Translations under genes and position numbers: made by a program
From: Pelagibacteraceae bacterium AG-349-L17
GTDB lineage: Bacteria > Pseudomonadota > Alphaproteobacteria > Pelagibacterales > Pelagibacteraceae
DNA length: 64,000 bases
Direction: 5' to 3'
NCBI GenBank assembly: GCA_003278805.1
Contig: QCDC01000001.1
Location: forward strand, 1 to 64,000
The notes under the pieces: model-generated
Told to the model about the DNA's origin: nothing
The model's input: only the letters and a program-made list of their open reading frames with translations
The model's database searches: none
Part shown: piece by piece, positions 1 to 64,000 of the stretch
How the letters are laid out: every line of letters starts with the position of its first letter
Position numbering within the stretch: position 1 is the first letter of the stretch

Positions 1-381
1 GCCTACAAACTTCATTACTGGGTTGAACGAAAGTTCAAAATTGATGATGCAGTTGGTGCAGTAGCCGTACATGGTTATGCTGGTTTTGTAGGGCTTGTAA
101 TTTGTGGATTCGTCTTAAATGGTTATCCTTCATCTGGGTACAGTGTTGGAGCTATGTTTGATGGAACAACTTATGCAACAATTAATCCATTAGGACAATT
201 TATTGGAGCAATAATAATGTTCTTTGTTTTAGGATTAATACCTGGCTATATCATCGCTAAAGTTCTTAATGGTATGGGTAAATTAAGAATCCCGCGAGAA
301 GTTGAAATAGCTGGACTAGACTATGAAATGATGGAAAGTGCTAAAGAAGATGAAAAAGCAGTTTCATCAGCAACCAGGTAA
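1..381 (+). CDS. amt: Ammonium transporter, C-terminal part (cut by window edge)
   Basis: The reading frame is open from base 1, so the 5' end lies outside the window. The visible 126 residues hold the last membrane helices of an Amt/MEP ammonium channel: the motif DDAVGAVAVHGYAGFVG near the start is the conserved family segment with one of the pore histidines, and a hydrophobic helix follows (GAIIMFFVLGLIPGYIIAKVL). The tail is a cytoplasmic, acidic stretch ending in SSATR. It imports ammonium across the inner membrane. Its neighbours (a small membrane protein and a glutamine synthetase family gene) suit nitrogen assimilation. Identity is secure; the full length is unknown. Confidence 0.93.
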   Translation, partial: AYKLHYWVERKFKIDDAVGAVAVHGYAGFVGLVICGFVLNGYPSSGYSVGAMFDGTTYATINPLGQFIGAIIMFFVLGLIPGYIIAKVLNGMGKLRIPREVEIAGLDYEMMESAKEDEKAVSSATR

Positions 382-392
382 AGGAGAAAAAT

Positions 393-623
393 ATGGCAAC
401 AGTATCAAACTGGATAGATCATCTTAATAAACCAGCTGAAGAAGTTGGCGGATCGGTTTATCCTGGAGCTGGATCTAGTGAATTTATACTAGTTCTTTTG
501 TTAATTGCTGTGTGGATAGGATGGACTGTAATTACAAGCAAATCTGAAAATGATGAGCTGAATGCATTATCCAGAAAAAGACACAGTGCTAACGACCATA
601 AAAGTAACATTACTGAGTGGTAA
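393..623 (+). CDS. Small single-pass membrane protein downstream of amt
   Basis: A 76-residue protein that starts 11 bases after the amt stop, behind an AAGGAGAAA ribosome binding site. One hydrophobic segment at about residues 29-47 (EFILVLLLIAVWIGWTVIT) is preceded by a polar, Gly-rich N-terminus and followed by a charged tail, so it is probably a one-helix inner-membrane protein. I do not recognise a family. The good ribosome site, tight spacing to amt and the terminator straight after it say that it is co-transcribed with amt and possibly works with it. The antisense frame at 458-646 is a shadow. Confidence 0.75.
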   Translation: MATVSNWIDHLNKPAEEVGGSVYPGAGSSEFILVLLLIAVWIGWTVITSKSENDELNALSRKRHSANDHKSNITEW

Positions 624-634
624 AATAAAATTTG

Positions 635-662
635 GGCGCTACACAATTGTAGCGCCCTTTTT
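635..662 (+). terminator. Rho-independent terminator after amt operon
   Basis: A perfect 9-bp GC-rich stem (GGGCGCTAC / GTAGCGCCC) with a 6-base loop is followed at once by TTTT. It starts 11 bases after the stop of the small membrane protein, so it ends the amt transcript. Confidence 0.9.
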
Positions 663-672
663 AATGATTTAA

Positions 673-825
673 ATGAGTGAAGACAAAAACGAACAACTTA
701 GACCTAGTAAGATGAGAGGTGTAGCTTTTCCAAAAGCAAAGTACGGAGTAATTCTTGCAATTATCCTGATATTTGTAGTTAATTTTATTTATTATAAAGA
801 AACTATCTTTTCATTTTTCAAATAA
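673..825 (+). CDS. 50-residue putative membrane peptide
   Basis: An ATG at 673 opens a 50-codon frame ending TAA at 823-825. The peptide starts MSEDKNEQLRPSKMRG, then has one hydrophobic helix at about residues 26-41 (VILAIILIFVVNFIYY) and ends KETIFSFFK. A charged N-terminus followed by one helix with flanking Lys residues resembles real small membrane proteins. It fills the gap between the amt terminator and the glutamine synthetase gene, stopping 17 bases before the latter, so the two may be co-transcribed. The ribosome site is weak (only AT-rich sequence upstream). The function is unknown and the call depends on conservation. Confidence 0.5.
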   Translation: MSEDKNEQLRPSKMRGVAFPKAKYGVILAIILIFVVNFIYYKETIFSFFK

Positions 826-842
826 TTGTGGTAGCCTAAGAA

Positions 843-2168
843 ATGGCTAAAAACTTATTTAAAATAGCAAAACAAAAAAAAATAAAATACTTCTTAATAA
901 GTTTTGTTGATCTTTTTGGTGTACTTAGATCAAAACTAGTTCCAGTACATGCTATTAAAGAAATGCAAACTGCTGGAGCAGGATTTGCTGGTTTTGCAGC
1001 ATGGCTAGATATGTCTCCTGCAGATAGTGATATGTTTGGTATTCCAGACCCAGATAGTTTAATTCAATTACCATGGAATAAAGAAGTAGGATGGCTTGCA
1101 TCTGATTTGTGGATGGACGGTAAACCTGTAGAAGCTTCCCCAAGAGTAATGTTAAAAAAACAAATAAAGAAATTAAAAAAACAAAATTTAACAATGAAAT
1201 CAGGTGTAGAATGTGAATACTTTTTAATCTCACCAGATGGAAACTCAATTGCAGATACAAGAGATACTCAATCTAAACCTTGTTACGACCAGTCAGCGTT
1301 AATGAGGAGATATGATTTAATCAAAGAGATTTGTGATTGCATGATTGAAATGGAATGGGGTCCTTATCAGAATGATCATGAGGACGCTAATGGTCAATTT
1401 GAGATGAATTGGGACTATGATGATTGTCTAAAAACTGCAGATAGACATACTTTTTTTAAATATATGGTAAAAACTATTGCTGAAAAACATGGATTAAGAG
1501 CAACCTTTATGCCTAAACCATTTGAGAACCTGACAGGTAATGGCTGTCATGCTCATATTTCGGTTTGGGATGGAAAAAAAAATAAATTTTTAGACAAATC
1601 AGACAAACTTGGATTAAGTAAAATGGCTTATAATTTTTTAGGAGGGGTAATTAAAAATGCTTCTTCATTATCTGCTTTTTTTAATCCAACAATCAATAGC
1701 TATAGAAGAATTAATGCACCTCCAACAAAATCTGGAGCATCATGGTCACCAAGTAGTATATCTTATACAGGAAATAACCGAACTCATATGATAAGAATTC
1801 CAGATCCTGGAAGGTTTGAATTAAGATTGATGGATGGTTCTGCAAATCCTTACTTGTTACAAGCAAGCGTTTTAGCAGCAGGTCTATATGGTTTAAAAAA
1901 TAAAGTTGATCCAGGTGAACCTTTGGATTGTAATATGTATGAAGACCATGCAAAGTATCCTGACTTGCCAAAATTGCCTGATGAACTTACACAATCTTTA
2001 AACTTATTACAAAATAGTAAAGAAATGAATGATGCTTTTGGAAAAGAAACGATCAATAGTTATATAAAACTTAGAAAATCAGAAATTAATGAATTTGATA
2101 ATAAAGAAAATTTCGATAAGTCCAAACCTGTAACTCAATGGGAAAGGCAAAATACATTAGACTGTTAA
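843..2168 (+). CDS. glnT: Glutamine synthetase family protein (GlnT/GmaS type)
   Basis: A 441-residue cytoplasmic ligase of the glutamine synthetase superfamily. The N-terminal beta-grasp domain (about 1-100) is followed by the catalytic domain with metal-ligand motifs ECEY (residues 123-126), GQFEMNW (184-190, Glu187) and NGCHAHISVW (233-242), and a late segment IRIPDPGRFELRLMDGSANPY. The length and the GCHAHIS variant point to the GlnT/gamma-glutamylmethylamide synthetase (GmaS) branch rather than to housekeeping GlnA of about 470 residues. The substrates could be glutamate plus ammonia or plus methylamine; sequence reading cannot separate these. The nearby amt gene fits either. The next gene starts one base after its stop, so the two form an operon. 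Confidence 0.85.
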   Translation: MAKNLFKIAKQKKIKYFLISFVDLFGVLRSKLVPVHAIKEMQTAGAGFAGFAAWLDMSPADSDMFGIPDPDSLIQLPWNKEVGWLASDLWMDGKPVEASPRVMLKKQIKKLKKQNLTMKSGVECEYFLISPDGNSIADTRDTQSKPCYDQSALMRRYDLIKEICDCMIEMEWGPYQNDHEDANGQFEMNWDYDDCLKTADRHTFFKYMVKTIAEKHGLRATFMPKPFENLTGNGCHAHISVWDGKKNKFLDKSDKLGLSKMAYNFLGGVIKNASSLSAFFNPTINSYRRINAPPTKSGASWSPSSISYTGNNRTHMIRIPDPGRFELRLMDGSANPYLLQASVLAAGLYGLKNKVDPGEPLDCNMYEDHAKYPDLPKLPDELTQSLNLLQNSKEMNDAFGKETINSYIKLRKSEINEFDNKENFDKSKPVTQWERQNTLDC

Positions 2169-2169
2169 A

Positions 2170-3303
2170 GTGAAGAGTTTAAAGAGTATTAAGAACTGGA
2201 GACTTTCAAAATCTTTAAAAAATAATAATTTTAGTTTTAAAAGAAATTATGTTTTAAGATTTGTACCTTCATTATTATTAACAAACGCTTTTAAATCAAT
2301 TTCCAGTTGGAAAAATTATAAAGCAACCCCACTATTAAAACTTGATAAATTGCAAAAACATTTAAAAGTAAATAATATTTTTTATAAGGATGAATCTAAA
2401 AGATTTCATTTAAAATCATTTAAAGCTTTGGGCGGAGCTTATGCCGTTGAAAAAATATCTAAAGGAAAAAAAAATATAATCATTTCTTCGGCAACCGCTG
2501 GTAACCATGGAAGATCTGTCGCATGGGGTGCTAAAAGGTTGGGATTAAAATGTAAAATTTTTGTTAGTCAATACGTTAGCAGCACAAGAGTTAAAGAAAT
2601 TAAAAAATTCGGTGCCGAAGTAATAAGAGTTAAAGGAGATTATGAAAATTCACTCAACGAATGTAAAAAGTTATCAAAAAAAAATAATTGGAAAATTGTT
2701 CAAGATGTTTCAACAAAAGAATATAAATTAGTTCCTCAACTTACCATGGCAGGATACTCCATAATGATTAAAGAAATTTCTAAACAAACAAATCAATATA
2801 TAACCCATATTTTCTTACAGGCCGGTGTTGGTGGTATGGCTGCTGGAGTAGTTGCTGGTGTTGCAAAATATTTTAAAAGAATTCCAAAGATAATAATTGT
2901 TGAGCCTGATAGGGCTGATTGTGTTCTTCAAAGCATAAAACATAATAAATTAAAAAAAATAAAAATTAAAAAGCAGAGCATCATGGGTGGTATGTCATGT
3001 AATGAAATGTCATATATCCCCTGGCAAATATTAAAAAAAACAAGCAATTGTTGTGTGTCTGTAAGTGATCGAAATATTGCTAAAACTGTAGCAATGTTAA
3101 AAGACAAAAAACTTAGTAAAAATTCAATAATTGGTGGAGAGTGCTCTGCACCAGGTATTATGAGCCTGGTAGGCGTTTTTAATAATACTAAAACTAAAAA
3201 ACTTATAGAACTTAACGAAAATTCTAATGTTTTGGTAATAGGATGCGAAGGTAATGCAGATGTAAAACTTTACAAACAACTGTTATCTAAAGGCAGAAAA
3301 TAA
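2170..3303 (+). CDS. PLP-dependent lyase, diaminopropionate ammonia-lyase-like
   Basis: A 377-residue fold-type II pyridoxal-phosphate enzyme. The cofactor lysine lies in SFKALGGAYA (Lys85) within KDESKRFHLKSFKALGG, the pattern of 2,3-diaminopropionate ammonia-lyase (YgeX). The substrate loop is SATAGNHGRSVAW (107-119), the phosphate-binding loop is GVGGMAAG, and VEPDRADC follows. That family turns diaminopropionate into pyruvate and ammonia. The start is a GTG one base after the glutamine synthetase stop, so translation is coupled. Threonine dehydratase or another amino-acid deaminase is possible, but the ESKRF and NHGR signatures favour the diaminopropionate group. A released-ammonia role would suit its partner. 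Confidence 0.72.
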   Translation: MKSLKSIKNWRLSKSLKNNNFSFKRNYVLRFVPSLLLTNAFKSISSWKNYKATPLLKLDKLQKHLKVNNIFYKDESKRFHLKSFKALGGAYAVEKISKGKKNIIISSATAGNHGRSVAWGAKRLGLKCKIFVSQYVSSTRVKEIKKFGAEVIRVKGDYENSLNECKKLSKKNNWKIVQDVSTKEYKLVPQLTMAGYSIMIKEISKQTNQYITHIFLQAGVGGMAAGVVAGVAKYFKRIPKIIIVEPDRADCVLQSIKHNKLKKIKIKKQSIMGGMSCNEMSYIPWQILKKTSNCCVSVSDRNIAKTVAMLKDKKLSKNSIIGGECSAPGIMSLVGVFNNTKTKKLIELNENSNVLVIGCEGNADVKLYKQLLSKGRK

Positions 3304-3309
3304 ATTCAC

Positions 3310-4728
3310 ATGAAAAAAAATGCAATATTTTGGATTAGGGAAGATTTTAGAATTGAACATAATCCTGCACTATCTTTTGCCAGTCAAAATCACGATAACG
3401 TAGTTGCATTGTTTATTTATAATAAAACTGATTTTGATAAAAAAAGGGAAGCACAAAAATGGTGGCTATATAAGTCTCTAGAAGAATTTAAATCAGAATT
3501 ATTTAAATATAAAATCAATCTTCAGATATTAGAGGGAGACGAGCTAGATGTATTATCAAAAATTAAAAAAAAAGATAATATTTCTGTCTATTGGAATAAA
3601 ATATATGAACCAGATGTAATTGCTAAAGGTAAAAAAATAAGAGATGCTTTTTTAAAAAATGAAGTTGAGTTCAAATATTTTAAAGGAAATATTCTTAATG
3701 AATTTCAAGAAGTAACTAAAAATGATGGTACACCTTTTAAAGTATTTAGTCCATTCTGGAGAAATGCCGAGGAGAAATATCTTAGTTTACCCCCAAGCAA
3801 AAATTATGTTGTAAAAAAAAAAATTAAATTAATTTCTTTTTTTAAAAATAGTATTGAACCTAAAAACATTTTACCAAAAAAAAATTGGTATAAAAAATTT
3901 GAGAAATATTGGAAGGTTTCTGAAAATGATTCGAAAAAAGTTCTTAACAATTTAATTGAAAAAAAAATTAAAGATTATGGAACAGCTAGAGATTATCCAT
4001 CAATCGAAGGTACATCAAAATTGTCTCCATACATTAAACATGGTCAAATTCACGTGAGTACTATTTGGCAAAAATGTAATGAAATAAAATCAAAAGGAAT
4101 TGGCTATAGGAAATATATTAATGAATTAGGCTGGCGTGAATTTTCACATAGTTTAATTAATTATTTTCCTGAATTTTTAAAAGGCAATTATAGAAAAGAA
4201 TTTGATAAATTTCCATGGGTAAGAAATGAGAAATTTTTGAAGGCATGGAAATCAGGAATGACAGGCTATCCCATTGTGGATGCCGGGATGAGAGAACTAT
4301 ATGAAACAGGATGGATGCATAACAGAATTCGAATGGTTGTTGCTTCCTTTCTTGTAAAACATTTAAGAATTAATTGGACGGAGGGTGAGAAACATTTCAG
4401 AAATTGTTTGTTAGATTTCAACAAAGCAAATAATGTAGCTCAATGGCAATGGGTTGCTGGTTGTGGGGCTGATGCTGCACCTTACTTTAGAATATTTAAT
4501 CCAATTTTGCAGGGAGAAAAATTTGATAAGGAAGGCCTGTATGTTAAAAAATGGGTACCTGAGTTAAACAACGTCCCTAAAAAATTTATTCATAAACCAT
4601 GGGAAATGGAGCTCAAATACCAGGAGGCAATAAAAACTATAATAGGTAAAGATTATCCTAAACCTATTGTGATACATGAAAAAGCGAGAGCTGCGGCTTT
4701 AGAAGCTTTTCAATCACTGAAGAAATAA
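3310..4728 (+). CDS. phrB: Deoxyribodipyrimidine photolyase
   Basis: A 472-residue light-driven DNA repair flavoprotein that splits cyclobutane pyrimidine dimers. The N-terminal Rossmann antenna domain (1-130) begins IFWIREDFRIEHNPAL. The C-terminal helical FAD domain has ARDYPSIEGTSKLSPYIKHG, NELGWREF, DAGMRELYETGWMHNRIRM and NNVAQWQWVAGCGADAAPYF, which are the signature blocks of class I CPD photolyases with the FAD-binding and Trp electron-transfer residues. The length matches the family (about 470). It starts 6 bases after the lyase gene, so it probably belongs to the same transcript. It suits a sunlit surface-water lifestyle. Confidence 0.95.
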   Translation: MKKNAIFWIREDFRIEHNPALSFASQNHDNVVALFIYNKTDFDKKREAQKWWLYKSLEEFKSELFKYKINLQILEGDELDVLSKIKKKDNISVYWNKIYEPDVIAKGKKIRDAFLKNEVEFKYFKGNILNEFQEVTKNDGTPFKVFSPFWRNAEEKYLSLPPSKNYVVKKKIKLISFFKNSIEPKNILPKKNWYKKFEKYWKVSENDSKKVLNNLIEKKIKDYGTARDYPSIEGTSKLSPYIKHGQIHVSTIWQKCNEIKSKGIGYRKYINELGWREFSHSLINYFPEFLKGNYRKEFDKFPWVRNEKFLKAWKSGMTGYPIVDAGMRELYETGWMHNRIRMVVASFLVKHLRINWTEGEKHFRNCLLDFNKANNVAQWQWVAGCGADAAPYFRIFNPILQGEKFDKEGLYVKKWVPELNNVPKKFIHKPWEMELKYQEAIKTIIGKDYPKPIVIHEKARAAALEAFQSLKK

Positions 4729-4733
4729 CCCGT

Positions 4734-5153
4734 TTATTCGCCAATAAAATGGTGAATAATTGTTCTATTTTGGTGCTCTAAACGATGTTCAAATAAAAAT
4801 AAACCCTGCCATGTACCAAGTAATAATTCTCTATCCTTAATACTTAGAGAGATTTGATTATTAGTTAACGCTGATTTGATATGAGCAGGCATATCATCTT
4901 TTCCCTCCGTAGTATGGACATATAGTTTGTTATCCATAGGAGCTAATTTATCAAAATAATTTATTAAATCTGTTTGTACATCTGGATCTGCATTTTCTTG
5001 AACAATTAATGAGGCGCTTGTGTGCTGAATACTTAAATTAAGAATACCATTTTTAAAGTTATTTTGACCAATCCAATGAATTGTATCATTAGTAAATTCA
5101 TATAACTTTTGACCATTTGTCTTAATTTGAAGATTGTAAAATTCTTGTTTCAT
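4734..5153 (-). CDS. yjbQ: YjbQ/UPF0047 family protein
   Basis: A 139-residue cytoplasmic protein of the YjbQ (UPF0047) family, recognised from NLSIQHTSASLIVQENADPDV near residues 41-61 and the C-terminal GTWQGLFLFEHR, which carry the conserved His, Ser and Gln positions. The full length matches the family. Members have been linked to a weak thiamine-phosphate synthase activity, but the true role is unsettled. It is the last gene of an eight-gene minus-strand run; its start ATG shares one base with the stop of zapE. It converges with phrB, leaving only 5 bases between stops. Confidence 0.88.
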   Translation of the reverse strand: MKQEFYNLQIKTNGQKLYEFTNDTIHWIGQNNFKNGILNLSIQHTSASLIVQENADPDVQTDLINYFDKLAPMDNKLYVHTTEGKDDMPAHIKSALTNNQISLSIKDRELLLGTWQGLFLFEHRLEHQNRTIIHHFIGE

Positions 5154-6208
5154 TAATTATACTCATTCGATGTAAGCTCATACAAACGACTAATGGTTCG
5201 TTTAAATGGTTTTTCTAATAATCTTGAAGAGGTAAATTGATTTAAATTTGTATCAGCTGTAACTGCTAATGAAATTTTTTTATCATAAATTACATCTAAC
5301 AAAGTGATAAAACGTTGTTGTTGATTTGAATTTACATCATTAAACTGAGGTATTTGATCTATTACCATAAATTTACAGTTTTTAACTATTTCTAAATAAT
5401 CTTCCGCTCCTAAATTTTGATCACAAAGTTGATTAAAGTCACATCTAACAATTCCCTCATAAAAGTTTTCTATTTTAAATTCTCTTCCCTTTACGTTAAT
5501 TTTTATTGAAGATTGTTTTTTATCCTTTGTTATAGTTCTAAAAAATTTATTAATCTTAAAATTGGTTTCTTGATTAAGTGGAAAAAAATATCTTTGTTTT
5601 TGATTATCATTAGATTTTCTATAATCATCCTCAATTTTTAATTCATACTCGATGGATTGATCTTCCATTATTTTTATAAAAGGTATAAATTGTTCACGTT
5701 GAAGACCTTCTTTATAAAGTTCTGAAATTTTAGTATTTGAAGTAAGAATAATTTTAATATCTTCTTTAAATATTTGTTCAAATAGTTTTCCTAAAATCAT
5801 TGCATCAACAATGTTTGTAACTTGGAACTCATCGAAATAAACTAATGAAGCTTTTGATTTTAAATTTTTGACAAATTGATTGATTACATTTTCTTCATTT
5901 TTTTCTTTTTGCTCATGGACAAAATCATGAAAACCTAACATAAATTCATTAAAATGTTTTTTTAATTTTTTTTCTTCAAGATGATCATAAAAGAGGTTTA
6001 AAATCATTGTTTTACCAACCCCTACACCACCATATAAATAAAATCCTTTTTTAGTTTTTTGTTTGGAAAATAATTTTGAAAAAAATGATTTGTAATTACT
6101 ATTATGGTAATCTTCTAATTTTTTAATAACTTTGATTTGATAAGGATTAACTTCTAAATTTTGATTTTCACAATAAGATATGAATTCTTTTTCAAATTTT
6201 TTTGGCAT
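5153..6208 (-). CDS. zapE: ZapE/AFG1-type ATPase
   Basis: A 351-residue AAA-type ATPase of the ZapE (YhcM)/AFG1 family, linked in E. coli to Z-ring constriction at division. The Walker A GGVGVGKT is at residues 60-67, Walker B is LVYFDEF near 130, the sensor-1 stretch LTSNTKISELYKEGLQRE follows, and the C-terminal DYLEIVKNCKFMVIDQIPQ is also typical. The ATG at 6208 is chosen over a TTG one codon upstream because it gives the TGATG one-base overlap with the upstream cupin-like gene, a normal coupled arrangement here. Length agrees with alphaproteobacterial members. Confidence 0.92.
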   Translation of the reverse strand: MPKKFEKEFISYCENQNLEVNPYQIKVIKKLEDYHNSNYKSFFSKLFSKQKTKKGFYLYGGVGVGKTMILNLFYDHLEEKKLKKHFNEFMLGFHDFVHEQKEKNEENVINQFVKNLKSKASLVYFDEFQVTNIVDAMILGKLFEQIFKEDIKIILTSNTKISELYKEGLQREQFIPFIKIMEDQSIEYELKIEDDYRKSNDNQKQRYFFPLNQETNFKINKFFRTITKDKKQSSIKINVKGREFKIENFYEGIVRCDFNQLCDQNLGAEDYLEIVKNCKFMVIDQIPQFNDVNSNQQQRFITLLDVIYDKKISLAVTADTNLNQFTSSRLLEKPFKRTISRLYELTSNEYN

Positions 6209-6639
6209 CAATTTTTTTTAGTTTTAAAGTCAATACCATACTCTGATCTTGGCCCTTTCCTTAGCCCGAATGGACCTGAGATAAATAAAGTTAATGGTTT
6301 AGTTCCTGGTTCCAAATCTACTCTATGCAAATTATTTGCTGATCTAAAACCAATATACCCTGGTGGGCGCCAAAACTTGCCAGTGCTTAATGTTTCCCAA
6401 TAACCGCCTCTTAAAATTATAGTGATATAAGGAAATGTGTGATTATGAACTCCTTCTCCATGGTCATCTGCTAGCATCTCATGAATTAATATATTGAATG
6501 GAAACCATTTAGGTCGATACCTCATCAAAACATAGTAACGGTTCATCCAAGGCTTTGCCTCTTTAAAATTTGGATGTGAAGGTCCTCTATCTAATACAAC
6601 TTTTTTTCTTCCAATTTTTTCTAGAAATTTTAGTAACAT
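6208..6639 (-). CDS. Cupin-like small protein of unknown function
   Basis: A 143-residue soluble protein with a beta-rich, cupin-like core. The stretch GEGVHNHTFPYITIILRGGY (61-80) resembles cupin motif 1 with two candidate metal ligands (His65, His67), and RPPGYIGFRSANNLHRVDL gives a motif-2-like PPG and His105. The usual Glu of motif 1 is absent. No signal peptide or membrane helix is visible. It lies between bamB and zapE with one-base overlaps on both sides, so it is co-translated with cell-envelope and division genes. The function is not recognised; a metal-dependent oxygenase or a non-catalytic sensor are both possible. Confidence 0.7.
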   Translation of the reverse strand: MLLKFLEKIGRKKVVLDRGPSHPNFKEAKPWMNRYYVLMRYRPKWFPFNILIHEMLADDHGEGVHNHTFPYITIILRGGYWETLSTGKFWRPPGYIGFRSANNLHRVDLEPGTKPLTLFISGPFGLRKGPRSEYGIDFKTKKN

Positions 6640-7952
6640 TAATTAAGTCTAATGATTGCACTATTTTTAACTACAAATAGTTTTTCATCAAAAAACACTG
6701 GTTTTAATATTTTTTCATTATCAATTTTTAAAGTAGAAATAGTTTTTCCATTGGCTATATCAACTACCAATAATCTGCCATTGTTTGTTGAAAGATAAAT
6801 ATTGTCTCTTCCAAGAATAAATCCTGTAGGTTTAATTAAATTACGTTTTTTTAATTTAAAATTATTAAATATATCGGTAACCCTTATTATGCTTCCTTTA
6901 TTCTTATCAATTAAAAATAGATAGCCTTCTAAAGATATTGTAAATAAGATATTTCCTATGATTATTGGTCTTAGGTTAGAATTTATTTTTGTTTCCCAAT
7001 TAAAATTTCCACTATCAATATCTATTGAAAAAAATTGATTCTGGTTATTAGAAAAGTAAAGTGATTTATTATCTGTAACGATATCAGAAGTTTCTAATGA
7101 AAATGACGACTCATAAATTAACGTATTTTGTGTGGGAAGTTGCCATAATAATTGACCAGTATTTAAATCAACTGCACTTATATCCCCAATTGAGTTATTA
7201 AAATAAACAATATCTTTCACAATAACAATTGATAGTTTTTTTTGTGATCTTATCAAAGAATTTTGTGTTTTTACGCTCCATAATTCATCACCATTTTTTA
7301 AAGAGAAACATCTAAGTGTGTTAGAAAAATCGATTGTAAAAAATTTATCCTTATATATTTTGATCTGAGAATTGAAAGGCGCAACATTTCTTTTTGACCA
7401 AATTAGTTCACCAGTTTCAATATTTAACATATAATATTTTGCTAAATTGTCTGTTGTAATCAAATATTTTTCATTATTTGAAAATTGCAAAATAGGTTTT
7501 AATTTTTTTTCAGCTTTAGAGTAGTAGTTTTTTTTCCATTGTAACTTTGAATCTTCATTAAATTTTAAAATATTACCCTTGTTATCAAAAAAAATTAAAC
7601 TTTTATTATGAAAAACGATTTCAGGTTCATATTGATAGAAATTTTTAATTTTCGAAAATTTATATCTAGATAAAGTTTCAAGCTTCCCATTAAAATTTAC
7701 CCTACCATTGTTGTTAGTTAAATAATCTATTTGTTTATTTGTATTAAAATTTCCTTCAACTTTTATTTTAAGATTTTGATTAAACTCTTTTTCATACACT
7801 GAACTTTTCTTAAGAATTTCCTCAGACTTAGATGTGTTTATATTTTTTGTGTCTTCATTAAGTGTTTCTGATGTTGACCAAAATTTAGAATTTTTGTTTA
7901 GTGAACATCCTGTTAAAAAAATTAAAACAAATAAAAATAAAATCTTATTCAC
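6639..7952 (-). CDS. bamB: BamB-like outer-membrane assembly lipoprotein
   Basis: A 437-residue lipoprotein. The signal peptide MNKILFLFVLIFLTGC ends in a lipobox with Cys16 as the lipidation site. The rest is a chain of PQQ-type beta-propeller repeats with recurring patterns such as NIETGELIW, DLNTGQLLWQLP, DIDSGNFNWETKI and LIDKNKGSIIRV, as in BamB (YfgL), a subunit of the BAM complex that inserts beta-barrel proteins into the outer membrane. An insertion of about 70 low-complexity residues precedes the propeller. It overlaps the upstream yfgM-like gene by 8 bases, and this yfgM-bamB pairing is conserved in many proteobacteria, which supports the assignment. Confidence 0.88.
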   Translation of the reverse strand: MNKILFLFVLIFLTGCSLNKNSKFWSTSETLNEDTKNINTSKSEEILKKSSVYEKEFNQNLKIKVEGNFNTNKQIDYLTNNNGRVNFNGKLETLSRYKFSKIKNFYQYEPEIVFHNKSLIFFDNKGNILKFNEDSKLQWKKNYYSKAEKKLKPILQFSNNEKYLITTDNLAKYYMLNIETGELIWSKRNVAPFNSQIKIYKDKFFTIDFSNTLRCFSLKNGDELWSVKTQNSLIRSQKKLSIVIVKDIVYFNNSIGDISAVDLNTGQLLWQLPTQNTLIYESSFSLETSDIVTDNKSLYFSNNQNQFFSIDIDSGNFNWETKINSNLRPIIIGNILFTISLEGYLFLIDKNKGSIIRVTDIFNNFKLKKRNLIKPTGFILGRDNIYLSTNNGRLLVVDIANGKTISTLKIDNEKILKPVFFDEKLFVVKNSAIIRLN

Positions 7953-8595
7953 TAAAATCTCTATTTAATCTCTTTTGAACTTCTTTTTTTATATCAGGAT
8001 TAGTATTTTCTGAGGCAATAATTTTTTCATAAAACTCTTTAGCTTTTTGTTTCTGGTTTTTTGAAAAATAATACTCACCCATTAAGTATAAAGCGTGTGA
8101 TTTCCATACACTTTCAGAGTTTATTAATGGATTTAAAATATTTAATAAATCATTCTCCTTATCATCTATTTCAGCTGCATAAAATAAAGCTTTTTTATAG
8201 ATAACTAAATTTTTAATTTCTTTATCGAGAGATGTGTCATTAATAATTGTTTTAAACAAATTAAACACAACTTTTTTATCTGAAACTAAATCATTATCGA
8301 TGATAAAATATAATGATAATGGAGAATAAGTTGGATCTTTTTTGCCTATAATTTCAATTAATTTATTTGCAGTTTCTTCTTTTGAATTTTCTGAGTACTC
8401 TATAATTATTGAATTATAATTGTCTGAAATTTCTTTTTTTTTGTTTGTTAAGTATTTGTCAAAGCCATAAACAGCTGTCACAATAATTACTAAAATTATT
8501 ATTCCAAATATTATTTTATTTTTATTGTTAATAAAAAAATTTCTTATTTTTTCGTTTCTAGCATTTGCGTTTATAATTGATAATTCTTCATCCAT
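7945..8595 (-). CDS. YfgM-like membrane-anchored TPR protein
   Basis: A 216-residue protein with a short cytoplasmic N-terminus, one membrane helix at about residues 28-46 (IIFGIIILVIIVTAVYGF) and an exported helical domain with TPR character, for example SHALYLMGEYYFSKNQKQKAKEFYEKII near 165-192. This architecture matches YfgM (TPR_21 family), an inner-membrane protein with periplasmic chaperone roles near the Sec translocon. The position directly before bamB is the conserved gene order. It overlaps bamB by 8 bases and is 2 bases from acnA. Confidence 0.8.
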   Translation of the reverse strand: MDEELSIINANARNEKIRNFFINNKNKIIFGIIILVIIVTAVYGFDKYLTNKKKEISDNYNSIIIEYSENSKEETANKLIEIIGKKDPTYSPLSLYFIIDNDLVSDKKVVFNLFKTIINDTSLDKEIKNLVIYKKALFYAAEIDDKENDLLNILNPLINSESVWKSHALYLMGEYYFSKNQKQKAKEFYEKIIASENTNPDIKKEVQKRLNRDFSE

Positions 8596-8597
8596 AA

Positions 8598-11267
8598 CTA
8601 AATCATATTTCTTAGAACAAATTGGAGAATACCTCCATTTTTGTAATATTCTAATTCATTTTTTGTATCAATTCTGCATAAAGTTTTAATTTTTTTTATT
8701 TCACCAGAGACATATTTAATTTCAACAGTTACTTCATCTGAAGGATTAATACCTTTTTCTATATTTAGAATACTAATTAACTCAGAACCAATTAATTTAA
8801 GATTCTTTCTATTTACATCATCGATGAATTGTAATGGTAATATTCCCATACCAATTAAATTAGATCGGTGAATTCTTTCAAAACTCTCAGCGATTACTGC
8901 TTTTATTCCTAGTAATTTAGTTCCTTTAGCTGCCCAATCTCTAGATGATCCAGTTCCATACTCCTTTCCACCAATTACAACTAAATCTGTTCCTCTTTTT
9001 TTGTATTCAACTACTGCATCATAGACAGGAAGAACTTTTTCTTCCGGATATAACTTTGTAAAACCACCTTCTGTACCAGGAGCCATTTCATTTCTAATTC
9101 TTATATTTGCAAAAGTTCCTCGCATCATAACTTCATGGTTACCTCTTCTCGAACCATAGGAGTTATAATCTTTAGGTAAAATTTGATGTTCCATGAAATA
9201 TTCGCCTGTTGGACTATCTTTTTGAATACTGCCAGCTGGCGATATATGATCTGTGGTTACCATGTCACCTAAAATTAATAATGGTCTTGCATCCTTAATT
9301 TCTTTAAATCCCTCTGGTTTATCTGGTAACGAGTCAAAAAATGGAGGTTTTTTTACATAAGTTGATCCCTCATCCCAATTATAGATGCTACTTTTGTCGG
9401 TTTTAATTTTTTGCCATTGAATTGGGCCCTCAGAAACATTTGAGTATCTTTTTATAAACATTTCTGCATTAAGTGACTCTTTTAGAGTATCTTCTATCTC
9501 TTTATTAGAAGGCCAAATATCTTTTAAAAATACATCCTTTCCCTCTTTATCTTTTCCTAATGGATCTTTGTATAAATCAACTTCCATATGTCCTGCTATT
9601 GCATATGCAACAACTAAAGGAGGTGATGCTAGGTAGTTAGCTTTTATATGTGGAGAAATTCTTCCCTCAAAATTTCTATTTCCAGATAAAACTGAAACAG
9701 CATAAATATTCTCTTTTTGAATTGCTTCTACTATATTTTCTGGAAGTGGTCCTGAGTTACCAATACAAGTTGTACAGCCATATCCAACTAAATTAAAACC
9801 AAGCTGATCTAAATAAGTGTTTAATCCAGCTTTTGCCAAATAATCTGTAACTACTTGAGATCCAGGCGCTAAAGAAGTTTTTACCCAAGGTTTAACCTGT
9901 AAATCTTTTTCAATTGCTTTTTTAGCTAAAAGTCCAGCCCCAATTAGAACATTTGGATTAGAAGTATTCGTGCATGAAGTTATTGCTGCAATTAATATTG
10001 AGCCGTCTTTAATTTCATAATCAGTATTTGATACTTTCGAAATTGACTTCTCGTTTTTATTTGTGCCTTCCTGCAATACTTTTTGAAAAGAACGAGGTGC
10101 ATCTGTTAAAAGAACTTTGTCTTGAGGTCTTTTGGGTCCTGAAATAGTTGGTACAACTGTGGACATATCTAAAGATATAATGTCAGTAAATTCTATTTTG
10201 TTACTTGCCCATAAACCTTGTTCCTTCGCATAATTCTCTACAATATCAACAGTTTGTTGATCTCTTCCAGAAAATTTTAAATACTTTAGTGTTTCCTCGT
10301 CGATAGGAAAAAAACCACAAGTAGCACCGTATTCTGGCGCCATGTTTGCAATTGTAGCTCTATCCGCAAGTGTTAAATTTTTTAAACCCTCTCCATAAAA
10401 CTCAACGAACTTACCAACCACTCCTTTATCTCTTAACATTTTAACAACAGTTAAGACTAAATCCGTTGCAGTGGTACCTTCTGGCATTTTGTTTTTCATT
10501 TCAAAACCAATAACTTCTGGTATTAACATGGAAATTGGTTGGCCCAACATTCCTGCTTCAGCTTCAATTCCTCCAACACCCCATCCTAAAACAGATAAAC
10601 CATTTACCATTGTTGTATGACTGTCTGTTCCAACTAAAGTATCTGGAAAAAGATATTTCTCTCCTTTAAATTCTTCTGACCAAACAACTTTTGACAAATA
10701 TTCTAGATTTACTTGGTGACAAATGCCTGTTCCTGGTGGAACTATTCTAAAATTATCAAATGCCTGCTGCCCCCATTTTAAAAAAGAATATCTCTCGCCA
10801 TTTCTTTCAAATTCTATATCAACATTTTTTTCAAAAGAATCTGCTTTTGCAGACTGGTCAACTTGTACCGAGTGATCAATTACAAGATCAACTGCGGATA
10901 ATGGATTAATTGTATTTGGGTCTTTATTTTTTTCTTTAACTGCTTCTCTCATTGCAGCCAAGTCTGCGACTGCTGGTATTCCTGTGTAATCTTGTAGTAA
11001 AACTCTTGCTGGTCTATAAGCAATTTCTATTTTAGATTTTTTTATTTTTAACCAATCTTTAATAGCATCTATTTGTTTTTTATTTACTGAAACGTCGTCT
11101 TCATATCTTAAAAGATTTTCTAAAAGCACTTTAAGAGATTTTGGTAATTTAGAAATTCCCTTTAACCCATTTTTTTCAGCTTCTGCAAGAGAGTAATATT
11201 TATAATTTTTATTACCAACTTTAAGTTCAGATAAAGATTTATAAGAATTTATTGATCCTGGTTTCAT
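8598..11267 (-). CDS. acnA: Aconitate hydratase
   Basis: An 889-residue aconitase of the AcnA/IRP1 type (citrate to isocitrate, TCA and glyoxylate cycles). The three iron-sulfur cluster cysteines sit in AAITSCTNTSNPNVLIGAG and GYGCTTCIGNSGPLP. The substrate-binding block is GTDSHTTMVNGLSVLGWGVGG, and the C-terminal swivel domain has GGKEYGTGSSRDWAAKGT. The length equals the family norm of about 890. It lies in the middle of a minus-strand run with a 2-base gap to yfgM and 6 bases after the LysE gene. Citrate-side partner icd is also in this window, far away at 57950. Confidence 0.97.
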   Translation of the reverse strand: MKPGSINSYKSLSELKVGNKNYKYYSLAEAEKNGLKGISKLPKSLKVLLENLLRYEDDVSVNKKQIDAIKDWLKIKKSKIEIAYRPARVLLQDYTGIPAVADLAAMREAVKEKNKDPNTINPLSAVDLVIDHSVQVDQSAKADSFEKNVDIEFERNGERYSFLKWGQQAFDNFRIVPPGTGICHQVNLEYLSKVVWSEEFKGEKYLFPDTLVGTDSHTTMVNGLSVLGWGVGGIEAEAGMLGQPISMLIPEVIGFEMKNKMPEGTTATDLVLTVVKMLRDKGVVGKFVEFYGEGLKNLTLADRATIANMAPEYGATCGFFPIDEETLKYLKFSGRDQQTVDIVENYAKEQGLWASNKIEFTDIISLDMSTVVPTISGPKRPQDKVLLTDAPRSFQKVLQEGTNKNEKSISKVSNTDYEIKDGSILIAAITSCTNTSNPNVLIGAGLLAKKAIEKDLQVKPWVKTSLAPGSQVVTDYLAKAGLNTYLDQLGFNLVGYGCTTCIGNSGPLPENIVEAIQKENIYAVSVLSGNRNFEGRISPHIKANYLASPPLVVAYAIAGHMEVDLYKDPLGKDKEGKDVFLKDIWPSNKEIEDTLKESLNAEMFIKRYSNVSEGPIQWQKIKTDKSSIYNWDEGSTYVKKPPFFDSLPDKPEGFKEIKDARPLLILGDMVTTDHISPAGSIQKDSPTGEYFMEHQILPKDYNSYGSRRGNHEVMMRGTFANIRIRNEMAPGTEGGFTKLYPEEKVLPVYDAVVEYKKRGTDLVVIGGKEYGTGSSRDWAAKGTKLLGIKAVIAESFERIHRSNLIGMGILPLQFIDDVNRKNLKLIGSELISILNIEKGINPSDEVTVEIKYVSGEIKKIKTLCRIDTKNELEYYKNGGILQFVLRNMI

Positions 11268-11273
11268 AATTTT

Positions 11274-11864
11274 TTAGTAATAAAAAGTTGCTATACAACT
11301 TATTAGGAGCGTTGACATAACATAATTAAACCATTTAATAAATTTGTCATTTGTCGCGAATTTCCTCATAAATTTACCAAGCAATGTCCAAAAAATAATA
11401 CTTATTATTGCAAAAATAAAGGCAACACTTAACATCCAAATAGAATAATTAATAAAGTTTGAGCCTGATTCAGTATAGTTAGAGACGGCTATAATAGCAA
11501 CGATTACCCCTTTGGGATTCAAAAATTGATAAAGAAATGTTTCAACAAAATTAACTGGTTTTAAATTATCATTTTCATTTGACGTTTTCGAAAATGAGAT
11601 TTTATATGCAAGATAAATTAAAAAAATGGTTCCAGTTCCTATTAGTATTTTTTGAATTACAGGATATATATTAAAAATATTAATTAAACCAAAATTAACA
11701 ATAGCTAACATAGTGGTAAAGCCGAAAATAACACCTAGCATTAAAGGGATTGATTTTTTAACTCCATGATTAAAACCTGAATGAGAGGCAACTACATTGT
11801 TAGGTCCAGGAGAACAACTGGTTACAAACATATATAAAGAAAGAGATAGAATTTCAGGATGCAT
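11274..11864 (-). CDS. LysE/RhtB family exporter
   Basis: A 196-residue inner-membrane protein with about six hydrophobic helices. The N-terminal TSCSPGPNNVVASHSGFNHG matches the LysE/RhtB signature (PGPN), and FLNPKGVIVAIIAV is the second conserved block. The family exports amino acids or small metabolites. The substrate is not evident. It lies between csaA and acnA with gaps of 2 and 6 bases, with no biosynthetic partner to suggest a cargo. Confidence 0.88.
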   Translation of the reverse strand: MHPEILSLSLYMFVTSCSPGPNNVVASHSGFNHGVKKSIPLMLGVIFGFTTMLAIVNFGLINIFNIYPVIQKILIGTGTIFLIYLAYKISFSKTSNENDNLKPVNFVETFLYQFLNPKGVIVAIIAVSNYTESGSNFINYSIWMLSVAFIFAIISIIFWTLLGKFMRKFATNDKFIKWFNYVMSTLLISCIATFYY

Positions 11865-11866
11865 TA

Positions 11867-12211
11867 TTAAGCGATAGGTAATCCATTTTCTGCTTTTTGA
11901 GAGGGATGAACAAGTGTAACCTTGCCATCGGCATCAATTGCTCCTAATACCAATACTTGAGAAACTATTCCAGCAATATTTTTTTCAGGAAAATTACAAA
12001 CAGCAATAACTTGTTTTCCTTTTAAATTCTCCTCATTATAATAATGAGTAATTTGAGCTGAAGATTTTTTAATGCCAATTTCGCTTCCAAAATCAACTTC
12101 AATAACTAATGAAGGTTTCCTGGCTTTCTCATTTTTTTTTACAGAAATTACAGTACCAACTCTAATATCTACTTTATCAAAATCATTATAGGTAATTTGC
12201 TCTTTGATCAT
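11867..12211 (-). CDS. csaA: CsaA-type tRNA-binding domain protein
   Basis: A 114-residue OB-fold protein matching the stand-alone tRNA-binding domain family (CsaA). It starts at the conserved DKVDIRVGTVISVKKNEKARKPSLVIEVDFG, and includes KKSSAQITHYYNEENLKGKQVIAVCNFPEK and ends PSQKAENGLPIA. CsaA has been described as a chaperone-like protein with tRNA-binding ability. It is the first gene of the minus-strand run to 4734; the run's promoter should be in the 24 bases shared with the divergent argE or inside its start region. Confidence 0.9.
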   Translation of the reverse strand: MIKEQITYNDFDKVDIRVGTVISVKKNEKARKPSLVIEVDFGSEIGIKKSSAQITHYYNEENLKGKQVIAVCNFPEKNIAGIVSQVLVLGAIDADGKVTLVHPSQKAENGLPIA

Positions 12212-12235
12212 AATATAATATAGTGTTTTAAATTT

Positions 12236-13414
12236 ATGAGTATAGATATCAATTTATATGAAAAATCAATCAAGATTTTAACTGACTTAATCGCATTTAA
12301 AACTATCTCAGGTCAAGATAACAGTAATTTAATTGATTATTGTGAAAAAATTTTAAAGAACATCGGTATAGATACTTTCAAAGTTTATGATGATGATAAA
12401 AAAAGAATTAATCTTTTTGGAACTTTAAAAGCAAAAAATCAAAGCACAAAAAAACCCATCATATTATCTGGACACACTGATGTGGTTCCAGTGTCTAAAG
12501 GTTGGAGCAGTGATCCATTCGTTGCAACTATTAAAAATGATAAATTATATGGAAGAGGCTCGTGTGATATGAAAGGTTTTATTGCATGTACACTTGCTTA
12601 TGCACCTATATTTAAAGAAAGTAATTTAGATAGAGACTTACATTTCTGTTACACATTTGATGAAGAGACTGCATGTATTGGGGCTCCTTTATTAATAGAG
12701 GAATTGAAAAAAAGAGATATCAAAAATGGAATTTGTATAATTGGTGAGCCAACTAAAATGAAAATTATTGATGCCCACAAAGGTATGAATGAATACACAG
12801 TTCACTTTGGAGGACTTGCAGGACATAGTTCTAAACCACATTTAGGAGTGAATGCAGCTGAATATGCTACTAGATATGTTGGAAAACTTTTAGAAATTAG
12901 AGAAGAATTAAAAAAAAGAGTTCAAAAAGATAGTATTTTTGATCCTCCACATTCAACTTTATCAATTGGTGGAATTAAAGGTGGTATTGCTCATAATGTC
13001 ATTGCTGATAAATGTAGTGTTGAATGGGAAACAAGACCAGTTGTTAAAGAAGATGGAGAATTTGTTACGAAAGAAATTGATAAATATGCAAATGAAGTAC
13101 TTCTACCAGAAATGAAAAAAGTATTTCCAGATTCTTATATTAAAAAAGAGGTGATAGGTGAAGTTGTTGGTTTTAACAGATTAGATGAGTCTGAAGCATG
13201 TGAATTTGTATCAAATATAACTGGTGATAATTCTAGAGAAGTAGTTTCTTTTGGAACAGAAGCCGGTTTATTTCAAGAACTAGGAATTAGTACAGTTGTT
13301 TGTGGACCTGGATCCATAGAACAAGCTCACAAAATTGATGAGTTCATAGAATTAAACGAAATGAAAAAATGCCTTAAATTTTTAGAAGGTGTAAAAGATA
13401 AATCGGTAAATTAA
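12236..13414 (+). CDS. argE: Acetylornithine deacetylase
   Basis: A 392-residue M20-family zinc amidohydrolase that removes acetate from N-acetylornithine in arginine synthesis. The motifs are complete: LSGHTDVVPV (His ligand), GRGSCDMKGFIA (bridging Asp), TFDEET (catalytic Glu and ligand) and GEPT; the dimerisation domain carries GGLAGHSSKPHLGVNAAEYA. The length suits ArgE (about 385). Another M20 acyl-amino-acid hydrolase is possible, but the motif context is ArgE-like. It is divergent from csaA (24 bases apart) and its last bases overlap the converging aldehyde dehydrogenase by 4. Confidence 0.87.
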   Translation: MSIDINLYEKSIKILTDLIAFKTISGQDNSNLIDYCEKILKNIGIDTFKVYDDDKKRINLFGTLKAKNQSTKKPIILSGHTDVVPVSKGWSSDPFVATIKNDKLYGRGSCDMKGFIACTLAYAPIFKESNLDRDLHFCYTFDEETACIGAPLLIEELKKRDIKNGICIIGEPTKMKIIDAHKGMNEYTVHFGGLAGHSSKPHLGVNAAEYATRYVGKLLEIREELKKRVQKDSIFDPPHSTLSIGGIKGGIAHNVIADKCSVEWETRPVVKEDGEFVTKEIDKYANEVLLPEMKKVFPDSYIKKEVIGEVVGFNRLDESEACEFVSNITGDNSREVVSFGTEAGLFQELGISTVVCGPGSIEQAHKIDEFIELNEMKKCLKFLEGVKDKSVN

Positions 13415-14844
13415 CTCCAACCACCCACAGCTTTTACTTCTAGAAATTCTTCTAAGCCGTGCTCACCTGCTTCTCGACCTATTCCAGAATGTTTAAAACC
13501 ACCGAAAGGTGCATCAACTGCAATACCAGCTCCATTAACATCAACCATTCCAGATCTTAATTTTCTTGCAACTCTTTGTACTTTTTGTGAGTCTTGGGTT
13601 TGAATATAGTTTGTTAGTCCATAAGCAGTATCATTTGCAATTTTAATTGCATCTTCTTCTGTTTCAAAAGGAATAACAGATAAAACAGGTCCAAAAATTT
13701 CTGTTCTTGCAACTTCCATATCATTATTTACATCAGCAAAAACAGTTGGTTTAACAAAGTAACCTTTGTCTAATCCATCAGGTTTACCTGTTCCTCCAGC
13801 AACTAATTTTGCACCTTCATCTATTCCTTTTTGGATTAAAGTTTGTATTTTATTGTATTGTGTTTCTGAAATAACTGGACCTATATGCTCTCCTTTTTTT
13901 TTAGGATCACCAACTTCAAAGTTTTCAGTATATTTTTTTAATCTGTCAATAGCCTCTTCATACATTGATTTTTCAACTAACATTCTTGTTGGCGCATTAC
14001 AAGATTGTCCAGAATTTCTAAAACATCTTAAAGCACCTCTTTCAATAGCTTCTGGATCAGCATCTTTAAAAATTATATTTGCCCCTTTACCACCTAGTTC
14101 TAAGCTTACTCTTTTAAAATCTTTAGCAGCATTTTGTGAAATCAAAGCTCCTGCTCTTGTTGATCCAGTAAAAGAAATCATATTAATATCTGGATGACTT
14201 GTAAGAGCATCACCTGTTGTTGCACCATCACCATTAACTAAATTGAACACACCTTTTGGAAATTTTACATCATCAATAATTTCAGCAAGTATCATAGATG
14301 AGAGTGGTGCTAATTCTGATGGCTTTAAAACCATTGTGCAACCTGCAGCTATTGCTGGCATTACTTTTAAACAAACTTGGTTCATCGGCCAATTCCATGG
14401 TGTTATTAATGCACAAACACCCTTTGGTTCATAAATTAATCTTTGGTTAGGAGCATGATCTCCTAAAGGTTTTTCAAATTCAAAATTTTTTAAATATCTG
14501 ATAAATGATTTGATATGACTTGCTCCTGTTCCTGCTTGTAATTTGGTAGCAAAATCTTTTGGAGCACCCATTTCAAGAGTTATAGCTTCTGCAATATCTG
14601 CCCATCTTTTCTTATAATTTTCATAAAGTTTTTCTAATAATGCAATTCTTTCCTCCTTAGAAGAAAAGGCCCAAGACACATAGGCATCTTTAGCTGCATT
14701 AACGGCATTATCAACATCAGCTTTGTTACCCAAAGTAATTACTGCACAATTTTCCTCTGTAGCAGGATCAATTACTTTAATTTCCTCTGAGCTATTTGGC
14801 TTAACCCACGCTCCATTAATGTAAAAATTTTTTTTGTCTAACAT
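13411..14844 (-). CDS. NAD(P)-dependent aldehyde dehydrogenase
   Basis: A 477-residue ALDH-superfamily enzyme. The Rossmann domain has ITPWNWPMNQVCLKVMPAIAAG and SFTGSTRAG, the catalytic Glu lies in LELGGKGAN, and the catalytic Cys in SGQSCNAPTRML; the C-terminus is APFGGFKHSGIGREAGEHGLEEF. It follows the agmatinase gene by 20 bases on the same strand. That pairing fits a guanidino or amino aldehyde: for example 4-guanidinobutyraldehyde or 4-aminobutyraldehyde oxidation beside a ureohydrolase. Substrate is inferred from context only. It resembles the ALDH at 27868 closely (same MLDK-FYING start, GQSC-APTRML block), so the two look like paralogues. Confidence 0.88.
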   Translation of the reverse strand: MLDKKNFYINGAWVKPNSSEEIKVIDPATEENCAVITLGNKADVDNAVNAAKDAYVSWAFSSKEERIALLEKLYENYKKRWADIAEAITLEMGAPKDFATKLQAGTGASHIKSFIRYLKNFEFEKPLGDHAPNQRLIYEPKGVCALITPWNWPMNQVCLKVMPAIAAGCTMVLKPSELAPLSSMILAEIIDDVKFPKGVFNLVNGDGATTGDALTSHPDINMISFTGSTRAGALISQNAAKDFKRVSLELGGKGANIIFKDADPEAIERGALRCFRNSGQSCNAPTRMLVEKSMYEEAIDRLKKYTENFEVGDPKKKGEHIGPVISETQYNKIQTLIQKGIDEGAKLVAGGTGKPDGLDKGYFVKPTVFADVNNDMEVARTEIFGPVLSVIPFETEEDAIKIANDTAYGLTNYIQTQDSQKVQRVARKLRSGMVDVNGAGIAVDAPFGGFKHSGIGREAGEHGLEEFLEVKAVGGWS

Positions 14845-14864
14845 GTTATGACGTTATCCTTTCT

Positions 14865-15824
14865 TTATGTTTTTGCAAATAAATTAGTTAATTCATAAAC
14901 AATAGTTGCTGCTGCTAAAGAAGTTACTTCCGCATGATCATATGCTGGAGAAACCTCAACGACGTCTGCTGAAACTAAATTTAATCCAGACAAACCTCTT
15001 AAAACATTTACCATTTCTCTAGTTGTCATTCCTGCAATTTCTGGTGTACCAGTACCTGGAGCAAATGCAGGATCTAAAACATCAATATCAATTGATAAGT
15101 ATAGAGGATTATCTCCCACTCTTTTTCTAATCCTCTCTGCTATTTTATCGGTTCCTTCTGTTTGAAACTCATCACAATGAATTATTTTAAATCCAAAACT
15201 TTCATCATTTTTAATATCATCTCTACTGTAAAGTGGGCCTCGAATTCCAACATGCATAGAAGCATCATCTAAAAATAATCCTTCTTCTCTAGCTCTTCTG
15301 AATGGAGTTCCATGAGTATAAGGTGCACCAAAATATGTGTCCCAAGTATCTAAGTGGGCATCAAAATGAACTAAAGATACAGGGCCCTTATTTTTTTTAT
15401 TGATTGCTCTTAACAATGGTACAGCAATAGTATGGTCTCCACCTAAACTTATAATTCCTCCAACCTTATTTAATAAATCTGTTGCGCCTACTTCTATTTG
15501 TTTAATTGCTTCATCAATACTAAATGGGTTGCAAGCGATATCACCAGCATCAGCAACTTGTTGGATTTTAAAAGGCTCAACATCATAGTTAGGATGATAA
15601 TTAGTTCTCAAATGTCTAGAGGCTTGTCTTATGCTTTGTGGACCAAATCTTGCTCCGGGTCGATAACTTGTACCAGCATCAAACGGTATTCCAACTATCG
15701 CAATATCACAACTTTCTACATCTCTTAGTTCAGGAAGTCTAGCAAAAGTGCTTGGGCCAGCGAATCTTGGAACTTTAGTTCCGCTAACTGGTTGAATTGG
15801 ATTTTTATTTCTTTCTTTTTTCAT
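14865..15824 (-). CDS. speB: Agmatinase / guanidinobutyrase family ureohydrolase
   Basis: A 319-residue binuclear manganese ureohydrolase. Metal ligands are in GGDHTIAVP, HFDAHLDTWD and SIDIDVLDPAFAPGTGTPEIAG. The loop GTGTPE is typical of agmatinases and guanidinobutyrases rather than arginases. It would release urea from agmatine or 4-guanidinobutyrate. It leads a two-gene unit with the aldehyde dehydrogenase downstream, consistent with arginine or polyamine catabolism. It is divergent from the gene at 15878, with 53 bases between. The two antisense frames at 15400-15728 are shadows. Confidence 0.87.
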   Translation of the reverse strand: MKKERNKNPIQPVSGTKVPRFAGPSTFARLPELRDVESCDIAIVGIPFDAGTSYRPGARFGPQSIRQASRHLRTNYHPNYDVEPFKIQQVADAGDIACNPFSIDEAIKQIEVGATDLLNKVGGIISLGGDHTIAVPLLRAINKKNKGPVSLVHFDAHLDTWDTYFGAPYTHGTPFRRAREEGLFLDDASMHVGIRGPLYSRDDIKNDESFGFKIIHCDEFQTEGTDKIAERIRKRVGDNPLYLSIDIDVLDPAFAPGTGTPEIAGMTTREMVNVLRGLSGLNLVSADVVEVSPAYDHAEVTSLAAATIVYELTNLFAKT

Positions 15825-15877
15825 TTTTTAATAATCTAAGATAATATTATCTCATCTAATTCGTCTATAATAATTTA

Positions 15878-16606
15878 ATGAAAATTTTATTTTTGTTTAT
15901 CCTTATATTTCATATTTTGCATGTAAATGCTGATGAAATTTATAATCTGATAAAGATTCCAAATTTAGAAATTTATAAATTAAATAACGATAATAATATT
16001 CGTTATTTAAGCGCTAAAGGTAATTTTAAAATTGGTGTAAATAAGAACATTACTTGTGACAAAGTTGATGTAAACAAATTAAATACAAAATTTCCTTTAA
16101 TTGAAAAAAATCTTAATCGATATAATTCAAATTTTCTTAACAATATTAAATTAAAATATATTGTTTTTTGTGAAAATTTATTCATCTCTGAAATTAATAC
16201 GGGAGGAATAGCTGATAATAAAAACAGAACCTTAATTTTAGATATTAATTTTAATAAGAAGTATTTTGAAAGAATGATACACCATGAAATTTTTCATATG
16301 ATACAAAACAGTCATACTGAATATTTTGATGAGGAAAAATTTTCTGCTTTAAATATATCATCATTTAATTATGCTGAATGTTCAACTTGTTCTGATAGAT
16401 TAAATTTAGATCTATATAAAAAAACTGATGGTTTTTTAACAGAATATTCTAAATCTATCCCTTCTGAAGACATGGCAGAAATTTTTTCATTTTTAATGAC
16501 TGATAAAGAAACAATTGAAGATAAAATTAATAGTGACAAAATTCTAAATTATAAAGTGAATTTTATAAAATCAAACTTAGCTAAAATAGATAAAAATATT
16601 TTATGA
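15878..16606 (+). CDS. Putative secreted zinc metallopeptidase-like protein
   Basis: A 242-residue protein with a Sec signal peptide (MKILFLFILIFHILHVNA, cleavage near residue 18). A zincin motif HEIFH is at 136-140 and a downstream acidic segment SEDMAEIFSFL (196-206, Glu201) is a candidate third ligand, so it looks like a gluzincin. Four Cys residues (60, 98, 169, 172) could form disulfides. I do not recognise the family beyond this. It overlaps the cyclophilin gene by 4 bases (ATGA), so both envelope proteins are made together. Catalytic activity is inferred; the substrate is unknown. Confidence 0.62.
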   Translation: MKILFLFILIFHILHVNADEIYNLIKIPNLEIYKLNNDNNIRYLSAKGNFKIGVNKNITCDKVDVNKLNTKFPLIEKNLNRYNSNFLNNIKLKYIVFCENLFISEINTGGIADNKNRTLILDINFNKKYFERMIHHEIFHMIQNSHTEYFDEEKFSALNISSFNYAECSTCSDRLNLDLYKKTDGFLTEYSKSIPSEDMAEIFSFLMTDKETIEDKINSDKILNYKVNFIKSNLAKIDKNIL

Positions 16607-17253
16607 TCAAAAGTATTAAAGCTTCAAAATCAGAAAAAATATTATTTATATTTTTAATTTGTCTTTCAATTTTTGCTTTTACATCTTTTTTTTTATTAAA
16701 AAATAAATGTCTATTTGTAGAAAAAAATAATTTAAATAAACTTAATTTTAATGATCCAAATAATATTGCAGTGATGAATGTTGAGTGTGGAAATGTAATA
16801 ATTGAACTTTATCCAGATATTTCTCCTAAAGCGGTAGAAAGATTTAAAATTTTAATTGAACAAAAAATGTATGATGATTCTGCTTTTTATAAAGTTTCAG
16901 AAAATACTTTTGTACAAGCTGGAGATATTGAGTATGGAAATATAAATAATTTAGATTATTCTAAAATTGGTAGCGGAAAATCTGGATTAGGATTGTTAAA
17001 ATCGGAACTGAGCAACGATTTTAAATTTACAGAAGGTAGTGTTGGTTTTGCTAGAGCAACAGAATTTGATACAGAAGATAGTGAATTTTTTATTACATTA
17101 AAAGAAATTCCAATTTATCAAGGAGAGTATACTCCAATTGGTAAAGTAGTTTACGGTTTAGATATTTTAACTAAAATTAAAACAGGTAATAAAGCAATTT
17201 ATGTTTTAAGACCTGATTATATTAAATCTTTTAGAATGTTTAATTCTAATTAA
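16603..17253 (+). CDS. Membrane-anchored cyclophilin-type peptidyl-prolyl isomerase
   Basis: A 216-residue protein with an N-terminal membrane anchor at about residues 13-33 (ILFIFLICLSIFAFTSFFLL) and a cyclophilin domain from about 55: VECGNVIIELYPDISPKAVERFKILIEQKMYDD, then FVQAGDIEYG, SVGFARATEFDTEDSEFFITL and YTPIGKVVYGLDIL. It would catalyse proline isomerisation on the periplasmic side. The usual catalytic Arg of the FHR motif is replaced (FYKV), so activity may be weak. It is coupled to the HExxH gene upstream and converges on the FadN-like gene with an 8-base overlap. Confidence 0.85.
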   Translation: MIKSIKASKSEKILFIFLICLSIFAFTSFFLLKNKCLFVEKNNLNKLNFNDPNNIAVMNVECGNVIIELYPDISPKAVERFKILIEQKMYDDSAFYKVSENTFVQAGDIEYGNINNLDYSKIGSGKSGLGLLKSELSNDFKFTEGSVGFARATEFDTEDSEFFITLKEIPIYQGEYTPIGKVVYGLDILTKIKTGNKAIYVLRPDYIKSFRMFNSN

Positions 17254-19468
17254 CCAAAGGTTTGCCAGTCGACAATGTGTGTTTAATTCTTTCTTGAGTT
17301 TGTTTTGTTTCTATCAATCTCATAAAAGAGTCTAGTTCTAATTTATACAGATCATCCTCTGACAATACTTTTTCAATAGTAGTGTCTCCACCACTTAAAA
17401 CGTTTGCAAGCTCAGTTCCAACATGCATACCATGATCTAAAATTACCTTGTCGTTGTATAATTTCTCTAAAACCTTAACCATTTTATCTTTCAACGGCTT
17501 TCCAGAAAGTTTGAATTTGCACTCTTCTGGAGGAACAAAATCATTATTTTGATCTATTAAATTTTTTGATTCCTCAAAAAGACTGTTTCTGTTCATTATT
17601 TTTTTGTCTTCTGATCTTAAATACTTTAATGGCTCAGCCTCGATTGGAGATGTAGCTGTTTTAGCATAACCAATAATATCAAAAACTTTTAGCGGTGCAT
17701 AGTCTGGATCTGATTTTGCTTCTTCAGTTTGTGACCATCTCCACAACATTTCTTTACATCCACCACCTGCTGGAACTAATCCAACAATAGTTTCAACTAA
17801 ACCAATAACTAAATTTGTATGTGAGGCAACAAAATTACTTTGAACTAAGACTTCAAATCCTCCTCCAAGCGTAAGTCCAGAAGGAGCTGATACAACTGGG
17901 TACTTAGAGTACTTTAGGGTTTTACAAGTATCTTGAAAATATTTGATGAATTTTTCAATTGATTTGAAATCTCCTTTGTCAGCAAAATTCATGGTATAAC
18001 TTAAATTAACACCTGCTGAAAATTGCATGCTTTCATTAATTATTATTAAGGGTTTGTCAGTTGCATTTTTCAATGCATCCATTGAGTTATAATCTAATGC
18101 ACAAGCTTTTGTTGTGAATTCAACAATATTAAAATCTTTAAATCGATGAATTTCAGCTGAATTATTTTTATCCAGTTTAATTGCTGATGGTCTTATTTTT
18201 CCTAAAGTTTGAATGTCTGTATAAAGTTGTCTTTCTCCATAAAAATTTTCATTTTTTGTTTTTGATAAGTTTTCTAAAAAATTGTTTTTTTCAAAACTAT
18301 CAATTCTTTCAAAGAAATTCTTGACTCCTATAGATTTTAACATTTCAAAAGGACCCATTGCCCAATTAAAACCAAGCCTCATAGCTTCATCAATATCATT
18401 AAACTTATCGGTAATTCCTGGAACCAGTGAAGATGCATATTTAATTATTTTTGAAATTACAATCCAAGCATACTCACCATACTTATCTTTTTGATTAATT
18501 AAATTATTGATGTCAACAGTGTCAATTCCTAAATCTATTTTTTTTGTTGCTGAATACTCTCCTGTTTCTAAATTAATTGCTTCTAAAATTTTTTGATCTC
18601 CACTTTTATTTATTCTATAAAAGCCACCTTTTCCTTTACGCCCTGTATATCCTGTCTCAATTAATTTTTTAACTAATGGAATTTCTTTTGCAACCATTTG
18701 AAATTCATCTTTATCTGAAAGTTCTTTGATAAAGCTTTTTAATACATCAGCCATCAAATCTATTCCAATTAAGTCATATAATCCAAATACTCCTGTTTTA
18801 GGTATGCCCATTGGCCTACCAAAAACTGCATCTGCCTCTTCTATTGAAAGTTTCATTTTGAATGCTTCTGTCATAGCAACTTGCATAGCATAAACACCTA
18901 TTCTATTCCCAAGAAAACCAGGTGTGTCATTACAAACAATAGCTCCTTTACCCAACTCAATTTCACAAAAATTTTTTAGAGAGTTAATTTTATTTAAATC
19001 ATTATTTTCATTTTTAACTATTTCTAACAACCCCATGTACCTAACAGGATTAAAAAAATGAGTTATACAAAAATCTTTTTTTTCTTCACCAGATAATTTT
19101 TCAGATAAAACTTTGATTGGAATAGAAGATGTATTTGATGAAACTATTGCACCTTTTTTTCTGTTCTTAAATATCTTCTCATAAATATTATGTTTAATAT
19201 CAATTCTTTCAACTACTGCCTCTACAACCCAATCTGCATCTTTTACAACATCAAAATTTTCATCAATATTCCCAATGTTAATTTTGTCAATTTTGCTTTT
19301 ATCTATCAGCAAAGGAGGTCTTGATTTATAAATTCTTTCTCTAGCTTTTTCACTAATTTCAGTAGTCAAATCTAAAAGAGTAACTGGTATCCCTGCATTA
19401 CATAAATGTGCAGCAATCCCGCTTCCCATGGTACCAGAGCCAATAACAACTACTTTTTTAATTTCCAT
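17246..19468 (-). CDS. 3-hydroxyacyl-CoA dehydrogenase / enoyl-CoA hydratase fusion (FadN type)
   Basis: A 740-residue beta-oxidation fusion. The NAD-binding 3-hydroxyacyl-CoA dehydrogenase domain comes first (VVVIGSGTMGSGIAAHLCNAG, then THFFNPVRYMGLLEIV), followed by its C-terminal helical domains (GKGGFYR, GFNWAMGPFEML), and an enoyl-CoA hydratase/crotonase domain at about 430-640 (ALDYNSMDAL, SAPSGLTLGGGFEV, GLVPAGGGCKEML). This order is opposite to E. coli FadB and matches FadN-type proteins. The ATG at 19468 is preferred to a TTG one codon upstream. No thiolase or acyl-CoA dehydrogenase is visible in the window. Confidence 0.9.
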   Translation of the reverse strand: MEIKKVVVIGSGTMGSGIAAHLCNAGIPVTLLDLTTEISEKARERIYKSRPPLLIDKSKIDKINIGNIDENFDVVKDADWVVEAVVERIDIKHNIYEKIFKNRKKGAIVSSNTSSIPIKVLSEKLSGEEKKDFCITHFFNPVRYMGLLEIVKNENNDLNKINSLKNFCEIELGKGAIVCNDTPGFLGNRIGVYAMQVAMTEAFKMKLSIEEADAVFGRPMGIPKTGVFGLYDLIGIDLMADVLKSFIKELSDKDEFQMVAKEIPLVKKLIETGYTGRKGKGGFYRINKSGDQKILEAINLETGEYSATKKIDLGIDTVDINNLINQKDKYGEYAWIVISKIIKYASSLVPGITDKFNDIDEAMRLGFNWAMGPFEMLKSIGVKNFFERIDSFEKNNFLENLSKTKNENFYGERQLYTDIQTLGKIRPSAIKLDKNNSAEIHRFKDFNIVEFTTKACALDYNSMDALKNATDKPLIIINESMQFSAGVNLSYTMNFADKGDFKSIEKFIKYFQDTCKTLKYSKYPVVSAPSGLTLGGGFEVLVQSNFVASHTNLVIGLVETIVGLVPAGGGCKEMLWRWSQTEEAKSDPDYAPLKVFDIIGYAKTATSPIEAEPLKYLRSEDKKIMNRNSLFEESKNLIDQNNDFVPPEECKFKLSGKPLKDKMVKVLEKLYNDKVILDHGMHVGTELANVLSGGDTTIEKVLSEDDLYKLELDSFMRLIETKQTQERIKHTLSTGKPLVN

Positions 19469-19504
19469 CAAAACTTCTATATATGAATAAATTATTTTGG
19501 TAAA

Positions 19505-20359
19505 TTATCTATTTATTCCTCTTAATCTTTCAGATCTTCTTCTTAATAATTCAGCACTTATTAATATTAAGGTAGATAAAATAATTAAACATGTTGCAAC
19601 AGCTAGAATTGTGGGACTCAATTGTTCTCTTAATCCAGTCCACATTTGAATTGGAATAGTAGTGTTTTCTAATCCTGCTAAGAACAATACTACTACGACT
19701 TCATCAAAAGAGGTAACAAACGCAAACAATCCACCAGAAATTACACCGGGTAATATTAATGGAAGAGTAATTTTCATAAAAGTATTTACTGGATTACTAC
19801 CTAAGCTTGCAGCTGCTCTTGTAACACTATGATCAAACCCAGAGAGTGTAGCTGTTACAGTGATGACGACAAATGGTGTTCCTAAAATTATATGCGCCAA
19901 AACTATTCCTGTATGTGTCGCTGCCAAACCAGCTTTTGCCATAAAAAAGAAAATTGCAACACCAGATATAATTAAAGGGACAATCATGGGAGATATTAAA
20001 GTTGCCATGATCAGACCCTTGTATGGCATATGTCTACTACTTAATCCTAAAGCAGCTAGTGTACCTAAAATTATTGAACCAATAGTAGCAAATATTGCAA
20101 TTATAAAACTATTTTTTGCAGCTAACCCCCAAGGATTTTTTGTTCCATAAATCATGTCGTTGTACCATCTTAGAGAGAATGCGTCTGGGTCTAGATTTTT
20201 CATACCCTCAGAAAATACTAAAAATTCTTCTGCATTAAATGACAGTGGAAAAATTACAAATAAGGGAGCAATTAAAAAGATAAAAACGAAAGTACATATA
20301 GTAATGTATATATAATGCCAAACTCTATATCTTGTCTCTGTATAACTTGGTAATGCCAT
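19505..20359 (-). CDS. potC: Polyamine-type ABC transporter permease
   Basis: A 284-residue inner-membrane permease with six predicted helices and the binding-protein-dependent EAA loop RAAASLGSNPVNTFMKITLPLILPG, which contacts the ATPase. The order after PotB and the length are as in PotC (about 265-285). It is the last gene of the PotADBC set and starts one base after the PotB stop. A long periplasmic loop after helix 1 (residues 40-80) is usual in this family. Confidence 0.9.
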   Translation of the reverse strand: MALPSYTETRYRVWHYIYITICTFVFIFLIAPLFVIFPLSFNAEEFLVFSEGMKNLDPDAFSLRWYNDMIYGTKNPWGLAAKNSFIIAIFATIGSIILGTLAALGLSSRHMPYKGLIMATLISPMIVPLIISGVAIFFFMAKAGLAATHTGIVLAHIILGTPFVVITVTATLSGFDHSVTRAAASLGSNPVNTFMKITLPLILPGVISGGLFAFVTSFDEVVVVLFLAGLENTTIPIQMWTGLREQLSPTILAVATCLIILSTLILISAELLRRRSERLRGINR

Positions 20360-20360
20360 A

Positions 20361-21626
20361 TTATCCTAATTTAATATTATCTACTCCAACTAATTTATTA
20401 TAAATCCAATAAATAACTAACACTCCAGTTAAAAGCATCAATCCCATAGCTGAAGCAAAGCTCCAATCAAGAGTTGTTTTCATATGAAATGCAATTTGAT
20501 TGCTAATTAAAGTTCCCGATGCACCACCCACCAAAGCTGGAGTAATATAATAACCTATTGCTAAAATGAAAACCAACAAACATCCAGCCCCAATTCCTGG
20601 TATTGTCAATGGAAAATAAACTTTCCAAAAAGCAACAAAAGGTGTTCCACCTAAAGACTTTCCAGCTCTCATTAAACTTGGAGATATAGTTTTCATAACA
20701 CTGTAAAGTGGGAGAACCATAAAAGGTAACAATATCTGGGTCATAGCGACATAAGTTCCAACCTTGTTGTACATCATCTCAGGTCTATTATCATCTGATA
20801 CTAAACCAATCATTACAAAGAAATCATTTACTAGACCTTGTTGCTGTAGCAAAATCATCCAACTTGCTGTCCTAACAAGTAAAGATGTCCAGAAAGGAAG
20901 CAATACACAAATCATTAGTAAATTGCTATATTTCATTGGAAGTGTTGCTAATAGATGAGCAATCGGATACCCCATAAAAAAGCAAAAAAGTGTAACAAAA
21001 AAGGCTATTTCCAAAGTTCTAAGCCATAAAATTCTATGAATTCTTCTATCTTCATCTACTTGAGCAATACTTCCATCAGGAGCAAAATACATATCCATTC
21101 CCTTTAAATATTTTGCCATCGTATATGGAGGAGCTGTCCTTTTAATTGCCTGCCAGTACTCTACACTTCTCCATCTTTTATGAACTTTCATTAACTGCTC
21201 TTTAATATTTGCATTCTCATCTATTTTTTTTCTTTTAATTTGTCTTAAAAGTTTTTTAGTTATTGAGTTAAAGCCATTTTTTTCTTTATTTAATCTTTGA
21301 CCAAGCTTGCCTTGTTCTTGTTTTTTAACTAATAATTTAAAATCAAAGTAAAATGCAGAAAATACCTCTTCCGGTGGAAGCTCATCTAAATTCTCCCATT
21401 TTTCCATAGCTTTGAATGTCTTGGGAAGCATATTAGTAATCATTTTATCATCAACGCTTCTCATAAACATATCACCAATAGGAAAAATATATGTAATGAT
21501 AAGAAACAGTAATAATGGAGCAACAAGAAGAAAAGCTTTTATTTTATTCTTCTTTTCTGCTTTTTTTAAACTGACCTCTAATGGTATTCCGTCAGTAGTT
21601 AAAATTTGTTTTGTTTCAGAGCTCAT
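20361..21626 (-). CDS. potB: Polyamine-type ABC transporter permease with extended loop
   Basis: A 421-residue permease of the PotB type. The first helix (about 30-51) is separated from the rest by a hydrophilic stretch of about 150 residues rich in Lys and Glu, then five helices follow with the EAA loop RAGKSLGGTPFVAFWKVYFPLTIPG. E. coli PotB is only about 285 residues, so the periplasmic insertion is the striking difference. The ATG directly follows a terminator hairpin and its run of seven T residues, leaving no visible Shine-Dalgarno site. The partner PotC starts one base after the stop. Confidence 0.9.
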   Translation of the reverse strand: MSSETKQILTTDGIPLEVSLKKAEKKNKIKAFLLVAPLLLFLIITYIFPIGDMFMRSVDDKMITNMLPKTFKAMEKWENLDELPPEEVFSAFYFDFKLLVKKQEQGKLGQRLNKEKNGFNSITKKLLRQIKRKKIDENANIKEQLMKVHKRWRSVEYWQAIKRTAPPYTMAKYLKGMDMYFAPDGSIAQVDEDRRIHRILWLRTLEIAFFVTLFCFFMGYPIAHLLATLPMKYSNLLMICVLLPFWTSLLVRTASWMILLQQQGLVNDFFVMIGLVSDDNRPEMMYNKVGTYVAMTQILLPFMVLPLYSVMKTISPSLMRAGKSLGGTPFVAFWKVYFPLTIPGIGAGCLLVFILAIGYYITPALVGGASGTLISNQIAFHMKTTLDWSFASAMGLMLLTGVLVIYWIYNKLVGVDNIKLG

Positions 21627-21659
21627 AAAAAAATAGGGCGGTTAGTTATAACCGCCCTA
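21627..21659 (-). terminator. Intrinsic terminator or attenuator between potD and potB
   Basis: On the minus strand an 11-bp perfect stem (arms 21649-21659 and 21634-21644, TAGGGCGGTTA type) with a 4-base loop is followed by seven T residues that touch the potB start codon. It lies 35 bases after the potD stop. It should stop most transcripts after the binding-protein gene and let a minority read into the permeases. Confidence 0.85.
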
Positions 21660-21694
21660 AATATATTATATAAATTCAGTGTTTAAAACTGAAA

Positions 21695-22813
21695 TTATAG
21701 GCCTGCTTTCATTGCTTCCCACTTTTCACTTATCTCAGTATTGTTATCAGCCCAGAAGAATGGGTCTACTAAGAAATAGTTTTTAGTATTTGCAGGAGCA
21801 GTTGGCATTTGAGGCATCATCTCTGTTTTACCATCTTTGTACCATGGCTCACCAGCTTTGATTACTTCAAGAGAAGATTTTCTCCAAGGAGCATATGCAA
21901 TATACTTAGCACTTCCAGCTAACATTTCAGTGTTAGTCATCATAGCTAAAGCTTTTTTAGCATTTGCTTCATCTGGACCACCTTTAACAAGTGCGAAATA
22001 CTCATAGTCAAGACCTTGACCATCCCATACTTGTTTAATTGGTGCACCTTCACCTATTTCAGCATTAAAGAATCTTCCGTTCCAACCAGTTGCCATAACA
22101 ACTTCACCAGCAACTAATAATTCAGGTGGTTGAGCACCTGCAGACCAGAACACACATCCACCATTTGGATCTGTACAAAGTTTCTTAATTTTATTCATAG
22201 CTCTATCGATACCACCGTCAGCTTCAAGTTTTCTGTAGATTAACTCTCCACCTTTACCCATTTTTACACCGTCAGCGGCTAATGCTATTTCTAAATTTGT
22301 TAAAGCACTATTGTAGATTGCTCTTTTTCCTGGGAATCTTTTAGTGTTAAAGAAGTCTTTAATTGTCTTAGGCTCTTTACCACCAAATGCTCTTGTGTCA
22401 AAAGCATAGTTCCAAGAATATAAAATATTACCTACAGCACATTCACTAGGCATTCCTGTAAAGAAATCTTCACTTGCAGGAGTTCCGTCTGGTGCAGCTG
22501 GAAAGTCTTTGTCAAAATCAAATTTAACAAATAAACCTTCATCACATCCGTTAATAGTATCGAATGCAAATAAGTCTATAATATCCCAAGTTATAGCACC
22601 TGCTTCTTTTTGTGCTTTGATTTCTGATAAACCACCAGAATAGTCGACCCAGTTGATATCTATTCCTAGTGCTTTAGCAGTTGGATCACCATACCCTAGC
22701 TTTTGAGACTCTGTATATGCTCCACCCCATGATGCTACAGTAACAGCAAAGGCTGAAGAAGTTAGAGACACAACAAAAGAAAGAGCTAGTAATAACTTAC
22801 TTATTTTTCTCAT
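21695..22813 (-). CDS. potD: Polyamine-type periplasmic binding protein
   Basis: A 372-residue periplasmic solute-binding protein. The signal peptide MRKISKLLLALSFVVSLTSS ends at AFA (residue 23), and the mature protein starts VTVASWGGAYTESQ, a PotD/PotF-family opening. Later blocks include ILYSWNYAFDTRAFGG and VMATGWNGRFFNAE. It captures polyamines or a similar amine for PotABC. The start is fixed by a strong GGAGGA site 4-10 bases upstream. It is followed by a terminator before potB, so it is expected to be expressed well above the permeases. Confidence 0.88.
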   Translation of the reverse strand: MRKISKLLLALSFVVSLTSSAFAVTVASWGGAYTESQKLGYGDPTAKALGIDINWVDYSGGLSEIKAQKEAGAITWDIIDLFAFDTINGCDEGLFVKFDFDKDFPAAPDGTPASEDFFTGMPSECAVGNILYSWNYAFDTRAFGGKEPKTIKDFFNTKRFPGKRAIYNSALTNLEIALAADGVKMGKGGELIYRKLEADGGIDRAMNKIKKLCTDPNGGCVFWSAGAQPPELLVAGEVVMATGWNGRFFNAEIGEGAPIKQVWDGQGLDYEYFALVKGGPDEANAKKALAMMTNTEMLAGSAKYIAYAPWRKSSLEVIKAGEPWYKDGKTEMMPQMPTAPANTKNYFLVDPFFWADNNTEISEKWEAMKAGL

Positions 22814-22816
22814 TAT

Positions 22817-22822
22817 TCCTCC
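22817..22822 (-). promoter_or_regulatory. Strong Shine-Dalgarno site of potD
   Basis: GGAGGA on the minus strand with three bases before the ATG at 22813. It is one of the strongest ribosome sites in the window and contrasts with potB, which has none that I can see. Confidence 0.7.
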
Positions 22823-22884
22823 GTTTAAACGTTGATATAAATTAATTTATATAATTAAAAGTACAACAAATAGCTAAACTGAAG

Positions 22885-22907
22885 TCAACAGCTGATTTTG
22901 CTGTTGA
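22885..22907 (-). other. Hairpin between potA and potD
   Basis: An 8-bp perfect inverted repeat (TCAACAGC / GCTGTTGA) with a 7-base loop, 24 bases after the potA stop in the 118-base potA-potD gap. In the minus-strand transcript no U-run follows, so it is unlikely to be a simple terminator; an RNA-stability or processing hairpin is more likely. Confidence 0.4.
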
Positions 22908-22931
22908 TATATATAATTTTTTTATTGAAAA

Positions 22932-24017
22932 TTATTTTGGATCTAATGCTCTTGCATCAGTACTGTTCCAACCAATATTTATATCTTGACTGACTTTTAG
23001 CTCTAAATTGGACGTACTATTAGGCACTTTAAGGATGAATTCTGAACTACCCAAAAGATTTAATCTTACTCTTGTATGGTCACCATGATAAATTACTTCT
23101 TCTATTTTTCCAGTAAACATATTATCCATTTTATCTATTGGATTTATTAGAGCTCTTTCGGGTCTTAATGAGACTGTTGTTTTTTCACCTTTAGACTTAA
23201 CAGAAATTGGATTAGCTAATATTTCTGAATTAGCTAATTTAACTTTGCATTTATCTTTTGCAATATCAACTACCTCTCCATTAAATGTATTATTTTCACC
23301 AATAAACTCAGCAACAAAAGAATTTACTGGTTTCTCATAAAGTTCTGCTGGATTTGAAAGTTGTTGAACTTTTCCATCATTAAATACTGCAATCCTATTT
23401 GACATAGTTAATGCCTCACTTTGATCATGAGTTACATATACAACTGTTACACCAATACTTTCATGAATATGTTTGATTTCGTATTGCATGCTTTCTCTTA
23501 AATTTTTATCTAATGCTCCCAAAGGTTCATCCATCAATACGACTGCTGGATCAAACACTAAAGCTCTTGCAACTGCAACCCTTTGTTGCTGACCACCTGA
23601 AAGTTGAGCTGGCATTCTAGTTTCAAATCCACTCAATGAAACCATCGATAATGCTTTATCAACTTTTTTATCTATTTCATCTTTTTCAACTTTTCTTACT
23701 CTTAATGGAAAAGCTAAGTTTTCATAAACAGTCATATGCGGAAACAATGCATAGTTTTGAAATACCATACCAATACCTCTTTTATGGGGTGGAATGTTTG
23801 AAATTATATTTCCATCTAATAATATTTCACCATGAGTAGGTGTTTCGAAACCAGCTAACATCATTAAGCATGTAGTTTTACCTGAACCAGATGGCCCAAG
23901 CATCGTTATGAATTCCCCTTCTGCAATATCTAGCTGGAGATCTTTAACGACAAGAACTTTTCCATCATAACTTTTATCTACTTTATCAAATTTTACAAAT
24001 TCTGGATTTTTAGACAT
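22932..24017 (-). CDS. potA: Polyamine-type ABC transporter ATPase
   Basis: A 361-residue ABC ATPase. The Walker A is LGPSGSGKTT (about 40-49), the signature is LSGGQQQRVAVARAL, Walker B is VVLMDEPLGALD, and the switch His is in VYVTHDQSEALT. The C-terminal third (about 245-361) is a TOBE/regulatory domain, as in PotA. It energises PotBC. It leads the transporter genes on this strand and lies 45 bases after the ectoine-hydrolase-like gene, so the two sets may share a transcript. Confidence 0.93.
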   Translation of the reverse strand: MSKNPEFVKFDKVDKSYDGKVLVVKDLQLDIAEGEFITMLGPSGSGKTTCLMMLAGFETPTHGEILLDGNIISNIPPHKRGIGMVFQNYALFPHMTVYENLAFPLRVRKVEKDEIDKKVDKALSMVSLSGFETRMPAQLSGGQQQRVAVARALVFDPAVVLMDEPLGALDKNLRESMQYEIKHIHESIGVTVVYVTHDQSEALTMSNRIAVFNDGKVQQLSNPAELYEKPVNSFVAEFIGENNTFNGEVVDIAKDKCKVKLANSEILANPISVKSKGEKTTVSLRPERALINPIDKMDNMFTGKIEEVIYHGDHTRVRLNLLGSSEFILKVPNSTSNLELKVSQDINIGWNSTDARALDPK

Positions 24018-24062
24018 AAAGGTGAATATAAAACATTTGTGTTAATGGATTTCAATAGCTAA

Positions 24063-25232
24063 TTAACTCTTTATATGAAGCTCTTTTGGAAAATTGCAAA
24101 ATAATTCTGATCCATTCTTAGTAACTCTAATAGCCTCTGAAGCTTCAACCCCCCAGTCTCCAAACTGCATTACAGCTATCATATGAAAACAAACATTGGG
24201 CTCAAGAACAGTCATGTCTCCTTTATAAATATTAAGTGTATGCTCGCCCCAATCAGGAGGATAACCAATTCCAATCGAATAACCTGTTCTAGATTTTTTT
24301 TCTATTCCATACTTATCTAGAATTTTCCAAAAAGCTTGGGCCACATCATCTGCTGTATTTCCAGGTTTGATTGCACTAATTCCAGCATTCAGTGCTTCGA
24401 TAGTTTTATTCATTGTATCAATCTTTAATTGATTAGGTTTTCCTAGCAAAACTGTTCTAGCCATCGGAGCATGATATCTCTTATAAACTCCAGATAATTC
24501 AATAATTGTAGCCTCTCCTTCTACAAATTTGTCTTGAGTTGCTGTTAAATGTGAAGCTGAAGTTCCTTTTCCTGTAGGAAGTAAAGTTGCAATGCTAGAA
24601 TATTCTCCACCAAATTCCTCTGTACCATAAAATAATGTTTTTTGAATTTCACCTACAGCATCACACTGTCTAATACCTGGTTTAATTACTTCCATTGCAG
24701 TTTTCATTCCTTTTTCTGATATTTTTGCGGCAGATTTCATAAAACCAATTTCAGCATCAGATTTAACCAACCTTGCCCAATTAACTAAACGATCACTATC
24801 CTTTATTTGTGCGTTTGGTAATCCCTGTTTAATTTTTTCATAACAGAATGCAGTAAAATAATGGGCATCCATTTCAACACCTATATTTAGTTTGTCCCAC
24901 TTTCTCTCTTTAATTATTTCAACTAAATAATCATAAGGATGTTTCGGCCATTTATGAACGTAATTTTCATCGTAAACAATAACACTTTCTTTTTTTAAGT
25001 AAGTTGTAATATACGCGCCACCAGCATCCTGTGCTCTTACAAAACATAAAGGTTCATCTGCATCTATATGAACAATAGCACATTGAGCATAATAAAAGGA
25101 CCAGGCATCATAACCTGTTAAATAATTCATATTATTAGTATCATGTGAAATTAAAAGTTCGATGCCTTTTTCCAGCATCATTTTTTGAACTTTTTTTAAT
25201 CTTTGTTTGAATTCTTCTTTACTAAATGACAT
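24063..25232 (-). CDS. doeA: M24-family hydrolase, ectoine hydrolase (DoeA/EutD)-like
   Basis: A 389-residue pita-bread-fold protein with a creatinase-like N-terminal domain (1-155) and an M24 catalytic domain. The normal first two metal ligands (Asp, Asp) appear as Glu245 (IIELSG) and His254 (RYHAPMAR), while GYPPDWGEH and GVEASEAIRV are kept. This non-canonical pattern fits the creatinase/ectoine-hydrolase branch rather than proline aminopeptidases. The upstream partner (one-base TGATG overlap) is an EutA-like racemase-family protein, the pair seen in ectoine utilisation clusters. Ectoine ring opening is therefore the best guess. The ATG at 25232 is preferred to a TTG one codon earlier. Confidence 0.68.
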   Translation of the reverse strand: MSFSKEEFKQRLKKVQKMMLEKGIELLISHDTNNMNYLTGYDAWSFYYAQCAIVHIDADEPLCFVRAQDAGGAYITTYLKKESVIVYDENYVHKWPKHPYDYLVEIIKERKWDKLNIGVEMDAHYFTAFCYEKIKQGLPNAQIKDSDRLVNWARLVKSDAEIGFMKSAAKISEKGMKTAMEVIKPGIRQCDAVGEIQKTLFYGTEEFGGEYSSIATLLPTGKGTSASHLTATQDKFVEGEATIIELSGVYKRYHAPMARTVLLGKPNQLKIDTMNKTIEALNAGISAIKPGNTADDVAQAFWKILDKYGIEKKSRTGYSIGIGYPPDWGEHTLNIYKGDMTVLEPNVCFHMIAVMQFGDWGVEASEAIRVTKNGSELFCNFPKELHIKS

Positions 25233-25978
25233 CAATTTACTTGGAATAATTTTCCAAACCCTTCAACTGAATTATTTTTTTTTATTTTTACAAGGGTATC
25301 CCAAATTAAAGCCTGATTACTAGATAAAACTGTTGTATTTAATTTTTTTTCTAATTTATCGATAATTTCTAGAACTGGTAAAGCGGTGCATGAAACAAAT
25401 AAAGCATCTGCTCCATTCAAGTCTATTTTTGATAATACTTCATATAAATAATCTTGATCGACTTTTCCAATGTCATAATCATCTTGGATATCAAAATATG
25501 AATTTGAAGTAACTTCAAAACCTTCGCTTTTAAAATAATCTAAAACATCATCATTTAATTTTTTGCTATATGGTGTAAAAATTGAAACTTTCTTAATATT
25601 TAATTTCTTTAAAGCTTTAATAGCTGCGGTGCTAGGAGTTGAAACTTCTGCCATAGGCTTTGCGACTTTGACTTTTTTTTCTATTGAGCCATGACCAGCT
25701 GCAATAGTCCCCGAAGTACATCCATAAACTACACAATCCAAATCTTGATCTGGCAGAATGTCTTTTGTAACCTCAGTGATTTTATTAGACATTTTAATGA
25801 GGTTTTCTTTCGTGAGAGGGTTGTAGCACTCAATACGATTTACAAAGAAATCGATTTTTCTATTTTTAATCACATTAATGAAATCTTTTTCGATCATAAA
25901 GTCACTTGCAAGAGCAATTAAGCCAACTCTTGGATTGGCTTGGCCAATAAACTTTGGATCTATTTTTGTTGAATTCAT
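25232..25978 (-). CDS. Asp/Glu racemase superfamily protein, EutA/maleate-isomerase-like
   Basis: A 248-residue protein of the Asp/Glu/hydantoin racemase superfamily. Two candidate catalytic cysteines lie in VVYGCTSGT (Cys87) and FVSCTALP (Cys197), the arrangement of arylmalonate decarboxylase, maleate isomerase and EutA. In the ectoine/hydroxyectoine utilisation clusters EutA accompanies the hydrolase, and here it is translationally coupled to the DoeA-like gene. A role on hydroxyectoine or a related intermediate is inferred. The other usual genes of that pathway (eutB, eutC, doeB/eutE) are not in the window. Confidence 0.68.
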   Translation of the reverse strand: MNSTKIDPKFIGQANPRVGLIALASDFMIEKDFINVIKNRKIDFFVNRIECYNPLTKENLIKMSNKITEVTKDILPDQDLDCVVYGCTSGTIAAGHGSIEKKVKVAKPMAEVSTPSTAAIKALKKLNIKKVSIFTPYSKKLNDDVLDYFKSEGFEVTSNSYFDIQDDYDIGKVDQDYLYEVLSKIDLNGADALFVSCTALPVLEIIDKLEKKLNTTVLSSNQALIWDTLVKIKKNNSVEGFGKLFQVN

Positions 25979-26035
25979 ATTTTAAAAGGTGAATATATCA
26001 CAAGTTCTTTAATAATCATTAATATTAAAATAGGC

Positions 26036-26908
26036 ATGAATATAAAAGATACTTTTGTAGCCTCCTTGGTGCCTATATTTTTAGGCTTCGGTTTTGTAAT
26101 TGCAAAACCTGCTTTTGAATCTTTCCCACCTATACTTTTAATGGGCATAAGATTTACATTTGCTGCATCATTATTAATTTGGTGGTTTCCAATACCAAAA
26201 GGATATTTAAAAAGAATATTTGCTGCATCATTAGTGGCTAACACTTTGCAATACAGTATTACTTACACTGGATTAGACCTGATTGATGCATCTGCTGCTG
26301 TTCTTTTAGTCCAAACAGAAGTTCCGTTTGGAGTTATTTTTGCCTACTTCATATTGAGAGAAAAACCAACTATTAGAGCTTTGATAGGAATAGCAATCGC
26401 CTTTGTAGGTGTTTATATTTTAACTGGTTCTCCTAACTTGGATGGAAAATTTATTGGAATTGGACTTACGATTTTAGGCTCTGCCGTATGGGCTCTTGGA
26501 CAAGTTATGGTTAAACCTTTAAGTAAAGAAATAAATCCTTTAGCTTTAGTTGCATGGTTGGCATTATTCTCTGGACCAATTTTAGTAATGCTTTCATCAA
26601 TAATAGATGGAAATACAATTAATTATTTAACAAATGCCAAGATTGATCACTGGATCATTGCAATTTATATTGGATTCATCATGCAACCAATTACTTATGG
26701 TTGTTTCTATTATGTTTTAAAAAACAACCCGCTATATAAAGTGCTTCCTATCGTTACCATGGGTATACCCCCAACAGGATTATTGGCTGCAATTTTTCTT
26801 TTAGGTGAAGAACCAACACGAGAATTATTTATAGGTGGAGTAATAATAATAGTAGGTGTGATTTTAATTGTATTTAAAAAAAATAAAAAAGAAGAGGAAA
26901 TAAAATGA
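26036..26908 (+). CDS. EamA/DMT-family transporter
   Basis: A 290-residue inner-membrane protein with about ten helices in two EamA repeats (first about 5-135, second about 150-280). Typical blocks are LLMGIRFTFAASLL and AVLLVQTEVPFGVIFAYFILREKPTIRALIGIAIAFVGVYIL. The substrate is unknown. It is divergent from the EutA-like gene (57 bases) and its stop overlaps the next gene by 4 bases, so it is part of the transporter-dehydrogenase-ALDH unit at 26036-29298. Confidence 0.9.
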   Translation: MNIKDTFVASLVPIFLGFGFVIAKPAFESFPPILLMGIRFTFAASLLIWWFPIPKGYLKRIFAASLVANTLQYSITYTGLDLIDASAAVLLVQTEVPFGVIFAYFILREKPTIRALIGIAIAFVGVYILTGSPNLDGKFIGIGLTILGSAVWALGQVMVKPLSKEINPLALVAWLALFSGPILVMLSSIIDGNTINYLTNAKIDHWIIAIYIGFIMQPITYGCFYYVLKNNPLYKVLPIVTMGIPPTGLLAAIFLLGEEPTRELFIGGVIIIVGVILIVFKKNKKEEEIK

Positions 26909-27846
26909 AAATAGGTTTTATTGGTTTAGGGAATGTAGGCGGTAAACTAGCTGGAAGCTTAATAAGAAATAATTTTGATGTTACTGTTAGAGAAATAGAT
27001 GAAAATTTAATAAATGAATTTAAAAAGCTAGGTGCTAAGGTTGCAAATTCTCCTAAAAAATTGGCAGAACAAACTGATCTAATTATTACTTCACTTCCTT
27101 CACCTGAAGTTTCTGCGGAGGTTATGGAAAGTGAAGATGGAATTCTAAATGGTTTATCAGAAAATAAGATTTGGTTAGAAATGAGTACAACAGATGAAGA
27201 TGAAGTTAAAAGACTTGGAAAAAAGGTGATATCAAAAAAAGCTATTCCACTAGATGGTCCAGTTAGTGGAGGATGTCATAGAGCAGCCACAGGTAATATT
27301 GCTATATTTGTAGGAGGAGACAGAAAAGCTTTTGAAAAAATATTACCTGCCTTGACTGTAATGGGTAGAAAAGTTTTACATACTGGAGAACTAGGTAGTG
27401 CTTCAGTTCTTAAAGTCATAACAAATTATTTAGCATCAGTTCATTTGGTAGCTTTAGGGGAAGCATGGACAGTTGCAAAAAAATCAAATTTAGATCTTGC
27501 TAAAACATTTAAGGGTATTGCAGTTTCATCTGGGAACTCATTTGTTCATGAAACAGAAAGTCAGGTTATTTTAAATGGTTCTTATAATATTAATTTCACA
27601 ATGGATCTTGTTCTAAAAGATACTGGGTTATTCGATAATCTAGCAAAGAAATTAAATGCTCCATTAGAGATTTCTCCAAAGATAGTTGAAATATTTAAAG
27701 ATGGAGAAAAAAAATATGGTTCTAGAGCATGGTCATCAATGATTGTAAAAAGAATGGAAGATTTAAATAAAATTGATTTTAGAGCCGATGGATTTCCTGA
27801 TGAGCTTGTGGATAATGAACCAGAAGAAAAAGGCTATGAAATTTAA
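26905..27846 (+). CDS. 3-hydroxyisobutyrate-dehydrogenase family oxidoreductase
   Basis: A 313-residue NAD(P)-dependent beta-hydroxyacid dehydrogenase. The nucleotide motif is GFIGLGNVGGKLAGSLI (4-20), the substrate motif is DGPVSGG (117-123) and the catalytic Lys is Lys170 in SASVLKVITNYL. The family oxidises 3-hydroxyisobutyrate, tartronate semialdehyde partners, 4-hydroxybutyrate and similar acids. Coupling to a downstream aldehyde dehydrogenase suggests a hydroxyacid or alcohol to semialdehyde to acid sequence. The substrate cannot be fixed from sequence. Confidence 0.87.
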   Translation: MKIGFIGLGNVGGKLAGSLIRNNFDVTVREIDENLINEFKKLGAKVANSPKKLAEQTDLIITSLPSPEVSAEVMESEDGILNGLSENKIWLEMSTTDEDEVKRLGKKVISKKAIPLDGPVSGGCHRAATGNIAIFVGGDRKAFEKILPALTVMGRKVLHTGELGSASVLKVITNYLASVHLVALGEAWTVAKKSNLDLAKTFKGIAVSSGNSFVHETESQVILNGSYNINFTMDLVLKDTGLFDNLAKKLNAPLEISPKIVEIFKDGEKKYGSRAWSSMIVKRMEDLNKIDFRADGFPDELVDNEPEEKGYEI

Positions 27847-27867
27847 TTAATATGTTAAGGTTAATAA

Positions 27868-29298
27868 ATGTTAGATAAAAGAAAATTTTACATAAACGGA
27901 AAATGGGTTGACCCAATCGAAAAAAACGATTTTGAGGTAATCAATCCTTGCAACGAAGATCCTTTTGCAATTATTTCGTTAGGATCAAAAAAAGATACTG
28001 ATAACGCAGTTAAAGGTGCAAAAACTGCATTTGAAACCTGGAAAGAAACAAGCAAAGAAGAAAGATTGGATTTGCTGGAAAAATTATTAGCAGTTTATAA
28101 AAAAAGATTTGGAGAAATGGCAGAAGCTATTTCGCTAGAAATGGGTGCTCCAATGGATTGGGCTACTGATGTTCAAACTGGATCTGGACAAGCACATTTA
28201 GAAGATTTTATTTTAAGATTGAAAGAATTTAATTTTGATGAACACTTTGATCAAAAATCAAACAACCATATTTGTTATGAACCAATTGGAGTATGTGGAT
28301 TAATTACTCCATGGAATTGGCCTATAAACCAAATAGCTCTTAAAGTCGTACCTGCATTTGCAACTGGGTGTACGATGATACTTAAACCATCTGAAATAGC
28401 TCCTATCTCTGGGATGTTGTTTGCTGAAATGATTGATGAAGTTGGATTTCCTGATGGTGTATTTAATCTAGTAAATGGTGATGGCGTAGGTGTTGGAACA
28501 CAAATATCAAGTCATCCTGATATTGATATGGTTTCATTTACAGGATCAACTCGTGCTGGAAAACTTATTTCAAAAAATGCAGCAGAAACAATTAAAAGAG
28601 TTTGTTTAGAACTTGGAGGCAAAGGTGGAAACATAGTTTTCGCAGATAGTTACAAAAATGCTGTTCGAGATGGCATAAGAAATGTTATGAGTAATTCTGG
28701 TCAATCTTGTGATGCACCAACAAGAATGTTAGTTGAAAAATCTATTTACAAAAGAGCAGTTGAGGAAGCAGTTGATGAAGCAAATAAAATTAATGTAGAT
28801 CAAGCCTCAAAGAAAGGGGATCACATAGGACCTGTAATATCTAAAACTCAATATGACAAGATCATCAATTTAATTGAAAGCGGAATTTCTGAAGGTGCAA
28901 CTTTAGCGGCCGGTGGTCCAGAGTTACCTAACGGATTAAATAAAGGTTATTTTATAAAACCAACGATTTTTACAAATGTTACAAACGACATGAGAATAGC
29001 TAAAGAAGAAATCTTTGGTCCTGTCCTTTCTATTATTCCGTTTGAAACTGAAGATGAAGCAGTAAATATTGTTAATGATACTTCTTATGGTTTGGGGAAT
29101 TATTTACAGACAGAAGATATAGAAAAAGCACATAGAGTTGCTAAAAAATTGAGATCTGGTTGTGTTTATATTAATGGCAATGCAGCTGATGCTGGAACCC
29201 CTTTTGGTGGGTACAGACAATCAGGAAATGGTAGAGAGGGCGGTGTTTGGGGTCTTGATGAGTATCTAGAAGTTAAAACTGTTACCGGATGGAAATAA
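27868..29298 (+). CDS. NAD(P)-dependent aldehyde dehydrogenase (paralogue of the one at 13411)
   Basis: A 476-residue ALDH-superfamily enzyme with ITPWNWPINQIALKVVPAFATG, SFTGSTRAG, the general base Glu in LELGGKGGN and the catalytic Cys in SGQSCDAPTRML. It starts 21 bases after the hydroxyacid dehydrogenase gene and should act on the aldehyde made there. It is similar along its whole length to the protein at 13411-14844 (both begin MLDK, FYING, and share the EERL/LLEKL and GQSC blocks), so they are likely lineage-internal paralogues with separate substrates. Confidence 0.88.
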   Translation: MLDKRKFYINGKWVDPIEKNDFEVINPCNEDPFAIISLGSKKDTDNAVKGAKTAFETWKETSKEERLDLLEKLLAVYKKRFGEMAEAISLEMGAPMDWATDVQTGSGQAHLEDFILRLKEFNFDEHFDQKSNNHICYEPIGVCGLITPWNWPINQIALKVVPAFATGCTMILKPSEIAPISGMLFAEMIDEVGFPDGVFNLVNGDGVGVGTQISSHPDIDMVSFTGSTRAGKLISKNAAETIKRVCLELGGKGGNIVFADSYKNAVRDGIRNVMSNSGQSCDAPTRMLVEKSIYKRAVEEAVDEANKINVDQASKKGDHIGPVISKTQYDKIINLIESGISEGATLAAGGPELPNGLNKGYFIKPTIFTNVTNDMRIAKEEIFGPVLSIIPFETEDEAVNIVNDTSYGLGNYLQTEDIEKAHRVAKKLRSGCVYINGNAADAGTPFGGYRQSGNGREGGVWGLDEYLEVKTVTGWK

Positions 29299-29304
29299 AA
29301 ATTT

Positions 29305-29943
29305 ATGCATTTAATCCATCGTGGGATTGTAAACAAAAAATATAAAGAAAACCTTTTAAATTCATTTAAACAATCATTTAAAAAAGGATTTGGAATAGAA
29401 ACCGATATACACGCAACTAAAGATAATAAATTTGTCTGTTATCACGACTTTACTTTAACAAGGATTTTCAAAAAAAAACAAAGTGTTAGGAACTTAAATT
29501 ATCAAAAGTTAAAAGAAATAAGTCTCAAACAAAATAAACCAGTTCCCCTACTCCAAGATTTATTAAAGATATCAAAAAATAAATTCTATTTATTTATTGA
29601 AATTAAGCCCAAATTCTCCACAAAATTGCTTAAAAAATTAATTAATGAAACATCTAAATATTCAAAATGCGTATTTATTTCGTTTAAACATCAAAATATT
29701 TTTAATCTTTTAAAACTAAATAAGAAAACAAAAGTGGGTTTATCTTTTTCACCACCAACAAGTGTGAAATCAATAGTAAAAAAATCAATAATTAAAAATA
29801 TAGATTGCTTAATTCTTGATAAATCATACATCAAAAACAAAAAAATTCAGAAACTAAAGATTAAAAAATATTTTTATACAATTAAAAATAATTCTGAATT
29901 CAAAAAATATAAAAAAAATAATCTAATATTCGAAAACTTATAG
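29305..29943 (+). CDS. Small glycerophosphodiester phosphodiesterase-like protein
   Basis: A 212-residue GDPD-family protein. The active-site elements are all at the N-terminus: HRG at 5-7, IETDIHATKD (Glu32, Asp34) and YHDFTLTR (His47, Asp48); a later FIEIKPK supplies the next acidic metal ligand. It lacks a signal peptide, so a cytoplasmic UgpQ-like role releasing glycerol 3-phosphate from deacylated lipids is likely. It is shorter than UgpQ (about 247), and the second half is Lys/Asn-rich. It follows the ALDH by 6 bases and converges on the gene at 29938 with a 6-base overlap. Confidence 0.78.
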   Translation: MHLIHRGIVNKKYKENLLNSFKQSFKKGFGIETDIHATKDNKFVCYHDFTLTRIFKKKQSVRNLNYQKLKEISLKQNKPVPLLQDLLKISKNKFYLFIEIKPKFSTKLLKKLINETSKYSKCVFISFKHQNIFNLLKLNKKTKVGLSFSPPTSVKSIVKKSIIKNIDCLILDKSYIKNKKIQKLKIKKYFYTIKNNSEFKKYKKNNLIFENL

Positions 29944-31068
29944 TTGTTGCTTAAGATAATTTAATCTTCCAATTATCTCGTCTCTATCCATATAATAGCC
30001 TTGGAGGTGCCTATGTCCTGAGTTTGGATCAAATTCAGTTCTGCCGTGCAGTAGTCTTCTGTTGTTAAATGAAAAAATATCACCTGCTTCTAATCTAAAA
30101 TTAATTTGAAATTTACTATCATGTAATAGATTGCCAAATCGATGATGTGCTTTATAAACAGAGTCCATTACATCTGGGTGGCAATCAAGTGCATCTAAAG
30201 TTGCAATACTGTAACGAATATCATTATAATCTCCATCTTTTGTTAGTGAAATTGCTGTACCGTGAACACTTCTAATTGCTTGTTGAGTGTAATCTTTATC
30301 TCTAAATTTCAATGGAGTGTTAACCAAAATATCAAAAGTTTCTTTTTCATTTTTTCTTAAAAAGTCTGCCACTGCAAAAGCATCAACTGCAGAAGAGTCC
30401 CCTCCTTTTGCAGAATTTACCAAACAATGTAAAAATTGATACCCTGGTGGATTTTCAAACCAAGGTAAATCCATATGATTTCTTAATGCATGAGCTGTGT
30501 ATGCCGAATTATTTGGTTTTGGAATATTAATTACCTCGAATGGTGTTTTAAAAAATGTTTCACGAGTATGACTTATTCGGTTTAATACATTTAATCCTGA
30601 ATTTTTTTCTACTGGTGAATTCTTTACAATGGCTATCCCTGTATGATGCAAAAGTTCTAACCATTTAATTAATCCTTCATCAGAACTTATAATTTCTTTA
30701 TGATCGATTTGAATAGATTCTAAATTTTTCTCAAGTGAACTGTCCCAAAGTTTATAGGGAGAAATATACTTTTGTTTGTGTTTTAAGGTATAACAATTTT
30801 CTCTTAGCCATTTAGGGTCATAATAACTTGTATGATCACCTTCACTCCATTCAATCTCTAATTTTCCATCTGCACTTAGAGAATATTTTTTTGGATTAAT
30901 ATTTTGTGATACATTCAAGATATTAAACATTCGATGTCTTGAGTCTTTGTCATGAGCTGTTGGACAATTATCTCTCAACCAAAGATAATTGAATTTGCTC
31001 TCTTCGCCATCACTCCAAATAACTTTTAGATAAGTAGAATTTTTTTCAAGTTTAGAAATTGCACTCAC
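29938..31068 (-). CDS. Gamma-butyrobetaine hydroxylase / TmpA-like Fe(II)/2-oxoglutarate oxygenase
   Basis: A 376-residue protein with the N-terminal GBBH-like (DUF971) domain at about 9-95 (WLRDNCPTAHDKDSRHR gives Cys and His zinc-site candidates) and a TauD-type catalytic domain. Iron ligands are His198, Asp200 (NHMDLPW) and His341 (LLHGRTEF); the segment PPGYQFLHCLVNSAKGGDS is typical. Gamma-butyrobetaine hydroxylase makes carnitine; the close relative TmpA hydroxylates 2-(trimethylammonio)ethylphosphonate. The usual substrate-contact region reads IRYSIAT here (284-290), matching neither clearly from memory. The carnitine-breakdown genes and the HD oxygenase nearby suit one or other reading. 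It starts with GTG and has its own promoter region. Confidence 0.85.
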   Translation of the reverse strand: MSAISKLEKNSTYLKVIWSDGEESKFNYLWLRDNCPTAHDKDSRHRMFNILNVSQNINPKKYSLSADGKLEIEWSEGDHTSYYDPKWLRENCYTLKHKQKYISPYKLWDSSLEKNLESIQIDHKEIISSDEGLIKWLELLHHTGIAIVKNSPVEKNSGLNVLNRISHTRETFFKTPFEVINIPKPNNSAYTAHALRNHMDLPWFENPPGYQFLHCLVNSAKGGDSSAVDAFAVADFLRKNEKETFDILVNTPLKFRDKDYTQQAIRSVHGTAISLTKDGDYNDIRYSIATLDALDCHPDVMDSVYKAHHRFGNLLHDSKFQINFRLEAGDIFSFNNRRLLHGRTEFDPNSGHRHLQGYYMDRDEIIGRLNYLKQQL

Positions 31069-31099
31069 TCTTAATCTTTATATAAATGGATATTCAAAT

Positions 31100-31138
31100 C
31101 AACTCAATTATGGGTTGTATTATAGATTCAAGGGTTGT
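31100..31138 (+). repeat. Direct repeat GGGTTGT upstream of proX
   Basis: In the 131-base divergent region before proX the heptamer GGGTTGT occurs at 31112-31118 and 31132-31138, start to start 20 bases, about two helical turns. The first copy can also pair with CAACTC at 31100-31105. A regulator site or an RNA switch is conceivable, but a chance repeat cannot be excluded. The rest of this region holds only AT-rich sequence and the proX ribosome site. Confidence 0.3.
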
Positions 31139-31185
31139 TTTTTGTCTTTATTCATTATTAAATCTTCTAATTAAAACTTAACCTT

Positions 31186-31191
31186 AAGGAG
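31186..31191 (+). promoter_or_regulatory. Shine-Dalgarno site of proX
   Basis: AAGGAG lies 8 bases before the ATG at 31200. It fixes the start and indicates high translation of the binding protein. Confidence 0.7.
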
Positions 31192-31199
31192 ATAATTTA

Positions 31200-32216
31200 A
31201 TGAAGTTTTTAAAAAGATTAACTATCTCAATTTTCCTTTTATCATCTTTAGTTATTAGTAATGCTAATGCGGGTGAGTGCAAGGCTAGATTGGGAGATTT
31301 TGACTGGAGTAGTGCTAATATTCATACAGCAATAACTACATTTATTCTTGAAAAAGGATATGGTTGTCATGTTACTGTCACTAAAGGAAGTACAACTCCA
31401 ATTATGGCTGCTCACTACGACGGTCAATTAGATGTTATTACTGAAGTTTGGTACGATAACATCATTGGTAATTATAAACCTCACGAAGAAGCAGGTACAA
31501 TTATCCATATGGGAACAAACACACCAGACTCTCAGCAAGCATTCTATGTGGATAAAGCAACAGCTGATAAGTACAATTTAAAATCAGTAGAAGATATGAA
31601 AGATCCAAAAATAGCTGCGCTATTTAAAGATCCAGAAGATCCTTCAAAAGGAAGAATGACAAGCTGTATATCAGGTTGGACTTGTTACACTGTAAACTTA
31701 GTAAAACAAAAAGAGTATGGTTTAGATAAATACTATACAAATTTTGATCCGGGTTCTGGTGGAGCATTAGATGCTGCTATAGCAGGTGCGTTTGCTAAGA
31801 AAAAACCTATTTTTACATATTACTGGGCACCAACTGGTTTAATGGGCAAAGTTGATCTTGTAAGATTAAAGGAACCTAAATTTGATCAAGCATGCTGGGA
31901 TGCAATGTCTGCGGTTGTAGAGGATATTAAAGCGAATGGCCCTGATGCTTATAAACCTTCTTGCGCAAGTGAGTATAGAGATATGGCTTTAACTAAGTCA
32001 GTTCTTGCAACTTGGGCAAAAGCTCATCCAAAAGAAAATGAGTTTATTGGAAAATATACAATTCCAACTGCTACTGTTAACAAAATGTTAGCGTTCTATG
32101 AAGATGAGTCAGGTGGTGATATGGAAGCTACTGCAATAGAGTTCTTAAAAACAGAAACTATGTGGAAAGACTGGGTACCAGCTGATGTTGCTAAAAAAGT
32201 TTCAGCAGCATTATAA
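31200..32216 (+). CDS. proX: Glycine betaine/carnitine-type periplasmic binding protein
   Basis: A 338-residue OpuAC/ProX-family binding protein with signal peptide MKFLKRLTISIFLLSSLVIS ending at NANA (about residue 24). The mature part begins ECKARLGDFDWSSANIHTA and has aromatic positions suited to a quaternary-amine cage (FDW, EVWYDN, GWTCY, YYWAPT). It captures betaine-like solutes for ProWV. Ligand choice among glycine betaine, carnitine, choline or proline betaine is open; the flanking carnitine genes favour carnitine or a betaine mix. A terminator hairpin follows before proW. Confidence 0.88.
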   Translation: MKFLKRLTISIFLLSSLVISNANAGECKARLGDFDWSSANIHTAITTFILEKGYGCHVTVTKGSTTPIMAAHYDGQLDVITEVWYDNIIGNYKPHEEAGTIIHMGTNTPDSQQAFYVDKATADKYNLKSVEDMKDPKIAALFKDPEDPSKGRMTSCISGWTCYTVNLVKQKEYGLDKYYTNFDPGSGGALDAAIAGAFAKKKPIFTYYWAPTGLMGKVDLVRLKEPKFDQACWDAMSAVVEDIKANGPDAYKPSCASEYRDMALTKSVLATWAKAHPKENEFIGKYTIPTATVNKMLAFYEDESGGDMEATAIEFLKTETMWKDWVPADVAKKVSAAL

Positions 32217-32235
32217 TCACTAAAAAATATATTAA

Positions 32236-32264
32236 GAGGAGCCCCCCTATGGGGCTCTTTCTTT
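32236..32264 (+). terminator. Terminator-like hairpin between proX and proW
   Basis: A 7-bp core stem (GAGCCCC at 32239-32245, GGGGCTC at 32251-32257), extendable by a few weaker pairs, with a 5-base loop and then TTTCTTT. It begins 20 bases after the proX stop and 17 bases before the proW start. It should lower read-through into the permease and ATPase genes and protect the proX message. Confidence 0.8.
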
Positions 32265-32280
32265 AAGTAAAAAATAAAAT

Positions 32281-33312
32281 ATGGAAGCATTAAAGAAAAA
32301 TAAAAAAATATTTTTTAATATTGGTTTGTTAGTTGTTTTTGTTTGGTTATTAATTACTAGTTATTCTCAATCAAAAAGAAAACCTGAAAATATTGGAGAA
32401 TTATTAAATGATTTTTCTTGGTTAGGAGGTAAATGGCCAAAATGGTTAGATTTACCATTAATGAATTGGATCAATTCTGGTTTCAAAACACTTAATGAAA
32501 AGTATGGATACATATTTGAAGCTATTAATAATGTTCTTCTGTATATGTTAATGCTTGTAAAAAACTTTTTAATCCAAGCACCGTGGCCATTGGTAATACT
32601 AGGCGTTGTAGTTCTAACTTATTTTGCAAGTGGTAGAAAAATTGGAACAACTGTATTTGTAGGATTTTGTACTTTTTTTATAGGTTTTCTTCATCCAATA
32701 TTTTGGCAAAAAGCAATTGAAACAACTGCTATAATGTTAATTGGAATATTTCTTTGTGTAGTTGCAGGTATTCCGTTGGGAATAGCGATGGCGAGAAGTG
32801 CAAGAACAAGAAACGTGATATTGCCAGTTTTAGATTTAATGCAAACTATTCCTAGTTTTTGTTACTTAATTCCAGGTATTATGTTATTTGGCTTAGGTGC
32901 AGTTCCAGCAATTATAGCTACATTTATATATGCCGTACCTCCATTAGTAAGACTTACCGATTTAGGTATAAGATTGGTAGATACTGAGGTTATTGAAGCT
33001 GCAGATGCATTTGGAGCAAGCAAGAAGCAAAAACTATGGGGGGTACAAATGCCATTAGCTCTGCCAAATATAATGCAGGGAATTAATCAGTGTACAATGA
33101 TGGCGTTAGCTATGGTTGTTATTGCGTCGATGATAGGTACCAGAGGTCTTGGAGATGAGGTTTTGCTCGGTCTTCAGCAATTAAACGTAGGAAGAGCTGC
33201 TGAAGCAGGGATTGCAATTGTACTTTTGGCAATAGTTCTTGATAGGATAACTCAATCTTACGGAGAAACTCTTCAAGAGAGAACAGCACCAAATACAAAG
33301 AAAGGTAAATAA
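32281..33312 (+). CDS. proW: Glycine betaine/proline-type ABC permease
   Basis: A 343-residue permease of the ProW/OpuAB type: an N-terminal extension with one helix (about 11-29), a loop, then the core of five or six helices with the EAA loop EAADAFGASKKQKLWGVQMPLALPNIMQG and the block VIASMIGTRGLGDEVLLGLQQLN. Length and N-terminal extension match ProW (about 350). Its stop shares one base with the proV start (TAATG). No clear Shine-Dalgarno site precedes it. Confidence 0.93.
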   Translation: MEALKKNKKIFFNIGLLVVFVWLLITSYSQSKRKPENIGELLNDFSWLGGKWPKWLDLPLMNWINSGFKTLNEKYGYIFEAINNVLLYMLMLVKNFLIQAPWPLVILGVVVLTYFASGRKIGTTVFVGFCTFFIGFLHPIFWQKAIETTAIMLIGIFLCVVAGIPLGIAMARSARTRNVILPVLDLMQTIPSFCYLIPGIMLFGLGAVPAIIATFIYAVPPLVRLTDLGIRLVDTEVIEAADAFGASKKQKLWGVQMPLALPNIMQGINQCTMMALAMVVIASMIGTRGLGDEVLLGLQQLNVGRAAEAGIAIVLLAIVLDRITQSYGETLQERTAPNTKKGK

Positions 33313-34337
33313 TGTCTAAAATTGAGATTAATAACGTTTATAAAATTTTCGGTAGCAATCCTCAATCTGTAATGCCTATGGTAAAGGATGGAGCGAACAA
33401 AGAAGAAGTTTTAGAACAAACTGGTCATACAGTTGGTCTCGATAATGTTTCATTAAAAATAGAAGAGGGTGAAACTTTTGTTTGCATGGGTTTATCTGGA
33501 TCTGGAAAATCAACTCTAATTAGACATTTAAATAGGTTAATTGACCCAACAGATGGAGAAATTTTAGTAGAAGGCACAAATGTAATGTCGTTAAATAAAG
33601 AACAGTTAATTGATTTTAGACGACATAAAATGAGTATGGTGTTTCAGAGATTTGGTTTGTTTCCACATAAAACTGTTTTACAAAACGTAGGCTATGGATT
33701 GGAAATGCAAGGTAAAGCAGAAGAGGAAAGATATAGTGTAGCGATGGAAAAAATTGATGCTGTTGGTTTAACAGGATTTGAAAATCAATTCCCAAATCAA
33801 TTATCTGGAGGAATGCAACAAAGGGTAGGTTTAGCAAGAGCGCTTGCTACTGATAGTGATATTATGTTGATGGATGAAGCGTTTAGTGCTTTGGATCCTT
33901 TGATAAGAAGTGACATGCAAAAACAACTATTAGATCTTCAATCAGAATTAAAAAAAACAATCGTTTTTATTACTCATGATTTGGACGAATCTTTAAGACT
34001 TGGTGATCACATTGGAATTTTAAATGCTGGGAAACTTGTTCAAGTTGGAACACCAGTAGATATTATAATGAATCCAGCAGATGACTATGTTAAAGCATTT
34101 GTTAAAGACGTTAATAGAGCAAAAGTAATTAAAGCCAAAATTATAATGAAAAATGTTAATGAAGCTAACGATATAGATAAATCTAACTTAATTAAAGTTA
34201 ACGAAGATCAGTTTATAGAGGAGTTTTTACCACAAATAGTTTGTTCAAATTCAAACTGTGAGGTTGTTGACAAAACAGGAAATGTTAAAGGGTATATATC
34301 AAATAAAGAATTACAGACTTCATTAACGAAATCTTAA
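33312..34337 (+). CDS. proV: Glycine betaine/proline-type ABC ATPase, short C-terminus
   Basis: A 341-residue ATPase. It has the ProV-type N-terminal insert (IFGSNPQSVMPMV...VGLDNVSLKI), Walker A GLSGSGKSTLIRHLNRL, signature LSGGMQQRVGLARALA, Walker B IMLMDEAFSALDP and switch VFITHDLDES. E. coli ProV is 400 residues with two CBS modules; here only about 70 residues follow residue 270, enough for one degenerate CBS-like segment (DKTGNVKGYISNKELQ). Osmotic gating through CBS may therefore be reduced, in keeping with a nutritional uptake role. Confidence 0.93.
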   Translation: MSKIEINNVYKIFGSNPQSVMPMVKDGANKEEVLEQTGHTVGLDNVSLKIEEGETFVCMGLSGSGKSTLIRHLNRLIDPTDGEILVEGTNVMSLNKEQLIDFRRHKMSMVFQRFGLFPHKTVLQNVGYGLEMQGKAEEERYSVAMEKIDAVGLTGFENQFPNQLSGGMQQRVGLARALATDSDIMLMDEAFSALDPLIRSDMQKQLLDLQSELKKTIVFITHDLDESLRLGDHIGILNAGKLVQVGTPVDIIMNPADDYVKAFVKDVNRAKVIKAKIIMKNVNEANDIDKSNLIKVNEDQFIEEFLPQIVCSNSNCEVVDKTGNVKGYISNKELQTSLTKS

Positions 34338-34340
34338 TTA

Positions 34341-35129
34341 ATGGTTAACCAATCATTAAAAAATAAAAAAATAATAGTTTCTGCTGGAGCATCTGGGATA
34401 GGTTTAGCAACAACTAAGGTTTGTCTTTCTCGTGGAGCATATGTCTATCTTTGCGATATTGATAATAAATCTCTAAATAAGTTAAACAAACATCCCCTCA
34501 TAAATAAAAGGCTGTTTAAATATAATTGTGATGCTTCTGACGAAAGCCAAGTATTAGATTTATTTAAAAAAATAACAAAAAAAACAAAAAAAATTGATGC
34601 TTTAATAAATAATGTTGGAGTTGCTGGACCAACTGGATCGTTAGAAAAACTAAAGTCTAAAGATTGGGAAAGAACTATTCAAGTAGATGTTAATAGTCAT
34701 TTTTATTTTACTAAGAAGGCTATACCTTTAATTAAAAAATCTAGAAATGGATCAATAATAAATATTTCATCAACAGCTGGAATACTTGGTTTTCCTTTAA
34801 GATCACCTTACGCAGCAAGTAAATGGGCAATTATTGGAATTACCAAAACTCTCGCAATGGAACTTGGAAAATACAACATAAGGGTTAATGCAGTTTGCCC
34901 AGGTTCAATTAAAGGTGAAAGAATGAAAAGAGTGATAAGAGATAAAGCAAAATTTACAAAAGTTTCATCTAAAAAAATTGAGAAGGATTTTATTTCAATG
35001 AGTTCCATGAAAAAGTGGATACTTGAAGAAGATATTGGAAAAATGTGTGCTTTTTTAATTTCAGATGACTCAAGTAAGGTTTCAGGACAAGTAATTTCTG
35101 TAGATGGTCACACAGAAAGAAATGATTAA
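34341..35129 (+). CDS. SDR-family oxidoreductase
   Basis: A 262-residue classical short-chain dehydrogenase/reductase. The cofactor motif SAGASGIGLATT is at about 14-25, NNVGVAG follows near 90, catalytic Ser in IINISSTAG, and Tyr-Lys in SPYAASKWA. The C-terminus ends VSGQVISVDGHTERND. It starts 3 bases after proV, so it belongs to the same transcript and could oxidise the hydroxyl of an imported betaine-type compound. The substrate is not known; a 3-oxoacyl reductase role would be the default family label. Confidence 0.83.
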   Translation: MVNQSLKNKKIIVSAGASGIGLATTKVCLSRGAYVYLCDIDNKSLNKLNKHPLINKRLFKYNCDASDESQVLDLFKKITKKTKKIDALINNVGVAGPTGSLEKLKSKDWERTIQVDVNSHFYFTKKAIPLIKKSRNGSIINISSTAGILGFPLRSPYAASKWAIIGITKTLAMELGKYNIRVNAVCPGSIKGERMKRVIRDKAKFTKVSSKKIEKDFISMSSMKKWILEEDIGKMCAFLISDDSSKVSGQVISVDGHTERND

Positions 35130-35130
35130 T

Positions 35131-36072
35131 TTACCTAAGTTTTTTTTCGTATTTCTTTCTTAACTTTTGAATATCAACCAAATACTGGTCTCTTATATTA
35201 GATATCATTGCAACCGATTTACCTTTAGCCTGTTTTGCTGTTCCTGAAATAAGTCTTAAAGATAATGTCTTAGATAATTTTGGAGCTTTTAATTTTGTCC
35301 AAGGCAATTTTAAAGCAGGTCCAAATTGTTCCAACATATGTTTCATTCCAGTTTTTCCTCCAGCAAGATGAAAGGTTAAAAATGTACCCATCAAAGACCA
35401 TCTTAATCCTGGGCCATCTTCAATTGCTCTATCCAATTCCTCTGTCGTTGCATAACCTTCATTAATAATATGTAGCCCTTCTCTCCATAACGCTTCTTGC
35501 AATCTGTCTGACAAATATCCAGGTAGTTCATTTTTAACCATTATTGGATTCATAGAAATTGATTTGTAAAATTTTTTTGCTAAATTTAAATTTTTGTTTG
35601 AGGTTCTCTTACCAGGAACAATTTCTACGGCAGGTAATAAATAGACAGGATTAAATGGATGTCCAATTATTCCCCTTTCTGGATTTTTACATTTTGAATA
35701 AATTCTAGTTGGCAACAATCCTGATGAGCTTGAAGCAATTATTGAATAAGACTTTGCATATTTCCCAATAGTGCTCATCAATTTAGTTTTTAAAGAATAG
35801 TTTTCAGTTGCACATTCCTGAATAAAATCTGCATCTTTTAATGTTTGTTCTATTGAGGTAAAAAAATGAAAATTGTTTAGATTTAATTTTTTTTTATTAA
35901 ATAGTTTTTTTACATATGGCCAGGTTCTTTTAATTTCAGATATTAAATTTTTTTTTAACTTAAGGTCTTTATCAAATGCATAAACTATTTTATTATGAGC
36001 CAAACAACGTATAATCCACCCTGTTCCTATTACCCCAGTTCCGATTATTGCAACTTTTTTAATTGATGACAT
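35131..36072 (-). CDS. lcdH: L-carnitine 3-dehydrogenase-like enzyme
   Basis: A 313-residue 3-hydroxyacyl-CoA-dehydrogenase-fold protein. The NAD motif is AIIGTGVIGTGWIIRCLAHN (9-28), then ECATENYSLKTKLM, IASSSSGLLPT and GHPFNPVYLLPAVEIVPG. These GHPFNPVYLLPLVE and SSSSG segments are typical of carnitine dehydrogenase (CdhA/LcdH), which makes 3-dehydrocarnitine. It is coupled (one-base overlap) to the BKACE gene that would use this product. It converges on the SDR gene with 1 base between. The assignment rests on motifs plus context. Confidence 0.82.
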   Translation of the reverse strand: MSSIKKVAIIGTGVIGTGWIIRCLAHNKIVYAFDKDLKLKKNLISEIKRTWPYVKKLFNKKKLNLNNFHFFTSIEQTLKDADFIQECATENYSLKTKLMSTIGKYAKSYSIIASSSSGLLPTRIYSKCKNPERGIIGHPFNPVYLLPAVEIVPGKRTSNKNLNLAKKFYKSISMNPIMVKNELPGYLSDRLQEALWREGLHIINEGYATTEELDRAIEDGPGLRWSLMGTFLTFHLAGGKTGMKHMLEQFGPALKLPWTKLKAPKLSKTLSLRLISGTAKQAKGKSVAMISNIRDQYLVDIQKLRKKYEKKLR

Positions 36073-36959
36073 TACTTGTGTTTAACAAGTTTTAATTTTT
36101 CTCTAGTTTCTGCTGGTTTCATTGGGGTGTATCCGAGCTCATCTATAATTCTTACTGCTTTTTCTACTAATTGAGCGTTAGTAGCTAATTTACCTTTAGA
36201 TAAATATAAATTATCTTCTAATCCAACTCTTGGGTTACCTCCCATCAAAACAGTTTGAGCTACAAATGGCATTTCATTTTTTGAAATTGCAAACCCTGAC
36301 CAAATTCCTTCTTTTGGCATTATATCTTTCATGGCTTGCATAGCTAATGTTGTAGCAGGTGCTCCCCATGGAATTCCTAAACACATTTGAAACATTGGTG
36401 GATCACTTAACAACCCTTCTTTATATAATTGTGCACCAAACCACATGTTTCCTAAATCAAAAGCTTCTATTTCTGGCTTAACTTGTATCTCTTTTAATTT
36501 CTTTGCTGCTTTTCTTAAATCATTTGGAGTATTAACTGTAATTACTGAGCTATCACCAAAATTTAAAGTACCTGCATCTAGAGTACAAATTTCTGGGAGA
36601 AATTGTTCAGCATTCGCAATTCTTTCCATTACATTTGCCATATCAGTCATGGGACCAAAATCTAAAGGATTTTTACCTTGTCCAATGTCAAGGTCGCCCC
36701 CCATACCTGTTGTTAGATTTAATATTACATCTGTGTCACTTGATCTAACTCTGTCGATTACCTCTTTATATAACTCTAGTCTTCTACTTGGAGTTCCATC
36801 TTCCTCTCTCACATGAATATGAGCAATAGCAGCTCCGGCTTTTGCAGCTTCAATTGATGCTGTAGCAATTTGTTCTGGTGTTTTTGGTAAATCTGGATGC
36901 TTACTTGCTGTGTCTCCTGACCCAGTCACAGCACATGATATGAATACCTTGTTGTTCAT
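36072..36959 (-). CDS. Beta-keto acid cleavage enzyme (BKACE, dehydrocarnitine-type)
   Basis: A 295-residue DUF849 TIM-barrel protein. Features are the opening SCAVTGSGDTASKHPDLPKTPEQIA, the zinc-site HIHVRE (His47, His49), NLTTGMGGD, and EAFDLGNMW with a catalytic-type Glu. The family condenses a beta-keto acid with acetyl-CoA and cleaves it to acetoacetate plus a new CoA ester. With a carnitine dehydrogenase directly downstream, the expected substrate is 3-dehydrocarnitine and the product betainyl-CoA. It is divergent from the thioesterase gene, with 47 bases between. Confidence 0.87.
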   Translation of the reverse strand: MNNKVFISCAVTGSGDTASKHPDLPKTPEQIATASIEAAKAGAAIAHIHVREEDGTPSRRLELYKEVIDRVRSSDTDVILNLTTGMGGDLDIGQGKNPLDFGPMTDMANVMERIANAEQFLPEICTLDAGTLNFGDSSVITVNTPNDLRKAAKKLKEIQVKPEIEAFDLGNMWFGAQLYKEGLLSDPPMFQMCLGIPWGAPATTLAMQAMKDIMPKEGIWSGFAISKNEMPFVAQTVLMGGNPRVGLEDNLYLSKGKLATNAQLVEKAVRIIDELGYTPMKPAETREKLKLVKHK

Positions 36960-37006
36960 TTTAAGTAAGATTTATACTATTATAAAAAGGACGAGGAAAT
37001 AAAAAA

Positions 37007-37474
37007 ATGTCATTTCACATAACAAACCAAACAATCAAAAAAGAATGGACTGATTATAATAATCATATGAACATGGCTTACTATGTCTTAGTTTTTGATC
37101 AGACTTGGGAGATAATTTTAGAAAAATTTAAGATGGGTGAAAAATCTGCAAAGGATACTCAGAGGAGTACCATGGTTGTTGAAACCCGAACTACATATGA
37201 TGGAGAAGTTAAAGAGGGAGATGAGGTTGAAATTGTTTTAACCTTTTTTGATCATGATAGAAAGAGATTACATTTCAAGATGGAAATGATTGAAAAATCA
37301 TCAAAAAAATTATCAGCAACTATTGAAATGTTATCACTTTATATTGACCTTGGTAAAAGAAAAGTTACAGAATTTGAAGATGAAAAAATTAAAATTATGG
37401 ATGGCTTCATAAATGAAAATAAAAATGAATTTAATTATAACAATTTAATGATTACAGGAAAACTTAAAAAATGA
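37007..37474 (+). CDS. Hotdog-fold thioesterase, betainyl-CoA type
   Basis: A 155-residue 4-hydroxybenzoyl-CoA-thioesterase-like hotdog protein; the helix motif KEWTDYNNHMNMAYYVLVFDQ (about 12-32) holds the catalytic Asp/Asn positions. In carnitine catabolism (Pseudomonas cdhCAB) a hotdog thioesterase hydrolyses betainyl-CoA to glycine betaine, and here the three cdh-type genes lie side by side. The 47-base divergent region has GAGGA ahead of its ATG. Its stop overlaps the TauD-like gene by 4 bases. Confidence 0.83.
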   Translation: MSFHITNQTIKKEWTDYNNHMNMAYYVLVFDQTWEIILEKFKMGEKSAKDTQRSTMVVETRTTYDGEVKEGDEVEIVLTFFDHDRKRLHFKMEMIEKSSKKLSATIEMLSLYIDLGKRKVTEFEDEKIKIMDGFINENKNEFNYNNLMITGKLKK

Positions 37475-38301
37475 TTGATGTAAAATTATTATCAGGGGCA
37501 TTAGGTGCAGAAATAAATGGAATTAATCTAACTGGTGTTTCAGATGAAAATTTTAAGAAAATAAATGATTTATTGTTAGAACACAAAGTAATCTTCTTTA
37601 GAGATCAACCTTTGACAACAGAACAGCATATTGCATTAGCTGCAAAGTTTGGCCCATTAGAAACTCATGCATATGTTAAAGGCCGAAGTGAATTCCCTGA
37701 AATTGTAAGAATAATTAAAAAACCTGATGAAAAAACACAATGGGGAGAAGGTTGGCATTCAGATGTTAGTTACAATAAAAAACCAACAAAGGCTGTTGTT
37801 TTAAAATCAATTAAAATTCCTCCAGTTGGAGGGGATACTGTATTTTCTAATATGGAACTTGCATGGGAAACATTAGATGATGAAATAAAAAATAAAATTA
37901 AAGATAAAAAAGCGGTTCATTCATCAAGAGGTGGAGGATTTTTCCTTGATAAATATAAAGCGATGGAGAGCAATGGCAACATGGATGAATACTCAAATAC
38001 TCATCCAATCTTAAGAACTCATCCAGAAACAGGTAAAAAAATTCTTTTTGTTAACTGGACTTATACAAAAGAAATAGTTGGAATGGATAAAAAAGAAAGT
38101 GATGAGATATTAAATTATTTATTTGAACATCAAGCAAGATTAGATCTTACTTGTAGATTTAAATGGACAGAAAATGCAATTGCAATCTGGGATAATAGAA
38201 GTGTTCAACACTATGCGATCGCTGATTTTTATCCAAATAAAGGACTTGGTTTTGAAAGAATAATGTATCGTATTGCTATTGAAGGGGATCATCCACAATA
38301 A
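37471..38301 (+). CDS. TauD/TfdA-family Fe(II)/2-oxoglutarate dioxygenase
   Basis: A 276-residue dioxygenase. The N-terminus (VKLLSGALGAEINGINLTGV) is the classic TauD opening, the iron ligands are in GWHSDVSY (His-X-Asp) and SVQHYAIADFYP (distal His), and the 2-oxoglutarate Arg is in GFERIMYR. Taurine dioxygenase is the default label, but the operon (thioesterase upstream by 4-base overlap, PhnZ-like HD oxygenase 3 bases downstream) suggests hydroxylation of a betaine- or phosphonate-type compound. No taurine transport genes are visible in the window. Confidence 0.87.
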   Translation: MIDVKLLSGALGAEINGINLTGVSDENFKKINDLLLEHKVIFFRDQPLTTEQHIALAAKFGPLETHAYVKGRSEFPEIVRIIKKPDEKTQWGEGWHSDVSYNKKPTKAVVLKSIKIPPVGGDTVFSNMELAWETLDDEIKNKIKDKKAVHSSRGGGFFLDKYKAMESNGNMDEYSNTHPILRTHPETGKKILFVNWTYTKEIVGMDKKESDEILNYLFEHQARLDLTCRFKWTENAIAIWDNRSVQHYAIADFYPNKGLGFERIMYRIAIEGDHPQ

Positions 38302-38304
38302 TAA

Positions 38305-38841
38305 ATGAAAATAATTTATAAAATCATTTCAAATTTTATAAATAACAAATCTTTGTACATTGGTGAAAAAGTGACTTTGTCCGAACATATGATTCAATCA
38401 GCTATGCTTGCTGAAAAAGCTAAGTGTAACAATGATTTAATTTGTGCATGTTTGCTACATGATTATGGTCATTTTCTTTTAGAAAATCCTGATGAATTGG
38501 TTCAAAATAAATTAGACGGAGAACATGAAAATATTGGATATCAGTATCTAAAAAAATTTTTTGGACAAAAAATTGTTGAGCCAATTAAATACCATGTTTT
38601 AGCTAAACGTTATTTAGCTAGAGACAAAAAATATTTTAATTTTTTATCAGATGCGTCAAAAATTAGCCTTAAGTTACAAGGAGGAGTTCTAAATGCTAAA
38701 GAGAGTAAAGAATTTGAAAATAAATCTTACTTTAAGCCATCAATTCTTCTTCGAAAATTTGATGAAGCTGCTAAAAGAACTGACATTAAAATGAAATCTA
38801 TTCATGACTATGAAAAGTTGTTAAGTTCCAAACTTATATGA
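38305..38841 (+). CDS. PhnZ/TmpB-like HD-domain mixed-valent di-iron oxygenase
   Basis: A 178-residue HD-domain protein. The residue spacing matches PhnZ as I recall it: Tyr18, Glu21 (YIGE), His28, His52-Asp53 (LLHDYGH), His56, His74 (GEHENIG), His97 and Lys101 (KYHVLAKRYL) and an Asp near 152 (FDEAAK). The later SLKLQGG is also typical of the phosphonate-associated HD family. PhnZ and TmpB oxidatively cleave the C-P bond of 1-hydroxyalkylphosphonates; TmpB yields glycine betaine. No PhnY-type partner is present. Candidate partners are the TauD-like gene just upstream or the TmpA-like gene at 29938. Its stop overlaps betA (ATGA). Confidence 0.75.
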   Translation: MKIIYKIISNFINNKSLYIGEKVTLSEHMIQSAMLAEKAKCNNDLICACLLHDYGHFLLENPDELVQNKLDGEHENIGYQYLKKFFGQKIVEPIKYHVLAKRYLARDKKYFNFLSDASKISLKLQGGVLNAKESKEFENKSYFKPSILLRKFDEAAKRTDIKMKSIHDYEKLLSSKLI

Positions 38842-40418
38842 ATTTCGATTATTTAATAATTGGTGCTGGAAGTGCAGGCTGTGTACTTGCAAACCGATTG
38901 TCAGAAAATAATCAAAACAATGTAGCAATATTTGAAGCTGGGAAAACGAGTGATATTTGGAAAGTTAACATGCCACTTGCGATTTTATATACTATGCATG
39001 ATCCAAAATATAATTACAAATATTATTCAGAGCCAGAACCTCATTTACATAATAGAAGATTATTTTGTCCAAGAGGAAAAATGATTGGTGGATGTTCTGC
39101 TCATAATGGAATGGTATTTGTAAGAGGAAACCCAAATGATTACCAAAGATGGGCATCTTTTGGATTGGATGATTGGTCGTATGAAAAAGTACTTCCCTTC
39201 TTCAAAAAAATTGAAACATGGTCTGAGGGAGAAAATGAATATCGAGGTGGTAGTGGAATATTGCCCGTAAACCAATCTAAAAATAAAAATCCTTTATTCA
39301 AAGCGTTTGTCGATTCAGCTGGCGAGGCTGGTTATAAAATAAACAACGACATGAATGGTAAAGAACAAGAGGGTTTTGGAATGTACGATGTTACTATTCA
39401 TAAGGGAGAAAGAGCAAGTGTATCTAAGTATTATTTAAATCCTGCTAAAAAAAGAAAGAATTTAAAAGTATTTACAGAAGCTTTTGTTGAAAGAATTATT
39501 TTTGATGGAAAAAAAGCAATTGGAATTGAAGTAAAAATTAAAAATAAAATCGAAAAGATTTATGCAAATAAAGAAGTAATTTTAAGTGGGGGTGCAATTA
39601 ATTCGCCACAATTACTAATGCTTTCTGGAGTTGGTCCAAGCCAACACTTAAAAGATAAAGGAATTGATGTTGTTCATAACTTAGAGGGTGTTGGAAAAAA
39701 CTTACAAGATCACTTAGAAACTTATGTTCAGCAAGAATGCAAAACTAAAGATACCTTATATTCATACGTAAATAAATTAAATATGGTTAGAATTGGAATT
39801 CAATGGTTTTTGAATAGAAGTGGTCCCTGCTCTGCCTCTTTTTTAGAAGCTGGAGGTTTTTGTAAATCATCTCCAGAAAGGGAGTATCCAAATATTCAAT
39901 TTCATTTTTTTCCTGCTTTTGTGATTGATCATGGATTAGTTGATCCAGATAGGCATGGTTACCAATTACACGCTAGCCCAAACCATCCAAAAAGTAGAGG
40001 TCATATAACTTTAAACAGCTCAAACCCTTATGATTATCCAAAAATTCAATTTAATTATCTACAACATGAAGATGATTTAAAGCAAACCATTGAATGTATT
40101 CATGTAGCGAGAAAAATTTTATCACAGGAATCTTTGAAGCCTTTTGCGGGAAAGGAAATTGGACCAGGAGAACATGCTCAAACTAATGAGATATTTGAAG
40201 AATACATTAGGTCTAAAGCAGAGACTGCTTACCACCCATCTTGTACTTTAAAAATGGGTGTAGATAATATGGCTGTTGTAGACCAAAAACTAAAAGTTCA
40301 TGGTGTTGAAAATTTAAGAGTGGTTGATGCATCTGTAATGCCTGAAATTACAAGCGGAAACCTGAATGCTCCAACATTAATGATTGCTGAAAGAGCATCA
40401 GAATTTATTTTAAATTAA
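38838..40418 (+). CDS. betA: GMC-family choline dehydrogenase-like flavoprotein
   Basis: A 526-residue GMC oxidoreductase. The FAD motif is IIGAGSAGCVLANRLSE (6-22), then PRGKMIGGCSAHNGMVFVRG, GAINSPQLLMLSGVGP, and the catalytic region YHPSCTLKMG with the late SGNLNAPTLMIAERA. Choline dehydrogenase (choline to betaine aldehyde) is the nearest match in length and motifs; other alcohol oxidations are possible. It closes the thioesterase-TauD-HD-BetA operon, so it would add another feed into glycine betaine. A matching betaine aldehyde dehydrogenase could be the ALDH at 48681, but that is not linked directly. Confidence 0.83.
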   Translation: MNFDYLIIGAGSAGCVLANRLSENNQNNVAIFEAGKTSDIWKVNMPLAILYTMHDPKYNYKYYSEPEPHLHNRRLFCPRGKMIGGCSAHNGMVFVRGNPNDYQRWASFGLDDWSYEKVLPFFKKIETWSEGENEYRGGSGILPVNQSKNKNPLFKAFVDSAGEAGYKINNDMNGKEQEGFGMYDVTIHKGERASVSKYYLNPAKKRKNLKVFTEAFVERIIFDGKKAIGIEVKIKNKIEKIYANKEVILSGGAINSPQLLMLSGVGPSQHLKDKGIDVVHNLEGVGKNLQDHLETYVQQECKTKDTLYSYVNKLNMVRIGIQWFLNRSGPCSASFLEAGGFCKSSPEREYPNIQFHFFPAFVIDHGLVDPDRHGYQLHASPNHPKSRGHITLNSSNPYDYPKIQFNYLQHEDDLKQTIECIHVARKILSQESLKPFAGKEIGPGEHAQTNEIFEEYIRSKAETAYHPSCTLKMGVDNMAVVDQKLKVHGVENLRVVDASVMPEITSGNLNAPTLMIAERASEFILN

Positions 40419-40420
40419 TA

Positions 40421-41407
40421 TTACTTGTTACGATAAACTGAAATTAAACAAATAATTTCAAACATGATAGAAGCTGCAACCATTGCTGTGATTTGATTTG
40501 GACTATCTTTTGTTGGCATTAAACAAGCTACATCTCCACCAATTACATTTTTTCCTTTTAAACATTGAATAAGTTTTCTTGCCTCATCCATATTAAATCC
40601 TTTATATGCAGGTTCAATATTTGCTACCCCTGGTGCAACTGTTGGATCTAAACAGTCTAAATCAAATGTAACATAAATTGGATTATCCCCTAATCTATCT
40701 AAAATCATTTTTACACATTTTTCATGGCCCCATTCTCTATATTCATCCATTGTTATAACTTGATAACCAATATCATAACTTGCTTGTAACCAATCTAAAG
40801 TTCTTGGATTTCCTCTTATGCCAATCTGAGTACTTGTGTGTGGATCAACATTTCCTTGTTTGACTAAATAAGAAGCCCAATGTGCTGCTGATTTTTTTGC
40901 ACCTAAAAAATGATCTAATTTTTCAAAACAATCTGTGTGGGCATCAAAATGAAGAAATGTAATTTTTTTTCCTTTAGTTAATTTTGAATTTTTTTTTGCT
41001 AAACTTTGAACAATTCCTCCCGTTACTGAGTGATCTCCACCAATTGAAACAACTGGTTTTTCTGCTTGCTCTATATGATCATAAAAAGCTGAAATTCTTT
41101 CTATACATTTTTCATTATCATTAGCTTCAGGAAATGGAACATCTCCCAAGTCGTGAATTTTATTTTCCTTCCAAGGATCAATTTTGTAATCAAAGTGAGA
41201 TCTTCTAAGCATTGCAGAAATATTTCTAACTGCTCTTGGACCTAAGTGTTGATCTCTTTCAGTGGTACCATTTCCTGTGCTATGAGGGACACCGACTAAT
41301 GCAATGTCACAATTTTTAGGGTCTGGATCATTTTTGCATCTAAATAAAGTTGGAATACCCCACCAATAAAGGGTTTCCATCATTATTTTATCTTCTTCTG
41401 AAATCAT
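40421..41407 (-). CDS. Agmatinase-family ureohydrolase, atypical loop
   Basis: A 328-residue manganese ureohydrolase with GGDHSVTGGI, HFDAHTDCFE and TFDLDCLDPTVAPG metal motifs, so all ligands are present. The loop after PTVAPG reads VANIEPAYKGF instead of the GTGTPE found in the protein at 14865, so the substrate pocket differs. Guanidinobutyrase, guanidinopropionase or another guanidino-acid hydrolase are candidates. It ends 2 bases from betA (converging) and is divergent from the DMT pair, 63 bases apart. Confidence 0.83.
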   Translation of the reverse strand: MISEEDKIMMETLYWWGIPTLFRCKNDPDPKNCDIALVGVPHSTGNGTTERDQHLGPRAVRNISAMLRRSHFDYKIDPWKENKIHDLGDVPFPEANDNEKCIERISAFYDHIEQAEKPVVSIGGDHSVTGGIVQSLAKKNSKLTKGKKITFLHFDAHTDCFEKLDHFLGAKKSAAHWASYLVKQGNVDPHTSTQIGIRGNPRTLDWLQASYDIGYQVITMDEYREWGHEKCVKMILDRLGDNPIYVTFDLDCLDPTVAPGVANIEPAYKGFNMDEARKLIQCLKGKNVIGGDVACLMPTKDSPNQITAMVAASIMFEIICLISVYRNK

Positions 41408-41470
41408 AAATTAAATATGACATAAATTTAATAAATTTAAAAACATATTCTTTTTTGATATAGAGCGTAA

Positions 41471-42421
41471 ATGAGCACTCAAAACAATAATCCTAAAGGA
41501 ATAGTCTTCATATTGATAGCCATGATGGTTTTTTCTGTCCAAGACGGAATTATGAAGCATATTTATAATTTTGTTTCTCTTTATGAAATTTACCTAATAA
41601 GAACTGTAGTAAGTTTTGTGCTTATTTTATTATTTTTAATAATTACAAAAAAACCAATAGTATTTAAAAGCCAATATCCTCTTTTAACTTTTACCAGAGT
41701 AATTCTTTTTTTCTTTGGTTTTAGTTCTTTTTATGTTTCTTTGACTGTATTACCACTTGGTACTGCAACAGCTTTATTTTTTGTTACTCCATTTTTAATT
41801 ACAATATTCGCTCACTTTTTTTTAAAAGAAGAAATAGGATTGAGAAGATGGTCTGCTGTAGTTGTGGGATTTATTGGAGTTTATGTAACACTAAATCCTG
41901 ATTTTAGTAATTTTAACTATTTAAGCTTATTACCTATTTTATGTGCGCTTTGTTACTCATTATCTATGATAATAATAAAAAAAACATCTGATAAGGATAG
42001 TGTTTATACACAAACATTTACATTTTATATTGGCGCAATAATTATAAGTATAATTTTTTATTTTATAATTGGTGATGGTAAATATAACGTCTCGGATCAT
42101 CCAGCTTCTCAATTTATATTCAGGGAATGGTTTGTTGATTTTAACTCTAATATTCTATTAATGACTGCAACTGGAGTAACAGCAACTCTTGCATTTCTTT
42201 TTTTATTTACTGCTTACAGTATTGCTTCTCCAGCTGTTGTTTCACCTTTCGAATATTCAATATTATTTTGGTCACCGCTTGTAGGATGGTTATATTTTGA
42301 TGAAATACCCTCATTAAATACAGTGATTGGAATTTTAATTATCGTATCAAGTGGTGTTTATATTTTTATGCGTGAGAAAGCACAAAACCAATCTTTAGCT
42401 ACAGAAAAACCTCTTAGATAA
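41471..42421 (+). CDS. EamA/DMT-family transporter, first of a tandem pair
   Basis: A 316-residue protein with about ten membrane helices in two EamA repeats; typical parts are VFSVQDGIMKHIY, GTATALFFVTPFLITIFAHFFLKEEIGLRRWSAVVVGFIGVYVTL and SPFEYSILFWSPLVGWLYFDEIP. Its stop is followed at once by the ATG of a paralogue of the same length and layout (TAAATG), pointing to tandem duplication. Substrate unknown; it opens the long plus-strand run to 50162. Confidence 0.88.
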   Translation: MSTQNNNPKGIVFILIAMMVFSVQDGIMKHIYNFVSLYEIYLIRTVVSFVLILLFLIITKKPIVFKSQYPLLTFTRVILFFFGFSSFYVSLTVLPLGTATALFFVTPFLITIFAHFFLKEEIGLRRWSAVVVGFIGVYVTLNPDFSNFNYLSLLPILCALCYSLSMIIIKKTSDKDSVYTQTFTFYIGAIIISIIFYFIIGDGKYNVSDHPASQFIFREWFVDFNSNILLMTATGVTATLAFLFLFTAYSIASPAVVSPFEYSILFWSPLVGWLYFDEIPSLNTVIGILIIVSSGVYIFMREKAQNQSLATEKPLR

Positions 42422-43375
42422 ATGACAAAAGATAATAATTCTAAAGGTATTATTTTAATAATCATTGCAATGACATTATTTGCGATGCAGGACTCTTTAA
42501 TTAAATATATTTTTGAGAAAGCCTCTCTTTATGAAATTTTTTTTGGAAGATATTTCGTTGCAGCTATTTTACTTTTTAGTTACATAAAATTTAGAAAACA
42601 GAAAGTTTCACTAAAAACTTACTATCCTGTTTGGACAATTATTAGAGTGGTTCTTCACTTTTTAGCGTTTTCAGCTTTCTTTATTTCTCTTACTTACATG
42701 CCACTAGCAACTGCAAATGCCTTATTTTTTTCTTGTCCTTTTTTTGTATCTATTTTTGCTAAATTTTTTTTGAAAGAATTTATTGGAATAAGAAGATGGT
42801 CAGCAATTGTATTTGGTTTCATAGGAGTTTTTATTGTATTAGACCCAAACTTTTCTGACTTTGAATACAAAAGTTTGCTTCCAGTATTATGTGCATTTTT
42901 TTATGCTGCTTCAATGACCATAACTAAATATACGTCAGATAAAGATGATGTGAATACTCAATTATTTTATTTTTATTTAATAGCCCTAATTTTATGTGGT
43001 CTGATTTATTTGTTCATGGGAAATGGACAATTAAATAACTCAGACTTTGATCCAACTACGCAGTTTATTTTTAGAGAATGGTTTTCAAATATTGAATATA
43101 CCTGGAAATTTATCTTATTTTTTGGTTTTGTTGCCTCTATTGCTTTTCTTTGCATATTTTCAGCATACATTGTTGCTTCTCCTTCAGTAGTTTCTCTGTT
43201 TGAATATTCGTTAATTATAATGTCTATGATACCTGGATATTTTTTATTTAATGAAATTCCATCTGGTAGAACATTTTTTGGAGTTGCTTGTATAATAGCT
43301 GCTGGAATTTATATTTACTTTAGAGAAAAAGCTAGAGATCAATATATTGCAACAGAAACACCAGTAAGAAGATGA
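42422..43375 (+). CDS. EamA/DMT-family transporter, second of a tandem pair
   Basis: A 317-residue ten-helix EamA protein that mirrors the preceding gene along its length: MQDSLIKYIFEKASLYEIFFGRY, ATANALFFSCPFFVSIFAKFFLKEFIGIRRWSAIVFGFIGVFIVLDP, LPVLCAFFYAASMTITKYTSDKDD. The copies are clearly diverged, so the duplication is old. It overlaps the IPNS-like gene by 4 bases. Two coupled DMT subunits might form a heterodimer, as in some small multidrug transporters, but ten-helix members usually act alone. Confidence 0.88.
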   Translation: MTKDNNSKGIILIIIAMTLFAMQDSLIKYIFEKASLYEIFFGRYFVAAILLFSYIKFRKQKVSLKTYYPVWTIIRVVLHFLAFSAFFISLTYMPLATANALFFSCPFFVSIFAKFFLKEFIGIRRWSAIVFGFIGVFIVLDPNFSDFEYKSLLPVLCAFFYAASMTITKYTSDKDDVNTQLFYFYLIALILCGLIYLFMGNGQLNNSDFDPTTQFIFREWFSNIEYTWKFILFFGFVASIAFLCIFSAYIVASPSVVSLFEYSLIIMSMIPGYFLFNEIPSGRTFFGVACIIAAGIYIYFREKARDQYIATETPVRR

Positions 43376-44340
43376 CTAAAACATATATACCAACCATCAA
43401 TATATCTTCACTAATTAAAAATAATTTTGAAACTCAGAGAGCATTTAAAACAATTAAAGAAATTGAAAAAGCTTGTATCAAAGTTGGTTTTTTTCAAATT
43501 ACAGGTCATGGAATAAATTTAAAAGTAATTAAAAAAACATGTGGAGTTGGCAATAAATTTTTTAATTTACCAGATAGCAAAAAGAGGAAATTATCACCAA
43601 AAAAATGGAATAAAAAAAATAAAAATCATTATAGAGGATACTTTCCAAATGATGTTAATGGTAAAGAAGGTTTAGATATAGGTGATTTAAAAGTAACTAA
43701 AAAATATTCGTCAAATCTAAACAATCAATACATAGAGCATCTTAATCTGGGAAAATGTTTAAATAAAAGCTCAATTAGCATTTTAAATAAATATTTTGAT
43801 AACATTTATAGATTGAGTGAAACATTGTTTAAAAGTGTAATAAAACTTAATAAAAAAAATCCTGATATTTCTGGTAAAGCTTTTTCAAGATTAAAAACAT
43901 TAAGTACATTAAGATTTAATTATTACCCTAACCAAACAAAACCAGTGGAAATATCAAAACAAGATGGGGTCGCTCTTGGGTGTGAAACGCATGTTGATAG
44001 TGGAATATTTACAGTTCTCTATCAAGATAGAAAAGGTGGATTGCAGGTACAAAATAGAAAAAACAAAAAATGGTATGATGTACCATTCAACAAAAATGCT
44101 TTAGTAGTAAATACTGGAAGAGCATTAGAGTTTCTAAGCAAAGGTAAATTTAAAGCAACAAATCACAGAGTTTTATGGAATAAAAGTAAGAGACTATCTG
44201 TTCCTTTTTTCTTTGAACCTTCCTATGATTTCAAAATGAACCAATCATTTTTAAATGGAGGTAAATTCGAAAATAATGGTGAAATTTATGAGAAATTTCT
44301 CAATAAATCTTTAAAGAAATTTATTGAATATCAGCGTTAG
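43372..44340 (+). CDS. Isopenicillin-N-synthase-like 2OG-Fe(II) oxygenase
   Basis: A 322-residue oxygenase of the IPNS/plant-2OG family. An N-terminal DIOX_N part (VGFFQITGHGI near 38-48) precedes the jelly roll. Iron ligands are His207 and Asp209 (THVDSG) and His265 (ATNHRV), with Arg274-X-Ser276 for 2-oxoglutarate. Substrate unknown; bacterial relatives hydroxylate varied small molecules. It is coupled to the DMT gene upstream, and after it comes the 105-base leader of the luciferase-like gene. Confidence 0.85.
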   Translation: MTKTYIPTINISSLIKNNFETQRAFKTIKEIEKACIKVGFFQITGHGINLKVIKKTCGVGNKFFNLPDSKKRKLSPKKWNKKNKNHYRGYFPNDVNGKEGLDIGDLKVTKKYSSNLNNQYIEHLNLGKCLNKSSISILNKYFDNIYRLSETLFKSVIKLNKKNPDISGKAFSRLKTLSTLRFNYYPNQTKPVEISKQDGVALGCETHVDSGIFTVLYQDRKGGLQVQNRKNKKWYDVPFNKNALVVNTGRALEFLSKGKFKATNHRVLWNKSKRLSVPFFFEPSYDFKMNQSFLNGGKFENNGEIYEKFLNKSLKKFIEYQR

Positions 44341-44445
44341 TAATTATAAAATTTAGAGATAAAGCGATACATAACTCGTCGATAAATTCATAGATTTACG
44401 AAAGTGGGATCGGTCGTCTTTAAATTAACTTTTAAAGGAGGCTTT
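44341..44445 (+). promoter_or_regulatory. Structured-looking 5' leader of the LLM-ThDP operon
   Basis: This 105-base gap is long for the genome. It contains a hairpin at 44379-44401 (TCG and TAAAT arms with one bulged A, 6-base loop), a G-rich single-stranded stretch (GTGGGATCGG), and a second hairpin at 44418-44437 (CTTTAAA / TTTAAAG) whose right arm takes up part of the ribosome site AAAGGAGG (44434-44441). CGAT at 44365-44368 can pair with ATCG at 44409-44412 to enclose the first hairpin. This could be a translational switch; it matches no riboswitch class that I recognise. Confidence 0.4.
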
Positions 44446-45615
44446 ATGAAATTTGGTTATTTTTGTAATACCACAAACTGGACACACAAACCTTACCATC
44501 AGTTGTTAGATGAAACTAAAGAAATCACAGAATACTGTGATCAAAATAAATGGAATTCAATTTGGTTTACAGAGCATCACTTCAATCATGAAGGAATGGA
44601 ATCTTGTACTAATCCATTGATGATGGGTGCAGATGCAGCTGCTAGAACGAAAAATATTAGAATAGGTCAGGCTGCAAACGTTATTACTTTCCATAATCCA
44701 ATAAGATTAGCAGAAGATATTGCAACATTAGACCAACTTTCAAAAGGAAGAGTTGAGGTAGGTGTAGCAAGAGGAATCTATGGTAGAGAAGCAATAAATT
44801 TAAACAAAGAGGCTGATTTAAAAGATCAGGCTAAAAATTTCAGATTATTTGCTGAAACTTTAGAAGTATTAAAAAAAGCATGGAGTGAAAAATTTTTCAG
44901 TCATCAAGGAGAATTTTATACTTATCCTTCGCCAAATTATGTCTGGCAGCATGATATGAGTCCTCCTAGCGAAGAATTTATGAATATGGAAGACAGTACT
45001 ATGAAAAAAATTAGTGTTGTTCCGCAGCCTTATCAACAGCCACATCCTCCAATTCATCAAGTAGTTGATGGAATTAGATCGATTGAGTGGGCTGCTGAAA
45101 ATAACATCAATGTTATTATGTGGATACCGACTGTAAAAGCTTTGAAACCAAAATTTGAAGCTTATAAAAATAAAAGATCAGAGGTAACAAAGAAAAATAT
45201 ACCACTTGGCGAAGGTGTTTCGCTTGTAAGAGATATGTTCGTTGCAGATACGATGGAAGAAGCAAAAGAGAAGGCCGGCGAACATATGGTAAATTATATG
45301 AGATGGGTTTGCCATTGGAGAGGTTTAGGAAACCATATGGATCCAGGTGAAGAATTACCAGAGACAAAAGGGAAATTAGATTTATTAAATTATGAATTTT
45401 TACATAAAAGAAACATGTTATTTGGAACACCAGAATATGTGATTGATAAAATTCATGAATTAAAATCTGAACTAAATTTACAAAATTTACAAGTTTGGTC
45501 TAATTTTCCAGGTGTAAAGCATAAAGATTGTATGAAAAGTATAAAACTTTTCACAGAGAAAGTTATGCCTCACTTCCAAGATGATTTTGATACTGAAGTA
45601 AAAAAAGTTTCGTGA
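44446..45615 (+). CDS. Luciferase-like (LLM) flavin-dependent monooxygenase
   Basis: A 389-residue bacterial-luciferase-family TIM-barrel protein using reduced flavin and oxygen. The start is the ATG at 44446 because a perfect AAAGGAGG lies 4 bases before it and the protein begins MKFGYFCNTTNW; an in-frame GTG at 44404 lacks support. Typical blocks are WNSIWFTEHHFNHEG, RIGQAANVITFHNPIRLAEDIATLDQLSKGRVEVGVARG and FGTPEYVIDKIHEL. No flavin reductase is next to it. It heads a five-gene coupled unit ending with an aldehyde dehydrogenase. A GTGA overlap couples it to the ThDP enzyme. Confidence 0.87.
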   Translation: MKFGYFCNTTNWTHKPYHQLLDETKEITEYCDQNKWNSIWFTEHHFNHEGMESCTNPLMMGADAAARTKNIRIGQAANVITFHNPIRLAEDIATLDQLSKGRVEVGVARGIYGREAINLNKEADLKDQAKNFRLFAETLEVLKKAWSEKFFSHQGEFYTYPSPNYVWQHDMSPPSEEFMNMEDSTMKKISVVPQPYQQPHPPIHQVVDGIRSIEWAAENNINVIMWIPTVKALKPKFEAYKNKRSEVTKKNIPLGEGVSLVRDMFVADTMEEAKEKAGEHMVNYMRWVCHWRGLGNHMDPGEELPETKGKLDLLNYEFLHKRNMLFGTPEYVIDKIHELKSELNLQNLQVWSNFPGVKHKDCMKSIKLFTEKVMPHFQDDFDTEVKKVS

Positions 45616-47315
45616 ATAAAAAACGAAAAAGAATTAGCGGCGGACAAGCTGCTGTTCAATCATTAAAAAAAGAGAGAGTAAAACATGTTTTTGGACTTAT
45701 TGGTTCAGCAACAATGGAAATGTTTGATGCTCTCTATCATGAAAAAAATATAAAATTTATTGGTGTCAGAGATGAAAGAACTGGAACCCATATGGCTGAT
45801 GGTTATGCAAGAGCCTCGAATAAACCTGGAGTAATTATTGCAGGCCAAAACGGACCTGGTGCTACTAATTTAGTTACAGGTATTGCTCAAGCAAAAGCAG
45901 CTTTTTCACCAGTAGTTGCGCTTGCAGGTTCGTATTCAACAAAAGATAAAATGGAAGATGCATTTCAAGGTTTGGATCAACAGTCTTTGTTTACACCTAT
46001 TACAAAAAAAACGTGGACCGTAAAAAATTCAAAAAATATCCCTAATATTATGAGTAATGCTTTTAATTTATCTATGAGTCCAAGAAGAGGACCTGTTTGT
46101 GTAAATTTACCAAGGAATATTTTAGCAGCTTCTAACTCTTACAATATAAATACCAAAAAACCTTCATTTGTTTCAGAGAGTAAATTAAAAGGTGATAAAG
46201 AAAAAATTGAAAAAACTGCAAATTTAATTAGTTCATCGAACAAAACAGTTATTATTGTTGGTGCTGGAATAAAATATAATTCTAAATATAAAGAGATAAT
46301 AAAATTAGCAGAATTTTGTAATTTACCAATAGTAACTGCAGCTGGACATGGAGATGCAATTCCATTTAATCATAAATTACATGCTGGGCAAATGGGCCCT
46401 AGAGGTAATCCAGTTGCATCAAGACTGGTTAAAGAGGCAAATGTTATTTTGGCAATTGGTACAAGACTTGGGTTTAACTCAACTTTCTACTCATATGAAA
46501 ACATTAATAAAAAAGCAAAAATTGTACATATTGAATTAGAGAAAAAAATGCTTGGTAAATATTTTCCAATAAAGATTGGTATTCATGCAGATGCTGCAAC
46601 AGCAACAAAACAAATTTATGAGCAAATTAAAAAAAACAAAATCGAAATTGATGTTAAAAATTGGACAAATTTATATTTAAAAGAAAGAAGTAAATATTTA
46701 ATTGATAGGGATAACAATAATCTAGGAAAAAATTTTCCTATACAGCCAAAGGGTTTATTTAAAAAACTAAGAAAAGCTTTACCTAAAAATTCTGCAATCA
46801 CTCTAGATGCTGGAACGCTTTGTTTACAAGCCACAGACGCCCTTGAATATTACGATCCTCCTTCTTTATTTACACCTTTAGATTTTGGTTTAGTTGGTTT
46901 CTCTTTTGCTTGTGGTCTTGGTGTTAAAATTGCAAAACCAAAAAAACATGTTGTAAGTCTTATGGGTGATGGTGGATTCGGTATGACAATATCGGAATTA
47001 AGTACTGCTGTAGAATATGGAATAAACACAACGACTATTGTGATGAACAATCAAAGTTGGGGAGCTGAAAAAGCTTATCAAAAAGATTTTTTTGGAAAAA
47101 GATACTTGGGTGCAGATATAACAAGTCCATCTTTTGATAAAGTTGCTGAACTTTACGGAGCAAAAGGATTTAAGGTAACAAAAATTTCACAAATTGATGA
47201 AGCAGTGAGAGCTGCTATTAAAACAAATAAGCCATCAGTTATTGATGTTGATGTAGATCCAAAAGCATTATACAGTTTTAGAAGAGATAGTTTCAAGCAC
47301 AGAGAAAAAAAATGA
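45612..47315 (+). CDS. Thiamine-diphosphate enzyme, acetolactate synthase/Xsc-like
   Basis: A 567-residue ThDP enzyme with the three-domain POX/AHAS layout: N-terminal Pyr domain with the activating Glu55 (VRDERTGTHMADGYARA) and AGQNGPGATNLVTGIAQA, a central domain, and the C-terminal PP domain with GDGGFGMTISEL...NNQSWG. The AGQNGPG and HMADGY parts recall sulfoacetaldehyde acetyltransferase (Xsc) as well as glyoxylate carboligase. It starts with GTG inside the LLM stop. The reaction is unassigned: the monooxygenase upstream may produce its aldehyde or keto acid substrate. It overlaps the next gene by 4 bases. Confidence 0.83.
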   Translation: MNKKRKRISGGQAAVQSLKKERVKHVFGLIGSATMEMFDALYHEKNIKFIGVRDERTGTHMADGYARASNKPGVIIAGQNGPGATNLVTGIAQAKAAFSPVVALAGSYSTKDKMEDAFQGLDQQSLFTPITKKTWTVKNSKNIPNIMSNAFNLSMSPRRGPVCVNLPRNILAASNSYNINTKKPSFVSESKLKGDKEKIEKTANLISSSNKTVIIVGAGIKYNSKYKEIIKLAEFCNLPIVTAAGHGDAIPFNHKLHAGQMGPRGNPVASRLVKEANVILAIGTRLGFNSTFYSYENINKKAKIVHIELEKKMLGKYFPIKIGIHADAATATKQIYEQIKKNKIEIDVKNWTNLYLKERSKYLIDRDNNNLGKNFPIQPKGLFKKLRKALPKNSAITLDAGTLCLQATDALEYYDPPSLFTPLDFGLVGFSFACGLGVKIAKPKKHVVSLMGDGGFGMTISELSTAVEYGINTTTIVMNNQSWGAEKAYQKDFFGKRYLGADITSPSFDKVAELYGAKGFKVTKISQIDEAVRAAIKTNKPSVIDVDVDPKALYSFRRDSFKHREKK

Positions 47316-47899
47316 ATTTAGAGTTAAGAAAATTTGCAAAATTTGTTGATAAAACTTTCATCGAAGGTGGTAAAGAGGCAAAAGAACCAGTCTTGCTAGT
47401 TTCTGTAGCGGCGGTATTTAAAAATCCATGGCACGGACAAGGGTTTGTTGAGAATTTAAGACCTGCAATTTTAGATCTTGCTCCAAAATTGGGAGATTTA
47501 CTTGTACCAGAACTAATCAAAGAAATAGGTTCACCAGAAAAAATATTAGCTTATGGCAAGGCAGGCATTGTTGGTTTAAATGGGGAGATTGAACATGCTT
47601 CTGCTTTTATACACACATTAAGATTTGGAAATAAATTTAGAGATGCTGTCGGAGGAACTTCTTATTTGAGCTTCACTAATACACGAGGACCAGCTGGGTC
47701 AAAAATTTCAATACCTATGATGCACAAAACAGACTCTGGTTTAAGGCCCTACTATTTAACTCACGAATTTACTATTCACGATGCTCCATTTGATGATGAA
47801 GTTGTTATAGCTATTGGAGGTGCTTCTAGTGGAAGAGCGCATGCTAGAACAGGTGATAGATATCAAGATATGAAAGAAATGGGAATTGAGCCTAAATAA
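47312..47899 (+). CDS. AA_synth (DUF1185) family protein
   Basis: A 195-residue soluble protein that I assign to the 'amino acid synthesis' family (PF06684, formerly DUF1185), from VSVAAVFKNPWHGQGFVENL, GKAGIVGLNGEIEHASAFIHTLRFGN, and the Gly-rich C-terminal VVIAIGGASSGRAHARTGDRYQDM. Its biochemical role is not known to me despite solved family structures. It is commonly met next to luciferase-like monooxygenases and hydrolases, as here. It is coupled to the ThDP gene (4-base overlap) and 6 bases ahead of the hydrolase start. Confidence 0.78.
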   Translation: MNLELRKFAKFVDKTFIEGGKEAKEPVLLVSVAAVFKNPWHGQGFVENLRPAILDLAPKLGDLLVPELIKEIGSPEKILAYGKAGIVGLNGEIEHASAFIHTLRFGNKFRDAVGGTSYLSFTNTRGPAGSKISIPMMHKTDSGLRPYYLTHEFTIHDAPFDDEVVIAIGGASSGRAHARTGDRYQDMKEMGIEPK

Positions 47900-47905
47900 T
47901 TCTTG

Positions 47906-48688
47906 ATGACAACTGGGACTACTGAAACAGGAACTTACTATTTCTATAATAAAAAAGAGCAAGATATACCAATAGTATTTATTCATGGAGTGGGGTTAAC
48001 CTATGAAATTTGGCAACCCCAATTAGAATTTTTTAAAAATTACAGCACACTTTCATACGATATATTGGGACATGGTAAATCTTCATTAAATAAAGACAAC
48101 ATTACTTTTGATGACTTTTCAGATCAATTAATTGATCTAATTGATCATTTAAAAATAAAAAAAATACATGTTGTTGGTTTCTCGATTGGTTCATTGATTG
48201 CAAGAAATTTTGCTACAAAATTTAGTGACCGTTTAAAATCTTTAACACTTTTATGTTCGATCTACAAAAGATCAGAAGAGCAGCAAAAAATAGTAAATCA
48301 AAGATTTGAGCAAGCAAAAAAAGAATTAAAACTTTCTAAACAAGCGCTAAAGAGATGGTTTACAGATAAATATCTTGAAAATAACCCAAGTATTTATGAA
48401 AAAATAAGTAATATTTTATCTTCGAATAACATGAAAAATTTTCTTAAAGTTTATGAACTTTTTGTCAATCACAAAAATGATGAAAATTTTGACAAAATAA
48501 ATGTTAATACTTTAATTATGACTGGAGAATTTGATATTGGTTCAACAGTTGAAATGTCAAATGAATTAAACAAAATTATTACTAACAGTCAATTAAAGAT
48601 AATTAAAGACGGCAAACATCTTTGTGGTATTGAATGTGCGAATGATGTAAATTTATCAATCAAAAACTTTGTTGAAGAAAATGAGTAA
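47906..48688 (+). CDS. Alpha/beta hydrolase
   Basis: A 260-residue alpha/beta-hydrolase-fold enzyme. The oxyanion segment is FIHGVGLTYEIW (25-36), the nucleophile is Ser93 in VVGFSIGSLIA, the acidic residue is in MTGEFDIGS and the His in DGKHLCGIE. It resembles RutD and enol-lactonase types. The ATG at 47906 is used; a TTG one codon earlier is less likely. Its last 8 bases overlap the aldehyde dehydrogenase start. It may hydrolyse an ester, lactone or carbamate formed by the LLM step. Confidence 0.83.
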   Translation: MTTGTTETGTYYFYNKKEQDIPIVFIHGVGLTYEIWQPQLEFFKNYSTLSYDILGHGKSSLNKDNITFDDFSDQLIDLIDHLKIKKIHVVGFSIGSLIARNFATKFSDRLKSLTLLCSIYKRSEEQQKIVNQRFEQAKKELKLSKQALKRWFTDKYLENNPSIYEKISNILSSNNMKNFLKVYELFVNHKNDENFDKINVNTLIMTGEFDIGSTVEMSNELNKIITNSQLKIIKDGKHLCGIECANDVNLSIKNFVEENE

Positions 48689-50162
48689 ATTAAAACATTA
48701 TAAAATGTATATTGATGGAGAATGGATAGATTCCGAAAGTAAAAAAACTTTCGAAACACTAAACCCTGAAAATAATGAACCTTGGGCAACAGTACCTGAA
48801 GCTAGCGCTAAAGATGTAGATAAGGCAGTCAAAGCAGCACAAAAAGCTTTTGAGGGAGAATGGCCAAAATTACTTCCAAGAGACAGGGCAAAATTTTTAA
48901 GAGCAATCGGAGATCAATTAAGAGTCAATGCTGAAATGCTTGGAGAAATTGAAACGATTGATACTGGAAAACTTTTTAGAGAAACAAAAAAACAAGCAAT
49001 TTATATTGCAGAATATTATGATTACTATGCAGGATTAGCTGACAAAGTCGAGGGTACTGTTCTACCAATTGATAAACCAAATATTCAAGCCATCACTACA
49101 AGAATTCCTATTGGAGTAGTTGCAGCAATTATCCCTTGGAATTCACAAATGTTTTTAACTGCAACAAAATTAGCGCCAGCTTTAGCAATGGGAAATACTG
49201 TTGTTATTAAATCTTCAGAACTTGCCCCAGCAGTTTTATTTGAGTTTGCAAAATTAATTGAAAAAACTGGAATACCTAAAGGAGTTGTTAATGTACTAAC
49301 TGGTTTTGGTGATCCATGTGGCAAAGCTTTGACTACGCATGATTTAGTTGAAAAAATTGCTTTTACTGGAGGGCCTGAAACTGCAAGACATATAATAAAA
49401 AATTCAGCTGAAAATCTTTCTGAAGTAAGTTTAGAATTAGGTGGCAAAAGCCCAGTTGCTGTATTTGATGATGCAGAACAAGAAAATGCTATTAATGGAA
49501 TTACAGCAGGAATATTTGGTGCAAGTGGTCAGAGTTGTATAGCTGGTTCAAGACTTTATATTCAAAAAGGAATTTATGATGAATTTTTAGATAAACTTTC
49601 TAAACGCGCATCAAAAATTAAAATCGGAGCTCCAATGGATGCCAAAACAGAGATGGGGCCCCTTAGTAGTTTCAAACAATTAGAAGTTATTGAAAAGAAT
49701 ATAAAAAATACTATTGATCAAGGTGGTAAAATCAAATGTGGAGGTAAAAGAGACTCATTTTCAAATAAAGGATATTACTTTCCTCCAACAATTATTGAAT
49801 GTGATAATCATAATCTTCCAGTAGCAGAAAACGAATTGTTTGGACCTGTATTATCAGTGATGAAATTTGATACTGAAGAAGAGGTAATTGAAAAAATGAA
49901 TGATAATCAATATGGATTATCATCAGGTGTATACACTAGCAATCTTGCAAGAGGAATGAGAGTTTCTAAAGCGATCAGAGCAGGAATTACTTTTGTGAAT
50001 ACTTATAGATTAATTTCACCTTCTGCGCCATTTGGTGGAATTAAAGACAGTGGTTATGGCAAAGAAGCAGGTCTAGACTCTATAAAAGATTACACCAGAG
50101 TAAAAACAACTTGGTTTTACACTTCAGACGAGCCTACGCTTGATCCTTTTTCTATAAGATAA
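48681..50162 (+). CDS. NAD(P)-dependent aldehyde dehydrogenase (betaine-aldehyde-dehydrogenase-like)
   Basis: A 493-residue ALDH. It opens MSKLKHYKMYIDGEWIDSESKKTFETLNP, has IIPWNSQMFLTATKLAPALAMG, the general-base Glu in LELGGKSPV and the catalytic Cys in ASGQSCIAGSRL; the C-terminus is APFGGIKDSGYGKEAGLDSI. It is more distant from the other two ALDHs in the window. The start at 48681 gives an ATGAGTAA overlap with the hydrolase; a TTG at 48669 is an artefact. It closes the LLM operon and converges on panB (12 bases). Substrate is presumably the final aldehyde of that pathway. Confidence 0.87.
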   Translation: MSKLKHYKMYIDGEWIDSESKKTFETLNPENNEPWATVPEASAKDVDKAVKAAQKAFEGEWPKLLPRDRAKFLRAIGDQLRVNAEMLGEIETIDTGKLFRETKKQAIYIAEYYDYYAGLADKVEGTVLPIDKPNIQAITTRIPIGVVAAIIPWNSQMFLTATKLAPALAMGNTVVIKSSELAPAVLFEFAKLIEKTGIPKGVVNVLTGFGDPCGKALTTHDLVEKIAFTGGPETARHIIKNSAENLSEVSLELGGKSPVAVFDDAEQENAINGITAGIFGASGQSCIAGSRLYIQKGIYDEFLDKLSKRASKIKIGAPMDAKTEMGPLSSFKQLEVIEKNIKNTIDQGGKIKCGGKRDSFSNKGYYFPPTIIECDNHNLPVAENELFGPVLSVMKFDTEEEVIEKMNDNQYGLSSGVYTSNLARGMRVSKAIRAGITFVNTYRLISPSAPFGGIKDSGYGKEAGLDSIKDYTRVKTTWFYTSDEPTLDPFSIR

Positions 50163-50174
50163 CTTTTATTTTAA

Positions 50175-50945
50175 TTAATAAGAATATTTTTTTGATGGAA
50201 ATTGAGCTTTTCTAACTTGTTTTGAATAATTTGATACAGCATTTTTGATTTGTTTGTGAATATTTGCATATTTTTTTACAAATCTAGCATTAATTGGATT
50301 AAGTCCTATAAGATCATCGAATACTAATATTTGTCCATCACAGTTATTTGAAGCTCCTATTCCAATAGTAGGGATATTGATTTGTTTAGTTACATGCTTA
50401 GCCAATGACGTTTCAACACATTCTAATACAATAGAAAATACTCCTGCTCTTTCTAATAATTTTGCTTCTTTTAAAATATTTTCTCTTTCTGATTTTTTCT
50501 TACCTTTGAATTTGAATGTTTTATCTGATTGAGGAAGTAATCCTAAATGACCCATTACAGGAATTTTATTTTTTATTAAAGTTTGGATAGAGTTATAAAT
50601 TTTTTTTCCACCTTCTAATTTAACAGCATCACATTTCGTCTTTGATATTATTTTTTTAGCATTTTTTAGTGCTTCTTTTGGATTTCTGTAAGTGTTGTGA
50701 GGCATATCGACAACCATTAAAGCTTTCTTAACCCCCATTCTTACACTCTTTGAATGTTCAATCATCATATCCAAAGTTACCTGTCGAGTAGATTTATAAT
50801 TATATAAAACGGAACCAAGAGAATCTCCAACAAGAACAATATCACAATAGTTATCTAAGATTGATGCTATATTTTTAGAGTAAGCTGTTAAGCTAACAAT
50901 TTTACTTTTGTTTTTTTTTGATAATAATTTTTTAATTTTATTCAT
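50175..50945 (-). CDS. panB: 3-methyl-2-oxobutanoate hydroxymethyltransferase
   Basis: A 256-residue TIM-barrel enzyme of pantothenate (CoA) synthesis, making ketopantoate from 2-oxoisovalerate and methylene-tetrahydrofolate. Blocks: SLTAYSKNIASILD, LVGDSLGSVLYNYKSTRQV, MVVDMPHNTY, AVKLEGGKK, MGHLGLLPQSD and PTIGIGASNNCDGQILVFDD. Metal ligands and active-site Glu are conserved. panC is not in the window. It overlaps the preceding small gene by 8 bases and is the last of a ten-gene minus-strand run. Confidence 0.93.
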   Translation of the reverse strand: MNKIKKLLSKKNKSKIVSLTAYSKNIASILDNYCDIVLVGDSLGSVLYNYKSTRQVTLDMMIEHSKSVRMGVKKALMVVDMPHNTYRNPKEALKNAKKIISKTKCDAVKLEGGKKIYNSIQTLIKNKIPVMGHLGLLPQSDKTFKFKGKKKSERENILKEAKLLERAGVFSIVLECVETSLAKHVTKQINIPTIGIGASNNCDGQILVFDDLIGLNPINARFVKKYANIHKQIKNAVSNYSKQVRKAQFPSKKYSY

Positions 50946-51339
50946 TTATTGATTCTTGGCTTTTATATGCTTTCAAAAGCTTTTTAGATATAGTTAGTTT
51001 TTTTGCAATAGTAGATTTCTCATCAATAATTCTCCAAAAAGGAAGTTTGGGTTTTTTTAATTTTTTTTTACTTTGCTCTTCTAAAGAGGCTTCTACTGCA
51101 ATTCTCAAAAAAATTCCTGTAGAAACAGGGCATGTTTTGTTAGCTTTAGCTTTTTTGGCTAGAGCTTCTCTCATTTCATTAACAGTCTTTTTTTTTCCTT
51201 TAGGAATTTTTTTAATATACTTTGCAATTGAAACTGGAGATGAAACCAACATAGTTTCCCCCTTTTTAATATCTGCAAAATTTATAGTTAATTTTTTAAT
51301 TTTCTCTTTATATTGTCTCTTGAACTTCTCAGTCCACAT
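50938..51339 (-). CDS. Conserved small protein of unknown function
   Basis: A 133-residue basic protein (very Lys-rich N- and C-terminus). Recognisable stretches are KGETMLVSSPVSIAKYIKKIPKGKKKTVNEMREALAKKA, CPVSTGIFLRIAVEASLEEQ and PFWRIIDEKSTIAKKL. It resembles uncharacterised alphaproteobacterial proteins of about 140 residues; the FWRIID and IPKGK parts faintly recall the DNA-binding domain of alkyltransferase-like (MGMT/ATL) proteins, which is only an impression. No signal peptide or helix. It lies between a VOC protein and panB with tight spacing. A plus-strand frame at 51047-51412 is its shadow. Confidence 0.72.
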   Translation of the reverse strand: MWTEKFKRQYKEKIKKLTINFADIKKGETMLVSSPVSIAKYIKKIPKGKKKTVNEMREALAKKAKANKTCPVSTGIFLRIAVEASLEEQSKKKLKKPKLPFWRIIDEKSTIAKKLTISKKLLKAYKSQESINE

Positions 51340-51348
51340 TCGAAAATT

Positions 51349-51768
51349 TTACCAAATACCAGTATTTTCCATTGAGGCCCAAGGTTCTTGGGGATCTAAA
51401 TATCCATCTTGAAGTAATTCAATTGAAATTTTATCTGGCGATCTAACAAAAGCCATATGCCCGTCTCTTGGAGGTCTATTAATTGTATAACCCATGTCCA
51501 TAAGTTTTTGGCAAGTTTCATAAATATTATCTACTCTGTAAGCTAAATGGCCAAAATTTCTTGAACCCTCTCCTAGCTCGTCGCCATCCCAGTTGTATGT
51601 TAATTCAATTTCTGTCTTTTCATCATTTGGTGGAGCAAGAAAAATTAAAGTGTATCTTCCTTTTTCACTATCTTTCCTTCTTGTTTCTTTAAGTCCAAGA
51701 CCCTCACAAAAAAATTTAAGAGATGCATCAACATCACTAATTCTAATCATTGTATGTAAATATTTCAT
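51349..51768 (-). CDS. gloA: VOC-family protein, lactoylglutathione lyase-like
   Basis: A 139-residue glyoxalase I-type protein with two beta-alpha-beta-beta-beta modules. Candidate metal ligands are His5 (YLHTMIRI), Glu60 (IELTYN), His79 (GHLAYRV) and Glu127 (SIELLQ), the H/E/H/E pattern of GloA. It would isomerise the methylglyoxal-glutathione adduct. The length equals E. coli GloA (135). It sits 21 bases after guaA and 9 bases before the small conserved gene. Confidence 0.87.
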
Positions 51769-51789
51769 AACAATACTTATAGTTAAAAA

Positions 51790-53352
51790 TTATTCTAATT
51801 CAATAGTACTTGGTGGCTTTGATGTAACATCATATACAACTCTATTTATTCCTCTAATACTATTTACAATTTTATTAGATATGTTTTGCATAAAACTCTT
51901 ATTAAATTCATAATAATCTGCTGTCATACCATCTTCAGAAGTAATTGCTCTCAACAAACATAAATATTCATAAGTACGATTATCTCCCATGACCCCAACA
52001 GTTTTAACTGGGAGCAAAGCTGCATAGGCTTGCCAAATCTTATGGTAAAGACCATGATCTTTTAAAGCTTGGATGAAATAATAATCTGCTTCCTTTAAAA
52101 TTTTAATTTTGTCATTTGTAATTATCCCTGGCATTCGAATGGCTAATCCAGGTCCAGGGAATGGATGTCTTGAAATAATCTCCTTACTTAAATTTAATGC
52201 CAATCCTAATTTTCTTACTTCATCTTTAAATAAGAACTTTAGTGGCTCTACTAATTTTAAATTCATTTTTTTAGGTAAACCACCGACATTGTGATGGGAT
52301 TTTATTTTTGAAGTTTGGCTGCCAGTAACAGATTTGCTCTCAATTAAATCAGGATAAAGAGTTCCCTGAGCTAAAAATTTAACATTTTTAATTTTCTTAG
52401 CATATCGCTCAAATATTTTAATAAATAAATTACCAATTATTTTTCTTTTTTTCTCTGGATCAGAAACATTTTTTAATTTTTTTAAAAATTCTTTTTCAGC
52501 ATTTACATAAATTAAATTCATTTTTAAACGCTTCTTAAAAGTTTTAACTACTTGTACTTCCTCATTTTTTCTTAAAAGACCAGTGTTTACAAAAATACAA
52601 TAAAGTTTTTTACCAATGGCTTTATTCAGCAATTGAGCAACTACACTACTATCCACCCCTCCTGACAATGCACAAATAACTTTATTATTTCCAACTAGTT
52701 TTCGAACATCTTTAATGAGCTGATTTTTTTGATCCTTAGAAGACCAATTTCGTTTAATTTTACAAATTAAAAAAATAAAATTACTTATTAATTTTTTTCC
52801 GTTTTCTGTATGAGTCACCTCTGGATGAAATTGCACTCCATAATATTTTTTTATTTTATTTTCAACAATAGCGAATTTTGAATTCGTACTTGATGCAACA
52901 ACTTTAAAATTCTTAGGAAGTTTTGAAACTTGATCAGCATGACTCATCCAAACTTGTTTGGATTTTTTATTTCCAAAAAAATTAGTTGTTAAAAGACTGT
53001 TATTTTTTTTATAAACATTAGCTAGACCAAATTCTCTATGTTTTGATTGTTTTACTCTTCCACCATTAAGTTTTGACAAAATTTGATGCCCAAAACATAT
53101 TCCAAGAACAGGTACATCAAGCTGTAGAATTTTTTTATCAAATGAATATTTATTTATTTGATAAACATTTAATGGACCACCAGATAATACTATTCCTTTA
53201 ATACTGTGATTTATGTCTTTTAGTTTTATTTTTTTGTGACTAACTATTTCTGAAAACACACCTAATTCTCTTACTCTTCTTGCAATTAATTGAGTAAATT
53301 GAGAACCAAAATCTATTATTAAGATTTTATTAAGGTTTTGATCAAGACTCAT
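51790..53352 (-). CDS. guaA: GMP synthase (glutamine-hydrolysing)
   Basis: A 520-residue enzyme with a class I glutamine amidotransferase domain (Cys86 in GICFGHQ, His/Glu in [11 protein letters not shown]), an ATP-pyrophosphatase domain ([14 protein letters not shown]) and a C-terminal dimerisation domain ([14 protein letters not shown]). It turns XMP into GMP. I choose the ATG at 53352 (MSLDQN), which gives an 11-base overlap with the TPR gene; the TTG at 53367 has no support. guaB is two genes upstream, so both last steps of GMP synthesis share a transcript. Confidence 0.95.
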
Positions 53353-53782
53353 TATTTTCAGGTTCAATATTTTTTAATGACTCTTGAATATCTTTGTTTT
53401 CATCACATAAATTTTTACAAACTTTCACAAATTTATCAGAAAGATCTTTGACTTTTTCATAATTCGATTTTTCTAATGCAATTTTCATTAACATTAATAA
53501 AGCTTCCTCATTATCTGGCTCAATTAAAAGTGTTGTTTCTAAATTGTATTCTTCTTTTCTTTGATTTTCTTCTTGGTTATAAATTTTTGCTAAATATAAA
53601 TATGACTTTGCGTCTTTTGGATTAAAAACTATATTTCTTTCAAATAAAAAACGCGCATCTTCATATTTTTCTTTTTTAAACAACTTTAAAGCTTCATTAA
53701 AAAAATTTTCTTTACTAAAAGACGTATTGTTAAAAGAAACAGTTAAAAGTATTAATCCTATTAATTTAAAAAATTTGCTCAT
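53342..53782 (-). CDS. Exported TPR-repeat protein between guaB and guaA
   Basis: A 146-residue protein with a signal sequence ([23 protein letters not shown]) and two to three TPR-type helix pairs, for example [38 protein letters not shown] and [29 protein letters not shown]. It is probably a periplasmic scaffold. Cys137 and Cys141 near the tail could pair. It overlaps guaB by 1 base and guaA by 11, so it is inserted in the GMP synthesis operon without an obvious functional link. Confidence 0.75.
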
Positions 53783-54858
53783 TAATATTTGCTATCGTTT
53801 TTTACCACATCTACATTATGAACCATACTTTCATAAAATCCAGCTTTTGTAATTTTCACAAATTGTGGTTTATTTCTTAATTTAATGATTGTTTTTGACC
53901 CAAGATAACCCATGGAAGATTTCAATCCACCAATTAATTTATAAATAATACTTCCAACATCTCCTTTATATTTTACAAAACCTTCAACGCCCTCAGGTAC
54001 ATATTTTGAGGAATCTTTTTGTTTTTTTTGAAAGTATCTATCAGCTGATCCTTTATTCATAGCACCTACAGAACCCATTCCTCTAAAGCTTTTGAAAAGT
54101 TGTCCATTTTTTTTAATTAATTTTCCTGGAGTTTCATTAGTACCTGCAAATAATGAACCGATCATTACAGCATCTGCACCTGCCGCAAATGCTTTTGCTA
54201 AATCACCAGAATATTTTATTCCACCATCTGAAATTATTTTAACATTTTTATTCTTTAAACTAGTTCTTACAGCTAAAATTGCGCTTAATTGAGGAACTCC
54301 TATTCCAGCAACTAATCTTGTTGTGCAAATAGAACCTGGCCCTATACCAATTTTAATTATATCTACTCCTAACTTTATTAGGAATTTTGCAGCTTCTGGT
54401 GTTGCAATATTTCCTGCACACAACGCAATTTTTTTAGATTTATTTTTTTTAATATATTTTATTATTTCAGAAACTTTTTTTGTATGACCATGCGCTGTAT
54501 CTACTACGATTAAATCTACACCTTCTTTAATTATTTCTTTAGCTCTAATAAATTCACTGGTTGATGCACCTACAGCCGCTCCAACAATTAGTTTTTCTTT
54601 TTTTACTTTTTTTATTTCTGATATTTGTTTTTTTATATCAAGGTTTCTGTGGATTACTCCAATACCGCCAGCTTTAGCTATAGCTATTGCCATTCTGCTT
54701 TCTGTTACAGTATCCATTGCAGATGATAAGAGAGGAATTTTAAGTTTTAAATGCTTTGTTAAAGACACGCTTGTGTCTGTATCAGAGGGTAATATTTCTG
54801 AATACTTTGGAGCTAGTGTAACATCGTCAAAGGTAAGTGCTTCTTTTATGGGAACCAT
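53782..54858 (-). CDS. guaB: IMP dehydrogenase lacking the CBS (Bateman) domain
   Basis: A 358-residue IMP dehydrogenase (IMP to XMP with NAD, committed step to GMP). The catalytic barrel is intact: [12 protein letters not shown] at the start, [17 protein letters not shown], the catalytic loop [11 protein letters not shown] with Cys178, [19 protein letters not shown] and the flap [17 protein letters not shown]. Usual bacterial enzymes have about 490 residues with two CBS motifs between the early NLDIKKQ and VGAAVG parts; here only about 15 residues join them (residues 77-93). The allosteric purine-sensing module is thus cleanly missing, without frameshift. This may be ancestral reduction. Confidence 0.94.
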
Positions 54859-54895
54859 AATCTTTTATATATGATTCCTTTTAAATTAAAAGTCT

Positions 54896-55507
54896 CTATC
54901 GAATCTTTCTACAAATTATAAAACTTTCTTTTGAATCTTTTCTGCTAGATTTTGGTTTAAAAACCTTAACTTCTTTGAAATATTTTTTTCCCTCTGCGAC
55001 GATTTCGTTAAATGTACCACCCATAAAAATTTTTGAGATAAAATATGCATTTTCTTTCATAAGATCTTTAGCAAAGTGCATAGCTTCTTTACATAACTCT
55101 CCAGTTTGAATTGAATCAATATTTTTAATTCCAGTTGTATCTACAGCCATATCAGACATTACAACATCCACTTTGCCACTGATATTTTTCTTAATTTCTT
55201 CTTGAATTTTTTCTTCTGTAAAATCTCCTTGAATTTGAACACTATTACCTATGGGTTCCATTTTTTTAAGATCTATAGATATTAACTTACCACTTTTTGC
55301 TGTTTTCAAGGCATATTGTGACCATGAACCAGGAGCAGCCCCAATATCAATAATCGACAAACCTCCTTTAAAGATTTTAAATTTTTCATCAATTTCAATT
55401 AATTTATAAGCTGATCTTGCTCTGTAACCATCTACTTTAGATTGTCTAACATAGATATCTCTACGCTGTTTATTTACCCAGTTTTTAGAGATTTTATTTT
55501 TTTTCAA
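54896..55507 (-). CDS. rlmE: 23S rRNA 2'-O-methyltransferase
   Basis: A 203-residue FtsJ/RrmJ-type SAM-dependent methyltransferase that modifies U2552 of 23S rRNA. The SAM motif is IIDIGAAPGSWSQYAL (52-67) and the catalytic tetrad Lys35 (SAYKL), Asp119 (VMSDMAVDTTG), Lys159 (ISKIFMGG) and Glu194 (SKESF) is complete. The length matches the E. coli protein (209). It lies directly before guaB and directly after a glycosyltransferase gene (no bases between). Confidence 0.94.
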   Translation of the reverse strand: MKKNKISKNWVNKQRRDIYVRQSKVDGYRARSAYKLIEIDEKFKIFKGGLSIIDIGAAPGSWSQYALKTAKSGKLISIDLKKMEPIGNSVQIQGDFTEEKIQEEIKKNISGKVDVVMSDMAVDTTGIKNIDSIQTGELCKEAMHFAKDLMKENAYFISKIFMGGTFNEIVAEGKKYFKEVKVFKPKSSRKDSKESFIICRKIR

Positions 55508-56419
55508 TTAATTACTATATCTTAAACTTTTAAGTATTTTTTTATCTTGTAAAGTTTTAATCTCAATTTTTATACTTTTGTCAATTCTCATATCTTTACC
55601 ATCTTTCCAAATTCCTGCAGCTAAGTGCATAATTCCAATTTTATAATTTGGAAGAAATGGTTCAACAAAAGTATCATTGACCTCGTCATATTTTGGTAAA
55701 AGGTTGCTTGTTATCCAATTGCAATTTAATGGTAAAAACTCTGTTTCTAAATCGTCAATATAAACAGACATATTAATTGCAAGTCCTTCACTCCCAAAAA
55801 TATTTCCAGCTTTTAACGCTTGAGATAAATTCTTCTGCCATGAAGCCCAACCTGGAGAATTATTTTCTAATGAAAATACACCTATGTTAATATGAGGAGC
55901 AAAAGCTAACTTCCTAGCTTTTTCATAACCAATATTTGATTTCACCGCATGTTTGAAATTTTGTGATTTGATTATAGCAAGTTTGCCAAATAACCAATTT
56001 ACTCTTGAAGTAATTTTATATCCAGGTCCTATAGTTTGGGTAATACCTAATTTTCCATTATCACAAGCTTTAAAATAAAGCTCTACACACTCCCAATCAT
56101 TTACCCATGCATCACAATCAATCCATAAATACTTTTCATAATCAGGAAAATATTTAGGTAGAAATGCTCTAGATACCTGGCTTTTTAACCACTCTTTACC
56201 TTTAACTTTATATCCAGGAACTTCTATATCCCACTCAGCAGATTTAATTTCATCAACCTTTTTAAGTAAAATTTCTTTTTGATCATCGGTTAATCCTGCA
56301 TCTAAAATACAAATTGCAACATTCTTGCTTTCATTAAAACTTTTTATTGAATCTACTAGTTCGTTTAATAAAGGAAAATAATTTGCGTCAGCTAAAGATA
56401 CAATGACATTTTTTTTCAT
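55508..56419 (-). CDS. Putative glycosyltransferase (GT-A, GT8-like)
   Basis: A 303-residue protein with a GT-A-type Rossmann start (NVIVSLADANYFPLLNELVDSI) and the metal/nucleotide-sugar DXD motif in YLWIDCDAWVND (Asp101, Asp103). Later segments such as NIGVFSLENNSPGWASWQKNLSQAL and LNCNWITSNLLP resemble GT8-family and related LPS or glycan transferases. No signal peptide or membrane segment. It touches pssA and rlmE without gap, but nothing around it is a polysaccharide gene, so the acceptor is unknown. Confidence 0.72.
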   Translation of the reverse strand: MKKNVIVSLADANYFPLLNELVDSIKSFNESKNVAICILDAGLTDDQKEILLKKVDEIKSAEWDIEVPGYKVKGKEWLKSQVSRAFLPKYFPDYEKYLWIDCDAWVNDWECVELYFKACDNGKLGITQTIGPGYKITSRVNWLFGKLAIIKSQNFKHAVKSNIGYEKARKLAFAPHINIGVFSLENNSPGWASWQKNLSQALKAGNIFGSEGLAINMSVYIDDLETEFLPLNCNWITSNLLPKYDEVNDTFVEPFLPNYKIGIMHLAAGIWKDGKDMRIDKSIKIEIKTLQDKKILKSLRYSN

Positions 56420-57222
56420 TAAAGTACGTCTTCAAGATCATCTTCATCTTGAATTTTGTCATTTTCATGAATTTTTTTCATTTTTTGATAGTGAAACAAA
56501 CTAATTGGTATCAAACTTAGGTAAATTATGCTGCTTATAGCAATAACATTAAATGTATAAATTAATAAAAGTCCAAAAAATAGAACAATTGTAAATAATA
56601 AAAAAATTGTTGCTTTTCTTTGGATCACTATTTTTTTAAAAGAATAGGTTGGAAATTTACTTATTAATAAAAATGATGTTGCTATAAAAAAAACTGGAAC
56701 GATTATGTCGTAATTTATTTTTATATAATCAAATCCACTTAAGCTTATAATTAAAGGTGTTAAAACTAATATACCACCAGCAGGTGATGGAACCCCTTCA
56801 AAGAAATTATCTTTCCAAGAAGGTTCTTGATTAGAACTAATATTAAATCTTGCAAGTCTTAAAGCTACACAAATCACATATACCAAACATAATAGCCAGC
56901 CAAATCTACCAAAAGTATTTAATTTCCAAAAATACATTATGAATGCTGGAGCAACACCAAAACTTATCATGTCAGTAAGTGAATCTAATTCCTTACCAAC
57001 CTTTGAGGTTCCTTTTATCAATCTTGCAATTCTTCCGTCTAAGCCATCTATTAATGCAGCAAATATTATTGCAATGATTGCTAAATGAAACTCTCCACTT
57101 AATGCAAATCTAATTGAAGTTAAACCTATGCAAACTCCTATTAATGTAAGCATGTTTGGAAGAAGCATTCTTGCATTCTTTTTGTCTGTAACTAATTTAA
57201 AATTATTCTTTGGCTGTTCCAT
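56419..57222 (-). CDS. pssA: CDP-diacylglycerol-serine O-phosphatidyltransferase
   Basis: A 267-residue membrane protein with about eight helices. The CDP-alcohol phosphatidyltransferase signature is complete: Asp62-Gly63, Ala66-Arg67, Gly76, Asp80 and Asp84. It makes phosphatidylserine, and the next enzyme, Psd, is encoded 3 bases upstream in the same transcript, so phosphatidylethanolamine synthesis is a two-gene unit. It is of the integral-membrane (subclass II) type, not the E. coli peripheral type. Confidence 0.93.
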   Translation of the reverse strand: MEQPKNNFKLVTDKKNARMLLPNMLTLIGVCIGLTSIRFALSGEFHLAIIAIIFAALIDGLDGRIARLIKGTSKVGKELDSLTDMISFGVAPAFIMYFWKLNTFGRFGWLLCLVYVICVALRLARFNISSNQEPSWKDNFFEGVPSPAGGILVLTPLIISLSGFDYIKINYDIIVPVFFIATSFLLISKFPTYSFKKIVIQRKATIFLLFTIVLFFGLLLIYTFNVIAISSIIYLSLIPISLFHYQKMKKIHENDKIQDEDDLEDVL

Positions 57223-57225
57223 AAA

Positions 57226-57873
57226 TTAATTTTTAGCCAGCAGTGTTTCTCCTGAAATTGCTGTTTGACCAACTTTAACTAGTGGTTCATAATTTTCATA
57301 ATAAACGTCTGCTCTACTACCAAATCTAATCATACCAATTCTATCGCCTTGACTTAATTCCTGATTTTTATTTGTCTCGCAAACTATTCTTCTTGCAACT
57401 AGTCCAGCTATTTGAACGACTACAATATCATTCCCATGTTTATCTTTAATTTTATAATAATTTCTCTCATTGTCTTCGCTTGCTTTATCTAAAGATGCAT
57501 TTAAAAATTTTCCTGGTTTGTACAAAATATCTTCAACAATACCTGAACATGGCGTTCTATTCACATGACAGTCAAAGACGTTCATAAAAATACTTATTTT
57601 TTTAAATTTTTTATTTTCTAGTCCAAGTTCTTTTGGACCATCTACCTCTTCAACTTTAATCACTTCTCCATCTGCAGGGCTTACTAGGTAACTATCATCT
57701 CCTATAATTGTTCTTTCTGGATCTCTAAAAAAATAATAAACCCAAACAGTCAGCAGTATTCCTATTAATCCTAAAAAATTATTAATAATTAGAAAAATAA
57801 TAGTTATGAATACAGCTATAACTATAAACTTGTAACCTTCTGTGTGAATTTTTGGAAATATCTTACTAAACAT
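57226..57873 (-). CDS. psd: Phosphatidylserine decarboxylase proenzyme
   Basis: A 215-residue protein of the short Psd type. Membrane segments cover about 15-45, then YLVSPADGEVIKVEEVDG, NVFDCHVNRTPCSG and the C-terminal IRFGSRADVYY. Self-cleavage between Gly185 and Ser186 would give the small alpha subunit with the pyruvoyl cofactor. The reaction forms phosphatidylethanolamine. It leads the minus-strand run down to panB; the 76-base divergent gap to icd must hold both promoters. Confidence 0.93.
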   Translation of the reverse strand: MFSKIFPKIHTEGYKFIVIAVFITIIFLIINNFLGLIGILLTVWVYYFFRDPERTIIGDDSYLVSPADGEVIKVEEVDGPKELGLENKKFKKISIFMNVFDCHVNRTPCSGIVEDILYKPGKFLNASLDKASEDNERNYYKIKDKHGNDIVVVQIAGLVARRIVCETNKNQELSQGDRIGMIRFGSRADVYYENYEPLVKVGQTAISGETLLAKN

Positions 57874-57949
57874 ATTCTTCTATTTGCTAATTTTCGATTA
57901 ATATGTATATAAAATGATCAAATTCAATTAATAAGATAATTTTTATTTA

Positions 57950-59164
57950 ATGAGCAAAATCAAGGTAAAAAACCCAGTTGTCGAGCTGGATGGCGATGAA
58001 ATGACTCGTATTATATGGGAGTTCATCAAAAATAAATTAATCCTTCCTTATCTAGATCTTGGTATTGAATATTACGATTTAGGCATGAAAAGCCGAGATA
58101 ATACTGATGATCAGATTACCATCGACTCTGCGAATGCAATCAAAAAAATTGGTGTTGGAATAAAATGTGCAACGATTACCCCTGATGAAGCAAGAGTAGA
58201 AGAATTTGATTTAAAAAAAATGTGGAGATCTCCTAACGGAACTATAAGAAATATAATTGGAGGAACAGTGTTCAGAGAGCCGATTATTTGTAAAAATATT
58301 CCTAAACTTGTCCCCTCATGGACAGATCCGGTAATTATTGGAAGACATGCATTTGGTGATCAATATAGAGCAACAGATTTTAAAGTTCCTGGAAAAGGAA
58401 AAATGGAAGTGAAGTGGACATCAGAAGATGGAAAAGATGAAATTAAATATGAAGTATTTAATTTTACAGGTCCTGGTGTGGCTTTATCAATGTACAATTT
58501 AGATAAATCTATAGAAGACTTTGCAAGATCCTGTTTTAGTTATGGCTTAATTAAAAAATGGCCTGTTTACATGTCTACAAAAAATACAATTTTAAAGCAA
58601 TATGATGGAAGATTTAAAGATATTTTCCAAGAAATTTTTGACAAAGAATATAAAAGTGAATTTGAAAAAAATAATTTGACTTACGAACACAGATTAATTG
58701 ATGACATGGTTGCATGTGCAATGAAGTGGAGTGGAAAATATATTTGGGCTTGCAAAAATTATGACGGAGATGTGCAATCAGATACCATGGCACAAGGTTA
58801 CGGGTCTTTAGGATTGATGACAAGTACATTGTTAACTCCAGATGGAAAAGTAATGGAAGCAGAAGCTGCACACGGAACAGTAACTAGACACTATAGAATG
58901 CATCAACAAGGAAAAGAAACTTCAACAAACCCTATCGCGTCAATTTTTGCTTGGACTAGAGGATTAGCTCACAGAGGTAAATTAGATGGTAATGAAGAAC
59001 TGATCAAATTTGCACAAACTTTAGAAAAAGTTTGTATTGAATGTGTGGAAAATGGATCAATGACAAAAGATTTAGCAATTCTTGTAGGTCCAAATAGTAA
59101 ATTCTTAACTACAAATCAATTTTTAGATGAAATTGATGGTAATTTAAAAAAGAAATTAAATTAA
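57950..59164 (+). CDS. icd: Isocitrate dehydrogenase (NADP, homodimeric IDH1/2 type)
   Basis: A 404-residue enzyme turning isocitrate into 2-oxoglutarate. The opening [23 protein letters not shown] is that of the eukaryote-like subfamily II NADP-IDHs common in alphaproteobacteria. Substrate residues lie in KSPNGT-like [20 protein letters not shown], metal ligands in [12 protein letters not shown] and [17 protein letters not shown], and the NADP site in [17 protein letters not shown]. It converges on alaS with stops overlapping by 9 bases. Confidence 0.96.
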
Positions 59165-61822
59165 ACCCTTAAGCTTTTCAAAAGCTTCTTGAATTTTTGA
59201 CTGGTCTTGTCCACCAGCTTGGGCAAAGTCTTTTCTTCCACCACCACCTTTACCACCAATAATTTCAGATCCAACTTTTACAAATTTAACTGCATCAAAT
59301 TTATTTGTTAATTTATCTGTTACTCCAACAGCTAATCCAACCTTGTCATCTTTATTTGCAAATACAACCACAATACCTTCAACTAAATCTTTTTTACCTT
59401 TATCTACAAGTTTTCTTAATTCTTTTGGCGGTAATCCATCTATTTTTTGAAGTCTTAACTTAATTCCATTAATTTCTTCATCTTTAATAATATTTTTAGA
59501 TTTATCTTCTAAAATTTTATTTACTGAGATAGTCTCTAATTGTTTATTTAAATTTTTAATTAAAGTTTTTTGATCAGCTTCTTCTAAACTTGGCTTTCCA
59601 CCAAGTTTTATAATTTGCTGGCTTAATTCTTTAATTGTTTCCTCGTCTTTTTCTACAGATAGGTTTGATAATTTTTCTTTATTTTTTAAATATTCCTCTA
59701 ATTGTTTATCTCTCAAAGCCTCAATTCTTCTAACCCCTGCAGCAATTGAGGACTGACTTACAATCTTAAATTTACCAATATCACCAGTGTTTTTAACGTG
59801 TGTTCCGCCGCAAAGTTCAGTAGAAAAATACTTGCCATCCTCGTCTCCCATTGAGAGAACCCTTACCTCATCTCCGTATTTTTCACCAAATAATGCTAGA
59901 GCACCATTTTCAACTGCCTCATCAGGTGTCATTAATCTAGTTTTTACATCAGATTTTTTAGAAACCATTTTGTTTACAAACTCTTCTATTTTATCGATTT
60001 CCTCATTCAAAATTGGCTTCATATGGCTGAAATCAAATCGCAATCTGCTTGGCTCTACCAAAGATCCTTTTTGAGTAACATGAGTACCCAGAACTCTCCT
60101 TAGAGACTCGTGTAATAGATGGGTTGCTGAATGATACGCACGAGTATTATCTCTTCTTTCTACATTAATTTTTAACTCTACACTTTCCTGTAATTTTATG
60201 GATCCACTCTTAACCTTTCCATAGTGCAAAAATAAATCTCCGAGTTTTTTTTGAACATCGGTTACTTCAAATTTAAAATCATTTGATACTATTTCACCAG
60301 TATCACCAACTTGCCCACCAGACTCACCATAGAAAGGGGTTTGATTTACTATAATCATTCCTTCATCATTTTCTTTTAATTGATCAACTTCTTTATTATC
60401 TTTTAAAAGAGATAAGACGATACCTTCAGCTTGGTTAGTTTCGTATCCTAAGAATTCAGTTGCTTCTAATTTATCTTTTATTCCAAACCAAATATCTTCA
60501 ACCGCTGCATCACCAGAACCTTTCCAATTTTTTTTAGCAAGTTCTCTACTTTCCTTCATTAAAGATTGAAACTTTTCAGTATCGATTGACATAGATTTAT
60601 TTCTTAAAATATCTTCGGTAAGATCTAATGGGAAACCATAGGTGTCATATAATTTAAAAGCTACTTCGCCTGGCAAAACTTTATCTATTTTAGATATTTC
60701 GTCATTTAAAATTTTTATTCCTCGATCTAGGAGAACTAAAAATTTTTCTTCTTCCATTTTTAAAGTTTCTTTAATTAAAGATTCAGCTCTAACTAACTCC
60801 GGGTAGTTTCCAGACATTTCAGTTTTAAGAGTGTCAAACAAATTATAAAAAACAGGTTCTTTAGATCCCAGTAAATGAGAATGTCTCATCCCTCTTCTCA
60901 TAATTCTTCTAAGAACATATCCTCTTCCTTCGTTTGATGGCAAAACTCCTTCAGCAATTAAAAATGAACTAGCTCTTAAGTGGTCAGCTATTACTCTAAA
61001 ACTTGCTAGATTAGATTTGTCCGATTTAACTTTTGTAATTTCAGATGCAGCACCAATTATTTTTTTAAAATGATCTGTTTCATAATTATCATGTGAACCT
61101 TGCAATAAAGCAGCTATTCTCTCAAGTCCCATTCCTGTATCAACAGATGGTTTTGGAAGATTAATTCTTTTATCTTTTGTAACTTGCTCAAATTGCATGA
61201 AAACCAAGTTCCAAATTTCGATAAACCTATCTCCATCCTCGTCTTTACTTCCGGGCAATCCCCCTGGTAAATGATCACCATGATCAAAAAATATTTCAGA
61301 ACAAGGTCCACAAGGACCTGTCTCACCCATTGACCAAAAATTATCTGAAGTTGCTATTCTAATAATTCTACCATCGCTAAAACCCGCTATTTTCTTCCAA
61401 AAATTAAAGGCTTCATCGTCTTCCTGAAACACAGTTACATAAAGTTTATTTTTATCTATTCCAAAATCTTTTGTAATTAAGTTCCACGCATAATGAATTG
61501 CTTGCTCTTTAAAATAATCACCAAAAGAAAAATTTCCTAACATTTCAAAGAATGTATGGTGACGAGGTGTGTAACCAACATTTTCTAAATCATTATGCTT
61601 ACCACCTGCCCTTACACATTTTTGTGAAGTTGTGGCTCTAACATAATCTCTTTTTTCTAATCCTGTAAAAACATTCTTAAACTGGACCATTCCAGAGTTA
61701 GCAAACATCAGTGTGGGATCATTGTTCGGAACCAAATTACTAGATTCCACAATCTTGTGATCGTTCTTTTCAAAATACTTCAAAAAAGTATTTCTTATTT
61801 CATTAAGTGTTTTGTCTGCCAT
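59156..61822 (-). CDS. alaS: Alanine-tRNA ligase
   Basis: An 888-residue class II synthetase. The catalytic core (1-about 250) has [26 protein letters not shown] and [14 protein letters not shown]; the editing domain contains [16 protein letters not shown] and the zinc-site [10 protein letters not shown]; the C-terminal DHHA1 domain ends [15 protein letters not shown]. Full length and complete motifs. It follows recA on the same strand behind a terminator, so it is expressed from the 90-base gap. Confidence 0.97.
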
Positions 61823-61870
61823 ATTTTTAAAATACAGCTTTTTTATTCTATGTCTAGATACCGAAGGGAA

Positions 61871-61897
61871 AAAAGGCGCTTAAATTAAGCGCCTTTT
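61871..61897 (-). terminator. Terminator downstream of recA
   Basis: A 12-bp perfect inverted repeat (AAAAGGCGCTTA type) with a 3-base loop. On the minus strand the recA stop is 18 bases upstream and the stem ends in TTTT, with further T residues after (TTTTTTCCC). The symmetry would make it work in both directions. Confidence 0.88.
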
Positions 61898-61915
61898 ATT
61901 AATAAAGATGACCTA

Positions 61916-63073
61916 TTAATTCTTTTTAGATGATGGAGGAGTGGCTTCTGCTTTGTCAGCTTCTTCTTTTTCAGCTACTTTCTTTTCTTTCTCCAATTTT
62001 TCAGGATCGATTGGATTTCCTTCTATTTTCTTAGAAATCACACCTGCTTTTTCTCTAATTGCCATTTCAATTTCTGCAGCAACTTTGGGATTTTGAGCTA
62101 GATAAGTCTTAGCATTCTCTCTACCTTGACCAATCTTCTCTCCTTTATAAGCATACCATGCGCCTGATTTTTCAATTATATCTGCTTTAGAACCAAGATC
62201 GACTAGTTCGCCCATCTTGCTAATTCCTCTTCCATACATCAAATCAAATTCAACAACTTTGAATGGTGGTGCTACTTTATTCTTAACTACCTTCACCCTT
62301 GTAGAGTTACCAATAATTTCGTCTTTATCTTTGATGGCACCAATTCTTCTAATATCCATTCTTACAGATGAGTAAAACTTAAGTGCATTACCACCTGATG
62401 TTGTCTCTGGACTTCCAAACATAACTCCAATTTTCATTCTGATTTGGTTAATGAAAATCATCATTGTATTTGTATTTGAAATTGAACCTGTTAATTTTCT
62501 TAAAGCCTGACTCATTAATCTAGATTGAAGACCAACATGATGATCTCCCATCTCTCCTTCAATTTCTGCTTTTGGAGTTAAAGCTGCAACTGAGTCAATA
62601 ACGATTACTGAAATAGAGCCTGATTTTACTAGTGTATCAGCTATTTCTAACGCTTGTTCACCAGTGTCAGGTTGTGAAATTAAAAGTTCTTCAGTATTTA
62701 CACCTAATTTTTTTGCATAAACTGGATCTAACGCATGCTCTGCATCAACGAATGCACAAATACCTCCAGATTTTTGAGCTTCTGCAACAACTTGTAATGC
62801 TAAAGTTGTTTTTCCAGATGACTCTGGTCCGTAAACTTCAATAATTCTTCCTTTTGGTAATCCACCTATACCTAAAGCTAAATCAAGACTTAAAGAACCT
62901 GTTGAAACAGACTCAATATCCATCGCTTTTTTTTCACCAAGCTTCATTACAGAGCCTTTTCCAAAATTATCTGTAATTTGAGCTATCGCAGCATCTAACG
63001 CTTTGTTCTTTTCTTTAACGTCCATTTCTTGATCTTTAGTAGATTTAACTACTTTTAGGTTATTTTTCGTCAT
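61916..63073 (-). CDS. recA: Recombinase RecA
   Basis: A 385-residue strand-exchange ATPase. Walker A is [12 protein letters not shown], the core has [38 protein letters not shown] and [31 protein letters not shown]; the C-terminus is a Lys/Glu-rich tail. The N-terminus is about 20 residues longer than in E. coli ([20 protein letters not shown] before KNKALDAA). An AGAGG ribosome site precedes the ATG. An SOS-box-like sequence lies 51 bases upstream. Confidence 0.97.
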
Positions 63074-63123
63074 TTTTTGCCTCTTTTTTTAAATTTTTTA
63101 ACACTCGAATCATGAAATAAATG

Positions 63124-63138
63124 TACACATTTTGTTCT
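63124..63138 (-). promoter_or_regulatory. Possible LexA (SOS) box upstream of recA
   Basis: On the minus strand the site reads GAAC, seven bases, GTAC. The alphaproteobacterial LexA consensus is GAAC-N7-GAAC, so it differs at one base of the second half-site. Its distance of about 50 bases from the recA ATG is right for a promoter-overlapping operator. No lexA gene is in the window. One mismatch in so short a motif makes chance occurrence possible in AT-rich DNA. Confidence 0.4.
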
Positions 63139-63181
63139 CATTAGCAATATATTTATTTTTTTGGCCTTAAAAATCAAATAA

Positions 63182-64000
63182 TTACTTAAGTTTTAGATAT
63201 TGGCTGTTTAGCAAGCCTACTGCCTTAAGCAGATTATATTGAGCCATTAAATAGTTTTTCTCAGAACTTGCTAAAGAAATTTGAGCTGAAAGTAATAATG
63301 CATTTGATTGGATAACATCTAAAGTAGTTCTGGAACCTCTTTCGTACTCTGCTGCTATTCCTTCATTAGCAATTTGGGAAGCTCTTACTTGAACTTTAAC
63401 AGAGTTTAAAAAACTTTCAGAAGATTCGAGGCTAGACCAAGCACTTGCTACATTTGTTTCATTTGTTCTTACAGCATCATCTAACAATAATCTTTTTCTT
63501 GTAGTCAAATTTGAATTTTTTGAGATAGTTGATCTTTTTTTTCCGCCTGAATAAAAAGGCCAATTAACAGTTGCCTTCAATACGTCTTTTTCTCTTTCAT
63601 CATAGGTAGAACTTAGATCGTCAGTATAAGATCTTTCTAAAGATAAAGAGGCTGTTGGTTTCAAATCTGACTCTGAAATTGCTAATTCTTTTTCAGCTTT
63701 AGCTAAGTCAAATTTTGCTATTTGAATATCAGGATTATTTTGTTTTGAAATACTAATTGCTTCATTTAAAGATTTTGGAATACTAACTATTGCATTTGAA
63801 TTTTTCTGAAGTTGGTTTGGATCACTTATTTTACCAATAATATTTTCATAATTAAGTTTACTAATTAATAAATCACTTTTAGCTTTCGCAAACTGAGCTT
63901 GTGCACCTGCAAGAGAAGACTCGGATTGTGCTAGGTCAGTATTTGTAATTTGACCTCTATCTCTTCTAATTTTATCATTTTCAACTTGTCTAATTAATAA
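63182..64000 (-). CDS. tolC: TolC-family outer-membrane efflux protein (partial)
   Basis: The frame is open on the minus strand from the window edge to the stop at 63182, giving the last 272 residues. It contains the TolC coiled-coil pattern RDRGQITNTDLAQSESSLAGA, NPDIQIAKFDLAKAEKEL, ESDLKPTASLSLE, the second-repeat ERGSRTTLDVIQSNALLLSAQ and the C-terminal YNLLKAVGLL. This is a trimeric outer-membrane channel for type I secretion or multidrug efflux. The N-terminal part with the signal peptide is outside. It ends 108 bases from recA. Confidence 0.93.
   Translation of the reverse strand, partial: LLIRQVENDKIRRDRGQITNTDLAQSESSLAGAQAQFAKAKSDLLISKLNYENIIGKISDPNQLQKNSNAIVSIPKSLNEAISISKQNNPDIQIAKFDLAKAEKELAISESDLKPTASLSLERSYTDDLSSTYDEREKDVLKATVNWPFYSGGKKRSTISKNSNLTTRKRLLLDDAVRTNETNVASAWSSLESSESFLNSVKVQVRASQIANEGIAAEYERGSRTTLDVIQSNALLLSAQISLASSEKNYLMAQYNLLKAVGLLNSQYLKLK

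Follow-up and report, generated by a model that had tools for sequence, protein, structure and literature searches.

A covarying leader RNA before the LLM operon of SAR11 bacteria, a candidate translational riboswitch

Introduction

SAR11 bacteria are among the most abundant cell groups of the ocean and have few transcription factors. The described RNA with the layout nearest to that of the leader reported here is the xanthine riboswitch (NMT1; PMC7373994, PMC8266621). The two share a rod of helix P1, junction J1, a short helix P2a, junction J2 and hairpin P2b, conserved bases placed mostly in J1 and J2, occurrence in proteobacteria, and translational control, which is predicted in our case. 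The THF-II riboswitch (folE motif, PMC6800512) resembles the leader in its two-stem aptamer, asymmetric bulge, sequestered ribosome site and presence in alphaproteobacteria. From SAR11 itself, the survey of HIMB5 (Stav 2019, PMC6429828) features candidates of which two are similar in part as described there: RS05825, a SAR11-restricted orphan with one gene association, a conserved internal loop and presumed translational control, and TIGR03647, a SAR11 leader whose conserved CUUU is proposed to pair with a purine-rich ribosome site. Here, we analyse a leader RNA in a 64,000-nucleotide stretch of DNA from Pelagibacteraceae bacterium AG-349-L17 (the window), where it lies between the genes of a 2OG oxygenase and a luciferase-like monooxygenase (LLM).

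Results

The leader RNA and its operon

The last base of the 2OG oxygenase stop codon is 44340 and the ATG of LLM stands at 44446, which bears out the 105-base gap (44341-44445) before the LLM operon that the original prediction had singled out. A covariance model of the RNA (R2) matches the window at 44361-44448 with 90.6 bits. The features of the locus are as follows.

44324-44352, + strand: predicted sigma-70-like promoter, TTGAAT (44324-44329), 17-base spacer, TAAAAT (44347-44352)
44361-44445, + strand: structured leader RNA of about 85 nt, aptamer-like core plus Shine-Dalgarno hairpin
44362-44364, + strand: 5' strand of the P1 extension, AAG, pairing with CUU at 44418-44420
44365-44368, + strand: P1 5' strand, CGAU, partner GUCG at 44413-44416
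44369-44374, + strand: 5' strand of junction J1, ACAUAA
44375-44377, + strand: P2a 5' strand, CUC, partner GGG at 44406-44408
44379-44401, + strand: P2b, a hairpin of variable length with compensatory changes
44402-44412, + strand: 3' half of the core (junction strand AAGU, P2a GGG, junction strand AUCG)
44413-44416, + strand: P1 3' strand, GUCG
44417-44438, + strand: P3, anti-Shine-Dalgarno hairpin (44417-44424 with 44431-44438)
44434-44441, + strand: Shine-Dalgarno site AAAGGAGG, read directly
44446-45615, + strand: LLM, luciferase-like (flavin) monooxygenase, first gene of the operon (PF00296)
45612-47315, + strand: TPP-dependent enzyme, acetolactate synthase / sulfoacetaldehyde acetyltransferase-like
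47312-47899, + strand: AA_synth family protein (PF06684, DUF1185)
47903-48688, + strand: alpha/beta hydrolase, enol-lactonase-like
48669-50162, + strand: aldehyde dehydrogenase

P1 and P2b enclose a near-invariant core, ACAUAACUC...AAGYGGGAU. Across the leaders, the consensus reads AAAG-CGAU-ACAUAA-CUC-R-[P2b]-AAGY-GGG-AUCG-RUCG-W-CUUU...AAAGGAGG. The element ACAUAACUC is unchanged in 141 of 142 distinct leaders; J1 is ACAUAA in the same number and ACAUAG in the other one. The CUUU of P3 is paired with AAAG of the Shine-Dalgarno site, and CUU at 44418-44420 is contested between P3 and the P1 extension. Of the parts that had been predicted from the window, the first hairpin (44379-44401) coincides exactly with P2b, and the second (44418-44437) corresponds to P3 and covers the initial bases of AAAGGAGG. 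The stretch between them had been taken for a G-rich linker; it is in fact the conserved 3' half of the core (AAGU-GGG-AUCG-GUCG). A conserved ORF or peptide leader was looked for in the 142 distinct leaders and none was found, since the core lengths are spread over all three frames and an ATG precedes the site in just 14 of the leaders. An upstream ORF or peptide leader was thus rejected.

Downstream of the RNA, the gene order is LLM-(TPP enzyme)-AA_synth-hydrolase-aldehyde dehydrogenase. Several of the SAR11 operon copies lack the TPP enzyme gene, and a gene for a branched-chain-type binding protein often follows aldehyde dehydrogenase. In some SAR11 genomes, the operon also contains a small SAM-dependent methyltransferase gene (L114, 7585-8214; L112, 5384-6013). 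Upstream of the RNA, the window carries genes for a GMC oxidoreductase, an arginase-family protein, two tandem EamA transporters and the 2OG-Fe(II) oxygenase (38838-44340). The GMC, EamA and 2OG genes adjoin the RNA repeatedly across several SAR11 genomes and may share a metabolism with the LLM operon.

Predicted promoter and transcript start

The predicted transcript start, at about 44359-44361, coincides with the 5' end of the RNA. Taken alone, the TTGAAT-17-TAAAAT of the window is unexceptional. Over 65 non-redundant loci, the best -35/-10 pair ending 3-10 nt 5' of the RNA scored 9.52; mononucleotide shuffles gave 8.16 ± 0.13, and displaced searches 7.7-8.3. Transcript starts downstream of 44400 would count against a switch in this gap; promoter prediction places the start well before that point, and the claim stands in this respect. 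An intrinsic terminator was sought in the window and none was found, so transcriptional control is unlikely.

Covariation of the helices

The folding energy of the window leader as a single sequence is ordinary (z -1.24, with 27 of 200 shuffles equally good; z -0.99 from the predicted transcript start). It was therefore rejected as evidence, and the signal is comparative rather than energetic. In alignment A3, a sequence-based MAFFT alignment of 74 leaders, standard pairs fill 94.0% of 1309 pair cells, against 88.6 ± 0.5 after shuffling, and changes on both sides occur at 10 of 18 pairs, against 4.4 ± 1.2. The cells with two-sided changes number 71 (shuffled mean, 31.5), and 0 of 500 shuffles matched either the observed pairing or the two-sided changes. 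When partners were shifted by 1-3 columns, paired cells fell to 29-54%. Arm-swap permutation gave z values of -6.9 for P2b, -6.7 for P3 and a weak -1.8 for P1; relatedness inflates such tests, and we therefore rely on the two-sided changes and the slides.

Individual substitutions illustrate the pairing of each helix. P1 occurs as AGAC/GUUU in L043 and as GCGU/GCGC in L133, where three pairs are altered together. P2b shows changes from UA to CG, from GC to AU, and from UA to both AU and CG; in family f174, its closing U-A pair is replaced by C-G. The alternates of P3 include CUUUAAA/UUUAAAG, CUUAGAU/AUUUAAG and CUUUUAUU/AAUAAAAG. P2a is invariant, including one U-G pair, which fixes the sense strand. 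The compensatory changes expected of a true structure are thus present in P1, P2b and P3, and the original observation is confirmed in a stronger form than first claimed. A conserved, covarying cis-regulatory RNA at this position is almost certainly real.

Distribution and linkage to LLM

A nucleotide-level search through 297 genomes of the family returned strong leader matches in about 60, and wherever the upstream gene differs, identity sets in sharply at the RNA's 5' end. A covariance model built from SAR11 family f1 alone (R1) detects the RNA across two families (f1 and f174), in 135 of the 397 Pelagibacterales genomes. The f174 copies are predicted by this f1-built model at E ~2e-7 and are likewise placed before LLM. 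When R1 was run on 385 genomes across the class in search of the RNA beyond SAR11, it detected the window's own genome alone, and a search of plasmids for homologues found none. The RNA is present in 98 of 99 SAR11 genomes with LLM (97 in the R1 list, and G701 found separately); in the 99th, G679, LLM is cut at the contig start. The complete genome G078 is among the carriers. Scanning named GTDB genomes by pattern gave at least 119 stretches. Among the matches listed, at 80 loci, 78 of 81 RNA copies precede LLM, and the remaining three comprise one that is cut off and two stranded remnants.

Several matches were considered separately. L228, L268 and L227, in genomes named as Gammaproteobacteria, TMED61 and MarineAlpha5, were rejected as new gene contexts: all three precede an LLM of 70-85% identity and thus come from SAR11-like or misnamed bins. 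The match in a viral contig (L099) lies inside coding sequence and was dismissed as chance. In L105 (5165-6766; G884:C5), the RNA occurs twice with a reverse-strand methyltransferase-like gene between the copies, one following a 2OG oxygenase gene and having a decayed 3' end, the other preceding LLM. In L249 (reverse strand, about 91-455; AG-916-I19), the RNA is followed by just a C-terminal remnant of aldehyde dehydrogenase; the operon appears to have been deleted and the leader to have survived. A second, stranded copy in L106 (1792-1865; G074:C2) stands without LLM, has lost the P3 region and adjoins an arylmalonate-decarboxylase-like gene. The non-SAR11 alphaproteobacterial locus L200 (5746-14480) has LLM-AA_synth-hydrolase-aldehyde dehydrogenase together with a flavin reductase, a Rieske oxygenase, an FAD oxidoreductase and a LysR regulator, and the RNA is absent from it; the type of regulator is apparently swapped relative to the SAR11 operon.

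The linkage to a single operon, the near-perfect co-occurrence with LLM and the retention of the RNA while LLM diverges down to 55% identity would also follow if the leader were a protein-binding autoregulatory element, in which one of the operon's enzymes, or some other RNA-binding protein, reads the invariant loops and gates the Shine-Dalgarno site. We consider this improbable. The operon products are without an RNA-binding domain, and invariant junctions combined with a hairpin of variable length look, in our judgement, more like an aptamer. Moreover, the operon outside SAR11 has a LysR gene and lacks the RNA, which indicates that the enzymes do not depend on it.

Predicted competing folds at the Shine-Dalgarno site

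P3 is more stable than expected, with a mean of -3.3 kcal/mol, whereas dinucleotide shuffles give -0.58 ± 0.10. RNAalifold, unprompted, picks a P3 whose extension pairs GUC of the P1 strand with GGC, GGU or GAU beside the site; in the window, this alternative joins 44412-44415 (GGUC) with 44440-44443 (GGCU). The register of the P3 extension is paired in 0.805 of cells against 0.779 after shuffling, a mild excess, and the neighbouring registers are 32-66% paired. When the window transcript is folded from the promoter start, the best prediction includes P3 and its extension. In the predicted ligand-free fold, P3 thus grows into the P1 strand and GGAGG is buried, and in the aptamer fold GGAGG is exposed. 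The mean probability that the Shine-Dalgarno site is unpaired over 71 leaders is 0.21 in the free fold and 0.45 with P1 and P2a forced, and forcing the aptamer fold increases accessibility in 63 of the 71. Both competing elements (2 or more pairs in the P1 extension, 4 or more in P3) occur in 53/71 leaders; one of them is absent in 18/71, and P3 is not clear in at least one leader (L057). The competing folds are mutually exclusive, which suggests an ON switch, short of proof.

An OFF-type riboswitch would work in the opposite direction, with P1 stacked on P3 and a ligand stabilising the masked site in product feedback. The P1 core and P3 do coexist in the predicted fold of leaders lacking the P1 extension (for example L029), and the xanthine riboswitches that precede oxidative purine genes act as OFF switches (PMC7373994). 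The rise in accessibility in those 63 leaders points the other way, and the free fold masks the site already; we regard the OFF type as unlikely. An RNA thermometer or passive structured leader, with P3 melted by heat and the core merely stabilising the mRNA, draws on the weak, A-U-rich P3 (about -3 to -4 kcal/mol) and is highly implausible, because it leaves the identity of ACAUAACUC and the conserved AAGYGGGAU unexplained.

Discussion

A proposed ON switch and its ligand

The RNA in the SAR11 LLM gap probably responds to a small molecule by exposing the ribosome-binding site of LLM, the first gene. Covariation, promoter position and operon linkage support the proposal that the gap holds an RNA switch, and conservation and the mutual exclusion of the two folds were likewise observed computationally; ligand binding, the ON direction and the identity of the ligand are what we infer. 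The remark that the operon has no protein regulator also holds, as there is no adjacent regulator gene within the window. It is very likely that the RNA is a translational riboswitch that binds a ligand, whether ON or OFF, and there is a good chance that it is an orphan of the ON type for a metabolite of the LLM pathway. Under this ON model, transcription would start at about 44360, and P1, P2a and P2b would stack around the junctions ACAUAA/AUCG and R/AAGY to form the aptamer. Without ligand, CUUU and GUC of the P1 3' strand would pair with AAAG and GGC, so that AAAGGAGG is hidden by P3 and its extension. Ligand binding would stabilise P1, which reclaims these bases from P3, frees the site and allows the operon to be translated.

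The ligand may be a substrate or an intermediate of the LLM pathway. The RNA stands before one operon only, so gene context cannot tell these two apart, nor can it distinguish between a small ligand and a protein. The operon enzymes and the non-SAR11 version suggest that the pathway degrades a nitrogen-containing ring or a betaine by oxidation. It is conceivable, if rather doubtful, that the RNA forms a new SAR11-restricted riboswitch class sensing an osmolyte-like plankton metabolite and switching on its oxidative catabolism; the ligand would then be, for example, an N-methylated pyridine (homarine, trigonelline) or a ring-opening product. We know of no riboswitch for an N-methylated pyridine-type compound. 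The work on a homarine pathway that PMC13390433 cites (Nat Microbiol 2026) may serve, by analogy, as a lead only. If the ON model is right, the RNA would add a riboswitch class with a small aptamer (~55 nt) and a covarying ribosome-site switch before an uncharacterised catabolic operon, and the identity of its ligand would name the pathway, that is, the dissolved compound that the operon consumes. With 142 distinct leaders, near-invariant junctions and a short length, it is suited to in-line probing at once.

Comparison with known RNA classes

A search of Rfam 15 (4227 families) gave nothing above the gathering threshold, and at E up to 10 nothing more than expected by chance. The description of the RNA as new thus holds against Rfam 15 and the featured HIMB5 candidates, the scope of the comparison; the leader might conceivably be listed already, as an unnamed motif, among the supplementary motifs of that survey (HRC-1, HRC-2 and others; PMC6429828). 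As featured in the survey, the candidates TIGR03647, fcbT1-I/II and RS05825 belong to symporter, fcbT1 and RS05825 contexts (PMC6429828), whereas the leader here precedes LLM. RS05825 is set apart by its described layout: it has three hairpins, with P3 placed 8-12 nt before the ribosome site, and precedes a gene of unknown function (PMC6429828), whereas in the LLM leader the last hairpin overlaps the site. TIGR03647, by the same description, always precedes a solute/sodium symporter subunit gene and is unlike the LLM leader in architecture (PMC6429828). The THF-II riboswitch holds its ribosome site within the aptamer shoulder and stands before folE in Rhizobiales (PMC6800512); the SAR11 leader has no Rfam match.

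The xanthine class was rejected in spite of the similar layout. The NMT1 model gave no match at E up to 10 on 131 window bases or on L101. The 5' strand of J1 is GAAGCG in the NMT1 structure paper and ACAUAA in the SAR11 leader, and an A-U on the J1 3' strand is the only J1 feature in common. The downstream genes also differ: those of NMT1 serve purine oxidation and transport, whereas the leader described here stands before the LLM operon alone.
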